A stretch of DNA of 64,000 nucleotides from Desmodesmus armatus. Taxonomy: Eukaryota; Chlorophyta; Chlorophyceae; Sphaeropleales; Scenedesmaceae. The notes beneath the pieces are model-generated. The model made no database searches and was not told the origin of the DNA. It worked only from the letters and a program-made list of their open reading frames with translations. The number at the start of each line of letters is the position of its first letter. The stretch's first letter is position 1. Where the stretch lies: the NCBI GenBank assembly GCA_007449985.2, contig VIIQ02000002.1, forward strand, positions 1,426,001 to 1,490,000, written 5' to 3'. Position numbers and translations under genes: made by a program. This document shows, one piece after another, positions 1-64,000 of the stretch.

Positions 1-571
1 CGCTCTACAGTATATGACGTGCACTACAGAATATGACGTGCGCGTCACCCACCAACCTAGGAGATGAACTAGGCTCCAAAAGAAGATGAATTTCTGCTGC
101 AGCTACAACACCATCAGAGCCCACTGGCCACACATTTAGACATCAATATATGCCATTGACACAATGGCATGCCAATGAAGCGGCAACGTACCCTGGCGCA
201 AATGCCCACAGGCAGGACAGTCCCAGTGTCATGCAGAAACAAGTCATGGCTGACACTCACACTCAATGCGGAAAGAGCGGCAGTGATGTTATACAGGTTT
301 GAACACGCGGTCAGGCTGATTGTGCAACAATCCTGTCAGTGTCAACAATGGTGACGTGCAGCAGCTGCAGTTGCTGACAGACCTTCACAACCAAGGGGGG
401 GCGGACTGCCCAACCCCAACCTGCTGGACATGGACAGTATCAGGGAGCAGAATTCATACAACCTCAAACACCCCCTTCCCAAAACCCCAACACCACGCAC
501 ACATCCATCGATTTGATGGCGCCGCCTGCTCACATCATGGCATGTGACCGGATGATCCCGTCACAACACGT
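1..571. other. 3' flank of the acid phosphatase gene, no gene seen
   Basis: No convincing exon was found in any frame. The stretch lies just beyond the stop codon of the minus-strand phosphatase and probably holds its 3' UTR. A short imperfect direct repeat around TATGACGTGC occurs twice in the first 40 bases. No TGTAA signal (TTACA on the plus strand) was found here, so the transcript may end outside the window. Confidence 0.4.
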
Positions 572-3500
572 TCAAACAGGTGCATGCCTGTTCAAGCTCA
601 CTGGAGTATCCTGCACTCCCACAGTCCGGCCCAGCTGCTGCGGCAGCCCAGCAGCTTTCCGCTGCCTCAGCTTCTGCAGCCACAAGCCACCAATCCCAAC
701 AGCAGCCAACAGTCCGAGCACCACCACAGCACTAATCAGGCCGATCATAGCTACACTCATCTTCCCACTGCCGCTGCTCCCTGCAGCAATACCACCCCTG
801 CCAGACCCTGCTCCTGCAGGATCAACACCCGCTGCCATCAACTGCCGCTCCATGTTCCTTACAGCACATGCCAGCACTTTCTCATTGCTGCAAGCCTCAC
901 ACCACTCCGCACTGCTTTTCAGCGCCTGGGGTTCAGCGATCGCCCTAAAATCCTCCAGGGTGCAGCTGCCGGGACCTGCTAAACCCTCGGCAGCATCGCC
1001 AGCCACTGCACAATGCAGCGGCAGCACTTTGTACGCTGCTTTCGGGCCATCTTGGACCACGGCACGTACCACCAGCTGGCCAGAAGGTGCTTTGTGGAGT
1101 TCAAAGACTAGTACGGCAGCGAGGGAGGGAATCTTGGAGGTCCAGATGTGCTGTGTGCGCTGGCTGGCAGGTACTGCTGCCTGCAGGGCTGACAGCACTC
1201 CCAGCTGAGTGTTGTAGTGGGAAGACACCATGCGCAGCTTGTAGTATGGGGCCTGTAAACAGAGACACACGGCAAGCAGGGGTTGGTATAGTGCAGCATA
1301 TGCGGGAAGCTCATTGGTGATCATGCACAAACTGTGGGGAGGCGCTCATGACCGAAGGGCCATTGAGTGGCCAACTGCTCTATAGTGCAGCCCCTCTGCT
1401 GCTCTGCAGCTGTACCAAGGGACCTTGTATCCCAAAGGCTTCGCGTGAGCTGAGTGACATGACCTGTGTGTTGGCACATACCGTGCAATCAGCCGATAGT
1501 GCGCATACGGTCTGTGGCCACTAGTGAAGTCCCTGCAGTCCCGCCAATCCCCTGCAGCACCATGTGTGTGTGTGTGTAGACACAGGGAGTGCAACCAGCC
1601 AATGCAACCATGTGTGTCAGACCCTTGGACACATGTGTCGTACCTACCTGGCTGCCTGTCAGCACGGCTTGTTCAGCAGTGGCCATGCGCTGCAGTATGT
1701 CACCCAGCAGGGCCCCTCCCAGCAGGTTGCCTGTCAGCTCAGGGGCCATCTTGGAGGTCTCCAGCCACATGGCAAGCTGGTTCACCTGTGAACATCACAG
1801 CAACCACACCGCAGCGGGGACATCAACACACCTACTTTGGGGCGCTAGTCAGAAGAGCCTGGCAGGCAGGCACAAATGCTGCACCGTGCATGTATGTGTA
1901 CCCCGAGGTTATGACTGCGCTGCACCCCGTTCAAATCAGAGTTGGTAACCCAGCACAGTGGGCTGCAGTGTGCAAGTGGTTTGACAGATGCCACACACAT
2001 ACATGCATAGCTGAGGCCGACAACATGCACAGTGCACAGTGCAGAAGGCCCTGCTGGCACTAGGAATGACATCTGCAGCAGTGCAAGCGCTTGAGTACAC
2101 TCACAGCTGCAGTGCCGGCTGACGTACCTCTGCAAAGGTTGCGTTGTCCATGGGTGGCATGGGGTTGCCCACGCCGTAAGTGCGCCACACATTGAAGGAG
2201 TCATACACATCCCACCTGCGACACACCAGCAGTAGGCATGACTGCTGCTTTCCACGGCTGTTGCAGTCTGCTGCTGCACAAAGTGTGACAAAGCATGCTG
2301 TGCTGTGGTACGGTGCCACAGGTTGTGCAGGATCTGCTGTAGTGCCGTTGGAGTGCCCTGCCTATGGAGCTCCGTCACCTCCTCTGCCAAGCTCACCAGG
2401 TTGCAAGGGAAGTGTTTAGCTGAGGTGCCATCTGTTGGACCTGCGGCAGGGCAAGAGAACTCTGAGGCTTACCGGGACAGCATACCATGACTACGGTGGC
2501 AGGCGGGGCTCCTAAACCCTGCTGGCACTGGGGTTCACTGCACCGCCGCTGCCGCTCTATTCCTTACAAACGCCCTGGGCCCGTCAACTGGCCCCACCCC
2601 CACCCCTCTGTATCAGTGTACCTTCTGCCTCAGGGCGACAGTGTCTTCCTCCTTCTGCTTGAATGCATCGCTCCGCAGCCAGGCTGCCAGGCGCTGCTGA
2701 TATGCAGGGCATTTGCTGTAGCCCCTGATCAACCAGTCCTCACTGTCTGATGTGCTATACACAGGAACGGCCTGCAAAGCACAGCAAGAAGCCACAGGAG
2801 AGCCGTTTAAGCTCAGTCGACACTTGTATGCGTGTGGGTTACTGCTGTGCAGCTGGATGCCTTGTGCTGGCCAAGCCGCTTGAGGGCACCAGAACAGTCT
2901 GAGCTTGAAGCACTCCGTCTACTTACAGTGAACTGCACATAAGACACCAAGCTGGCGTCACAGCAATGCGATATGTACGCGTGTTGTATGCTGGCTGCAT
3001 GCTAAGGGACCTCACCTGCAGGACCCCGCTGCTGCTGTTGCTTGATGCAGCAGGAAACACGCCTTTCAGGAAGCTCTCTGCGCTCAGGAGGGTGCGGTCC
3101 AGCCCACTGCTTGCTGCAAGTGTATTGTAGTTGTGGAATCCAACATCAGGCTTGTTGTACACCCCATAATGCTCATGCCCTGGCTCTGACAGGCAGGTTG
3201 CTGGGCGGCTGGCTGCGCAGGTGGGTTGACTGATGTACCGCTGGTGGAAGGCAACACCTGGCAGTTGCACAACAGGGTGCCATATGACATGACTCTTCAT
3301 GCATGAAGAGGGCCGCTGATCAGGGTGCAAAGGCACTGCTGAGAATGGTTAGCAGGAAGGTAGAGCTCAGGTTGACCAGATGCACACTCTCCAGCGCACC
3401 TGCTTCATAGCCCATCTGCCTCCCAGCTGGCAGTATGGTGGGACCCCCTGTTGCGTCGCTCTCTGTCAGCAATGCGGACTTGGGCAGCACGTTGCGAGCT

Positions 3501-3601
3501 CCATGGCGCTGAATGGAGTATGCAAGGATGAGTTCACCATGAGCAGGAACAACGAGAAGAAGGATGGCAGACACCACTGCTGCCAAACATCTGGGTGGCA
3601 T
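572..3601 (-). CDS. Membrane-anchored histidine acid phosphatase-like protein
   Basis: Seven exons: 3601-3400, 3257-3016, 2771-2622, 2440-2397, 2215-2128, 1785-1648, 1252-572. They join in phase to 514 residues. A signal peptide (about 1-22) precedes the RHGAR motif (R32, H33, R36), the phosphate-binding and nucleophile motif of branch-2 histidine phosphatases. DRT at 121-123 matches the second conserved arginine. Near the C-terminus there is one transmembrane helix (about 453-479) and a short basic tail, as in lysosomal/prostatic acid phosphatases, so the catalytic domain should face the lumen or cell exterior. The usual HD proton-donor motif reads S-S-H300-Y-N-T: the histidine is kept and the aspartate is not. 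Family members hydrolyse phosphomonoesters; activity here is uncertain. Start chosen at the ATG directly before the signal peptide; an upstream in-frame ATG at 3700 would put 33 polar residues in front of it. Confidence 0.85.
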
Positions 3602-5136
3602 TTTGGGGCCAGGCAGCTGTTGGTGGGATGCCTGCACAGCAACTGCGTTCGACCAAGGCACTGTGACAGGTTGAAATATCTCCCTGCACCATGGAGTCAA
3701 TGATGATCAACTGGCGAAACGACACAGCTAACACGCACCCCTTGTGGAGGGGCCACGTGACCCCGAGTTTGACTCGAGGCGCAGGCAGGCTTCTTGTCAG
3801 GAAACAACACTAACCATCCTCAAACGTCAACATCATGTTGGATGCATTGCGGCGGTGGAGTACGGGTCTTCAAGATACAGCCTGGCGGCAGTAGCAGACT
3901 GTAGCCTGTGGGCCCATCGCTGCCCAGGCCTACAATGGGTCACTGCATGTCAGCCCTAGCCACTGTTGCTACTTAAAAGCACACTGTGGCCTTTTTCAAA
4001 ATGAAATATAAAACATGCACAGTTATAGGCAGGGCCGCGAGATGCATCAGCGCACGTGAGGGACAGCGTGTCTTCTGCTACACTGGTCTGTGGTGAGTAT
4101 GCTGGGTATTCGGCTACTGTCCTGCCTGCTGCAAGCTTGTGCAACAGCATGGGTCTTTGACCGGTTTTCTCACATGCATCGGTGCCGCCCAGCCCACTAT
4201 CACTGGTTCCAGAGCATGCCTGCTGCGGTGATGCACAGTGCCATGCCAGTCACTGGTGGTGCTTGATGGTGGCCACGCAGTTCACCATTGTGGACAACTT
4301 TTTACATGCAACACAATCAGCACAATCACCAGAATCGTCCCTCACATGACGGAACTGCTGGACGACACAAGCTGCACCTCTCTGCACAACAGACAACTGA
4401 CTGAAACAGGATCATAACTTCTTGACACTGACCATCACAACCATCACACCTGCATGATGCCTGTGAAATCCCAGTAGCACTGGCATGCCGTTGACATGAA
4501 TGTGCATTCTGAAACCGCATCAACAAACACTGTACTGTGCCATCCAATCCAACCAGGTGTATGCAACACAACAGCAGCAACCTGCACGCCTTCTGCTCGA
4601 GTAATGGACCTGCTGTACGTACCACAGTGTCACGCTCATACGCCCTCCAAACGATAGGAGCAAAACTTTGATTCCCACACTCCCATACCCACACAGCTGG
4701 CCAAGACATAACCTGCTGGAGATGTCATCACCCTGTTGGCCGCAGCGCGTCAGGGCCTTTGTAGCCCAACAGGCAGGCTTTGTTATATCCCAATCCCTTA
4801 CAGCACGACATGCCACTGCTCACACTCCCTACACCCACACCCTGTCACAGGGCCACTGCACTGCCTAGAGCCCCTCCACTGCCTCGCTGCTGTCACAATC
4901 AAACAGGGTATGCGTCACTCCCCTCTGATGCGAGGGAGGTTATGCCTTACTCTCCCCGATCTTGACAGAAAGATGCACCTGCAGCTGTGGTGACAACAGC
5001 ACCCACCCATCCCTCCCACCACACGACTGCCCTTGCAACCACACACCGTTTTTGATTGCACTGCATTGCGGCTGCCTCACAACAGACCACACAAGCACTC
5101 CTCACCCCTCAGAACACAAACTGCAGTATGCCGTCC
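3602..5136. other. Intergenic: phosphatase promoter and kinase 3' UTR
   Basis: Both flanking genes are on the minus strand, so this 1.5 kb should hold the 5' region of the phosphatase (near 3602) and the 3' UTR of the ABC1 kinase (near 5136). TTACA at 4798-4802 reads TGTAA on the minus strand, 335 bases beyond the kinase stop, and is a reasonable poly(A) signal. I see no exon with protein-like composition. Confidence 0.4.
4798..4802 (-). terminator. Candidate TGTAA poly(A) signal of the ABC1 kinase gene
   Basis: TGTAA on the minus strand, 335 bases past the kinase stop codon. TGTAA is the usual poly(A) signal of chlorophycean algae. A pentamer can occur by chance, so position is the only support. 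Confidence 0.35.
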
Positions 5137-8100
5137 CTACTGCCCACCGCGCTGCTGCTGTTGCCGCTGCATCTCGCTCAGAATTGCCAGTGGCGTCAGC
5201 ACCGCCAGCAGCGGCGCAGCAGCCAACCCTGTGATCAGCTGGCCCATGTTAGTGGGCTGCCAGCTGGCACCACCACTCCTCACTCCCCCATCCGCGCCAC
5301 CGAACGCAGACATCCCCAAAGCACCAAACGGCTGCTGCTTCTGGCCCTGCTGTGCCATCCGGCCAAACTGGTTGTAGGTACTCGAGCTAGAGCTGCTATA
5401 TGCCCAGCTGCTGAAGCGGCCAGCCGAGGCTGAAGGTCCTGGGGCAGCACCAAACGGCCCACTGCCTGGCATGAATCCCAGTGCTGCCATCGCAATCGCC
5501 TCCTCCTGCTGCTCGGCCGTCATAGACCCGAGCACCGGCAGCGATTCGGACGCCCGCTGCACCACACGCCGCACAAACGTGCGCACAAACATCTCCCCCG
5601 TGTGCTGCAGCCCAGGCAGCAGCTCCGGCAGTAGCGGCCGCAGCTCCTCTGCCACGCTGGCAGCACCACTGACAGCCTCTACAGCCGCCGCTGCTGCGCT
5701 GCGCCCGTCCAGCACGGCAGGCTGCACCATGCCCCTCAGGCTGGGCCTGCTCCCGCTGCTGCCAGCAGTGGTGCTGAACACCATGCCTGCTGCAGGGTTG
5801 CTGCCGCCGCTGACACCCACTGCCGCAGCATCTGCACCCTGCAGGCGCTGCACTAGCTGGAAAATGCCCCTGACAACACCTAGGGCCTCCTCATCTTCTG
5901 GGGTGAGTGCCACAGCAGGGGCCAGGCGAGCCATGAGCTCCAAGGGCCCAGTGAACGGCAGCAGGAAGGGCCGCAGGGGCCCAGCGGCCTCGAGACTGGA
6001 CATGGCCAGCGCGACAGGGGCAGAGCCCAGCACTAACCGCAGCGTCTCTGAGAGAGCCTCGCGGGAGAGAGCGTCCACCGCTGCTACCAACTCCTCGACT
6101 AGGAGCTCCTGCACGTAGCTTCCCTTGCGGCTGAACACTGCCAGCAGCGCATCCTTTGCTGCTGGGCTCAGGGTGCCACTGGGTGCGGCTGCAGGGCTGC
6201 CTGCTGCCATGGCAAAGGCTGGGACCGGGGCTGCTGATGCTGCCACTGGGATGGAGAAGCTGCCGCTGCTGGTGCTGACTGCGGCTGTTGGTGTGCGCAC
6301 GGGCTGCGCGAGAGCTGGTGCTGCGCCTGCTGCTAGGCCGTCTGTGGTGTAGGCACTGAAAGCATCCGACAAGCGGATCAACCTGTGTGCAGGCAAGGAA
6401 ACAGCCAAACGCCATTCAGTCGACGCGGTACAACATCCACGGTGCATGTACAACACTGCCAAAGCTGTCGTGGTGCAAGACACAATGTCACCATCAGTGA
6501 TGCCCCCCACAACGAACAGAGCAGCACGGATGGCGTGTTTTCTGGAACAAAAAAAACCAGCACCTTCTGCGCAGTGTCACCAGGGCCCCTTGGCTCACCT
6601 GTCCACGTCCAGGCGAGACTTGTTGCCATACAGCACGTCCTTCAATGCCTGCCTCACACGCGGGTCATCATCAGCCAGTAGCCGCCTGGCCAGGTACGGG
6701 AAGCACTCCTGCAGGGGCAAGGACGCAGGTGGCACAGGCGAACAGGCAGGCAGCATACGCCTTAGTCCCCAGCACACAGGTCCAACCCACACTGCAGACT
6801 GGCCGCACAGCACCACCTAAGCAAGACAGCTTTATTTAGCAAGCACGCTGGTATCGCAGGTTGTGTGAGACCATGAGGCAGGCCGACGATAAATGCCGCC
6901 ACACCGCTGATGCAGGCGCTAGCAACTGCTAACACCGTCGGTGTGACCTCAGGTGTGACTCATCAACACAGAAATGCACATACCTGCACAATGGAGTAGT
7001 CTGGGTCCACTGTGAGAGCGATGCCCTCGATGACACTGAAGGCGCGCAGGATGAGCGCAAAGAAGGGTGGGATGGAGAAGGGGTAGGTCTTGCCCAGTGT
7101 CTCCAGCTCAGCCATCACTGGGGGAGGGAAAAACAGACACCCGGACAGTCACACGGAGCAGTAGGGGCGACTGAGCTCAAGGCCGGCATACCGAGGTTGT
7201 TTGTGATATACAGAACAGAAGTCACCAAGGACCATTGGGAGCTTCCTGCCCTGGTGTGAACAAGTGCTGACAGTGACAGGCTGTATGTACATACTCCATG
7301 CTGGTTCTGCAGGACGTCCTGAAGCGGCCCCATTTCAGGGCAACTCGCAGACTGTTGCCACCTGCACACTGACTGACCTGCGTCGATGTTGAGCTTTGTC
7401 GCACCGCCCCCGCCAGACAGCTGTACGAGGATGCGCCCCAAGGGTCCTGCCATCTCCTTCAGCACCTCATCCCCCACCTCCTCAGGGATGAACCCAAGCC
7501 TCTGCAGGTCATACGCCAGCTTGTCCCAGTCCTGCAGCAGCCACAGTGCAATAGTGCGATAGCAGAGCAAGACGGTTGAGCAGGCATTGGTGTGTGACGG
7601 CAGACGCGCAGGGGACTGCGCCTGTGTTGGAGGCAGCTGCAACGAAGTACTTCACTGGAGCTGCGCGTCCTCCAACACCAACGTATGTGAGCCAGCACAG
7701 GACGGTTGCTGCTTACTCTAGACTAGCTCACAGTATGCATGTGGACATGGCCCCACACCACACTGGCATGTTGCTGGGGTACACAACCCCCTTGCTACTC
7801 AGCCTCACTACTCATGTCTGTTGCCTGCTATGGTTGCCGCCCTGGGCACAGATGAAGAACATGCTCACCGATCGATAGTCGCTGTGCCGGTGGCTTACCT
7901 GTGTGGTGAGGTGGGCGATGTACTCAAACAGGGCGATGCGCTGTGTGGGTGTCACCTCCGTCATCAGGCCAAAGTCCAGCACACAGATCTTCCCATCCTC
8001 TGCATACATAGCAGACGAGGCACAACACGCAGCACTTTGCATTGTGAGTGCGTCGCTGACCACCGAAAAACAAAACAACAGCCGTTGGACCGTTGAAGAG

Positions 8101-11100
8101 CACAATGATACACACACTAGGCACGAACAATTCAAAGAAGCTGCAGCAGCTGGACCTCCCTGCTTGCCGATCCAACAATTGCGCGTCACAGTGCACACCT
8201 GTACGGATGAGGTTGCCGGGGTGTGGGTCGGCGTGCAGCAGTCCAGTATCCAGCAGCTGGATAAGGTAGGCGGACAGCAGCGTGTTGCACAGCTCACGGA
8301 TGTCTGACGCACGGCTCTCACTCAGCTTCTCACCTGTGCAACAAATGGCGGGAAAGACAACAGCAGCAGTTGAAAGTCAACCCCCTGATATGGATACCGA
8401 CCTCAAGTGATGGGATGAGCTCAGAGGCCTATCTCAGATGTTGAACACTATGCTGAGCTGTGATGTATGACACTGTACAACGTCCAAGCAAGACTGTTGA
8501 CAAATGCTCAGTTACCCATATTGCTCAGCTGACACTCACCGTCCACCCATGCAGTTGTCAGCACTGTGTCGTTGCTGAGGTCGTGCAGCACGTCAGCTGT
8601 CACCACCCCATTCACACCAGCGTCAGCCATCTGCTGCCTGCAAACAGTGCACAATGCACACGGCAGACACAACACGTCAGCGGCTGTCAACAGGCTGGCC
8701 TTGGCTACATGAGTGCTTGACATGAACTCCCCCTCGCAATTTGCTGTTACAGGACATTCCTTTGATCTCTTCGTGGGCGAGTGTGGGTATCTAGGCTGAC
8801 CCCTCAGGCTGAAGGTTCAAGCTTCACCCCCAGCCCGCAGGCAGCCGATGACCAGAGCAGAATCCACACCAGCGCGCCGACTGTGCGCACCACTATGGTC
8901 CGCAGGACACACCTGAAGAGCTCAGCATTGGCTGCCTCCCTGTGGTAATCCATCTCATGCAGGAAGCGCACGGCCCATGTGTCAATCAACGCAGGCCAGT
9001 CGGTGGTGACGTCCGGCATGGCGCTGATGCTGGCAGCCGCCTGACGCATCAGGTACAGGTCCAGACACACCTGCACAACGCACGAGACAAATTTCCATTT
9101 GTCATGCATTGATGCATCACATTTGACGGCCCGACTCAACTGCGTTGCAAGCTCGATGTCTTGAACACAGCACAGTACCGCCAACGCGCATGCCGGCAGC
9201 ATCACCTACACGCGCCCAGTCACCAAAGGTCCCATCCACCCAGCACGTTGTGGGTCCCAGTGCTGTACAAGGGCACACCACTCACTAGCGCTTGAACCCC
9301 GCTAGCATCCCAAGAATGCAGCTAGCATGCATGCCATGACACTCCAGCTGCATACAGCATGTCCCTGCCAGGGCCCCTCCCTCACCTGCTCCAGCACTTG
9401 GGGGCGCTGCACCTTCACAGCCACCTCGCCGCCCCCAAACTGCGGCCGCAGCTGCGCCTTGTACACCTGGCCCAGGCTGGCTGCTGCCACTGGGCGGGGG
9501 CTGATGTAGGAGAACACCTCGTCAGCAGGACAGCCAAAAGCAGCAGCCATGGCCTGCACACGCGCACAGACACAGCGACATGTCACACACGTAAGTACAC
9601 CCCTGATGTTTGCTCAAGCATTTGTGAGATACTGCTGGTTCGCATGAACCATATGACTCGCACCCGGCTGACGAAGCAAGCACAAGGGTGTCGACTGAGG
9701 GTGTGGGCACTGGTTACCTGTACCACATACTATGGTGGGCCCTTGCCCTTGCACACCAGCACAGCAGCTGCAAGGGCGTGGGTGCTACACATGCATACTG
9801 TACTGCTGATCACGATACGCAGTGACCAGTCCTGCAGAGCATGTACCTACCTCTTTGGCCTGGTCGCAGGGGAACGGGGGTACCCTGTCCTGCAGCAGCT
9901 GGATCTGTGTGAAGTACTGAGGGGACAGCAGGTCCACACGAGTGGACAGAGCCTGAGCCACCTTGACATACGCAGGCCCCAGCCGCTCAATCGCACCACG
10001 CAGCTGCACAGCACGCCCTGGCTCGTTCGCCTGCAGCACACACGACAGCCGCACACACAGCAGCAAGGATGAATACAGCGCCCAAAAGGCTGCCCACCCC
10101 TCACAAAGCATGAGCATGCACCACTGCATGTTCCAATGCACCAACAGAAGTATTTTGCATCTGGCGACGTTAGCCTGATGCGCACACCATCAGTCATTGG
10201 CCAGGAGCAGCAGCTGCCTGTGCCACCACATCCAGCAGGCCGCCAGCCGGCAAAGTAAAGACTGGTGCTGATACCGCTGCTGGTGCCGCTAGCCCTGCTG
10301 CTTCAAGCCTCAGAAGCGCTAGTGCTCCCCACCCACCTGGACCCTGTTGGTGGCAAAGTCACCCAGCAGGTTGAGTCCAAAGCCAGCCATCTCAATCGCC
10401 AGCTGCAGGGAGCGCTGTGCCACCAGCACAGGCCGCCTCTTGAAGTATGCCTCCACAGCTGCAGGATCATACTCATGTGTCAGATCCCGTGCTGACGCAT
10501 CGTCCCTGCCGCCCGCAACTGCATCCGCAGGAGGCACCGACGCTGCCACAGCTGCCAGAGCGCCAGCTGCCACCAGGCACAGGGTTGGGAAGCTGTAGCC
10601 GCCTGCCCCGGTCTCTGGCAGGTGCTGCAGGGTCTGGGCCAGCTGCAGGAGGACCCCCTGAAGCTGCTGTGCAGTGCTGGACACTGCAGCGGCCTGCTCG
10701 TGCACTGTGCTGGCCCCTTGTGAGAGGCTGCTGCTGACGTCTGAGGGCAGCTGGGCAACAGCAGAGGCTGACAGCACCTGCAGTGATGCGGCCAAAGCCT
10801 GCATGTTGGCTTTGGCAGCTGCTCCAACACCTGCAAAGCCCTGAGTACTGAGGGTGGCGCTGACGCTGCCCAGGATGCTGCTGCTCATGTTGCCCAGGAC
10901 TGCAGGGGTGCTGCCCATGTCGATGCTGGGGGTGTTGAAGCTCAGACTGTCAGCGGCAGACTGCAGACTGCTGGCGAGAGCGTCGACAGCAGTTTGCAGC
11001 CAGGACAGCACTGCCTGAGTGCCAAAGTGTGGCTGCAGGGTGCTGTCACCGCTGTTCAGCTCCTGCAGTTGCGCCAGCAGCAGCTGCAGCTGTTGCTGCG

Positions 11101-12044
11101 TCTGTTGAGGCAGCAATGAGAGTGCATCAAAAGCACCTGCTGCTGCACCTGCGCTGGCACTGATGCTGCTGGTGATGCCTTCCAGGATGTTGGGGCCTCC
11201 TTCTTGGGGCAGCTGCAGGTCTAGAAACTGCACAGAGGGCAGCTGCACAGATGGCAGCTCAGGCATCTGAAGCATCTGGGGTATCTGCACTGAGGGGGCT
11301 GCAAATTGTGGCAGCTCCATGGAAGGCAGCTGAGAAGGCAGGGTGCTGGGGAGCTGAGGCACCTCTGGCAGGTGGACCGATGGTGCTTGCTGCTGCACGG
11401 CCTGCTCAGCACGCTGCAGGAACTGCGCTGCCAGCCTGCTGCCGAAGTGTGGCTCCAGCTGCTGTTGGACCGCGATGACAGCGCCGCTGGTGCTGCTAGA
11501 GCTGCTGCTGGCGGTGCTGGTGGCATCTGTGGCTGCAAGCTGCGCTAGCAGCTGCTGGGCTGCAGGACTGAGACCACTGCTGCAGGCAACACAAAACGGC
11601 AGATGTTGTGGCTGGTGTAGATTGCAGCAACATCAGCGCTGTAAGGTGTTGCTCAACATGTGATGGCATTCAAGAACAAAGCATCAGGCCTTTTAGATTG
11701 CGCGAGAGCAAATGCACCAGTAATGAGAGACACCACAAGCCTCATGAGCTTGTGGAGAGAGGATCTAGCCCTGACCACCCTCCAACCCCAAGCATTAGGG
11801 TGCTGAACGCACCTGCCACCTGCTGCACCGGGCATAGCACGAACCACATGTGGGCCCCTTGCTGTCCGTCCTTTGCCTGGCGCCGCAGTGTGCCTGTGGG
11901 CCAACATGAGACAGCAAGCAGTGTGTGGTAGGTGAGGTGCAGGATACTTGAGACCCACAGCGGCCTACGCCGCGGTGAAATAACTTCACGTTACCTTTGT
12001 AGTCCATGCGTGCCTGATGCAAGGCGCTGCGAGGGCACCTGCAT
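5137..12044 (-). CDS. ABC1/UbiB-family atypical kinase, ABC1K1 (PGR6)-like, plastid type
   Basis: Twelve exons: 12044-11995, 11579-10337, 10030-9851, 9553-9386, 9070-8913, 8637-8540, 8333-8199, 7999-7899, 7531-7378, 7117-6984, 6708-6599, 6382-5137; 1258 residues in phase. Hallmarks in order: KxGQ-like motif as K454-V-A456-Q, Ala-rich loop AAAS (514-517), lysine in AVKVQRP (K538), HADPHPGN (D668, N673), LDFG (D686). The sequence after the kinase core and the C-terminal segment fit plant ABC1K1/PGR6 better than mitochondrial COQ8. ABC1K1 is a plastoglobule kinase acting in plastoquinone/prenyl-lipid metabolism. About 400 extra residues precede the family domain: Gln/Ala-rich, with repeated LPS/QLP motifs and a hydrophobic stretch just before the [10 protein letters not shown] segment. 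The first exon is tentative: the frame stays open upstream towards 12140 and no clear transit peptide is seen. ABC1K3 is the alternative clade. Confidence 0.88.
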
Positions 12045-12907
12045 GCTGACTTGCTGCTGAATGGTGCTGACTGATGAATGGGTGCGTTCAATCAGGGCAA
12101 GCAGCAACGCAGAGCTGTGTGCGTACGGAACCCTTGACGCTGTGCACAGTCACAATCACTTGCAGGTTTCCAGGATAATCATGTGTTGAGTGGCAGTTAC
12201 GAACCACCAAGGCCTTGCAGAATTGTAAGCACATCTCGCCCCGAACGCAGCAGCAAGAGACGTTCACCCTCATGTTTACTCCTGGCAGGAGCTCCCTGGT
12301 ATCTTGGGGTTTCAACAGGGGGTCCGCCACAGCCTGGCAGGTTCAGGTGACCAACCCCATACTGTAGCTGCCCTGTTGCCCATATGCCACGGACAACCTC
12401 ATGCAAGTTTGTAAAAGCAGTTTTAATACAAGTGAAACACGCACCCTCTCCCCTCTGGCCATCAGTAGGAGCCCTGCAATAATGCAAGCTTATCCATGAA
12501 TCCAATGTTTGCCAACACTGGCAACAGAACTGAGAAAAACCTCAGACAGCAGTATTACTGTAGTGAATTCCCATCATGTTACTAACGGTGATCGGGGTGC
12601 TGTCTAGCGTGCAAAGCGTGATGTGGCACGGCTCACGTTTCCGACACGTAAACTGACCTGTCTATGACATGTCCGACAACCGAATGGGCACGAAAGCATG
12701 ATCCTCACACTCAAGAGTCTGTGTAAGCTTACGAGGTTACGGTTGTCACAAATTTGTCATCCATTCGGCTGGGTCTGCACTTACTGCCCTTACTGTCGCC
12801 TGCTTCTCTTGCCGTTGTTTGCTAGCCTGGCAGCCGTTGTCGGACAGGGCAGGGAGCGTTTTTGGTCATACAGCCTGTCCTTTCAATTTGCTTGCTGCTG
12901 CCTCTCA
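12045..12907. promoter_or_regulatory. Shared 5' region of ABC1 kinase (-) and BOU-like carrier (+)
   Basis: The two genes are head to head. The 0.86 kb between their proposed start codons is less GC-rich than the coding exons (clearly so near 12500-12760), as expected for promoter and 5' UTR sequence. It may also contain an unresolved upstream exon of the kinase around 12045-12140. No specific binding site was recognised. Confidence 0.45.
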
Positions 12908-15196
12908 ATGTCCAGTGCTGTGCAGAAGCAGCTCACCGCAGCAGGATTTGAACAGCCTTCTTTCGGTCTGTCGAATCCCTCAGTCATGGCTCCTCCTGCT
13001 CAGCAGCAGCAGCAGGCACAGTCCTCTGCAATGAAAGTAGGGATAGACCTCACTGCCGGGACAGTCGCTGGAGTAGCACAGCTGATCGTAGGGCATCCCT
13101 TTGACACCATCAAGGTCAGTGGGGGTTCAGGTGTTGCTTGACTAGCGTAAACCCCCATTGGCTGACAAACCCCAGTGGTGGCCAGCAAGTGTGCAGCTGG
13201 TACACACCATCTAGGCTGACCCTGCTCCCACCCACATCGCTGTGCTGTCGTATTTAGGTCAAGCTGCAGAGCCAGAGCTCAGCAGCTGGTGCAGCTGTCT
13301 TCAAGGGTCCGCTGGATGCAGCAAAGCAGGTGGGTGGGGTGCTTCCATGAGTACTGAGGCCTTGGCCTGCAGGCTATTCTTGCCTTGCTGTATGTATGGC
13401 AACAACGTGCTGTTACACCAGCATGGCTCCCCCCTGCTGTGTGTTGCTCCTCACCACCAGCACACCCAGCAGCAAAACAGCACACATCTTTCACTTACTA
13501 TTCCTTGATGTTTTCACTGTTGTCACATGGCAGACGCTGTTGAATGAAGGGCTGAAGGGTATCTACAAGGGCATCTCAGCACCGCTGGCCACTGTGGCCC
13601 TCTTCAACGCCGTGCTGTTCGCATCCAGGGGTCAGATGGAGGTGCTGCTGAAGCACACAGACGGTGCGGCCCTCCCTAGTGCTAACAAACCAAACTTGAC
13701 CAGATCCTTGTGACAGCAAGCAAACTGACTAGCATCCCCCACACTTACAGGGCTGATATCAAAGTAGACTTGTGCTGGTCGTGGTGCCAGAAGCACAGCA
13801 GCGGAACTGACACTGGTATGCTGTGTTGTGCTCTGCTGTGTGCTGTGCGTGTCTGCAGGCAGCGCGTTGACGCTGTCGGATCAGCTTGTTGCTGCTGTTG
13901 GGGCCAGCTGTGCAGTCAGCCTGGTGGCCACACCCACTGAGCTGATGAAGTGCAGGCTGCAGGCGCAGGGCTGCTCAGCAAATGCCATACAGCGGCTGGT
14001 GGATGCAGGGCTGGACCCTTCAAAGCACACCATATACAGAGGCCCCATAGGTAGGCAGTGCAGTTTTCCTGGCCCCGTACTGACCCCCTTCCATATCTTT
14101 GGCAGCTAGTCTCAACAGCAGCCGGCACCGTGTAAAACAAAAGACTTTTCACATCGAGTCTGCCGCATGGGTGGAGTGTGCGCCTGTGCATCTTGCCCGC
14201 AGAGCTATCTTTGCAGCAGGGTCCTGCATTGGCATTGTCTGTTGTGACTCGCTGGTGAATTTGTGAACATTCCAGGTGTGAACACCCGGCACGTGTCAAC
14301 ACACAGCATATGTTATGTGATGGTGCTGCTGCTGCTCAGAGACGATACATCAACAGCTGCTGCGGCTGCATTATGTCTGTGTGTGCGCAGATGTGGCCCG
14401 CCATGTGGTGCAGCATGAGGGAGGTCCCCTGGGTCTGTTCAAGGGCCTGGGTGCAACCCTGTGGAGGGAGAGCTTGGGCAACATGGCTATGTTTGGTGTG
14501 TATGAGCTCATCAAGCAGCAGATGGTGGCAGCCAAGGGCCTCACCAGCACACAGCAGCTGTCACACTCAGACCTGCTGCTGGCAGGTGGCCTTGGTGGAA
14601 CCGCCTTCTGGCTGGGCTGCTATCCCCTTGGTGAGCATGGCGCACACACAGTCTTGACTAACATGTGATTGCTCATCAAGCCTTGTGTCCCGACATACAC
14701 TATGCTTGCAACCGCAGCAGCAGCAGCAGCACTTGTTCACATGCATTGCCATTGCCTGTTCCTTGTGCCATGCAGCGCCTGCAACAGGCACAGCCTGGCT
14801 GATCCACCCAGGGTGCTGCAATCCCTTTTGCCATCATGTTGCAGGAGGTCAGCACCTACCCTGTCTTCCCAGGGTGTTTGTGCAGCACGTATCACGCTGC
14901 CTTGACCTCACCATGTGCTCTGCCGTGCTGTGCCGTGCCGTGTACCATGTGCTGCAGACATCATCAAGAGCAAGCTGCAGGTCGACAGCTACAGCAAGCC
15001 TCAGTTCCGTGGCATCATGGACTGCGGGCGGCAGATTGTGGCAGACCAGGGTGTCAAGGGCCTCTACAGGGGCTTTGCACCAGCACTAGCCAGGAGCTTC
15101 CCAGCCAATGCAGTCTGCTTTGCGGTCTATGAGGCAGTGAAAGCGGCTCTCAGCCCAGCCATCAGTGACGGTGCCCTTGGGACAGCAGCTGTTTGA
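12908..15196 (+). CDS. BOU: Mitochondrial carrier family protein, BOU-like
   Basis: Six exons: 12908-13114, 13258-13329, 13534-13663, 13859-14050, 14391-14630, 14958-15196; 359 residues. The threefold carrier repeat shows three Px[DE]xx[KR] signatures: PFDTIK at the end of exon 1, PTELMK in exon 4 and PLDIIK across the exon 5/6 junction. Each is followed by a KLQ/RLQ continuation. The wording around them (KVKLQSQ, KCRLQAQ, KLQVDSY, then GVKGLYRGF and PANAVCF) is closest to plant A BOUT DE SOUFFLE and acylcarnitine-type carriers. Plant BOU sits in the inner mitochondrial membrane, supports photorespiration and transports glutamate; substrate here is inferred from similarity. The N-terminus has about 40 extra Gln/Ser-rich residues. 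The ATG at 12908 is preferred; the frame is open to an ATG at 12698 and a minimal start lies at 13031. Confidence 0.9.
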
Positions 15197-16934
15197 GCGC
15201 CACAGACCTGTGACACAGACTGGCATGCGTTCTGTGGCTGTGTACATGACATCTTCCCCATCCAACCGCATCCCAGCACATCACAGGCTTGGTATGGGGC
15301 TGCAGCTTGCTGTGAACAAAGGCAGCCTGCTGTGAACAACATTGCTGTGTGTCCCAACATTTGGGTGTGTTTTAAGCTTGCTTTTCAGCGGGGCATCATG
15401 TTTTGAGGTGAACCGGCAGCGGCAAAGCCTCCCGCCACCATTGCTGGCGGTTGCGCTGCGCTGAGGTGCCTGCCGCTTGTATTCTACAGCCGCCCATATG
15501 TTGTATCAGCACGGCAGGCATGTATGCGGGTGTTGCATGACTGAATGGCAGGGTGCGACACGGTCACGTAGCTGGTCAGCAGTTCTGGTGGTGATGAGTT
15601 GTTTGGTCATGACATTTCCTCCAAAGCAGATTGGCCCTGTGGGTTGTTTGCACCTAGTGGCTGGGTGGCTGTTTTGCTGAGGGGCTTTCCGCCATCTGTT
15701 GGCAAGACCTTTCCCCCATCCACAGCGTGTGGTAGTCTCCAGTAGTACTCCCTTTCAGCTTGAAGAACACTTGAATGGATTGCGTGCACATACTCCAGCT
15801 TGTTTTTGTACTGTTTTCGTCATGGATCTCTTGTTCTGCACAGGTGCCAGCTGTGCATCACCTGCGTCTTGCAGCCATTGTTGCAAGGGACGCAGTAGAT
15901 GCCATGCCATCATACCCGGCTCCCTGCATGCCTAAAGGGGCGCACACGTTTTAGGCTTGTATGCGCGACTCAGGTGGCCTCAGTGACGGCTGTTTCCCTT
16001 TGCTGATGCTGCCCCCAGGTCATCGTCGTTCAAACAGGGATTTGTGTACACATGCTTGTCCACCACAGCTCATAGGAATGCTCCAGGCTGATTGTGGTTT
16101 GCATAGCATGTTGTGGATGCATTTTTTACGTGGTGAGGACTGGCTTACATGAATAGATTTGGCCAGGGTGGTGGACGTGGCGTGCACGACCTATGATGGG
16201 CGTTGTATCAGCCGTGGGTATAGCTGTCGCTGGAGGGTTTGTTGGGCTGAGCCCTGGCTGAGCCCAATCAAACTGGTCTCCAACCAGCAGCCAGCCTGGC
16301 CAATCACTCGGCATGACGGTTGACATTGTGTATTGATATATCATATATATGTGAAGTTCACAATTCAGCTCAGGTGTAGTCAGAGTGTAACATTCAAACT
16401 TGCTGCCATCAGATCCAGCAAACGCCAACCAGGTGCCCTTACGGCAGCCAAGCCAGCGACTCACCACAGGCACAAAGCATGCAATTGGTCTGCACAGTCT
16501 CACCGTGACACAACCCCTCAGCGCAACAGCATTGATGCCAAGCAGCTTAAAGATACTTTACATCCTGGCACTCAAGCCCCCCATTGGGGGGGCACACCCC
16601 AGCGTTCATCAGCTGGGTGTGCTGGTCCCTGTAGGCTTCAGGCACACGAGTCAACCCACCAGCATGGACCGTCCATGGCACGGTGCAACACACTGCAGCA
16701 AAACCCTGGCTACAGCAGTGCCCGTACTGGGCTCACCAGACAACCTCCAAGCACTCCTCGCGCCAATACCCTAGAAGCGATGTCAGCACAACACAAAAAC
16801 GCCTGTCTCACGGCCTGTATTGAACACACGTCAGGTCAAGCACAGGTCACAGTCATGCTGACTCAGCGTGAGCTTGCAGCCTACCATGACTCCCCCCACA
16901 TTTTCCCCACATCGCTGAAAACTCCCTGACCAGC
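15197..16934. other. Convergent intergenic region, 3' UTRs only
   Basis: The carrier (+) and the unknown gene (-) converge here. The sequence holds scattered short frames with no family-like sequence and an AT-rich patch near 16335-16350. TGTAA at 16386-16390 is the first plus-strand poly(A)-like signal I found after the carrier stop, implying a long 3' UTR of about 1.2 kb if it is used. Confidence 0.4.
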
Positions 16935-18794
16935 TCAGCTGGGTGAAGTGAGACCCACAAGCTTCATGGAGCTGACCGTGTGGTCCCAGGCAGCCTGCAG
17001 CGCACGACCCAACTCCACCGCCAGCGTCCCCAGCGCACTCCCCGCCCACACTGGCGCACTGGACCCCCCAGGAGCCTGCAAGCTGGACAGAGCTGCAGAC
17101 AATGCAGCCTTGAGCTGCTTCATAGTGCCAACCAGGCTGATAAGGACCACCCCCAGCTGCTTCTGCAGCTGCTGCAGCAGCAGCACAGACGCAGCAACGT
17201 CACCGGCGCTGTCTGGGATGGTCTGCCCCGCAGCAGAGTAGCGCATGAAGGGAGTGATGACCTCACGCATGTGTCGCAGCTTCTGCTCACACCCCTCCTG
17301 CTGCTGCAGGCCCCGACCAAGCAGCTGCTGCACCAACAAGCTCTGCTGCCGCTGCTGTCGCTGCTGCTGCTGCTGCATTGCCGGCGCTGCCCCTGACATG
17401 CTTCCAGCTGCTAATGCTGCTGCTGCCGCCCCAACTTTCCATGCCTCAGCCCAGTCCCCGGTCAGCTCTGTGAGGCACAGCCCCAGACCGTAGTTGTGGG
17501 CCTCAAGCTGCAAAACCACTGTATTCAGCGCCTGGAACACGATCCCCTCCCCTGCTGCACCCTCGACCATACCTGCCTCTTGCTGCTCCTTATCCTCTTC
17601 ATCCTGTGCCTCCTGTGCTGCTGCTGCCACTAGGGCCGCCACCGCCCCCCTCCCTTTGGCTGCCGCTGCAGCGCCCATCCTCAGAGAGCACAGGACCTCA
17701 CACGCTGCAGGACCCTCACTCTCACTCTCACTCTCACTCTCTGAACTGCCGTCCTCGCTGTCTTGACCCCACTGCTGCTGCTCTACCAGCAGCCGCAGCT
17801 GCTGCTGCTGCAGCTTGATGGCCCCCATCGCTGCTGCTGCCTGCGCTGCTGCCTGCAGCGGCTGCATCACAGCGTCCAGCGCCCCATCAGAACCTTCCTC
17901 ACCTCCCTCATACCCACCCCCGGCCGGGCTGCGCCAGCAGTAGGTGTGACCCGCAATGCTGCTTCTAAGCGCTGCCTGTACTGCTCTGTAAGGCCGGCTG
18001 CCCTCAGTGCTGCTTGGCCGTTCTGCCCTGCAAGTGACTTTATGAGGTGCCTGCTGCAGCCTGCGGGGAAGTGCACCCTGCTGCTGCGGCGGCTGCGGCT
18101 GCCCCACTCTGGCAAGGGGGGAAGGTCCAGAAGCTCTTCCTCCGGCCGCTGCTGCTGCTGCTGGGGTGGTGTGTGAAGGGCTGAAGGTGGCTCGCCACAC
18201 AGCATGCCTGGTCGTAGGGTGCAAAGAAGGAGGGCAGGAGTGGGGTCATGATCACGCTTGGAGCTGTTGGTTGGTTGAACGACACTTGCACTGGCAGTAT
18301 GTGTTGGCAAGCACTTCTGTTGCATCAAGAGCAACTGCTTTTGTAAACAGACTCTGAGGTAGCTTGAGCTGTTGGTTCCGAATCAGAGTCTGCTCTCCAG
18401 ATCCATGATGCTGAATAAACATTTTCTACCCCCACCTGGCAGCTCCTCAACGTAGTCACCAGCTGTTGTCTCCAGCAGCCTGAGCACCTTGCGTGACACA
18501 CTGCGAGGCCGCTTGGGCCCCAGCCTGCTGCCCTGATCACCCTGACTCCCACGGCTACGCTTGAAGCGACCCGAGGAGTCCCGCCCAGGTCCCAGGCCTG
18601 ACTGAGGCCATTGGTTCATAGTGGTCCTGGCTGGTTTGTACTCCGCATCTGTCGCCTCATCCGCTGCTGCTGCTGCGTCTGTAGCCGTGCTGGCGGCACG
18701 TGCGGCGGCGCGGGCGGCGGTATAATCAGCGCCGAGGGAAGGGCGCTGCCAGCTGTGTGAGCTGCTGCTGGGTGTGCTGGAGCCGCTGCGAGCC
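16935..18794 (-). CDS. Unrecognised Ser/Ala/Gln-rich protein, gene model incomplete
   Basis: I do not recognise this gene. An upstream exon (18794 to about 18435) follows a CAG acceptor, encodes Ser/Ala-rich sequence then a basic segment (RFKRSRGSQGDQ, KRPRSVSRK) that could be a nuclear localisation signal, and ends at a GTGGGG donor. A second block, about 18180-17890, is best read in one frame (LLDLPPLPEWGSRSRR, HLIKSLAGQNGQ). The long last block, to the stop at 16935, is in another frame. It has an acidic (SE)n run from CTCTCA repeats, polyQ stretches and Leu-rich helices. The frame change near 17860-17900 needs either a roughly 50-base intron (GTGAGG to CTGCAG) or a sequence indel. First exon(s) between 18795 and 19291 were not found. 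Coding nature is likely from the long open frame and its helical 3' half. Confidence 0.5.
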
Positions 18795-19291
18795 TGTTTG
18801 AGGGAAGGTGGGGTGAGGGTGAGGTGGGGGTGGGGGTGAGGTCAGGGGTGTGTGGCAAAAAGTCCTAGGTGTGAGAATGAGGTGAAATTGGGGTGAAGTG
18901 ATGGCAAACACTAACCCAGGAGGCTTGCTTGAGCTTGGTTTGCTGATTGGAACTCAGGGCTATGAAGGCTTGGTGTATGTGACTAGCTTGGGCACCAAGC
19001 ACGGTGCTATCAGGCAAATGATGCATGTGTGGTGTGTTGATACCAAGCTAGCATGTTGCTGTGCTGCCAGTCATCAACACACCACATGCATCTTTCACCT
19101 GACAGCACCGTGCCAGACAGATGCTTAGTAAGAACCATCGACTCTATGTGGGATGGGGCCATTGGCACTGCTCAGGAAAACGCTTCCGTGCTTAGTCAGC
19201 ATAGCATTCCGCCAGTGGCAGACGGGCTAGGCTGTTGCCTCCCTTGGTACGTATACCCCTTCTGTGTCAACCTGAACTGCAGACCCTATAC
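18795..19291. other. Region between two minus-strand genes
   Basis: Should contain the missing 5' exon and promoter of the 16935-18794 gene and the 3' UTR of the AP2 gene. A G/T-rich stretch (18795-18860) on the plus strand is C/A-rich on the minus strand. It would serve as a pyrimidine tract before the acceptor at 18795. No exon could be fixed. Confidence 0.3.
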
Positions 19292-22218
19292 CTACACCCT
19301 GAACCCAACACTGTAGACCCTCAACCTCAAACCTACCCCAGGGCCTGAGAGGCTTGCTGTTGCCCCCTTGCTCCCTGGTGCTGGCGTCATATGGTCCCTC
19401 AGCACAAGCCTCCAGGCCTGGATGTCAGGCAGGCCCTCAAGTTCAACCAACCCATCCAAACCCTGGGCAGCAGCAGCAGCAGCAGCAGCAGCAACAAGCA
19501 AATGTGCCGGACTCCGACACCTTGAGTCAAGGTGGAGCGCGCCAGCAATCCTGTAACTTACTCAGAGCCCTTACAAGCTCAGCAACAGGGCTGGCCGGCA
19601 GCCAAGCGGCTCTGCAAGCTGCACGATAGCACTGTCTCTGTGTGTGATCATAGCATCGCTGTAGCAGCTCACAACTTCAGGCAGGCGCCTGCCAGACCTG
19701 TTCACAGTCTTGCCATCAAGTAGCACACTACTGCCGTACACCACCTTCTCTGCTGCTGCACATGGGCAGGTGGTAATCACCTACATGGTTGGCTAGCAGC
19801 TAGCCACTAGCTGGATAGTATCCGGACAGTATCGGAAGACCCTAGCGCTCTGCTAGCACGCTGTCCAGTATGCGGAGAGCATTCAGTACTGCAAGGGCTC
19901 ACCTTTTCCTGGCCACTCTCCAAAGCAGCCAGCTCATGCTCATATAGGGACAGAGCAAAGTTAGTAGCAGCCTTACGGCCACCACCAAACCTGATGGCTG
20001 CGGGGAACAAGCAGGAGAGAGAGTGCACAAACGCCCACCAAAGGAAGTGAGCACTGTGTCTACCGTGCTCCCAGTGTGACACTTGTTGAAAGGGGCAAAC
20101 GGCGATATGCCTGAATCTGCCGTATATATACTCCAAAAAATCCAGGAGACTCTGCAGGCTGACTGCAATTGTGACCTTGCATCATGATGCAACTGCTTGA
20201 TCGAGCAAGACAGTCCCTACCAAGGCTATCGCAGCTGGTGGCACTGCCGGGGGTTCAACTAGGGGTTCAAGTTGAACTTCAACGGGGGTTCAAGGTGAAA
20301 TTCAACGGGGGTTCAAGTTGAACTTGAAGTCGTTGCGCACCTGTGAAGTCGTGTGCCATTGCTGCCTCCCTGTCAGTGGTGAAGGAGCCAAGGTAAACCT
20401 GCACAACCACACCACACCACTGGTGACGCTAGTAAGTTACCGCATGCGCAATGCAGGACGATCTGGTGCAGAACAGCACAGCCCTTGGGCGAACTTTGCA
20501 TCATTGGCATTGGCCAACATACGCATGCCCTGCAAAGTCAACTTGTGTTGTGCTGTCGCTGACGTGCGCAAACGCTCCTCGCCCTGAGCAACTGACGGAC
20601 GCAAGCCAGAGGCCAACGGCTGAGCGGTCATGGCATGCACATCGTCAGCTGCAGCATTGCGCATGGAATTACCAGCTTGTGCACTGCAGATCCCTCACTT
20701 CACACACCTGCCTGTTGCCCAGCCATATGTGGGACTCCCACCGCTTTGAGCGCTTGTGTTGGGTGACACCCCTGTAGGGTGTGTATGGGGCACCATACCT
20801 GCCCTTCAGGCTGCGCCAACAAGGGAGCAGCATGAAGAGCAATCGTAAGCAAACAGCAGGCGCGCACGCTCATGCTGGGCTGATGCATTGATGTCGGGGA
20901 CACCCTGTCGGCCGCCAGCGGTCAAACAGGGTGGACTACTGTTGCAGCCGCTGTCTAGTCTGGGCTGGTTTGGGAGGCTGCCAAACTAGCCCACACCCTC
21001 CCCGCAAGTTGTGGCAGAGGGCAGAGCGCTATATGGCAAGGTTTGCAACCAGCTGCAATGTGCAATCGTGTCGATCGCGAGGGCCATGCAACTGGCTGTC
21101 GATCTGCACTGGCATGGCCCAAAAGGTTTTGAGCACCCACATGCCATCTGGTGTTGCCCCCTCATGTACCTGACCCATCGGTGGGGCCCCATATGACTTT
21201 GTAAGAAACCAAGAAGCACCGCATGCAAGTGGGTTTTGGCTGCCAGACCGATTCCATATCCACAACAAACCCACCATTTATTCTTGGAGAATCCTGTGAC
21301 AGCAGCGCCGTCATAAGCATAGGAGCTGGCAGCCTCAGCCCGCTTGCTGGTCACACGCCACAGCTCTCCCTGGGGCACAGGGGGAGCCTGGGGCACAGGG
21401 GGAGCCTGGGGCACCTGGGGCACCTGGGGAGGAACCGAGGGCTGCTGCAGCTGGGCAAGTGCCTGCAGCTGGTGCTGTTGCTGCTGCTGCTGCGGGGTAT
21501 GCGTAGAATGCTGCTGCTGCACCGTGCGCACAGGGTGCTGCAGAAGCAGCAGGTCGCGCACATGCTGCTGCTGCTGCTGCTGCAGGGTGCGCACAGGCTG
21601 CTGCTGCTGCAGGGCGTGCACAATGCGCTGCTGCTGGTGCTGTTGCAAGGTGCGCGCAGGCTGCAGGCTGCCCGCAGGCTGAATGTTGCTCGCAACTGGC
21701 ATGGTGCGCACAGGTTGTAACACGTTGCGCACAGACTGCGGCTGCAGGTTGTGCACATGCTGCAGGGCATTGCGCACAGGTTGCACTGTGTGCACGGGCT
21801 GCAGCAATTGCACAGGCTGGCCAGCCTGGCCGCTCTGGCCTGTGTGGAGGCGCTCGCCGCCCAGCAAAGGTCCCCTGTGGCTCTGAAGCTGCTGCAACTG
21901 CTGCAGCTGAACCAGCTGCACCCGCTGCAACTGCACTGGCAGCTTGACCTGCAGTGGCTGTGCTGGTGGTGGTTGCTGTTGTGGAAGGTCCTGTTGTGTG
22001 CTGGGCAACAGCCACTTGTCCTGCATCACCAGCTTGGGTGCTGGCAGGGGCTCGGGGTCAGACTCACTGCCGGTGGTCGCTGGCTGCTGTGGGGCAGCTG
22101 CTGGGGTGTGGGGCAGCGATTGCGTGTCTGAGCCTTGCTGCTGCTGGGCAACTATGTCCATGTAGACAACTTCTGAGTGTTGCTGCTGCTGCTGTACCTG
22201 GGGCTTGGCGTACTCCAT
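19292..22218 (-). CDS. AP2-domain transcription factor with polyQ N-terminus
   Basis: Four exons join cleanly: 22218-21275, 20810-20708, 20398-20341, 19997-19903 (400 residues so far). Exon 1 encodes about 314 residues dominated by Gln, with repeated VRT/VRN-LQQQ and PPVPQAP motifs. The AP2 DNA-binding domain is split over exons 2-4, about residues 327-385: YRGVTQHKRSKRWESHIW, then VYLGSFTTDREAAMAHD, then AIRFGGGRKAATNF with the SLYEHEL continuation. The YRGV, WESHIW, YLG and AA..HD elements are the canonical strands and helix of the domain. Only one AP2 repeat is visible. The 3' end is uncertain: exon-like blocks at 19770-19700 and 19555-19292 (the latter with an eight- to nine-alanine run) do not join in phase, and simple read-through of exon 4 would stop at 19807. 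Expected role: nuclear, sequence-specific regulator; targets unknown. Confidence 0.85.
20248..20329. repeat. Short tandem repeat of a palindromic GTTCAAGTTGAAC unit in an AP2-gene intron
   Basis: Three to four imperfect copies of a roughly 23-bp unit beginning CGGGGGTTCAA and containing the self-complementary core TTCAAGTTGAACTT. The array starts about 12 bases inside the intron that follows exon 3 of the AP2 gene. Confidence 0.75.
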
Positions 22219-23363
22219 TGGCGAGCGTATTGTTTTGTCCCTAGCTCGTGAAACCCTAGCTTTGGGAACCCTGGGCTCTCACCCCAGACGCAGCGTCACC
22301 TGCACAGCATGCAGGACCATTACTCAATGCATAGATTTCCTTGCCGCCGCTCATGGTGCACACTGTGGCCATGCAGCAAATGGCAACAACACATGGCGGT
22401 GTGGATGCATTCAGTTTGATCAGTGCGCAGCTGGTTGATGCTGGGCCAAGCTTGATCTGCGGCAACAACTACTGCCTGAGCTGTTCCACTGAGCACAAAA
22501 CAGGGTTCTGAACTGCATGGTTGCTTGGCCCTAGTCACACTGCAAGTGGGCTTTTCCTGCACCTTGGTGGGGCGGTGCTATGCTGCTGCTCCACAGCCAC
22601 AGGTGGGGTCCAAAACCATGACTCACCTTTGCAGGCGGTCTGCCCTGCGCTTTCGCGGCTTCAAATGCTCGGCTGCAACAACCTCCCGTTGTGCATGCAC
22701 ACACTGGCCTTTGCTAATACTGGTCATTTCGGTTGGCGCGAAGTGGAACAACCTGGAGGCGTCGGGTGTAGCAACGGTTCAACGACAACACCAACAAACA
22801 CCAATAAAACACCGTTGCTGAACGGCAGAACAGGTGAGGTTGACCGATGACGGGCGATCAGCATTTCGAGTCATGCACGGCCTTGGAGCGCCTAACGCCA
22901 AACGCAGGAAAGCTGTTTTGTTGACACGGTTGTCGTGCTATGTCTGTGGCCCTAAACGCAGCCACCCCGCTGCGAACGTTTAGCCAAGCCCGCTGCGAAC
23001 GTCCACCAAAGCCACAGCCGCTGGTTCAAGTCTTTAGCATGCCTCCTTACCTGATCTTCTGAACCCTGAGGACGGCCTGGCAGCCCGTGTGTACGTGTGC
23101 AGCAGCTGCTAACTTCGCGTGACGACAGGTGTCGCGAATGATGCGCGGTTAATAACCACAACACATACCAAGGTGCGATGCATGACTTTCTGGGCACTGC
23201 CGCAGAGTCGAGGAGTTTTCGGGTGGCCGAGGCTTCGAGGTTCAGGTCTCACATTCCAAGGTTTCGAAAAACCGCTGCACGAAGCACACGAAGACCAATG
23301 TACCAGAAGCACAAGAAGACAAATCCACTTGAGGTACACGAAGACAAATGCACCAGCCACCCG
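22219..23363. other. Intergenic between AP2 gene 5' end and transporter 3' end
   Basis: Both flanking genes are on the minus strand. No exon with recognisable sequence was found. The stretch includes a direct repeat CCCGCTGCGAACGT (22967 and 22989) and a degenerate tandem repeat of an ACGAAGACAAATG-like unit at about 23280-23355. Confidence 0.4.
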
Positions 23364-26300
23364 TCAAACATGCTGGATGCTTGACCCAGCCAAGGGCGCC
23401 GCACCAACGGCATCAACTGGGCCAACCTCCCCGCCTGCTGCTGCTGCATGCCGCCTGCCTAACAGGCCACCTCGATGGTGTGGGGCTAGCGGCATCCCAT
23501 CCAGCACTGCTGCACCAGACAACACGCTCTCCTGGCCCCCAGCACCACCTGCAGACTGGGTGCTGTCATCAGCGCCGGCAACATCCACTGCTGTGTGATG
23601 CAGTAACGCCTGGCGCTCATGCCCGTCACGGTGGTGGTGATGGTGGTGGTGCCGGGCGACCCCATGCCCAGGCGCCCCGTCCCCACCACCCCCTGGCTGC
23701 TGCTGCTGGTGGTGGCCGTCTTTGCCGTACACTGTGCTCTGCCACAGGATCACCATGTCCAGTGAGATGGTGCCCAGGCTGCCGATGATCCAGGGCAGCT
23801 GCTCCTGCAGCTCCTGCAGGGTGAAGGTGCGGAACAGGATGCTGGTCCCCGTGCACAGGTTGGCACACACAGCCATGATGAACATGACCAGCGCCAGCCC
23901 CTCACTGGATTTGCGGCTGTAGTTCTTGTGGATCTGGCTCATACGGCTGCATAGGTACAGCACACTCGCCACATACCCAAGCCCAGTACCCACGATGAAC
24001 AACCAGTCACGCTCTGCGCCCGGCATGCCCACCCGTCCCTGCCTAGCCCAGCCATGCTGCTTGCTGGAGCTACTACTGCTGCTGTCTATGCTGCCCACAT
24101 CGCCGCCAGCCTTGGGACTGCTGCCCAGCTGCGACCCTGGTTCCAAGTGTATACTGCTGCCCTGCTGCTGCTGCTGCCACCCCGCCTGCATTGCCCTGGC
24201 TGCCGCTGCGGCATCGCTGCCGCCCTGCTGTGATGGTGGTTGCAGCGCTGGCTCACCACCAGACCAGCTAACAGGCACCATGCCCCTCGCTGTACTGGCT
24301 GGCAGCAGGGACACCATGCCCATGCACACCAGCACAGCAACTGCCACCACCGACCTGACGCCACCCCAATGCAAGTCACCAAACGGCACCCGAATGACAG
24401 GTGCGCCCCATGTAAAGCCGGGTGCCGCCGCCGCCGCTGCTGCACAGCTGGCAGCGGGTAGGGTGGCTGCTGCTGCTGCTGCTGCATCGCAGGGGCCTCT
24501 CGACGGGCTGCCATTCTTGCTGAGCCGCTTGAGACCCTTGCTGCTGCTGTGCCCGCTTTCGGTGCTGCAGTCGCTGTCGCTGCTGCTGTCAGTGTCACTG
24601 CTTTGACCACTTACAGGCGCGGCGCCTGTGCCCCGGGCTTGCTGCCCAGGCTGCGCAGTGGCTCGCGTGTCCATGCTGCTGCGCCGTGCTGCTTCATGCA
24701 GACCAGTGGAAGCCCCAGCCGCCACTGGCTGTTCAGAGCCCTGCAGCAGCAACAGCAGCAGAGACATGGCAGGGTCATCAATGCGCTTGGTGACGACGCT
24801 GCACAGCATAAATGCCGCCCGTTCACAGCAAAACCAACATTCGAAGGCTTGTGCAGTAATGCAGCGCGTCCAGGAGACCGGTGCGGTACTGAAACAATCC
24901 TGCATTTGCAAGGATGTGCTGTGTCAGCAGCAGAGCAGCATGACATGCAACATGCCAGCTAGCCAGCAGGCGCAGCGCCCGGCCATAGCGCATGACGGAC
25001 TTGCACACAGCCTGCAGCAGACCTGCGGTTTTGCGCTAGTATGTCAGGGCGCTAGTATCACACGTCAAGGCACTCGATATTCAACTTGATTGATGCCGCA
25101 TCCACACTCACCAGGCGCTGCTGCTGCTGCTGGCTGGCAGTCTGGTGCGGCACACGCCTGCGCTCCTGCTGCGCTGGCCACGCCGACGACTGCCCAAGAT
25201 CCTGCTGCTGCTGGTCCAGGCCACCCAGGGGTGGCGCTCCTGCTGCGTCGCCTGCTGCTGCCTGCGGGCCCAGGAGGGCGTCACGCTCCCGGCTCCTGCT
25301 GCTGTTGTGGTTGTGATGGTGGTGATGCCTGCGGTGGTGGCGGCGGCGTGCCTGCAGCTTGAGCACCTGCTCGCGCCTGCGCTGCAGGGCCCCGTAGTAG
25401 ATGAACTGCATCATCATGAACATGTCTGCTATCACAAAGTACCTGTGAGGGTGATGGCAACAGCAGGCAGGCAGACAGGCATGACAAGCACAAGAAGACC
25501 GCGGTTGAGGGCGCCGTGTTCAGTGAGGTTGAGACAGGGGAAGGTCCGATACAGCGCTGCCTGTTCTTGCAGTCATGCAGGATGGCTGGAACCAGCTGCA
25601 CACTAGCATCAGCGCCGCAGCCTGACGGTGCCTTGTAATGTTGTCGAGTGAAACAAGGACCAAGGATGCAAACAAGTGTGGTCCAGCTGCTGCATTCTCA
25701 CATGGCAGTGTACACTGTCGTGGGCAGCTGCTGGCCCTGCAGCAATGCGCCAATGAGATTGAAGGTGTCTCCCTGCAGCGCAGCGGGGGACAGTGGTGTT
25801 CAGGGTGCAGGGGAAGCGTCAGACCACCCTCAAGCTGCTGCTGGTGCATGTTGCTGTCACCCTTGCAAGGCAACTGATGCAGGACAGACACAGCCAGGCT
25901 CTGCTGACAGCACATAGCATCATGTGTCATGGTGCTTGCCGGATGCATACTTACCAGCAGCCATTGTGCCAGGAACCAGGGACTGAGGGCTTCTGCGCTT
26001 TTGGTCTTGTAGTTGCGATAGTACTGGGGTATCTGCAGGTTGTGCAACGTCAGCACAAACACTGTAAGCTTTACTCTGAACACGTGCAAACACCCTGGCA
26101 GCACTGCATGCCACAGCTGCAATGTGACACCACAAGCTGCTGGCAGTTGCAGTTGCTCTTGCTGCATTGGCAACACTGTTGAGTACATGCCTCACCTGTG
26201 CCACAACCCAGAATACAATCGCTGCCAGACCTAGACAGAAACCAACGTAGTCCCTCACACTGCACAGCACAAACACACATGCATAGAGGGTGGGTGCGCC

Positions 26301-26419
26301 CTCGAAACATGTTTGGAGTGTGACAGGCGCCTGCACCCCACTGCCTTGGCAACCCACTTGTAAACGCAGTCTTTGAAGTGATCCTCAATGAACTGGTCTG
26401 CACCAGGTTCACAGCTCAT
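23364..26419 (-). CDS. PQ-loop (PQLC2/Ypq-like) cationic amino-acid transporter
   Basis: Six exons: 26419-26331, 26259-26196, 26032-25955, 25772-25702, 25442-25112, 24740-23364; 669 residues in phase. Two PQ-loop repeats are visible: IPQYYRNYKTKSAEALSPWF in exon 3 and MSQIHKNYSRKSSEGLALVM in the last exon. Each sits between hydrophobic helices (GFCLGLAAIVFWVVAQ; VIADMFMMMQFIYY; LFIVGTGLGYVASVLYL). The GDTFNLIGALL and TTVYTAMYF segments are typical of the lysosomal/vacuolar PQLC2/Ypq1 group, which exports lysine and arginine; that substrate is inferred. Between the repeats lies a very long loop rich in His, Gln, Ser and Ala, including an H-R-R-H5-N-H-N run, and the C-terminal region has H7. 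Exon 1 appears to end at a GC donor. Its start ATG is the first in frame and gives a short acidic N-terminus. Confidence 0.88.
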
Positions 26420-26894
26420 CAAATCACGTTTGGCTCTGGGCCATTGTGGTGCAGCAGAAGAGACTGGCCCTAGTCTTCAGACTCAGTGCTGCTGATACTG
26501 CCGGTGGCAAAGAGCGTGGATCAGGCAGTTCGGCACGATGAGCCGTGGTCAAGATCATCCACGACGTTGAGCTGAGCTCCTCTCGTTCTACTGTGTCACA
26601 TGCCGCAACTGTCAATTGAAACCGGGCGACAGAACTTCCGAGAACTGAGGGAATGTTTGTTAAGAGCCATACAGCCGTTTCATGCTCAGCAATTATTTTG
26701 TATGCAAATCTGACACCTGGTGTATGATCTGCTCCATGCTACAGCATCCACTGTTTGAGCAGTGCTGACATTCTGAGCACATCAGCCACTCATCGTATCA
26801 CAAGACAAGGTTACACCACCAACATACCCATTTGCAGCACACAGCCGGTCACACCCAAGCTTGGAAGCAGACAGGACACATACGAACCTGTCCG
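26420..26894. promoter_or_regulatory. Shared 5' region of PQ-loop transporter (-) and MNS1 gene (+)
   Basis: Head-to-head spacer of 475 bases between the two proposed start codons. It is relatively AT-rich around 26630-26730 compared with the exons. No known element was identified. Confidence 0.5.
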
Positions 26895-29800
26895 ATGGGC
26901 TCCAAAGGGCAATTGGCTAGAGGTCAGCATGTGCATGCTTTAAACTCAAACTTACAGCACTTGTATGTTTGATTCGCAGCATCTGTGCCCCCCAGCTGAG
27001 CCGTTGAGTGCCACAGTGGTGTAGACAACCCCTGTTTTGTGTGTGCAGCCCACGAGCAGAGGGAGGCAGCACGGAGGGAACGCACATTCCAGAACGAACA
27101 AATCGACAAGTGAGCAGGGGTCAGCTGGGATGATGTCGTGAAGGAAGCACAATCAGCATCAAGCTGTACCTTGCAGCTGCCCATGCATGGCTGTGTGTCC
27201 AACACAGCACAGGACAGCACCGAACCTTGCCATTTGTTGCCATCACCCGAGGCCACCCACCTTGCTGTCTCTCACCGCCTAGGTACTATGCACAGCAGCG
27301 CACAGCAGATGCCTTCAGCTCCAACATGGTCAAGGACGAGCTCAAAAGGCACACCAGGATGAACAGGCAGCTGGCAGAGGAGCAGCGTGTGTTGGAAGAG
27401 CTGTACAAGGTCAGCACACCGCTAATTCAGGATCCTGCATAGCTCCAGAGCTTCTGCTTCTGCCTTACATGAGCTACTGGTGTGTCCAGAGCAACGGCTG
27501 CCAGCCAGGCATGGACGCTCAGGCAGCCCGACCTGTGCAGCAACCAAGCATAGGCAGTAAACTGCAGCCTGGCCTGGTCATGCTTTCGCTGTGCTGCCCG
27601 CAGGCTGAGACACACCGGCAGCTTGCAGCAGTCACAGCTGCTGAGTCTGATGCGCTGGCAGCTGCTCTGAGCCGCAAGATGCAGGTGCAGGAAGCCTCTA
27701 ACAAAGAGGTGCAGCGGCTCAGGGAGGACAGTGCAGAGCTCAGAGAGTGAGTGCTCCTGCACAAGCACTGCAGCACAGCCACTATTACAGCAGATCAGCA
27801 GCCTCTTTGCGCCAGTTTTGGCACCTGTCTTGCACCTGCCAACCCGTTGTAGGCAGCAGCAAAGCGTGCCCTTTGTGCTGGGGCGCCTCGTCTGGCACTG
27901 CCATGCATGCATCCAAGCTCCTGCAAGAAGCTTGATGTCCCGGCACCACCCCTGCGTACATCACAGCATTCACGGCACCTTGAGGTGTACTGAAATCAGA
28001 CCCAGCATCATGCTGTGCTGCACCTGTCCTGCATGCCAGGTTGGCAGAAAAGATTCGTGCTGCTCGTGTGAACAAGGAGCGCTCCCTGCAGCTGCAGGAG
28101 AAGGCCCAGCTAGCAGCACAGGAGGCGGAGTATGATAAGGTGTATGACACTGTAAGTCACCGTGCTGCTACCATGCAGGATATGCCAGTGAAGGCGATAC
28201 CGGCTGTTCAGCAACATTCCAGCTGTTTTGCAGCTGGTCCGGGTGGATGATGTTGGAGGTGTGCAGCAGTTGTGAGGAGTGTGGTGGTCTGTGTCTCTCA
28301 CTACAGCATGCCTCGCACACCTGCCGCATGTCTGGTTGCTGTGATGTTGTTACTGCAGGTCATGATGCAGCTGGATTCACAGGGCTTGCAGGCGCAGCAG
28401 GCTGCTGAGACTGCCAGGCGGGAGGCAGGGAAGTTGGGCATGAAGGTCCTGCAGCAGCAGATGCAGGTGAGACTAGCCTCACAAAGGCCGCTGCAAGTAC
28501 AGAGTTGTCAGCCTATGCATCAGACGGCGGCACATGAGACAGGCGCTTGGGACAGGCGCATGACCCTGACGATGCGTCGATGATGTCCAGCGCACCAGAG
28601 CAGCAAGCTTCTCTGCAAGCCAGATGGGCTATTTGAGAGCTGCTGAAAATCGACCGCAGCAACATGTCGCATCTTGCAGCACAACCGTCATACACGGCTG
28701 ATATATGCAAGTTGCTGTGCGGCTGCTGCATGCGTGCAGGAGCGGCTGGAGCTGCAGCGTCAGGCAGAGGCTGAGTTTGCAGCCGAGCGTGCCTTGGTGG
28801 ACGAGGTTGTGGCACGCATACAGCAGGAGGACCGGATGGAGCTGGCGGCACGGCGGTCAAAGCAGGCTGACACCAAGGTATGGTACGGTATGCATGAGTG
28901 GCCAGTGTGCAACACACGGCTAGTGAGCTGAGATGGTCCGTAGAGCGGCTGCGTGCCGCAGGTGCTGCTGCGAGATGGGCTGTCCCATGATGGCTGCATG
29001 GGGTGGCGTTTACAACCGTGTTGCAATTGCTACATGGCTACCTCGCAACAGCTCCTTGACCGTTGGTGCACCCTGCTATGGCATGTCCTTGCAGGCGTAC
29101 ATTGCAGACTTCCTGCAGCAGCGTGAGGAGACCAAGGCAGCAGCGCGGGCAGCAGCACGGGCGGAGGACCAGAAGATCAAGGACTACTGGTCCATGGTGA
29201 GCTGTGCTGTCAGTAGCATGCGCGGTTGTGCAGCACACAAGCGGTGGAGCGCTGGCATGTACACACTAACTGCCATGCAGATGGGGGCATGCAGTGTATT
29301 GCACAACAGTGCTGACTGCACGGAACATTTCAAAGCCCTTGCCCAAGTTGCTCAACCCCGACTCAGGCTGGTGCTGGAGGAGACAGCCTTCAGAGACAAC
29401 CACTTAAGGGTACTGGGGGATGCAAGCCACGAGTGCATCATGCATATGATGTATGCCTGTAGCCTGGCAATGCCCTGGGGTGCTGCCAAGGACTCGACCA
29501 GGCTACCATCCATGTCGTGTGCCTGTGGTGACATTGCCATGCAGGTGTCTGAGCGTGATGCAGCCGAGGCAGCTCGCAAGGCAGAGCGGCAGTCAGCAGC
29601 TGACCGCATTTACGACAAGCTGCGCTTGGAGAAGGAGGCACAGCTTCGTGCACAGGTACGCGCCAAAATCCAGGCACCGTGCCAGCAAACACGCACAGAA
29701 GCCTGGGGCAGGCAGAGAACAAGAATCAGCTTCAGAACTGGACAGGCATGCAGCTGCCAGTGCGCAGCTGTGGATGTGTGCTGGCAAACACTGAACACAC

Positions 29801-31034
29801 TGCCGATGTGTGCAACATGACGGTATCCGTTGGCAGAGCTGTACTGCATCGTCCCAGCATGTCTTAGCCACCTCCGTGTGTCTGCTGTCTCTCACAGGAG
29901 GAGGAGGAGTATTTGATCAACCTCATGCGGGAAGAGGAGGCAGCAGAGAAGAGGCGGCAAGATGCGGAGCGTGCAGCAGCCAGGCGCGAGGCGTCAAAGC
30001 AGGTGCGCCCAAACTTCTTTCTGCTCCGCACAATGCAGCGTTAGGCGTCAAACCATCTAGGAGTCATGCCAGGCGCCCAAACAGTGGCCGTGCCGTGGTT
30101 GCTCATGGCTGTCTTCCCAAAAGAAGCACGAGTGTGGTGAGGCCGTTGCGTCCGCAGGGAAGCATCTGCTGAGACTGTGGTGTGTTGGTTGTGCTGACCT
30201 TGCCTTGCAGGAGATGATGGCTGCCAATGCTGCCCTGTTGGCCCTCAAGGCGCAGCGTGAGGCTCAGCTGCGTGCAGAGGAGGAGGCGTTCCGGGTAGCA
30301 ATGATGGCCAAGTTTGCTGAGGATGACAGGATCGAGCAACTCAACGCGCAGAAGCGCAGGCTCAAGGTATGGCGCTGTGATGTCATCAGACTGTGCAGCG
30401 AGTCTGCGCTTTAGTATGCTGCGTCTCCTGCAAGCAACAGCCGTTTCAGCAAATACACATGCATATTTAAGGATGTTCTGCATCCAGCTGACCCGGCGGT
30501 GCTGCTGCGTGTGCAGGTTGCTGAGCACAAGCGTGCTGTGGACAAGATGCTGGAGGACAAGCGCGCCATGTATGAGGCAGCACGCGCAGCCGAGGAGCAG
30601 GAGGAGGCGGCCAGGTGCGTGAGGGTGGACGTTGGCATGCCCCACTTGAACAATTCTTGCAAGTAGTTTCTGACAATGCACGCTTCAAGTCATACGGTGC
30701 CACATGTTGCTGGTGGTGGTGGTGGGCCCTGGGTAGCAGCCATGAGCGAGTGGTGCATATACCCTGGAGCACGGATGAGAGTAATCACGTTGGAGCATGT
30801 CGTCTGGTATGTATGTGACTCGGGTACACGTGCTGCTGTGTTTGCAGGCGTGCTGAGGAGGCCCGCCACGCAGCCATCATAGCAGAGGAACGCCGCAAGC
30901 TGCTGGAGCAGGCTGCAGAGCTGCATGAGTTCCTGCCACCTGGCGTGGTGAAGGACAAGCAGGAGCTGGAGCTGCTGAGGCAGACAGCTCAGCTGAAGCA
31001 ACAGCAGCGCAGCAGCAGCTTCAAGCACACATGA
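26895..31034 (+). CDS. MNS1: MNS1-type ciliary coiled-coil protein (TPH domain)
   Basis: Thirteen exons: 26895-26922, 27049-27109, 27283-27409, 27604-27746, 28040-28151, 28359-28466, 28740-28877, 29095-29196, 29545-29655, 29898-30002, 30211-30366, 30517-30614, 30848-31034. They give 491 residues, close to the roughly 495 of vertebrate MNS1. The protein is almost entirely charged alpha-helix (E/K/R/A/Q heptads), the trichohyalin-plectin-homology type. The signature MMAKFAEDDRIEQLNAQKRR and the ERRKLLEQAAELHEFLPPGV end match MNS1, known in Chlamydomonas as FAP127. MNS1 is a microtubule inner protein of ciliary doublets, so a motile stage (zoospore or gamete) or retained cilia genes are implied. 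The 28-base first exon was chosen because it is the nearest ATG whose donor phase fits exon 2; it is less certain than the rest. Confidence 0.92.
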
Positions 31035-31284
31035 TGAGCTACGCAAGGAAGCCCTCCTGACATTTCCGCTTCCAATCGGCGGCAAAACTTGTGTTGGGGT
31101 GTGTTGAGGGATGGGGATACTTGGTGGCTGCATGTTGATTACGTAATATGATACTGTATTGCGCCACTGGCACCATATGAGAGGGCATGGCAGCTGTGGC
31201 TGGGTACAAGCATTTGTTGCTCCACCTGTGTGACGGCACATGTACATTGATGTAGAGCCTCCTGTTACCGTGGCAGGTCAACGT

Positions 31285-31289
31285 TGTAA
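31285..31289 (+). terminator. TGTAA poly(A) signal of the MNS1 gene
   Basis: TGTAA 251 bases after the MNS1 stop codon, in the right orientation and at a typical distance for a chlorophycean transcript. Confidence 0.55.
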
Positions 31290-31311
31290 AGAATGACTGT
31301 TCTGCTTGTTA

Positions 31312-31434
31312 ACCAGCTTTGCTTGGTGACCAATTGATTGACAACCATACCAGGTTGAAAGGCTCCATAACACTCAGACCAGCTTTGCTTGATTACCAAT
31401 TCATTGACAACCATACCAGGTTGAAAGGCTCCAT
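31312..31434. repeat. Tandem duplication of about 68 bp downstream of MNS1
   Basis: The segment starting ACCAGCTTTGCTTG and containing GACAACCATACCAGGTTGAA occurs twice in a row (31312-31378 and about 31379-31434) with a few substitutions. Confidence 0.85.
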
Positions 31435-32773
31435 ACCACCCACCTCAATACCACTGAAAACCCAGCCGTGCTCTACTGCAGAACACAACCTGACTCCACA
31501 CACTACACACACACTAGCTTCTCTATGCACATGTACCCTCTATAGTAACACACACACGCACAGCTGTGACACAGAAATCACCATCTGCTTGTGCAACCGC
31601 CATTGTCTGTACATCCACTGCTTGTGCACAGCTCCAAACAGGACTTGTCAGCAAGCAACCCTCAAGAAACACCAGCCACAGCATGCATGTCAGCAACGTG
31701 TGCCAGATAGGCCTGCAACATTGCCTATTTCCCAAGCCAATCACTGTGCAGTCACTGACGACCACAGCAGATCACCGGTCGATATCGGCCGTAATGAAGT
31801 TATGCAGGAAGGTGCAACTATTGTCGTTTCTTGGCAAAAACAAGCTTGATAGCTATCAGCTCCATGGCCTTCACGGGACGCTACTGCCAGTGTGTACAAA
31901 GGCAGCCTCATCCTCTGACCAGCTGAATGTAACCAAACACTCGCTTGCACACGAGGGTGTCCAAGCATAGTGCTCCACAGAACTTTATGCCAACAGGAGG
32001 CAGCAAGGCAGGCTTGAGGACACATGCTTAGCAACCAACACTGCTGCAAGGGCGCATACCGACTGTGTCGGTAAACTACTGCAATGTCAGTGGATGCAAC
32101 AGCACAATCTCTGTGCTGACTCGAGACACAGGCCCAGAGCAGCACGCAGCACAACTTGGCTGCCGTGAATTGTGGCAGAACGCAGTCTGCCACATGCAAA
32201 AGCTATAGGCAGTGCGCACAGCTGCCAAAAAACAGTCAAATCATTCATACTAACAAAACAGACACCTCCAGTGCCAAGCATGCCAAGTCCCAGCATCACG
32301 ATTCCGCTGAGGCTCGCCAGTGCTTGTCCCACAACCAGTGCTTGTCCCACACGCGAGAGCATTGATAAGCAGATGGCTGGGGCACTGATGAGCAGATGGC
32401 TGGGGCACGGCAGCTGCAGTATTGTCGATCCATGTGCGCTGCTATTGGCCTGCGCCAGCACAACAATGACACTCAGACATAACCCTTTGACACTCAGTCG
32501 TCCAACACTCGTAACGCTGTACAGCAACAAATGCTTCCCCGTCCACCGCACCTTGTGCACAGCACAAGCCATCAAGACCCACCCGCACCCTGCTGCACTC
32601 AGCCAATGTATCTGGCCCAAAACGTGCGGCATCACAGTCACACAGGCGTGACCCACCATGTACCCCAGAACCTGACATGACCGCAACAGCCAAAATCAAG
32701 GCGCGGCCCACACGCAAATTTTCACAGGCTGCCAGGTTGCTGTTGTTCAGAGAGTGCATTGGACCACACTGCT
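31435..32773. other. Intergenic region, no supported gene
   Basis: Lies between the MNS1 3' end and the stop of the small minus-strand gene. A 199-codon open frame on the minus strand (32686-32087) has hydrophobic stretches but no family resemblance and no splice support. Small direct repeats GTGCTTGTCCCACA (32319-32351) and AGCAGATGGCTGGGGCAC (32369-32408) are present. Confidence 0.4.
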
Positions 32774-33384
32774 TTATGCTGCCTCCAGAGCCACCCTGAA
32801 ACCTTCTTGGCTTGCCTTCTCCCTCGCGATTGCTTCAGCCCTGTACTGGGTCATCTGCACAGCACAACCACGCAGCAAAAAACACTCTCAGAGTCTGAAG
32901 TTACAACGAAGGACCATACCTCAACCTTGGGCAACCCCCGACCCCAGCTTACATGTGCATGCAAGTGCCTCCATGTGTGTGCTTGTGGGCCGCATGTGCG
33001 CCAAAAATGCAGCTGCCAGGCATGCTGCTACTTGTAGTCTGCAGCCCTGCGTACCGTCTCTGTGTGCTGGTGGTCGCAGCAGCCACGCCGCCTGAGTGGG
33101 TTGTTGAACACTGCAGGGTTCTGCATGACGGCTGAGCTCTGGTCCTCCTGAAGGTGCAGCGCTGGCAAGCTACGTCTCCGCAGACTGCTCAGTCCTTTGC
33201 CTCTGGGCACTGCATCACCTGCCACCGATGCGCTGCGCTGCTTTGCACCACTGTCGTCCGCTGCCGCAGGCAGTCCGCTGGGGACGGTTACGACTGCATC
33301 AGCTGGGATGTCAAGGCTGACCCGGTATGGGCGCTGTGGGGAGCTACACGTGCGCCTGTGCTTGCTAGATAGCCACCGCAACAT
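32774..33384 (-). CDS. Small two-exon gene of unknown function, 136 residues
   Basis: I do not recognise the family. Exon 1 (33384-33055) starts MLRWLSSKHRR, continues with RPYRVSLDIPADAVVTV and a basic SLRRRSLPALHLQ segment, and ends ...CDHQHTET before a GTACGC donor. Exon 2 (32854-32774) opens after a GTGCAG acceptor and encodes a 26-residue amphipathic helix (MTQYRAEAIAREKASQEGFR) before TAA. The junction is in phase. The basic, hydrophobic N-terminus could be an organelle presequence, but this is inference. It is divergently arranged with the senescence-domain gene. Start is the first ATG of the open frame; upstream exons cannot be excluded. Confidence 0.5.
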
Positions 33385-33992
33385 TTTGGTGCCCTGGAAG
33401 CAGCAAATGAACGCAGAAGCATTTCTTGCAGTGAGCAGCAGTGTGCACAGACCAAGCCTTCAGCTGGCTGTGCATGGCCGGGCATTATAACACAAGGGTA
33501 ATGGCTGGCAGTTGGAGGCCTTGAGCAAAGAGGCGGACACAGAAGCAGCTGGATGCAATCACCCGCAGCACTTGCATGCAATCACAGCTGCAAGCCTGAC
33601 CGTGCGCTAAAGAGCCAGCCACCTACCAGACAAGTGGTGCCAAACACCTCCGAGAGTGTACAAAGTACAGCTGCTGGTGTTGCTTGTCTTTGAGTGCAGA
33701 TGTCGAGAGATGTTCCGGAAAGACGCTTTGCCGAAAAGCTTGATTGGCAAGCCTTGATCTCGTTACTACTTGGAATTGGCTTCTTGGTGGTTCTTTCCGC
33801 AGGACGATACTTCAGGTCGTGCCAAAAAAACCTTTCTTAAGCCCTGTTGACTAACCAGAAGCTGCTCTGCATGAATAGGAACGTCGTTTTGCAAGTCAGA
33901 CTGGAGCACCAGACAAGCTGACTGCAGCAAGAGTCCAGACCAACAAGCTCACGTACAGACACACAGATCACACACAGGAACTGCAACGTCAG
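33385..33992. promoter_or_regulatory. Shared 5' region of the 136-aa gene (-) and senescence-domain gene (+)
   Basis: About 0.6 kb between divergent starts. The half next to the plus-strand gene (33640-33900) is markedly less GC-rich than the surroundings. No specific element recognised. Confidence 0.45.
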
Positions 33993-36308
33993 ATGCAGAT
34001 GGGATTCTCCACAGACGTGCTGGTGTCAGTTCCCAATGCAGAGCTGCACAAGGTGGTGAACAACGTGCAGCAGCTACTCCAGCATGGAGCCTTCACAGTC
34101 TCCATCAGCACTCCAACGCCAAACTCATCACCAGACCAAGGAGTTGTAGAAGCTGCTGTGGGTGTGGTCAACTGGCCGCTGGGCAAGCACCTGCCAGCAC
34201 TCAAGGCTGCAGATGGCATCTACAGCTTTGCCTTGGCCCACACCAAGGCCGAGTACTTGATTGTCGTCCTGCCCAAAGGTGTGGGGTACTGCACACACAG
34301 GAATCAGACCATATATGCATGCAGCCTCCAGCACTTGGGCATTGTCTCCTTCCCCTTCCTCTCCTGGGTTGGCACCGTCGCCAGCACGGGGCATACGTGT
34401 TGCTACCCATGCTTGCCATTCTGGGCCAGCTTGGCTGCACATTCAACAGAGCAGCTGAGTCATTCTGTAGGGCCTGTGGGGTATGGTGCTGCAGCAGCTG
34501 ACAGCACCCGCAGCGCTGACCTCACCCGCAGCCGCAGTGTGGACTCGCGCTTACAGAATTAGCTCACCCACAACACGATGCGCCATGCTGCGCTGCCTGC
34601 TCACTCCACTGCCCACAGGCACCCCGTTAGAGGTGCTGGAAGCAGTCCACGATGTCCTGCACGACGTGTGTGCCTTCAGCACAGTCAAGCAGGTCGACGC
34701 AGCAGCAGAAGAGGCCGACAAGCTGCAGGGCGGCAAACAGGCAGCAGCAATACAGGCAGCAGAGGCAGCAGGCGCAGGCCCCAGCGCAGCAGCAGGTGCT
34801 GCCACAGCAGCAGCAGTAGCCTCAGGTGTAGCAGGGAGTGGGGGTCCTGCAGTGTCTGGTCCCCCTGGGGCACCTGGGGGTCCGCCCCTGGGCCATATCC
34901 AGAGCGGGAAGTATACCCTGGCCAGCAGCGGCAACAAGACGGCAGACAAGGTTGCTGCAGGACTTTTGACGGCAGGCACAGCAGTAGCAGCAGCGGTGAG
35001 TCAGCACGGCATCGGCACTGCCTCGCCTCGCTTGTGGTCACCAGGCACCAGTGGCATTCAGCATATGCACTTGAGCAGAGTGTTGCCTGAGGAATTCGAA
35101 TACAGCCTGGAGGTTCACTTGTCACTTGTGTCGTAGCAAGCATGCATTCCGCTCAGGCGCACTCTGTCACCCTGTTGTGCAACCTGAACCACACTGTACT
35201 GGCGACCCACCCATGCCCTGCCAAACATCTGCTCAACCTTACTGCTACCTCACTGCTACAGGTGGGGGCAGCAGCCACTGCCACATCAGCCGCCATTCAA
35301 AACTATGCACAGAAGCAGATGAGCGGCCCAGCCAGCCAGGAGCATGCGAAGATCTCCCCTACCTTCAAGAAAGGGTGAGTGTGCTGCGGTGGCGACGCAG
35401 CAGTTGGGGCGGCTCGTGCATGAAGGAAGCTGGGCTTTGTAGCTTTGGCACTTGGTTACAACGCGATCTGGCGGCTGTGAACTGACGATTGGGTGTGCAT
35501 GGCTTCTGCTGCTACTGCTTGCCCCTCGGCTGCTGCAGGCTGGCGGTAGCAGGGCGCATTGCCAGCAGTGCTGCATACGTCACAGCCAAGCTTGCCGAGG
35601 CAGTGGGTCACGCCAGCTACGTGACAGCCCTGGCCATTGCCAAGAGCTTGCCTGGACACAAGAAGAGGCACCAGGGTGAGAGGCAGGTGGCGGTCACTCG
35701 GCGCTTGAAGCCCATGTATACCCCAGCGCATGCCTTACAGGAAATCTTAGTTGTAATCCAGTCTCCAGTGGGTTTGGGAGTCTGTGTGGGCTTGTTTGCT
35801 GTCAGAAAAGATGGTATACATGGAACGCATTTGTGAGTGTGTGTGTTTGGAGGGGGGGGGGGGTGGGGAGCTGGTGTGCGGTGTGGTGTAGTGCATACCT
35901 GATGTGAGGTCGCCAAGACCGGTTCAGAAAGCATGTAGCTGAGGCTGTGCAGGGGAGCCAGCCGTTGTCATGATGTGGTGTTTCACTGCTGCTGCTTGCG
36001 TCAGGTGACGAGGTGACCCCTGAGGACCGCAGTGCGCTGCACACGGTGGGAGCAGCTGGCCTGGTGGCGTTTGTGGACGTCTATGACAGCCTGGAGCAAG
36101 CAGCCAAGTAAGCCCATGCACAGCCCATGCAGAATGCACAGCCCCTGGTCACTGTGCACAAGCCCCACGTCCCACTTAGGCTGCCACTGTTGCATGCGCC
36201 TGCGCCTGACTCTGGTAATGTGTGTACAACCTGCAGAAAGGCTCCGCAGCCACAGCTGTGACGTATCACACAAACCGTGCTGCATTGAACAAGGCCCATT
36301 GCCGATCG

Positions 36309-36347
<39 letters not shown>

Positions 36348-37109
36348 AGGGTTGTGTTCACCCACAGTGCTGATGCCAGCCAGCAGTACATCCACTACAA
36401 GTATGGGCCCGAGGCTGGTGACGCAGCAAAGCAGAGTATCCCTGTGGGCAAGGATATGCTGGACGGTGAGCAAGGGGGTCAATAGTCTGGGGCCTGCTGG
36501 TGCTTCTGGCATATGCAGCCACAGCGTGCAGCATTGCATGCAGCATGGTGCTGAGCGTCAGGCTTTAATCAATAGGACCTGTTAGGACCGGCCCTGATTG
36601 TGGATGTGTATACCTTGGGTTGCATGCATCCCTTGGCGAATGTCAGGCGTTGTTGCGAAGATCAGGATCAACACCATCCTCTCGACCTGTGCTGCGGCCC
36701 TGCTTGCTTGCTTGTTGGTTTCACTCCCACTCTTTTTGCTACAGCCACCTTCAACTTCTCCCGCCTGGGTGCGCGTGCCTTCATCAGCAAGACTGCCAAG
36801 ACCTCCGCCAAGGTGTACTTCAAGTCAACCATGGCAGGGCTGCACCCTGACGAGCAGGCAGCCGGTCGCCGCCTGCCTGTCACGACCTCAGCACCTGCAG
36901 CTGCAGGCAGTGCAAGCTTCAGCACAGCAGCAGTGGCCAATCCTGCCCCTGCCATCGGTGCAGCAGGTGGTGCGAGTTTCACTGGGTTACCAGTCACCCG
37001 CAGTGATGGCAGCAGCGTCTACCCGCCAGGGTCATCTGCGGCAGCAGCTGCTGCTGTCGGGGCTGCACGTGTTGGTGCTGCGCCAGCTCACCCCTACCCA
37101 GCTAGGTAG
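33993..37109 (+). CDS. Senescence/ERD7-domain protein
   Basis: Seven exons: 33993-34280, 34495-34995, 35262-35374, 35539-35675, 36005-36107, 36350-36465, 36745-37109; 540 residues. The N-terminal third (VLVSVPNAELHKV, WPLGKHLPALKAADGIYSFAL) resembles the N-terminal part of plant ERD7/early-responsive-to-dehydration proteins. The rest carries the glycine/alanine-rich senescence domain: SGNKTADKVAAGLLTAG, GRIASSAAYVTAKLAEAVG, FNFSRLGARAFISKTAKTSAK. Plant homologues associate with membranes or lipid droplets and respond to stress and cold; the spartin C-terminal domain is related. An Ala/Gly/Pro-rich linker at about residues 150-230 and a Ser/Ala-rich tail are low complexity. The 3' splice site of exon 6 lies at the end of a (CTG)12 microsatellite. 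The ATG at 33993 was taken as start; a second ATG follows two codons later. Confidence 0.88.
36311..36346 (+). repeat. (CTG)12 microsatellite abutting a splice acceptor
   Basis: Twelve perfect CTG units followed immediately by CAG|G, the acceptor of exon 6 of the senescence-domain gene. The repeat replaces the normal pyrimidine tract. Confidence 0.95.
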
Positions 37110-38054
37110 GGCTTGGGCCACGGAGGACGATAGTAGTGTGCCAACAGCGTAATAGTATGCGCATGCAACATGATGGGGTTTTCGGGCCACACGATTAGCA
37201 TAGTCACTGCTGTGAAGCAGTGCTTGATGGGTTTTGAGTAGGTTGATAACAGCATTGGACACGTGCAACAGCATTGGACACGTGCAGAAGCTTCTGCGCA
37301 TGCGTTGGTCGTGAATGGGTGTTTGCGAGGGAGGTAATTCACAGCAGCTGCAGGTGCAGCATGAGTTTCAGGAGGCCCATTTGCCTCAATCGTGGAGCGG
37401 CATGCGGCGCGTGATCCTTTTACAACAAAGGCAGGGTGGCAGGGCCTGTCAGGCAACATCTGTCCTGTCTTGCCAAGGAGAGGGCACACTGCTTGCTGTT
37501 CAGCCTCATATAGACGGAAGTGCCCTCGGTTGCATGCAGTGCTCCTGCACAAGCATCTGCAGGAGCATCACACAAGCATATTGGTGTGTGCTGGCTGCTG
37601 CTACGCTTAATGGCAATTCGTGGTTTCGATATGTCGTGTCCCATGCCGTGTGGTTTGCAGTTTTTGAGCTCAAAGGTGCTGTGAGTCAGGGGTAGGTATA
37701 TGGCCTGGCACACCAGCCCGGTGGCTGCTACCAAGTCAGATTCCTCTGCTGTGTTTTGGGTGACTTGTTACCTCTTGTTGTTGATGGAGCACAACACACA
37801 CATAGTTGTGCCTCCTGCTTGCAGCTTTGTGACACATTTCGCCCTGCATCGTGACTGATTCGAACATTTTGTAAGCCGCCATCCTGGGCGGGCATACACA
37901 TGGACGGTATGCATGTTGCTGGTGTTGGAGTGATTGTTCATTGTGAAGTTTGTGCATGAGTTGCAGCAAGTCTTTGGCCCCTGTGTAACATGCTGGGCCC
38001 CTGCTGTTGCGTGAAGGGTGTTCATGAGACATATCGGCCCAGCCCAGCTTAAAC
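37110..38054. other. 3' region of the senescence-domain gene
   Basis: No convincing exon. TGTAA occurs on the plus strand at 37870-37874 and 37984-37988, so the transcript probably ends near 38000 with a 3' UTR of about 0.8-0.9 kb. Confidence 0.45.
37984..37988 (+). terminator. Candidate TGTAA poly(A) signal of the senescence-domain gene
   Basis: Second of two TGTAA pentamers (the other at 37870) downstream of the stop codon at 37109. Either could be used. Confidence 0.4.
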
Positions 38055-38294
38055 TCAGCAGCAGCCGTAGCACAACAGTACCTTGGAAACTAACCACTTC
38101 TTTTCGTTGACAAACAAGACAGCTTCAGCCTCTCCGATCCTACTACAACAGTACCTTGGAAAGCGGGTGCCTTTGGAGTTGGGGTCAAAAACTGCTGCAG
38201 GGGCTTGCGGCCCCAAATTACCAACAAACCGCATTCTCGACACGGCTTGGAGGCTGATTGCAGCAGCTGTCGCTGGCGTTTCGTCGCTTGTCAT
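38055..38294 (-). CDS. Possible small open reading frame, 79 residues, unknown
   Basis: Starts MTSDETPATAAAISLQ after a relatively AT-rich stretch (38300-38500) that looks like a promoter or 5' UTR on the minus strand. It may be a first exon: two GTACTG donor-like sites, each preceded by TTTCCAAG, lie inside it 74 bases apart. A plus-strand frame of 143 codons (38083-38514) overlaps it, and I cannot decide between them. No family recognised. Confidence 0.2.
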   Translation of the reverse strand: MTSDETPATAAAISLQAVSRMRFVGNLGPQAPAAVFDPNSKGTRFPRYCCSRIGEAEAVLFVNEKKWLVSKVLLCYGCC

Positions 38295-38822
38295 TTACAG
38301 CCCTAAACCATTGTTGAGGCTGGCTCCGTTTTGGGCATTTAGGTCGCGGCGCCCTAGACATAGCTACAACTTGCTCAAGACTTCATTGTCAGCTTCTTCC
38401 GATAATAGTTGTCAATACTTTTCGCTCCTCTCCACATGCACGAGCACAAGGCTGTACAAGGTCATGCAGAACTGGCAACCAACAAGCATCTTAGGCTTCT
38501 TTGAAATGCTCTGATGGCACTGAAGAGCGCTGGCCAGCATGGAAGCTAGCGGGCGGCATGCTGGAGTGTGGGGCAGGGATGCAGCTGCAAGTGCAGTCCG
38601 CGAAGGCAACAGCCAGCAGGAGCATTTGCGCGTGCTGTAAAAGGTGAGTACGGTTTATCTAAGTATGTTGAATGCTTCAGAAGCTGTGGGACTGGCTTTT
38701 GCTGAGAACCTTCAAATGCAGGGGCAGCTGCTGTCAACAACGTTGTCATACCGGACAGCCATGGTTCCTTGTGCAGCAGATGTCCTTGTACCTTCTGCTG
38801 TAGGACTTGTGTGCGCCTCCGC

Positions 38823-40520
38823 AGGTGCTGCCTTGCCGACGGGCACCCTTTTCTTGACTTGCAGGTGCTGCTGTATACTTGTGTCAAAGGCTGTTTGCAG
38901 GTGCTGCCATGCCGACGGGCACCCCTTGTCTTCGACTGCAGGTGCTGCCCTATACTTGTGTCAGAGAGTGTTCGCAGGTGCTGCCATGCCGACGGGCACC
39001 CTTCCCTTTGATTTGCAGGTGCTGCCCTACACTTGTGTCAAGGGTGTTCGCAGGTGCTGCCATGCCGACGGGCACCCTTTCCTTGCACTGCAGGTGCTGC
39101 CCTATACTTGTGTCAGAGGGTGTTCGCAGGTGCTGCCATGCCGACGGGCACCCTTTCCTTGCACTGCAGGTGCTGCCCTATACTTGTGGCAGAGGGTGTT
39201 CGCAGGTGCTGCCATGCCGACGGGCACCCTTTCCTTGAACTGCAGGTGCTGCCCTATACTTGTGTCAGAGGGTGTTCGCAGGTGCTGCCATGCCGACGGG
39301 CACCCTTTCCTTGAATTGCAGGTGCTGCCCTATACTTGTGTCAGAGGGTGTTCGCAGGTGCTGCCATGCCGACGGGCACCCCTTTTCCCTTGACTTGCAG
39401 GTGCTGTCTTCTACTTGTGTCAGAGGGTGTTCGCAGGTGCTGCCATGCCGACGGGCACCCTTTCCTTGAACTGCAGGTGCTGCCCTATACTTGTGTCGGG
39501 AGGTGTTCGCAGGTGCTGCCATGCCGACGGGCACCCTTTCCTTGAACTGCAGGTGCTGCCCTATACTTGTGTCGGGAGGTGTTCGCAGGTGCTGCCATGC
39601 CGACGGGCACCCTTTCCTTGAATTGCAGGTGCTGCCCTATACTTGTGTCGGAGGGTGTTCGCAGGTGCTGCCATGCCGACGGGCACCCTTTCCTTGAACT
39701 GCAGGTGCTGCCCTATACTTGTGTCGGGAGGTGTTCGCAGGTGCTGCCATGCCGACGGGCACCCTTTCCTTGAATTGCAGGTGCTGCCCTATACTTGTGT
39801 CGGAGGGTGTTCGCAGGTGCTGCCATGCCGACGGGCACCCTTTCCTTGAACTGCAGGTGCTGCCCTATACTTGTGTCAAGGATGTTCGCAGGTGCTGCCA
39901 TGCCGACGGGCACCCTTTCCTTGAACTGCAGGTGCTGCCCTATACTTGTGTCGGGAGGTGTTCGCAGGTGCTGCCATGCCGACGGGCACCCTTTCCTTGC
40001 ACTGCAGGTGCTGCCCTATACTTGTGTCAGAGGGTGTTCGCAGGTGCTGCCATGCCGACGGGCCCCCTTTTCCCTTGACTTGCAGGTGCTGTCTTATACT
40101 TGTGTCAAGGATGTTCGCAGGTGCTGCCATGCCGACGGGCACCCTTTCCTTGAACTGCAGGTGCTGCCCTATACTTGTGTCAGAGGGTGTTCGCAGGTGC
40201 TGCCATGCCGACGGGCACCCTTTCCTTGAACTGCAGGTGCTGCCCTATAATTGTGTCAGAGGGTGTTCGCAGGTGCTGCCATGCCGACGGGCACCCTTTC
40301 CTTGCACTGCAGGTGCTGCCCTATACTTGTGTCAGAGGGTGTTCGCAGGTGCTGCCATGCCGACGGGCACTTTTCCCCCTTGAATTGCAGGTGCTGCCGG
40401 GTATGCTTGTCTTTTTCTGCAGGTGCTGCCTTGTCGACGGGCACCCTTTCACCTTGACTTGCAGGTGCTGCCATATACTGTGTGAGGTCATGTTCGCAGG
40501 TGCTGCCATGCCGACGGGCG
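38823..40520 (+). repeat. Minisatellite of about 23 copies of a 76-bp unit
   Basis: A 76-bp unit containing CAGGTGCTGCCATGCCGACG and CAGGTGCTGCCCTATACTTG repeats head to tail, with spacing 76 (occasionally 73-79). Copies from about 39060 to 40360 are nearly identical; both ends are degenerate. No stop codon occurs in long stretches of several frames on both strands. Because 76 is not a multiple of three, the frame rotates each unit, so the apparent 249- and 311-codon frames are by-products. Each unit has two CAG|GT junctions that look like fused acceptor and donor sites. Confidence 0.95.
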
Positions 40521-40800
40521 CCTTCCCTCTCCCCCAGTTTGGTGCCTTGCAGGTGCAAGAGCTGGCGTTTGTACTTGTCTGCAGGTGTGCCGACGTGCGC
40601 CTTCCCTCTCCCCCAGTTTGGTGCCTTGCAGGTGCAAGAGCTGGCGTTTGTACTTGTCTGCAGGTGTGCCGACGGGCGCCTTCCCTCTCCCCCAGTTTGG
40701 TGCCTTGCAGGTGCAAGAGCTGGCGTTTGTACTTGTCTGCAGGTGTGCCGACGGGCGCCTCCCCTCTCCCCCAGTTTGGTGCCTTGCAGGTGCATGACCA
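40521..40800 (+). repeat. Second array: four copies of a 79-bp unit
   Basis: The landmark CCCCCAGTTTGGTGCC recurs at 40531, 40610, 40689 and 40768, an exact 79-base period. Units share GCAGGT, GCCGACGGGC and TACTTGTCTGCAGG motifs with the neighbouring 76-bp array, so the two arrays are probably related by divergence and re-amplification. Confidence 0.92.
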
Positions 40801-41033
40801 GCCCCCAGCCCTGGAGGGCGTTTTTTTTGGCTGCAGTTGCTCAATGTGCCGACAGGCACTTTTGTTGCCTGCAGGTGCTGGCCCCCTCTTTTGTGTGTGT
40901 TTGCTGTGCTGGTGTGTATGCTGATGTAAGGCTTCCGTGCACCTCTGTGTTATGGCATGGGCCCCTGCTTGTGGCTTGCAGCTAGTGACTGGGCACACTC
41001 CATTGCTTGCTATGTAGGATCGCAAAAGCGATG

Positions 41034-41117
41034 AGGGTTGGCAGGAATGCAGCAGTGGTGTTGCTGTCCTCAGGCAGCAACACTGCTGTACCAGTTCGAA
41101 TCTGGTGCAACCCGTGC
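41034..41117 (+). other. tRNA-like sequence with B-box/T-arm, probably degenerate
   Basis: ACCAG-TTCGAAT-CTGGT (41091-41107) is a perfect T-arm with a canonical loop and matches the Pol III B box. The following GCAACCC pairs 6 of 7 with GGGTTGG at 41034. Between them, a long hairpin (CAGCAGTG..TTGCTG / CAGCAACACTGCTG) replaces normal D and anticodon arms, and no anticodon can be assigned. I read it as a tRNA relic or tRNA-derived SINE fragment rather than a working tRNA gene. Confidence 0.3.
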
Positions 41118-41797
41118 AAACAGCAGCCACTGCATACCATCCTAGCATAACAGCCTGGTGCAAGTTCACATGGTTGGGCAAGGGCGTGTACGTTGATGGG
41201 CTCAAATTCAACTGGTGGCGGCTGCGCACTGCATGTTCATGCAGCATATTGCACATAGCTGCGCATCACTGCCATGTGTGTCCTGCGCTGTGAGTTGTGG
41301 GACCACCTGCAGGGCGACCCTTGATGCTACAGCTCTGGTGCTGAGTGCAGTGGGAGGATTCTGGCAGGGCAGTTGGATGGGGACTGCGGGCCCTATGTGG
41401 GTAGCACAGCCAGCCGCTTGGCGAACAACAACAACAGCAGCAACCCACGGCAGCATGTAGTGCTGGGGCCGCATGCAGCAGCAGTGGTGTGTGCGCCTCA
41501 GGGCTGGCGGCAGTCGGGCCGGGCCAAGCAAGCAGCAGGCCCTACTCTCACAGCCCCATGTGCTTGCTGATTGACCACATGCACACTCATTGCAATTCAC
41601 CTGGGGCCGGTTGCATATTGTCTCTGTGACCAAAGTTGGCCTCTCAAGCAAGCACAAGCATCAACGTCAGCACCTCGGTCACACAACTATTGCAGCCATG
41701 CAAGCTGCCTTCCAGCCGACGACCCTGCAGACTGCACCCCTGCAGTCACCAACTGCTGCGCATATAAACTGTTTGACCTTGGTCCACTTGTGCCGCC
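41118..41797. other. Probable 3' UTR of the BTB-BACK gene
   Basis: Directly beyond the minus-strand stop at 41798. Open frames on both strands are short and without family resemblance. No TTACA was noticed here. Confidence 0.35.
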
Positions 41798-44700
41798 CTA
41801 GCGCACGTTCCATATGTTGCCCCTCAGCTGCAGCACACCGCCTGGCTGCAGGTACTGCGCCCAGGCTGCCTCATCCCAGACCCCCTGCTGCAGGCTGATG
41901 GAGAAGAAGCTGGTGAAACCAGTGTCACAGGCCCGGCTGCGCAGCCAGCTGCCCTGCATGCGCCAACAGCAGCACAGCATGCAAATACCCATACAAATGA
42001 TGCGTGCGCAGGCAATAGGCTGGCTTGTTGCAGCATGAATGCCCCATTGCACACCACATGTCACTACTGCAAGGGTGCTGCTCCCAGGGGATCGTCAATG
42101 AACAGCAGCAAGGCAGTCGCCGTTGGACTTTTTGCTGCAGATACCGTGGACTGAAAAAGTAAGACCTTTTGGCCCCCTTGTCACCCCCCAGCACCCAATG
42201 CCACCACTCCCATCACCTACCTGAGGCAGCTGCAGCACCCTCCACTTGCCCTGCTCCTCCTCGTCCCCACCACCTGCAGTGCCAGCTGGTCCTCCCGGTG
42301 TGACAGCCGTCACATGCTGCTGCTCACCCGCACTGTCAGCTGAGGTGGGCCTCCTGCCTGCACCCCTGCCTCCCTGCTGCGCTGGCGGCAGCAGCTGCTT
42401 GCGCCGTCCGCGGCTCCTAGGGGTGGCTTCCGCAGCAGCAGCAGCTGTGCCAGCACCTCCCCCTGCATGCAAGCCTGTGGGGTACTCCCCCACCATGGTG
42501 AAGCCTTCTTCCTCCATTTCACTGTCCTCCACTGCTGAGGGCCCCTCAACCCCACCCTCCTCCTCTGCGCTGCTGCTTGGCTGGCTGTCGGAGTCCCTCG
42601 AGCCCTCTTCTGCATCACTCTCAGGGATAGACATCAGCCCCCCAGCTGCATGTAGCCCCCTGTGGCTGCACGCCCCTGCAGCAGCTGCTGCAGTCAGCTG
42701 CCTCCCTGAAGGGCTGCGCTCACGCCCACCATGCTGACGCACTGCAGCAGGGGCAGCCGTCGCTGCCGCGGCTGCTGCTGCTGCGGCCGCCTCAGGGCAC
42801 ACTGCGTAGCGTGCCGGGCTGCCCTTGGGGGGCCTGTTCTGCCTGCGCCCAGGAGATGGTGCGGCCTCTTGGCAGCTGCCAGGTGCCCTGCCGGCCCGGC
42901 CACCTTTGGGTGACGCTGCAGTTGCCCTGCTGCGGCCCGCGCGCTGCCGCCCTGACCCTGCTGCTGCTCCTGCTGCTGCTGTGCCTGTGCTGACGTCACT
43001 GAGGCGCACAGCCAAGTTGCCGCTGAATGCGACTGTGCTGGTTGCACCTGGCTGTAGGGAGACTGCAGGCCGGGCTTCTATAGCTAAGCGGGCAGTCCAC
43101 AAGCAGTCAGTGCTGATGCTTGCTGCCGCTGCAGCACTAGCAGCACCAGCAGCAGCTGTGGAGCCGCCTTGGTCATCAGGCAGCCGAACGGCATGTGCAG
43201 CTGTTACTGCCTGGTGCTTTGTGCCCCTGACCATCACATTCCCGTCACCGCCCTGCTGCATGCCTGCCAGACAGCCCCCTGCACCAGCAGAGCCTCCAGC
43301 AGCAGCAATGCTGCTAGTGGCATCTCGCGGCTGGAAGTACAGCACAAGTCGCCAGTTGTAGCCTGCAAACTGCGCCTCCGGGGAGCGCAGCTTGAACTGC
43401 CGCGGTAGCTGCTGCGTCTCAGAGCTGACGGAGGTCCGGGCCCCTGCCGGTGAGGTTGCAGCAGCTGCTGGTGCTGCTGGTGCAGGTGCTGGCGGCAACG
43501 GCTCCTGGGAGAAGAATCCACCCGCTGCTGCATCCGCTGCTGCTGCTGCACCTGAGGGGCTCTGGGGCTGCGTGTGCCTGCCCGTCTGCTGCCCTGCCTG
43601 AGGTACAGGCAGCTTGCGGGGAGCCTGACCGCTGCTTGGCCTGGCAGTCGCTGCCGCCACTCCCTCTCCTCCTGCTGCCGCTGCTGCTGCTGCTATATGA
43701 CCTGCCCCGCATGCTGTATCTGCTTCTGCTGCTGCTTGCTCTGTGGGTGCTGCTGCAGCAGCCCTGCGCCGCCGCTTGCGCATAGGTGGGAGGTCCTCAG
43801 GGTCGCCGTGATCGTCAGCTGCTTGGTGCAACACCGCCTCGCACCTTGGCTGCTGTGACAGCTGTTGCCCTGCCTGAGATCCCGGCTGCGCGTGCTCAAG
43901 CCCATCAGGCTCCTGCTGCTGTCCCTCCTCGTGCTGGCGCTGTTTAGCATTATCACACCATTGCTCAAGCTCCTGCTCATGCAGCAGGTGTGTCTGGCCA
44001 GCACCTACCACGGCAGCAGTGCTGCTGCTCTGCTGGTCCCTGCCGCCCTCATCAAAGCTGGCTGCGCTGTAGCTGCGCTTGCGCTTGAACACGCGCGCCG
44101 CAGCCGCTGCAGCCACAGACGCTACATTCATCGCTGCGCCCATTGCTGCTGCAGCAGAAGCAGCAGCCATGGGGCTTCTGAGGCCCCAAACTGGGACCTC
44201 GCTGCTCAACAGAGGCACCGGGTGTGCTGCTGCGTGTGCTGCTGCCGCTGCCGCCTGCTGCTGCTGGCGCGCCAGTAGGGCTTTGGCAGCCGCGTCAGCA
44301 CATGCTGCCTCAAAGGCGGTCCGAATGTCTGACAGCGGCAGCGTCCAGTTGATGGCGAGGGCGGGCCCGCCGTGCATGGCCCTGCTGCAGGATGCAGGCA
44401 CAGGCCGGGGGCCCTGCAGCCAGCCGGCAGCTAGGGTCCCGCAGGCACGGGGGTTGCCCAGCACAGGCTCTGTAGGGATACAAGCAAGGAAAGAGAGCGG
44501 CGGGCGCAGCATCGGCATGGGCAGGGAAACGAATCCGGGCACAAAGTCCAAGCTGACGAAATGCTCTGAATTTGCATACTCTCTTCAACAGGTGGGGTCA
44601 GGGTGGAGAGAGCACGGAGTATGTGGTGAACTCAGAGAGGGGCGGGAGGGTGGTGGCTGCTTCACTGCAAGCGCAGCTTAGGCGCGTGTGTCGGCGTGAT

Positions 44701-46412
44701 GGGGTTTGCTGGAGACAGGCAGAGAAGCGTAGCCACCGCAGCGCCTGGCAAGCGCAGCACTCCTGTGCCAGGCGCTGCGGTCGCTGCGCTTCTCTGCCTG
44801 CCTCCATCATAGCGCATCATGCCGGCACCCGCGTCGTGACTGACACCTGGTCCTGACATGTTGGTGAGCAGGTAGCAAACCAGGGTACAGACTACTGTCT
44901 GCTCACCTGCGTGCGGGTCACACAGGCCTCTAGCCACCCCCGCAACCATCGCCAGGCCCTGAGGCCCCAGGATCTCCAGCAGCCAGGCCATCCTGAGCAC
45001 AATGACAGCACATCACAGGGGCCGTCTGGTGGACACGACGCATGCTGTGCTGTGCATGCACGAGTCCGTATGAAGCATGTGTGTGCATGGCCGAAACAAG
45101 GTGCCTGGATAGCAAGGATGCCTTGATAGTAGGGAGCACACTTGCAGTAGCATGCGCAAAGTGCTTGACCAAACATGCACGCTGTTCATGGATCAGGGAG
45201 TATAGACATGTGACAAGGGCTGTGTGAGAACAGGAGAAGGATACACACCTGGGCAGGACAGTCCCCAGGTAACAGGGCTCCAGCAGCGGTACCCTCACAG
45301 CTCCTGCCAGCTGCTCGCGCTGCACCGCATCTACACGCACATCCCGCTGCGCCGCTGCTGCCATCCAGTTGTGCACCACCGCTAGCACGGTGTTCTCAGA
45401 CACTGCTGCTGTTCGCTCATCGCGCAGCAGGGCCAGCAGGGCGGGCAGCGGTAAGCTGGATACTTGTGAGAGTTGCGTAGGGCAGCTCAGCACAGCTTCC
45501 ATATCGCCAAGCTGCTGCTGTAGCTGGTCTAGGCAGTGATGCAGGAGAGGGCCAAAGCCAGGGGTGGCCACAGTGCCAGCACCAGCGCCAGCAGCAGCCT
45601 GAGCGCCAGCGGCAGGGGCTGCAGCTGCGGGTGCAACGGGCGCAGTTGATGTTGTGTCCGTCATGGGTGCCAGCAGCATGTAGGCCAGGCCCAGCGCGTC
45701 TGGCTGCAGCTGGTGGCAACCCATCAGCGCGCTGTAGCATGCTGTCTGCAGGTCTGTCACGCCAAAGGTGTGTGCCAAGTGCAGCATGTGCACCAGGAGG
45801 CACTGCTGGCCTGGGGTGGGGTCTGGCAAGTCTCCTGCAACAGGGCAGCAATGGGGTGTTGTCTAGTGACACTGCATCGATCAAAGCTGGCGCTTTAGTA
45901 ATTTGATGATGGCTTCACGAAAGTAGCAAGCACAGGCGGGCACTGTCTGCCCCTGATGACACTGACAGAGGTCCCCACCCTTACCTGTGTAGACAAAGCG
46001 TACCAGCGCACATGCTGCCTGCACCTGGTCAGGACGGACGTCCAGATGGATGGAGGGCCTGCCACCAAGGCCCTGCTGCTGCTCAATCTCGTCCCTGAAC
46101 ACATGGCTCACTGCGCACGCAGCAGCAAATTTGCACTTTAAAGTGTTGGCACCGCAGGAGCCCACATCATTTGAAGGCCTGTTGTGCAGCCGGAAAGGCT
46201 GTGGTGACAGAATGACTGAGCTTGAAACACTATTCTTTCCAGGCAGATGTGCAAGCGGGATTGGACAGTTGCAGCAGCTGCTCACCATTGGACAGCACAA
46301 TGCCATGGCCTGGCAAGCGCTGCTTCACGTCTCCATCTATCCGGATCAGTAGTGAGCAGTCTGAGAGCTTGTCGTTCTGGTAGAAAGCAGCAAAGTCAAA
46401 CCGTGGCTGCAT
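41798..46412 (-). CDS. BTB-BACK protein with split MATH-like C-terminus
   Basis: Six exons: 46412-46286, 46110-45985, 45834-45249, 44992-44907, 44469-42221, 41953-41798; 1109 residues in phase. BTB domain, residues 1-100: FYQNDKLSDCSLLIRIDGDV, GHGIVLSN, VSHVFRDEI, LVRFVYTG. A BACK region follows (HMLHLAHTFGVTDLQ, ENTVLAVVHNWMAAA). From about residue 664, FKLRSPEAQFAGYNWRLVLYF begins a MATH/TRAF-like segment. About 350 residues of Ala/Gly/Gln/Ser low-complexity sequence with acidic patches follow, then GSWLRSRACDTGFTSFF and the LQPGGVLQLRGNIW end. BTB-BACK(-MATH) proteins are usually substrate adaptors of cullin-3 E3 ligases; that role is inferred. A basic KRRRR cluster could be a nuclear localisation signal. 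The last junction (Q|GS) was chosen because the phase fits; an alternative small exon in the 41954-42220 intron was rejected. Confidence 0.8.
44711..44805. repeat. Inverted repeat, 40-nt arms, 15-nt loop
   Basis: Left arm 44711-44750 and right arm 44766-44805 are reverse complements with three mismatches, separated by 15 bases. It lies in the intron between exons 4 and 5 of the BTB-BACK gene. Confidence 0.95.
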
Positions 46413-46662
46413 TGTGCTGGGCCTTCACAACATGAGATCACAGTTGCTGCTGGGGTGGAGTGCGTATGCAGGTGTTGGGGTGGGTTCGAGTCTGTCAGAG
46501 ATCGATGATACCACTCTGCACTGCTCATCCGGCTAGTAACAGCTTTACGTCCTTGACAGGTGGCAGTTGAAGATTTGAATTGAAGTCGGACAGATCCCTG
46601 GTGAAACTGATTGGTGTGTGCTATCTGAAGTGTGTCTGTGTGACTTACACTTGAGCTTTTCC

Positions 46663-46667
46663 TTACA
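46663..46667 (-). terminator. TGTAA poly(A) signal of the J-domain/enoyl-reductase gene
   Basis: TTACA on the plus strand, TGTAA on the minus strand, 397 bases past the stop at 47064; a second copy lies at 46645-46649. Position and strand fit a normal 3' UTR. Confidence 0.5.
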
Positions 46668-47063
46668 GCGAGTGCAACATCGCACTGCATCCACACCCCC
46701 TTGCTGGGCCTCTCCCCCTCCGGCCCCAGAACAACCCCCCTTGCTGTGCTTCAAAATCAACCATGCTTCAATGCACCCGCAGCAGTACCACAGCACACGC
46801 TCGCTCCTGTGCTTCCACACTGCTCTCTAATAACCAAAACAGTTCAAGGGCCCTGAACCTGCCAGTGGCTCCCTGCTGTCCATCAGTTCACCCGCAGCAG
46901 CACTCGTGTCACCATCCCCAGTGCTGCCACCGCATCCGATCACTGCTTGATGGAACCAACCACCTGATTCTATCAACCACCTGACAGTAGCAAGCACCTC
47001 CTGCTTGAGACCCGAGTCAACCGCCTGATAGGATCACCACCCAAACATCTACACCAAGGCCAG

Positions 47064-50000
47064 TCAGTTCATGCGCAGCAGCACCCGTGTTGCCCCCGGT
47101 GCCTCCACCGCATGCTCCACTGCCTCCTGCCACTCCTCAGCAAAGCTGTACTCAGTGAAGTCGTGGGCCAGCAGCCCTGACCCCACCAGCTTGCCCAAAG
47201 AGCCCAGCAGGGCCCTCAGGCCCTCAGCTCCCTTGGGGGTGTCGGCAGCTAGGGCCTTGCGCACGTTGAACCCTGACACCTGCAAACCCCTGTGGACGTC
47301 AAGCAGAAAGGGATGCAGCCGGCGGTTGGCCTGTGCAGTCAGCAATTGCAGCCCTGCTGGTAGCTTGTCGATAAGACGCAAGCGGCAGCATGCAACACTG
47401 TAACACAGGGTCCATGTAAAACACATGTGAGCAAGGCTGATGCGATAGATTGCTCCACATTGCTTTTCACACCCACCTGAACACCCATGCCTGCCAGGGG
47501 AATGCAGGGCCCTTCCCGCCCAAGCATCCATACACTACCAGCCTACCACCCTGCAGGCAAGCCACCCGGCAGCAACAGGCACATGGCGAAACCTGTCGAG
47601 CTTGCATGCAGATGCCCAGGTGAAGCGCTTTGGCACCACTGCTGTTGCTGCTGCCGCTGCATGAGTGATGAAGTGGCTGACACTGTTAGCAACATGCCGG
47701 ACACATGCTGGCCTTTTACAGGCAGAGCCAACCCCATGCATGTTTAGTGTCACACTTGGTGTGGCAGCCGGCCCCCCTTCCACATGACTCCACACAGTGC
47801 ATGTGTGCACACATGCATGGGTGTGACGCCGCATGCCTTCCAGTGTCAAGGAACATGTGTTGAACCCACTCACCTGCTCCAGTGCATCTGCCAGGCGTGT
47901 CGCTGACTCCCCACCCACTGCATCCAGCGCCAGCTTAGGCTTGCCAAAGAACCGCTCAGACTGCAGTTGGGTCTGCACACAACACATGCAGCAACACACA
48001 CATGCAACATCACACCGAGGGTGTCGCAAAGCTCAGCAATGTTTCAGTCACATCACAATGTGCACAAGCACTGACTCTGAGAACGGGATGTTCCTTCTAC
48101 GCTGGTAGAGATATTTGCCAGATACCAGCAGTGCTGATGTCACGGCGTCCTGTTCCCGCATACATTCAGTAGAGTCGGTCATGTGGCACCGTGACGCTGC
48201 GGCTATCAGCCCAACCAGTACATTGACAGTGCCCCCCCCCCCCCCCCATGGCAGGTCTACCCACTGGGTGATACACTGCCTCACTTTCCCACACAGGCCA
48301 ACCCACTGGGTGATGGCATGCTGTCTCACCCCTCACGCCAACCCACATAAGCACAACAACATACAACCCCCCCTCCCTGCGCATTCCACCACCCCTGCCA
48401 CCCCACCTTGATGGATCCCTCATCCTTCAGGACCAGTGTGGCCCCTAAGGCCTTCAGCTGATCAGCTACAGCACAGAACCTGGCATCACTCTGGGCTTGT
48501 GTACCGCCGCCGCTGCCGCTGCCAGCAGCATGTGCCTTGCAGCGCAGCACAGCCACGGCCCTCAGCTTGAGCAGCTTGCACAGCTGCAGCATGGTCCTGC
48601 CCACAATGGAGTTGGCGGCGTTCAGGATGACACAGTCACCAGGCTGCATGGAAGGGGTCAGGGGCAGGGACAAGGGCAAGGGAGGGCAAGGTGGGCCAAA
48701 GAGTCAGCTTGCTGGCAAGCTGAGTAGCCGCTGGATGACATGATGTCATCGCCTGCTGTAGGGGTGGTCATCCCTCAGTACGTGCATCATGTGAACGTGG
48801 TGTGGTCGCAAATGTGAAGCATCTACCGCCTGCAGATCACATGTCATGTCATGCGCTGCCTCATCTGGCGATCAACACCACAATTGACGCAACATACGTC
48901 ATGCCAGTAGCATTTCAAGACAGCACCAAGCAACATTGGGCTCCCCCCCCCCAGTTGCAACCAGTGGTTCATGCCATGGGTGAAGTTCACCTTGAGTCCG
49001 CTGTGTGCCTCCAGCAGTTTGCATGCCAGGGCCAGCTCCTTGTGGATGGCCAGGTACTCAAGGGGTAGGGGCAGCTCATCTGACAGGGTAGCAGGCTCAG
49101 GCCCTGCAGCAGCACCAGCAACACCCAGTTAATGCCAAGTCATCTGCCAGGTTGCTGCTGCTAGCTAGTAGCCCTGTTTCCTTCTCTGTGTGGCCACACA
49201 TGGGCTTGGCAAAGATGAGTAAAGCTGTGGAGCAGTGGCTGAGATGATGCAAGGTATGCGCACGGGCTAGGTTGGTTTCCGGGATCAGTCTGGATACCCG
49301 CCCCACTGGCACTCATGAGTGAGCAACGGCCAATGCTGGTATCTGGGGGCCTCCCACTGCCCAGTGAGTGAGGCTGAACCGGGTACATGCTAAACAGCAT
49401 AAACAAACAGAATCAAGGCCTAGCCTGCCAGCATCCCCACCCCCCTGCACTGCCAGTGCATTCACCTTGTGACTGGACGACATCTCCAGTGCTGCTGTCC
49501 AGGGATGCCAGCTTGCCCACCCTGACCAGCTGCTTTGCCTTCACCACTGATGCCTGTGTGAAAGTTCCCAGCAGGGGTGTTGTTGGCAGCACCACATCAC
49601 CCTCTACAAGGTCCTTCACACCTGGACCAACCTGCATGCAGCAACACACACGACACAGCAGCAATGACATCAATAAGGCTCGTCCAGGTGGAGACATGGA
49701 GACCCCTCATGTTGGCCCTGTTTCAGTGGTTGCCTCCCCTGCCAAGGAAGAAAACATCAAACCACATCGAATCAAAGAACCCTCCCACCCTGTTCGAGCT
49801 GAACGCTTTGTAGGTGGAAGTGCTAGGACAAGGGGGGCAGGGGGGCAAGTGAACGTGTGGGAGTGCAAGCTGTATGCGCCACCTCGCAATCCGCAACAGC
49901 CATGGTGGCTGTCAGTTTGCATCCAACATCAATTCAAGGTGTTTCAGCTGACAATGTACAGATGCCTGAGGCTGTTAGCTCACCTTGAGCACCACCCCTA

Positions 50001-52922
50001 CTCCCTCATGTCCTACCACCTTTCAGTGTGCAACCGCCATTGTCACTGTCAGTTTGCGTCAAAGAGAAGGGTGTCCCCTCCTTTCCCTCCCTCCCAGCTT
50101 GCACTCCCAACGTACTGTACTAAAGCCTGAGGCTGTTGACTCACCTTGAGCACCACCCCCACTCCCTCATGTCCTGCCACAAAGGGAGGTTCCTTGCTCT
50201 GGTCGTCGTAGAGCCCCCCTAGCCGCATGGTGTACACGTCAGCAGGGGTGACGGGCACTACCCGCATCTCAACATACACCTGCAGGGCATGATGCAGGCG
50301 GCAACAGTACACCCTGGCACCAATGGTTGAACAGCCACGCAGGTGTTGGGAAAGACCATGGTATACGGACAGCCAAGTTGAGCGGGTATGGCCCTTACCC
50401 TCAAAATACCCTCAAGTAAAAACTATTATCACCTCGTCTTCTGTCCCCTCCGCCTCCCAGGCTCTGGTCCTGCTGCCACCTGCCAACTGTCAGCCCTCAT
50501 CTTGCCCTCCCCGCTCCCTCAACCGTACTCCCCTGCCCTCCCTGCCTCTCGGCAGAGCTGAGTTCTGCAGGCCCAGCTGCTTCTTACTAGCACTGTGCAG
50601 TGACACATCATGTCAGCACTTATGGAAGGTATACCGCCTCACCTGGCCCCATTCCAGCTCAGCCGGCAGGGTGTGTGCCACCAGCTGCACCTGCTCCTGG
50701 GGCCTGCCTTCGTCGGCTAACTGTCAGCCCCTCATCTTGCCCTCCCCGCTCCCTCCCCTGCCCTCCCCTGCCTCTCGGCAAAGCTGAGTTCTGCAGGCCC
50801 AGCCGCTTCTTACTAGCACTGTACAGTGAGTGACATGTCACCACTTGTTGCCTCACCTGGCCCCACTCCAGCTCAGCAGGCAGGGTGTGTGCAACCAGCT
50901 GCACCTGATCCTGAGGCCTGCCGGGCCCCTTGCACACTGCAGCAAGCACTGAGCGTGCTGGCAGGGGCACACCCTCATAGCTGGACTTCACAACACCAAA
51001 CTGCTCTGCAATGGTGTCAGCTGTGTAGATAGAGGTGCCCCCTGAGCCCCTGGCACGCATCCAGGCCTGCAAGGCGGGAAGCCGGCAGCAGGCACATTCC
51101 ATGTGGGTGTATGCATGCTCAGCGGTTGCTCAAACTGCGTGGAATGACGGTTGCGTTGCTCTGGGGATACTGTCGAATTGGCTGGTTGCTTCTGCGAGCT
51201 CAAAGCAGGTTGCATTTGCGTCACACATTTGCGCGCATGCACAGGCCTGTGCAACTTCAACTTGCTGGCCCACCGGGTGTCATGCACCAACTACTGGTGT
51301 AGCCAGGTACCACTGCCCTGCCGTCTGCCCTCAATCATGGAGGCAAATTGTTATTGCCACTGGCAGAAGACAGTGTGGCTCAAGAGTAGGGATGGGCCAA
51401 ACCGTATGTGGCTGCTTTTCACATACGTATATATACGTATGTTACATACGTATCCGTATATATACTAGTATGTCAAGCGTATGTTTTCAGGGGGTCGTCA
51501 GGGAAGTCACTGTTAAGACTGCAGGCTGGCGCCATGCCTTTGATTATCATGTAATATAACTTAATAAAGTGTTATTCTAACTATTGTAATGTTTCCGCGG
51601 TCAAGCGCGCGCCCACAGCACCACATTTCCACCCTCCCGGTGGGTCGACGGTTGATGCGAGTCCCGAAGTTGGGGTTGCGGACTAATGCATTCAAAGAGT
51701 ATGGCAAAATAAAGCTGCCAAATCATTCAAACGTAATTCAAAGAAGCATTCCTTACGTTATGCAGCTGAAATCTGCAGATTCTGAAAACCGTAACTGCCA
51801 CTGTAACTGTCGGCCATCTGGGAGCACATACGTATGTTATACGTATATATACGCATACGGTGAAAATACGTACGTACATACGCATACGCTTTGGCCCATC
51901 CCTACTCAAGAGGTATGGCTTAAGGTGTGGGGTGCGGGGTCATGGGGTCTGCCACTCACCTCAAACCCTGCAGTGTGGCTCTGCGTCCGAGTTTCTGTCT
52001 GGCGGATGGCGATCTGGTCAGCCACAGATGCTGCCAAGCTGCTGGCTGCAGCTGTCTGGCGTGACACCTTGTCAGCAAAACTGCCTGCACAGCGATCAAT
52101 CCATGGGTGGTGAACAGGACTTAATCCATTTGGGTCGGCCCGGGTTGTCGGGCACAGGTGGCCACTTACAACATTGCCAACAACTGCTAGCACAACAGAG
52201 CTACCTGCTAGCCTGGCAGATCTACTACAGATGAGCGTTTGCAGTTAGCGCCTGCACATGCCATTACAGCACTGTTGCAGGGCCTGCTCAGCTGTTGCTC
52301 AACTGGCCTTGGTGAGAGCGAAAAACAGGGGAAGACACGTTGCACTGCAGCCAGGCCAAGAGCTTACCTCCTGCAAAACCTTCCACAAACTCCTCCCCCG
52401 CGCTCTTGCGGATCTCCCCAGTAGCGTCATAGTGGGCCCTCTGCACAGCCGCGAAGCATAAAGCAAGGACAGCAACGTCTCACAGGTAAGCCATCAAGCA
52501 AGAGTGCCCTACAGGAAGCTGAGTGCTTGCAATTTCCCTGGAAGATATACTAGTAGCCCGACCTACCTTGTCTTCGTCAGACAGCACATTGTAGGCTGTT
52601 ACCAGTCTGTGGAATTCATCTGCATCTCCTCCTTTGTCTGGATGTGCACGGGTCCTGAGCGTCCTGAAGGCCCGCTTGATCTGCAAATTACACGCAACAA
52701 GGACAATCATGCAATGTAATGGGGTGTTGAATGGTGTTGTGGGCCGCACACACCCATCTGATGAAACTCCTACATGCAGCAGATGGCACTGTTGTTCTCT
52801 GGCACTCAGCAAGCTTTGCGAGGCTCAGATAGGTATAAGCAATGTTACTGGTAATACTTCGAGATAGTCACCTCTGCTTGCGAGGCACCGCGCTCCACAC
52901 CCAGCGCTCCATACAGATCCAT
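47064..52922 (-). CDS. MECR: J-domain fused to mitochondrial-type 2-enoyl thioester reductase
   Basis: Twelve exons: 52922-52872, 52680-52567, 52440-52368, 52084-51960, 51066-50857, 50279-50145, 49631-49466, 49103-48991, 48643-48407, 47972-47874, 47550-47477, 47289-47064; 540 residues, all phases matching. Residues 1-65 are a J-domain: YGALGVERGASQAE, HPD at 30-32, AYNVLSDEDKRAHYD. A linker with EEFVEGFAGGSF and HTAGFEAWMRARG follows. From about 150 comes an MDR-family enoyl reductase: PVTPADVY and GGLY (Y215, at the position of the catalytic tyrosine of MECR/Etr1), AGHEGVG, nucleotide-binding NAANSIVG (337-344), LVVYGCLGGKGPAFPWQAWVF, LQVSGFNVRK. MECR reduces trans-2-enoyl-ACP with NADPH in mitochondrial fatty-acid synthesis, which feeds lipoate. 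J-domains recruit Hsp70. No obvious presequence precedes the J-domain. Either half might be a separate transcript, but no stop or start separates them. Confidence 0.85.
48232..48247 (+). repeat. C16 homopolymer in an intron
   Basis: Sixteen consecutive C in the intron between exons 9 and 10 of the J-domain/enoyl-reductase gene. Similar G runs occur at 35852-35863 (senescence-gene intron) and 61262-61274 (TAP38 intron). Confidence 0.95.
49964..50185. repeat. 161-bp-offset duplication copying the 3' end of exon 6
   Basis: Sequence from GCCTGAGGCTGTT through the end of exon 6 (GTGGTGCTCAAGGTGAG on the minus strand) appears at 50125-50185 as the real exon and donor. It appears again at 49964-50024 inside the next intron. 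The copy retains a usable-looking donor but lacks the upstream part of the exon. Confidence 0.85.
50485..50930. repeat. Tandem duplication of about 234 bp copying the 3' end of exon 5
   Basis: Two copies (about 50485-50718 and 50719-50930) share intron sequence plus the last roughly 65 bases of exon 5 (VQLVAHTLPAELEWGQ and its GTGAGG donor). The copy at 50719-50930 includes the real exon end; the one at 50641-50708 is a partial exon relic in the intron. Confidence 0.9.
51387..51904. mobile_element. hAT-type MITE, 518 bp, in an intron
   Basis: Terminal inverted repeats begin TAGGGATGGGCCAAA and match over about 22 bases with one mismatch. The element is flanked by identical 8-bp duplications CTCAAGAG at 51379-51386 and 51905-51912. 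The 8-bp duplication and the TAGGGATGGGC end are typical of the hAT superfamily. The interior has AT-rich ATACGTATATA motifs near both ends and no transposase frame, so it is non-autonomous. It sits in the intron between exons 4 and 5 of the J-domain/enoyl-reductase gene. Confidence 0.93.
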
Positions 52923-55226
52923 GGCGGGGGACGCACTGCAGGACGGCAAGTTGACCTCCGATGATGCGCTAGCATAACCAATGTTGACAAGTACAGCATC
53001 TTGGTGCACACATCGTGCTTATGTGTGCGCAGGTTCGACAGGCCGAGGTGCAGAAGCCCACTTCAACCTGTTTGAATTGGTCAGCTGTGTTGATGGTGAA
53101 AGCCATCACCGTTTTTCAGTTGCCATCCAAGCGAACCTTAGATCATGTGCTTGTGGGACAACGAAAGCAACTGGCATGCATTGATGCATATGCAGATGAT
53201 GTGCATGCATGTGAGCGGATCAGGTTCGCTGGTCTGTGCAACATGCTTCGTACAACATTCGTTCCATTCTGTGAGGCTTCTCAACCCACTGGCACCTCAC
53301 TGGTGTAGTGTAGTACACTGAGCCACCATGCATTGTGTTGACCACGCCAGGTTACACAACCCAACAGCCGCCTCATACCAACAGCCGGCAGTCCCAGCAA
53401 TTATGACGCCCACACTGCAACAGGCTGGAGCTCAACTCAACCTTTTCGACCACCACACACACGCACGTGACATGCCTCAAGCACACGTGCTGGTATGATA
53501 CAACAAAAAGAAAAAACAAGCTGTTGGGGCCGGCGCACGACGCCGCGCATACAGTGGTGAAGGCGTTGTCATGCCTTCCCATACGCTGATACATACCGCA
53601 CGACCTTCTGAACGACAGAACGCTGCCTGGCTATTGCATCCCAATGTACATGGAGGAGTGTCAAAAAGGGCCTCAGAAGGCCTGCTACAGGGTTCCTCCA
53701 AAAGGGCACACAAAAAGCGAGCACAACAGCAACAGCACACAAAAGACTACAAACCTACACAGCCCTGACATTCTGTCCTGTGCGTCTCAGTCCGGGGATT
53801 GTGCATCACAACGGGGTGGGAAAAACTGGAAACGTCAGCATGGAAGGGACATCATGCAGAAGCAGCAAAGAAAAGGACACATCATGGCGCAAGCAACAGC
53901 ACCAACCACGGTGACATCAGGAACTTTCAGATGGCACCATGCAACTTCGTGACACGTCATGTGGGTTTGCAACATGACTGCTTAAAAAGGGCAGGGGGAT
54001 GCGTTGCCAGCACAAACTGCACAGCTGTAATGCAGGAAGCTCCGCGACACACCACACACACGTGCAAGCAAAAGGAGGCCACCTGGCGGTGGTGGGCACA
54101 ACAGAGTACCTGCTGTGTGGTGATTGCACACTTGCCAACGGACCAGACTCGGTGCACACATGCAAGACAGCAGCAGTGTTGATGCCGGTTCAAGCAAGCA
54201 ACACAGCCACAACAAAACACCGTCACAACCCGACGCAAAGCACACCCTGCCTAGTCACTGCCCTCTTGTCCTGACCCCTACCACGCCCAGTAGTAAAACT
54301 CCCCCAGCACAGCAGAAGATATGAAAGGCATGTACACTCGGCACATGCCACTGTCATTTGCACCAGCACCAACAAGCCTTGCCTGCCTCTGCAGAGCACC
54401 CTCCTGCTGACTGACGTGCAAAAACACTCACACATACACAAACACACCACACTGAGCACTGCTGCGGGTGAGTTGCACCTCCCAGCAGATCCCTAAAGCC
54501 CTCAAGGCACTCCACACAAGGCACACCACACAAACACACAGGCTGATGCTGCTGACCCACAGTTGTACGTCAAGCAGCCCACAGCCAAGCAAAGAGACAA
54601 ACATAGTTGAGTGAGAGGCCGCTGTTGCATCCACAAAGCAGACAGCGGCTCTCAAATGTGAAGCAAGGGTGGGGTCAAGCCCCCCCACAGTACTCTCTGG
54701 GACAGATCCTCTGCACCAAGCGTCTTCTGCCCAAGCTCCTCTCCCTGCCACTGACTGCCTCCACGCACCGAACAACTCAACAAAAGCACAGCCTGCAGAC
54801 AGACGTGAGCCCGCACAAAATGTGGTGCAAAGTGTATGCATTGCACTTCACCGAGGCAACCATAAACAGTGTGGGCCATACAAACAGCACCCCGTGCACC
54901 AGGCAGCACCTTGACTGTGCTGCCTGGCATTCAACCCTGACAGAGGCTCTTGCTGCAGCGTGCTGCAGCAAATCCCACAGACCTCACTCATGGTAGCTGT
55001 GAGATGCACGCGCGCGGGCACCGCAGTGCACATGTCGCTGGTCAGATCAACAATCCAGCATGCTGGACAGAACAGGCAGCACCCAAGCAGCACTCCAAAG
55101 CATCCCGCTTGTCACTCCCAGTCAGTAAAGCCCCAAGCCCATATGCACCAGACACACGGCCAAAGCCTGCACCATGTCTAGCAGCAGCAGCTGCTGTAAC
55201 ACTGCACAAAGAAGACCATCCAGCCC
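52923..55226. other. Intergenic: promoter of the fusion gene and 3' UTR of the next gene
   Basis: 2.3 kb between two minus-strand genes. No frame gave a recognisable product; the minus-strand frames around 54428-54841 are Cys/Val/Ser-rich with no splice support. Expected content is the 5' region of the J-domain/reductase gene near 52923-53300 and a long 3' UTR of the 55227-56402 gene. I could not define either boundary. Confidence 0.4.
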
Positions 55227-56402
55227 TCAGTTGCTGTGCACACGGTGCACAACAAATGCAGCCACTGCTGCTGCAGCGGCCACAGACACCACCACCGTGG
55301 TTGCAGCAGCTGCGGCTGTGATGCCTGTGCTGCTGTCCCAAAACACCTCATACGGGGCTGCGTCCTGCTCAGGTGTCCACAAGCTGCACACACGCTGCCA
55401 CAAAGAGGCCAGCAGAGGGGTGGGCTCCTCAGCTGGCAGGGTGTACACCACAGAATCACCCCAGCTGACCCTCTTCTTGCTGCTGCTAGTGCTGCAGGAG
55501 GAAAGTGCCCTGCCGCTGCTGGGGACAGAGCTGCATGGGCTGTCTGGGGCGACAGGTGCGGGGGCAGCAGCAGTGGCGGCAGCTGCAGCGGCCAGCGCGG
55601 CTGCGGCCAGGCCTGCCTGGTCACTGCTGCAGCAGCTGCTGCTGTGCTGGAGGCTGCGGGACGGGCTGGCAAGCCCGTCGGACCCTGGTGCTGTTGAGTG
55701 GCTCAGGGTCCTGCAGCAGCCAGCCTCAGCTGAGGCTGCTTTGGCTGCTGGGAGCTGTGGTGCCTGCTGCAGCTCAGACCAGAGCTGGCTGAGGATCTGC
55801 TGCTGTTGCTGCTGGGACAGCTGAGTGTGGGCCTGCAGGTTTGCTGCAGCAGCTTTGTGTGCTGCTGCCCCAAGAGACGCCACGACCACTGAGCCATCCG
55901 GCTCAGCACTGCTGGTGTCCGACTGCTCCAGGGCTGCCGCGTCCTGCAAACTGGGGTAGCTGTCCATGCTGTCACAGCTGTATGCTGCAGCTGCTGTTGC
56001 TGTTGCCTCCAGGGGCGTGCTGGCCTCCTGCTGCTCGTGCTGAAGCTCCTGCAAGGACCCAACAGCTGCAGGAGGAGGGGAAGCTGCCCTGGACTCTGCT
56101 TGGGTGGGCCTCCTGACTGGCAGCAGGTCCACAGCGCTGCAACAAGCAACAGCTGAAGCCTGTGAACCGGCTGACAGCGCCTCCTGTGACTGGGGTAGCT
56201 GCTGCGCTGCTGTTGGCTGCGGCATCTGCTCCTGCTGCTGACCCAAAGGGTGCTGGAGGTGCTTGGCTGGCCGCTGTGGCACAGGCTGCGGCCCAACAGC
56301 TGCTGCGATCGACTCAGCAAGGTACATGGGCACGCTGGCTGCCCACGTTGGACTTGCTGTGGTTGGCACTTGGGTGTTGGAGGACATTGTGATTGTGCAC
56401 AT
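55227..56402 (-). CDS. Tail-anchored low-complexity protein with RVxF-type PP1-docking motif
   Basis: Single exon of 391 codons from the ATG at 56402 (a second ATG is at 56387; the frame is open to 56594 but that part overlaps the AT-richer 5' UTR). I do not recognise the family. Most of the chain is Gln/Ser/Ala/Pro-rich. The conserved-looking part is the last 90 residues. There KKRVSW (coded at 55461-55478) fits the [RK]-V-x-[FW] consensus used by regulators to bind protein phosphatase 1. It is followed by GDSVVYTLPAEEPTPLLASLW and the WTPEQDAAPYEVFWD segment. A hydrophobic Ala/Val helix and a short VHRVHSN end look like a C-terminal tail anchor, so the protein would face the cytosol. PP1 targeting is an inference from the motif alone. 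Confidence 0.65.
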   Translation of the reverse strand: MCTITMSSNTQVPTTASPTWAASVPMYLAESIAAAVGPQPVPQRPAKHLQHPLGQQQEQMPQPTAAQQLPQSQEALSAGSQASAVACCSAVDLLPVRRPTQAESRAASPPPAAVGSLQELQHEQQEASTPLEATATAAAAYSCDSMDSYPSLQDAAALEQSDTSSAEPDGSVVVASLGAAAHKAAAANLQAHTQLSQQQQQQILSQLWSELQQAPQLPAAKAASAEAGCCRTLSHSTAPGSDGLASPSRSLQHSSSCCSSDQAGLAAAALAAAAAATAAAPAPVAPDSPCSSVPSSGRALSSCSTSSSKKRVSWGDSVVYTLPAEEPTPLLASLWQRVCSLWTPEQDAAPYEVFWDSSTGITAAAAATTVVVSVAAAAAVAAFVVHRVHSN

Positions 56403-58481
56403 TGGCTCTTGCCGCTGGAAGTGCAGAGATGGCCTGGGCAGGCTGATACACCTCTTTTGATGTGAAATATGAGCAGACGTAAGCACAGGCTGCACCAAAG
56501 GCTGCCTTTTTTTGCGAGAGTTCACGCCGAGCCGAAAGCAGAGTATGTTTCGAAAAGGGGCCAAACACCGTCTCAGTACCTTGGTGGAAAACAATGAACC
56601 ACGTTGGTGTTGAGTTCTCGTGTAGGAGGCCTAGGGTCTGTTATGTTGGTGACCTTTAGTGTGGCATGACACGCAGCTACGCCGTGATACCACCAAGAAA
56701 GGGTTTCGCACGTGCAAAATAGTATTACTGTTGTCTGTGACCCATCTCAGGATCTTAGGGGATGAGAGGCTTTCCAGTGCAAATGTGATCTGGCAGCTGT
56801 GGAGCCGGGCTGCGCGGACAGGAGGCTGATGCCCTTTTATACCAATGAAACATGGTTACAGATGGAATGTGCCCTGTCACCCGCCGTCCCGCCTCCCTCT
56901 CTGCCTGCCTCCTTTCTCCCCCCAGTGGAGTGGAACCTTGGCCTGACCACCATCTGGCCGATCTTGGTCTGACCACCATCTGGTGTTGGATTGCTCAGTA
57001 TGCTTCTCCTTGATCGACAGCCACATGTTGCATTACAAAATGCCGATTTTCAGGCCCTGCACTTGCAGGAAGCTTCACGTTGACAGTTTTCTTCAGCATG
57101 AACCCACGGATATTCCTCCAACCCACAAGCACATGTACGTACTCACAGCCTCCCTCGCTGGGCACAGACTGCAGATGTAGCCACCCAGAGTCTGGGTCCC
57201 AGACACCTGACTCCCACACAAGCTTTGAAGGACACCACTCAATCCAACCCCACCAAACCCTGTCATTCTGCCCACATCCCATGACAGCCCCCCAAACCCT
57301 AGAGATGGCAATGCTGTCTGTACTCCATCCTACGCACAAAAAGGGGAGCTGCTATATGAAAACAAGCTCCAGCGCCAAGCTGGGGTCTAGTTTGCCTGGC
57401 AGAGCCAACTACAGCGGATGGCATGTGTGGGTACCAATGGCACAAAGAAGCAAGCTCAGGATGCAACCGGCACCAGACGGGTGCGCCAACATCGCAATCA
57501 GCAAAACGACGCGACAGCCTGTGCTGATGCACAAAGGCATGGCCGCAGAAGCAGTAATGCACCCTGCGTGCATTGCCCCTGCAGGACCTCAGCACAGTGT
57601 AACACAAAAAGGCTGTCAGGCACTACGGCCTTGATGCAGTTCAGTAGTGAGGAGGTCTGGTGACAAGCTGGTGCTGTGTGCACCCAAGTCGCCTGCAGGA
57701 GGCATGCACTCTAAGGCAAAACCACCCAACTCTCTAGGGGAAAAACAAGCAGACAGCCAGTAGGGCTGTGGCACACTCCACACATGATGATACACCACCA
57801 CACTGCTCCCTGAGGGGCCAGGGCTTCAGCCAATCCTGGCATTCGCAAGAAGGGCAATGCTGCCATGTGGCGCAGTATAGCCACACGCAGGAGCGCAGGA
57901 CAGCACATAGTGATATTGCCCTGTCTTGCTAACTACTCCGACCTCAGACACAGGTGAGGACCTTGTGTTGAAAACCCTGGTGAGCCTGTACACCACGGAT
58001 ACACAGGGAGCTGGAAAGACTGGATATGAGCATTGCAGCATGCTGCGATGGCATGCAGCAACAGGGGCAGCCAGCCTGCTCTACCTCAACCACCACCACA
58101 ACTACAAAGCATTAGTCAACTTGAGATGCCGTCACAACAGCAATAAGCCACACATCAAGGAAACCCCAACATGCACAGAAGCATACCCCAAAAGACCCTC
58201 CTCCCCCAGCACACCACACAACTGCTGGCGTAAGTTTGCTTGCGCTTTCCTCATAGACCAGTTGCATGCAAGGAAAGCCTCGACAACAGCAACCAACAAC
58301 GCCAACCCACATGGGCCCTTGCGACATGACGGGCAGATGCAGACGGTCAAGAAGCACCAACAGCATGCCAACGCAATCTGGCTGCCCCAGACATGACTTG
58401 GTGACGACCCATACAGCTGCTTGCCCTTTTGCTGCTCTGCTGCTGCTGCAGCAGCTGCGCCTGTCCAAGCAGTTGCCTGTG
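56403..58481. other. 5' region of the tail-anchored protein gene and 3' UTR of the HPP gene
   Basis: 56403-56760 is less GC-rich than the coding exons and should hold the promoter/5' UTR of the minus-strand gene at 55227-56402. The rest is probably the 3' UTR of the HPP gene. Minus-strand TGTAA occurs at 57033-57037, about 1.45 kb past its stop. No other exon was supported. Confidence 0.4.
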
Positions 58482-60172
58482 TCACCACCAGAAGGTGGGG
58501 TAGGCCCTGTCACGGTGCAGGTTGGTGATAATAAGAGCCACAACCATGAGCTGTACGGAGCCCAGGGCAACAGCCACCACCAGCTGGAAGCCATGCCTGC
58601 AGGCACAAACAACACACGAGGACAAAACACATGCTGGTCAGCTTAGCTCTAAAGCTTGCGGCTTGGCAAAGATGCGCATTGTGTTGATATGGGGCAGTGA
58701 TGTGGTGTCCCCTGACCTGCCGCACACCTGGCCAACAGTGCATTGTTGCCGTCTGGCGCTGCAGCACTGCTTGTGTTCAATTATCAAACCAGCTGACATC
58801 CCAACAGAAGCAACTGACATCCTAACAGCAGCGACGCCTGGCGCCAATGCAATTGTGCCGTGTAACAGCACCCTGTTTACAATGGTCATGTTGGCACGGG
58901 GTGTTGATGGTGATGCGGCAGGTTCTGCCATCTGCTGGCTGACACCCCCACCCTAAAGTCAGTCAAGCCGGGTGGCCCTGTCCTCACCAAGCAGCCATGT
59001 GTGGCATCGAGCAGGCAATGAGTGCTGTGGCTCCACCAGGTGGGTGGGTGGTCTGAGTCAGCTGCATGGCCAGCAGGGCGAGAGACATGCCCACTGCATT
59101 CGCCAGCCACTGCACCTTGTCCAACGCCAGCCGGATGCAAACACCAACGATGGCTGATATCACCTGACCACCTGCAGTGCACACAGCAACGCCAGGATTG
59201 CACTGAGTGTTTGCGGGTTGAGCGCACACAGCAGCTGCTCGCGTGCCTGGGCGGTTGCACCACGGACTAGGCCACTAACAGCCAGGCCCAGTGCTGCTGC
59301 TCGGTTGCTGCGGTGCACACTGGGACTGCTGAGTACTGTCAGTACTCGTCTGTGCTGACAGCACAATGCGACCCAGAATCGCTGCCCTTGCATGGCATGA
59401 TGGCTTACCAATGAGGTTCCTGGGCTGTGAGAGCTTGCTCTCAGGCACTCCGTACAGCAGCACAGCACTGGCTCCAAAGCTGGCCACCAGCAGCCTGAAC
59501 TCATGGTCCCGCCACAAGAAGTGGTCTGTCACGCTGACCACGAGGATACTGCAGTCACACAACAATCAACATGAGCATAAGTACACACCTTGATGGGTTT
59601 AGCGTCAATGCATGCTGCTGTGGAACATGCAACATAGCTACTCTGCTGAATGCTTCACAGACTGGTTTATTGACACTGCAAATACCCCATGCTGGGCCAC
59701 ACTTGCATTGCAGCATCCCTCTTGCGTCCTGTATGCTGCTGCATTGCTGGTACCACACACGCTCCATGTGCACTACTGCGATTGATGTCCCCACACTTAT
59801 CACCGGGACAAACAAAAGAGCTGCTTACCCCACAAATGCCCCCAGCCAGGACACAGACAAGCCACGCAGGGAGGGGATGGGCACCCTGGTGTCAATGCCG
59901 CCCCGCCATTTGTCAAAGTACTCCTTGATAGGCTTGCCAGCGTCTGTCTCCTCTATATGGAAGATCTCTGTCTCTACTGCATGCTTCGCTGGCTCATCCT
60001 CCCCAACGTTGATGACCACATCAGGGTTGGAAGGCAGCGACACTGTCCTGGCGTCCTCCAGAGTGTCCCCTGGGTGGCTGTGGTGCCGCGATGAGTGCCG
60101 CTGCTCATAGGGGGCTGCTGCACCTGCCATAGCTGGCTCTTCTGGTGCCATAGACGGCCCTGCTGCTGCCAT
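58482..60172 (-). CDS. HPP-family integral membrane protein
   Basis: Four exons: 60172-59829, 59548-59409, 59171-58988, 58596-58482; 260 residues in phase. After a soluble N-terminal part (about 1-90) come PIPSLRGLSVSWLGAFVGI, FRLLVASFGASAVLLYGVP, SQPRNLIGG, then the family signature HPPGGATALI (HPP at 204-206) and a last helix ending NLHRDRAYPTFWW. This order of four transmembrane helices is the HPP family. Plant members of this family include a chloroplast nitrite transporter, so anion transport at the plastid envelope is a possible role; no nitrogen-assimilation neighbour supports it here. The ATG at 60172 is the only good start. The N-terminus begins MAAAGPSMAPEEPAMAG and is not a clear transit peptide. 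Confidence 0.88.
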
Positions 60173-60614
60173 GATTGCTCCTGCTGTCAGTACAGCAGGC
60201 CCTGCTGCTCCAAGTCTGGGTGCTGACCTGGCCCCTCAAGCTACCAGTTGCGCTCGGGCACTGTCACCTGTCCATCGTCACTGTGGGAAGCTAAGGAGAC
60301 CTTGTCGGAACTGGTGTGAATGATAGTCGGTTTGATGGGGTCCTACAAAAGGGGCACCCACGTGGCACCTCATACAAACAGACTGAAAGCTCGAATATAC
60401 TCCAATCCTTTGAAAAACCTATTCATTGTGTCACCATCACCCCTCACCTGTCCACACGACACCCCTGACCAACCCTGACACGCCAAACCGCGACATCGGA
60501 ACGATCGTGTGACAGCATCACAACTGATCCAGAAAGGAACCCCACTCGGACAAAAGTTGGGATCTGTAGCACACGGCAGAAAGCAGCTGCATCTGCCAGT
60601 GAGCAACTCGAAAA
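60173..60614. promoter_or_regulatory. Shared 5' region of HPP gene (-) and TAP38-like gene (+)
   Basis: 442 bases between divergent start codons, the shortest such spacer in the window. Co-regulation of the two possibly plastid proteins is plausible but unproven. No element recognised. Confidence 0.5.
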
Positions 60615-63348
60615 ATGCTTCAGCAGGGGTTGAGAGGGACCAGCAGCAGCCCTCTCGCCCCACGAAACAACTTCACAAGCCCCACACTTCGCAAGCCCCA
60701 CCAGCGATCGCGGTGCTGCCAGGTTGTGCAAGTGTCAGACGCTCAAACACAGCAACAGCAGGTAGCATCTGCTGCCCCTATCACATGGGGCAAAAGCATG
60801 GCCCAAGGGCCGCGTCCCACCATGGAGGATGAGTTGAGACTGGAGGAGAACTGCAAGGACGGGTTTACATTTGCAGGTGACCTGCTGGCTCATAGCTGCT
60901 CATGTGCTGATCGTACCCTCCACGGATGCCTCACGACACGCGCCAGGTGCTCCTTGAACCGAAATTAGTATTTCCTTCCACCCTGTCCTGTCTGCGTTGA
61001 CCTGCTGCAGCTGTCTTTGATGGCCATGGCGGGCTCAGCTCAGCGTTCTGGTTGCAAGAGCATCTGTATGACGATGTGCTGGCCCGGCTAGATCAGTCCT
61101 TCCTGCAGCCAGATCCTGCAGCAGCGGATGTGCCAGGGCGGCCAGCAGTGGTGAAGCCCAGCAAGCTAGAGCAGACCATGGTGGAGGTGTTTCAGCAGGC
61201 AGACAAAGAGCTCTTGCAACACTTGTTAGGTGCGCACAGCCTCTGAAGTTGCTGGGTTTTTGGGGGGGGGGGGGCTCCCCGCCGGGCGGTGGAGCACCAG
61301 GCTCCACACGCAAGGTCTGCTGTCGTGGGCAGCCGTGAGCAGCAGTGGCAGGGGTGGCAGTGCCTGCAGGCACACACAATGAATACCAGAGATCAGCGCA
61401 CCTAGTTAGTGGGCTGGTTGGTGTCGAGGATGATGCACACCAAAGCAGTGACGCCCAGCTGGAGCCTGCAAGAGGCAGGGGCCCATGCCGTATGGCAGCC
61501 AGCAGTTGCCTGGGGTCACACATAACACATGCAACCCCCTCCCATCACGTTAGAATAGCTGCAACCCCCTGGCATCATGTCCCCGTTTGCCTGCTGACTG
61601 CCGTCACCCCTGCTGCTGTGCATTGACCTGCAGAAACCAAGGGGCGTGTTACTGGCGCCTCTGGAGCCACCACCACGGTGGCCCTGGTGCACCCGCAGCG
61701 CGGTGTGTTTGCTAGCCTAGGCGACAGCTTGGCAGTACTATGCAGGTGCGACATACCCGCCGAGGAACAGGTTGCAATTGCTGGTCTGCAGAGCTGCAGT
61801 CCGGTCGTGTGGTGCAAGCGCTGGCACCTTGTAGCTGACCGCAGCAGCCCCTTTGTCAAGCCGGATTGTCAGCAGATGAATACAGCTGCCATAGCGCTAT
61901 CAACCTGGCACCCTGATGGCAAAGCAGCGCTGCAGAGGCACACTGTTGCATCAGCTGGCATGCGGCAAGAAAGAGCCCTGTCGTATTTTCAGCAGCAAAA
62001 TGCTGTGCGCTGCCTGCCTGCCTGCCTGCTGTTCTGCATGTGGCGTGTGTGCTGTTCAGAAACGGGCAGCCGCTGATCCTGACAGCGCAGCACCGCGTGT
62101 ACGGGTTTGGGGACCACGTGCTGGAGGAGATTGAACGCGTGGAGTCAGCTGGCGGCTGGATTGTTGACGGGCGCGTGTGCAATATACTGGCAGTGTCACG
62201 GGCGTTTGGTGACCCAGAGTTCAAGGTGATTGCAGGCACTGCATACAGCTGGCGGGGTAACAATCCTCCACTTGACTGTGCGGGCAGTGCTGTCAGTGCT
62301 GACAGGGTGATGGCAGTCGCTGGCAGGCAGCTGGACGGGCTGAGAATTCCTCCAGCGCATTTGCGCGAACACTTGTAGTGTGGACAGGGCGGATTGCAGC
62401 CGCATTGCTCAGCACTTGGCTAGAGGGCGGCTTGCCGCGGTCAGCTTTTGCGCTGCTTTGCTGCACACGAGGCCAGCAGTCTGCTGGCGGCAACATGCAG
62501 GAAGCCTGTCCCTGTAACCTGATCATCTGTGTGCTGACTTGGTCTGTGTGCTGACTGTGTGCAGGGTGAGGGTCTGCAGCTGCTGCTGAATGAGGGTGGT
62601 GAGAAGGGCAGCTGGCCCAAGTCCTTTGCAGCCACTCACAAGTTCAAGTCGGACCCCGTCATCCCCCTGCCTGATGTCACCATGGTGGACTTTGAGAGGG
62701 AGGTGGATGAGTTCCTGGTGGTGGCCACAGACGGTTTGTGGGACTGCATGCCGCCAAATGAGGCCATTCGGTTTGCCAGGTAGGCAGATGGGAGGTGTTC
62801 ATTTGGTGGGAATGGATGCAAGGTGGTTGCTTGGGTAGGGGTTGGGGGTTGGGGCTCCATGTTGATGTGCAACAGCGCTGCTGGGCAAATGCTGGCGTGC
62901 CAGCTTGACAATTGTAAAAGTTGTGAGGCTCTTTGAGGGCTGTGACAGCTCCCCAACTGCTTGGTCAATTGTCGGCAGTGAGCTGCTGGCTGAATCAGTC
63001 ACTGCTTGGGCTGTTGTCCGCGCGTTATGAAAAGAGCTGGAAGGGTTGGTACTGCTTCCTCAGAGACAAAAGCAGTCAACCAGTAACGCACGCCCCCAGT
63101 CACTCGCTCACTCCCTTGCTGTGACTGCGGCCTCATTGCTGTGGTGTTGTTGCTGCAGGTCCCAGTTCAAGCAGGGCAAGTCTGTCCAGGCAGTGGCAGA
63201 CGCCCTGGTGGAGATTGCCATCAAGCGCTACACCACAGACAACGTGGCAGTCCTTGTGGCCGACCTCAAGGGTGCAGAGGCATGGAAGGCGCGGCCCAAG
63301 AGCAACCGCAAGGGTCTGCTGTCCGGCCTGTTTGGCAAGAAGGACTGA
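60615..63348 (+). CDS. TAP38: PP2C phosphatase, TAP38/PPH1-like (LHCII phosphatase)
   Basis: Six exons: 60615-60876, 61011-61229, 61634-61745, 62060-62225, 62565-62779, 63159-63348; 387 residues. PP2C metal-binding residues are present: MED at 70-72, FDGHGG at 90-95, SLGDS, DGLWD (D309) and TTDN (D352). The stretches RVYGFGDHVLEEI, VESAGGWIVDGRVCN, LAVSRAFGDPEFK and WPKSF match the plastid PP2C TAP38/PPH1, which dephosphorylates LHCII and drives the state 2 to state 1 transition. The first 55 residues are Ser/Thr/Arg/Gln-rich with few acids, as expected for a chloroplast transit peptide. Unlike plant TAP38, no C-terminal membrane helix is seen; the protein ends in a basic LLSGLFGKKD. Start is the first ATG in the correct frame. 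Confidence 0.87.
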
Positions 63349-64000
63349 TGTGCAGCTTGCAGGCTCTGCAGGCAACACCCACATGTCGTCAGGTTGTGCA
63401 GTTGTGGTTCATCTGTTGTGCAGCGTCGTTGCTGCATGGTTATCAGGTTGACACTTGCCGAGCAGGCATATGCACTGGCAGGGGTGACGTGCCTGGGAGA
63501 AGAGCTGAAAAAGCAAGGCATGTCACACAGCTTCCTGTATTATTCTGCCACCGGGTTCCACTCAATCTTGTTGGAGACTCAATCCCATGGCGTAAGGGTT
63601 TTGAGTGCTGCCCTGTATGCCATGTGCACAATCAGCACCAATTTGTATGTGTGTGCTGGTTCCAAGTAACCCTGGTGTGTCGGGGGTGTTTGCGTAGTAG
63701 GGTTGCTACTGTTGTACCACAGGTTGCAAAGGCAGGTTGAGTTTGGTTGGGGGTGCTGCCGTTTTCAGGCGTCGCGTCATTCCAACTTGCTTTCGAGTCC
63801 CTCCTCCGTTTTGATGGGACCCACTTTGCTGATGAGTGCAGCAAGTGTTTTGTACGAGGCCGTGTAATTGCTATGCCTGCTTGACGGCTTGCTGCCCACA
63901 TGCCTACACCTCTGTATTGCTGGTTGCGCAATGAGACTGAACCATGCCACAGCTGAGAAGCATCTGGAAGAATGCTGCAGTCCGATCATCACTCCGGATC
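63349..64000. other. 3' region of the TAP38-like gene to the window end
   Basis: Probable 3' UTR up to about 63880, then intergenic sequence. No further gene could be supported before the window ends. Confidence 0.45.
63863..63867 (+). terminator. TGTAA poly(A) signal of the TAP38-like gene
   Basis: TGTAA 515 bases after the stop codon, on the transcript strand. Confidence 0.5.

What the first reader, a model, noticed from the sequence alone, without database searches (positions are those of the whole stretch)
47064..52922. In-frame fusion of a J-domain to mitochondrial-type 2-enoyl thioester reductase
Four exons encoding a J-domain with intact HPD and a linker run, with matching splice phase and no stop or alternative start, into eight exons of an MECR/Etr1-like reductase that keeps the GGLY tyrosine, NAANSIVG and YGCLGG motifs. 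A chaperone-recruiting domain on a lipid-synthesis enzyme suggests Hsp70-coupled folding, import or regulation of mitochondrial fatty-acid synthesis. I believe related architectures may exist in other algae but could not search.
Basis: partly seen in the sequence, partly recalled or inferred. Interest (0 to 1): 0.85.

Follow-up and report, generated by a model that had tools for sequence, protein, structure and literature searches.

The report
Ancient algal chaperone–reductase fusion protein
The gene really does join a chaperone-recruiting J-domain to a relative of the mitochondrial enoyl reductase, and the same fusion occurs in green algae, a haptophyte and dinoflagellates, but it looks like a non-mitochondrial sister of the fat-making enzyme rather than that enzyme itself.

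Summary
Twelve minus-strand exons (52922→47064, 11 of 11 introns GT-AG) encode one 540-aa protein: J-domain with HPD, linker, MECR-like reductase. The same order occurs in many chlorophytes, a probable Mesostigma record, the haptophyte Prymnesium (plus SAM), Vitrella and dinoflagellates (often plus an esterase). A family linker motif, cut by intron 4 here, is continuous in relatives, which argues strongly against two genes.

The mitochondrial-synthesis reading is weakened. The same genome has a separate, unfused MECR gene with a presequence-like start (its integrity past exon 8 is not shown). In 78 of 99 long relatives the HPD lies at residue 25-45, leaving little room for a presequence. Fused and canonical reductases split with 100% support in an unrooted tree. 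The acyl-tunnel Asn-Pro (118 of 120 canonical) is absent from all 131 green fused-group sequences; 121 have Arg-Glu. The G-x-Y catalytic loop is not found in 69 of 123 green sequences or in 41 dinoflagellate-type ones.

Best reading: an ancient, probably cytosolic Hsp70 co-chaperone whose second half is a repurposed, still constrained enoyl-reductase fold. Function is untested. Open-access literature searches showed no description.

The parts
52872..52922 (-). exon 1, start codon ATG at 52922..52920; first part of J-domain (aa 1-17)
   Evidence: CCGCCATGG context seen
52567..52680 (-). exon 2, middle of J-domain with HPD (aa 18-55)
   Evidence: Pfam DnaJ 2-60
52368..52440 (-). exon 3, end of J-domain and first linker helix (aa 56-80)
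   Evidence: the model of the relative P0001 has a helix at 73-84
51960..52084 (-). exon 4, linker ending in SHTAGFE (aa 80-121)
   Evidence: motif conserved in relatives
50857..51066 (-). exon 5, AWMRARG completes the linker motif, then start of reductase domain (aa 122-191)
50145..50279 (-). exon 6, reductase with GGLY loop and GHEGVG (aa 192-236)
49466..49631 (-). exon 7, reductase (aa 237-292)
48991..49103 (-). exon 8, reductase; KE where canonical MECRs have the Asn-Pro motif (aa 292-329)
48407..48643 (-). exon 9, cofactor loop NAANSIVG (aa 330-408)
47874..47972 (-). exon 10, reductase (aa 409-441)
47477..47550 (-). exon 11, YGCLGG (aa 442-466)
47064..47289 (-). exon 12, C-terminus LLRMN and stop (aa 466-540)

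Best explanation
One gene encodes a class-C-type J-domain protein whose C-terminal half is an ancient paralogue of mitochondrial enoyl reductase (MECR). Shown: the single-chain architecture in sequence, its conservation, its separation from canonical MECR, and a canonical MECR gene in the same genome. Inferred: the protein works outside mitochondria, most likely in the cytosol. Its HPD-bearing J-domain recruits and stimulates Hsp70, and the MECR-fold half picks the client or ligand (an acyl-thioester, another enone, or a partner protein). In lineages that keep the tyrosine loop, including this alga, that half may still reduce a substrate with NADPH, but with an altered acyl pocket. In dinoflagellates it is probably a non-catalytic binding module.
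For: HPD in 94 of 96 relatives with residues at that place; the 2 exceptions look like misaligned N-terminal stretches (120 proteins aligned). Linker motif in 140 of 183 fused-group proteins, fragments included, and 0 of 120 canonical MECRs. Canonical MECR gene in the same genome, and canonical records in nine named species that also have a fused record. Fused and canonical reductases split at 100% ultrafast bootstrap, 50 sequences, 274 columns, unrooted. Acyl-tunnel Asn-Pro in 118 of 120 canonical and in 0 of 131 green fused-group sequences, where Arg-Glu stands in 121. Little presequence space: HPD at residue 25-45 in 78 of 99. The reductase half is nevertheless constrained: mean pairwise identity 0.57, against 0.59 for canonical MECR of the same 9 algae, 36 pairs. 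Model of Tetradesmus P0001 (pLDDT 85.7, pTM 0.83): J-domain and most of the reductase confident, linker residues about 91-140 and an insert at 289-313 low; best PDB match human MECR.
Against: No expression, localisation, Hsp70 or enzyme data for any member was found. The G-x-Y loop and cofactor loop are kept in this alga, and G-x-Y is kept in 54 of 123 green sequences; the constraint fits an active enzyme equally well. Lack of a presequence was judged from missing space; charge and hydrophobic-moment scores did not separate the two N-termini (moments 0.40 fused, 0.36 canonical), and internal targeting signals cannot be excluded. Eleven of the 99 long sequences have HPD beyond residue 45; three of these look like retained introns by eye, eight have N-terminal extensions of uncertain meaning. 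The tree does not by itself show the fused set to be monophyletic.
Confidence: 0.5

Rival explanations
1. It is mainly an active NADPH-dependent enoyl (or enone) reductase outside mitochondria; the J-domain only helps its own folding, stability or placement.
For: GGLY and NAANSIVG kept here; G-x-Y in 54 of 123 green sequences with that loop, in 32 of 59 that also show the HPD; reductase half about as constrained as canonical MECR.
Against: Asn-Pro of the acyl tunnel replaced by a charged pair in nearly all greens; tyrosine loop gone in other groups while HPD stays.
Confidence: 0.28
2. One reading: it is the mitochondrial fatty-acid-synthesis enoyl reductase, coupled to Hsp70 for import or regulation.
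For: Best structural and sequence relatives are human MECR and Candida Etr1. The C781 canonical gene shows an apparent frame break after exon 8, so its integrity is not proven.
Against: Separate canonical MECR gene in the same genome with presequence-like N-terminus; no presequence space on the fusion; changed acyl-tunnel motif.
Confidence: 0.12
3. Plastid or other organelle protein reached by an internal or unrecognised signal.
For: J-domain fusions to other modules are known in green plants (DnaJ-Fer, titled a chloroplast protein in PMC3564930; listing).
Against: HPD at residue 25-45 in 78 of 99 long members, dinoflagellate-type ones among them, whose plastid proteins need long leaders (recalled).
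Confidence: 0.07
4. Two neighbouring genes merged by a wrong gene model.
For: Intron 4 is long (893 nt) and holds a transposon-like insert.
Against: Linker motif split by intron 4 is continuous in relatives; fused records in many genomes, and P0101, P0107, P0108 and P0150 carry an MMETSP (transcriptome) source.
Confidence: 0.01

Closest known systems
Human MECR / Candida and yeast Etr1 (2-enoyl thioester reductases of mitochondrial FAS)
   Same: MDR fold, cofactor loop, a G-x-Y loop in this alga; best matches by sequence and fold
   Different: J-domain and linker in front; no presequence space; Asn-Pro tunnel motif replaced; separate side of the tree
Class C J-domain proteins (DNAJC type)
   Same: HPD J-domain joined to an unrelated C-terminal part; no DnaJ_C or zinc-finger match
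   Different: An enoyl-reductase partner was not seen in titles or abstract starts of our architecture searches
DnaJ-Fer (J-domain plus ferredoxin) of Viridiplantae and Thaumarchaeota
   Same: J-domain fused to a redox-protein module in the green lineage (PMC3564930, title and abstract start)
   Different: Different partner fold; no sequence comparison made
Cytoplasmic cMECR isoform of human cells
   Same: A MECR protein with a role outside mitochondria that is independent of mtFAS (PMC9815647, abstract read)
   Different: Made by alternative splicing; no J-domain mentioned in the abstract
NDUEG3, a chain of the Euglena respiratory supercomplex
   Same: MECR-like chain in a non-MECR setting (8iuf_E3: E=4.3e-44 to profile A1; rank 11)
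   Different: Only the reductase part matches; whether it has a J-domain was not examined beyond the matches
Arabidopsis J-like protein At1g08640
   Same: A J-like protein linked to fatty acid composition (PMC3196505, title and abstract start)
   Different: Title concerns chloroplast lipids; not compared by sequence

Membership tests
J-domain proteins (Hsp40), class C | J-domain with HPD | tested here: met
   Pfam DnaJ 62.2 bits, cut-off 27.8; HPD in exon 2
J-domain proteins (Hsp40), class C | lacks the zinc-finger and C-terminal domains of classes A and B | tested here: met
   No such Pfam match up to E=1; absence of a G/F region judged by eye only
J-domain proteins (Hsp40), class C | stimulates an Hsp70 | not testable with these tools
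   needs biochemistry
MECR/Etr1 mitochondrial enoyl reductase | MDR fold closest to MECR/Etr1 | tested here: met
   fold of the relative P0001
MECR/Etr1 mitochondrial enoyl reductase | catalytic tyrosine (human Y94; PMC9899272 and PMC2774161, passages read) | tested here: inconclusive
   GGLY present, but one residue further from the conserved Glu than in human MECR and not in the same alignment column
MECR/Etr1 mitochondrial enoyl reductase | Asn-Pro next to G165 in the acyl tunnel | tested here: not met
   KE here; Asn-Pro in 118 of 120 canonical
MECR/Etr1 mitochondrial enoyl reductase | mitochondrial presequence | tested here: not met
   protein begins MDLYGALGVERG at the J-domain; no room judged by eye, scores uninformative
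MECR/Etr1 mitochondrial enoyl reductase | falls in the canonical MECR clade | tested here: not met
   canonical group 100% without it, unrooted tree
MECR/Etr1 mitochondrial enoyl reductase | enoyl-ACP/CoA reductase activity | not testable with these tools
   needs enzyme assay

The most novel reading that the evidence does not exclude
A deep, undescribed family of Hsp70 co-chaperones in which an enoyl-reductase paralogue became the sensing or client-binding half: Hsp70 recruitment gated by NADPH or acyl-thioester binding. Catalysis was lost in dinoflagellates, haptophytes and some green lineages while the J-domain stayed, and SAM or esterase domains were added.
Probability: 0.3. Interest if true: 0.82.

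Novelty: new variant of a known kind. Interest (0 to 1): 0.62.

Why it matters
It is a protein of many green algae and of at least two other algal groups, filed in databases as 'enoyl-[acyl-carrier-protein] reductase', 'J domain-containing protein' or 'molecular chaperone', and it is probably none of these in the simple sense. If the reductase half gates Hsp70, it would link cellular redox or acyl status directly to protein folding. It also warns that algal 'MECR' annotations mix two paralogues, which matters for work that overexpresses 'MECR' to raise lipids.

Tried and rejected
Two-gene model: rejected (linker motif split by intron 4; relatives). Sole mtFAS enzyme: set back by the canonical gene on C781. 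Upstream presequence exon: the frame upstream of the ATG is open to 53018 but holds no ATG, and close relatives start at about the same place; not excluded by RNA. Haematococcus 'MECR' as functional evidence for the fusion: PMC10067919 (discussion section and passages read) names its gene by 50% similarity to a Chlorella sorokiniana MECR. C. sorokiniana has both paralogues; the canonical pair is 49.5% identical, the fused pair 45% and 42% in two pieces, so the cloned gene was more likely canonical. Pfam ADH_zinc_N scan of the genome (31 matches) was uninformative: it did not list even the window gene. Charge and moment scores did not discriminate. Literature: 10 of 10 searches used (open-access PMC only); eight aimed at the architecture. 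Of those eight, four returned no paper, one returned a single irrelevant one (11), 14 gave one, 42 gave 53 (20 listed) and 66 gave 18, seen as titles and abstract starts only. Linker against PDB: no match up to E=1. Fused monophyly: under midpoint rooting the root falls inside the fused set (long dinoflagellate branch) and the haptophyte group lies beside canonical with 78% support, so the tree does not show it; single origin rests on the shared order and linker motif.

Limits: the groups 'green' (131), 'haptophyte-type' (10) and 'dinoflagellate-type' (41) were cut by hit number and architecture; many members are unnamed metagenome proteins, near-duplicates or fragments. Only 59 of the 131 green ones show an HPD in their first 130 residues; the other 72 were placed with the fused group by reductase similarity. 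Counts are of sequences, not of species or events. P0073 and P0064 were kept out of the groups, and the stray or partial proteins P0079 and P0103 were counted in none of them. A first count gave Asn-Pro as 119 of 120 per column; counted jointly it is 118.

Full report
WHAT IS THERE. On the minus strand, 12 exons from 52922 to 47064 splice to a 1623-nt open frame, 540 aa, with GT-AG at 11 of 11 introns and matching phases. Pfam finds DnaJ at residues 2-60 (E=5e-17), ADH_N at 190-273 and ADH_zinc_N at 390-477, all above their cut-offs. The best solved relatives are human MECR structures, then Candida Etr1. The linker (about 63-156) has no Pfam match up to E=1 and no PDB match up to E=1.

IT IS CONSERVED. 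A protein search returned 153 hits; the best 120 were listed. Tetradesmus obliquus P0001 is 65% identical over 99% of the query. Named records with J and reductase domains come from Volvox, Pleodorina, Gonium, Chlamydomonas eustigma, Haematococcus, Raphidocelis, Monoraphidium, Prototheca, Auxenochlorella, Micractinium, Chlorella sorokiniana, Myrmecia, Chloropicon, Pseudoscourfieldia and a Pedinophyceae strain, among others. Further away are Vitrella brassicaformis and a set of 41 dinoflagellate-type proteins, named ones being Symbiodinium, Polarella and Prorocentrum; Vitrella and 27 of the 41 carry a precomputed esterase domain (PF02230). A second search with a reductase profile (335 hits, 120 listed) added Prymnesium parvum (J + reductase + SAM) and a record coded Mesvir1, which I read from memory as the streptophyte alga Mesostigma viride. 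Its tree position among prasinophyte-like sequences leaves transfer or contamination open. Land plants and animals did not appear in the two lists; that is not proof of absence.

ONE GENE, NOT TWO. Exon 4 ends SHTAGFE and exon 5 begins AWMRARG. Together they form the motif SHxAGFExW[ML]RxR. A loose pattern of it is found in 140 of 183 fused-group proteins: 97 of 131 green, 8 of 10 haptophyte-type, 34 of 41 dinoflagellate-type, and Vitrella. It is found in 0 of 120 canonical MECRs. The 7 dinoflagellate misses differ at the first residue. Of the 34 green misses 27 show no HPD near the start; 7 do and were not examined singly. Intron 4 thus lies inside a conserved motif. The shared linker also argues for one origin of the fusion.

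A SEPARATE CANONICAL MECR. With the window's reductase as query the own genome shows only this locus (9 matches). With human MECR as query it gives 17 matches up to E=10; the strongest is another MDR gene on C45 (E=4.5e-10, 38%), others are polyketide-synthase-like frames on C25, and among them are three exons in order on contig C781 (E=1.8e-8, 1.4e-6, 0.32; 64%, 43%, 53% identity). Candida Etr1 reaches the same place only weakly (E=0.14, 0.67, 3.0). The first eight exons there splice to MQSLLSTKHQACTKLAGAFLSQAGKHVAAAMSS..., a presequence-like start, then GKY, GHEGVA and SINP, with no J-domain. After exon 8 the frame appears to break; I did not model further, so integrity of that gene is not shown. 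It is 31% identical to the fused reductase. A search with it (1220 hits, 120 listed) gave canonical MECR records from nine named species that also have a fused record: Pleodorina starrii, Gonium pectorale, C. eustigma, C. sorokiniana, Micractinium sp. CCAP 211/92, Myrmecia bisecta, Haematococcus lacustris, Monoraphidium minutum and Raphidocelis subcapitata, besides land plants and animals. None of the 120 has the linker motif; one HPD occurs by chance outside any J-domain.

HOW THE TWO DIFFER. In a tree of 50 sequences and 274 columns the canonical group is separated from all fused sequences with 100% ultrafast bootstrap. The tree has no outgroup. Human residues Y94 (catalytic), E107 and G165 (centre of the acyl cavity) are taken from passages of PMC9899272 and PMC2774161. 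Canonical proteins keep Y94 in 119 of 120 and Asn-Pro beside G165 in 118 of 120. Among 131 green fused-group sequences Asn-Pro was found in none; a pattern count gives Arg-Glu in 121, Lys-Glu in 2, other pairs in 2 and no call in 6; the window protein has Lys-Glu. Asp stands for E107 in 117 of 131, while the window protein keeps Glu. G-x-Y is found in 54 of 123 green sequences with that loop covered and not in 69, among them Chloropicon, Mesvir1 and many near-identical unnamed proteins; 8 lacked the loop. Of the 59 green sequences that show the HPD, 32 have G-x-Y. Haptophyte-type proteins have Phe in the Y94 column in 10 of 10, dinoflagellate-type a gap in 41 of 41. HPD is present in 94 of 96 sequences with residues at that place. 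A bulky charge near G165 would be expected to shorten or block the cavity, by analogy with the G165Q variant of PMC9899272, which handled long chains poorly; this is inference.

LOCATION. Of 99 long proteins starting with Met and having HPD within 130 residues, 78 have it at residue 25-45, leaving little before the J-domain; 10 have it earlier (cut J-domains), 11 later, three of these apparently by retained introns. Charge and hydrophobic moment did not separate the two N-termini, so the lack of a presequence rests on the missing space.

IS THE REDUCTASE HALF DECAYING? Not in these greens. Across 9 algae with both paralogues (the window alga, seven species above, and Auxenochlorella, where the fused record is from a hybrid strain; 36 pairs) mean identity is 0.57 for the fused reductase, 0.59 for the canonical one, 0.62 for the J-domain and 0.52 for the linker. 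So the half is functional in some way.

MODEL. AlphaFold2 on Tetradesmus P0001 with 42 sequences gives pLDDT 85.7 and pTM 0.83; J-domain and most of the reductase are confident, residues about 91-140 and 289-313 are not. Foldseek puts human MECR first (TM by target 0.89). The window's own spliced protein was not modelled.

INTERPRETATION. The steady part across the groups is the J-domain plus linker; the catalytic loop is kept in some and lost in others. I therefore favour an Hsp70 co-chaperone with a MECR-fold client- or ligand-binding half, probably cytosolic, possibly still an enzyme in this alga. Precedents for MECR folds off the metabolic path are the human cytoplasmic isoform (PMC9815647, abstract) and, by similarity, the Euglena chain NDUEG3. 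A J-domain fused to a redox module is known in green plants as DnaJ-Fer (PMC3564930, title and abstract start). Ten searches of the open-access library, eight of them aimed at the architecture, showed no account of it in titles, abstract starts or hit counts; subscription papers were not searched and the bodies of listed papers were not opened for this. The architecture is visible in database domain tables, so what is new is its recognition and its separation from canonical MECR.

Noticed in passing
window 51387-51904 (intron 4): Transposon-like insert of 518 bp with 15-bp perfect terminal inverted repeats and an 8-bp target duplication (CTCAAGAG at 51379-51386 and 51905-51912): looks like a non-autonomous hAT-type element (class name recalled).
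   Followed up: partly
window 50466-50922 and 49879-50180: Tandem duplications that copy the 3' end of exon 5 with its donor site (93% over 73 nt) and the 3' end of exon 6 (89% over 65 nt) into the following introns; could give alternative splicing.
   Followed up: no
window 38820-40794: Tandem array of 76-79-bp units, about 22 copies at 91% plus 3.6 copies at 98%.
   Followed up: no
window 44930-46424 (minus): Next gene downstream looks like a BTB/BACK protein: BACK at 20.2 bits, just below cut-off 20.9; BTB by eye only.
   Followed up: no
window 23364-24923 (minus): Open frame with a PQ-loop repeat (Pfam E=6e-12).
   Followed up: no
own genome G000 contig C25, about 93-144 kb (L018, L019, L021-L025, L030): Eight reductase-domain matches at 6-11 kb spacing, most in long open frames: probably a giant modular polyketide synthase (inference).
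   Followed up: no
own genome G000 C781, after exon 8 of the canonical MECR (L067 about 3050-3117, minus): Apparent frame break relative to other MECRs; assembly error or real, left as it is.
   Followed up: no
C-termini of green fused proteins: C-terminal tail of the type D-[IVL]-G-x-x-Y/H in 79 of 131 green fused-group sequences, absent from the window protein and its Tetradesmus relative.
   Followed up: no
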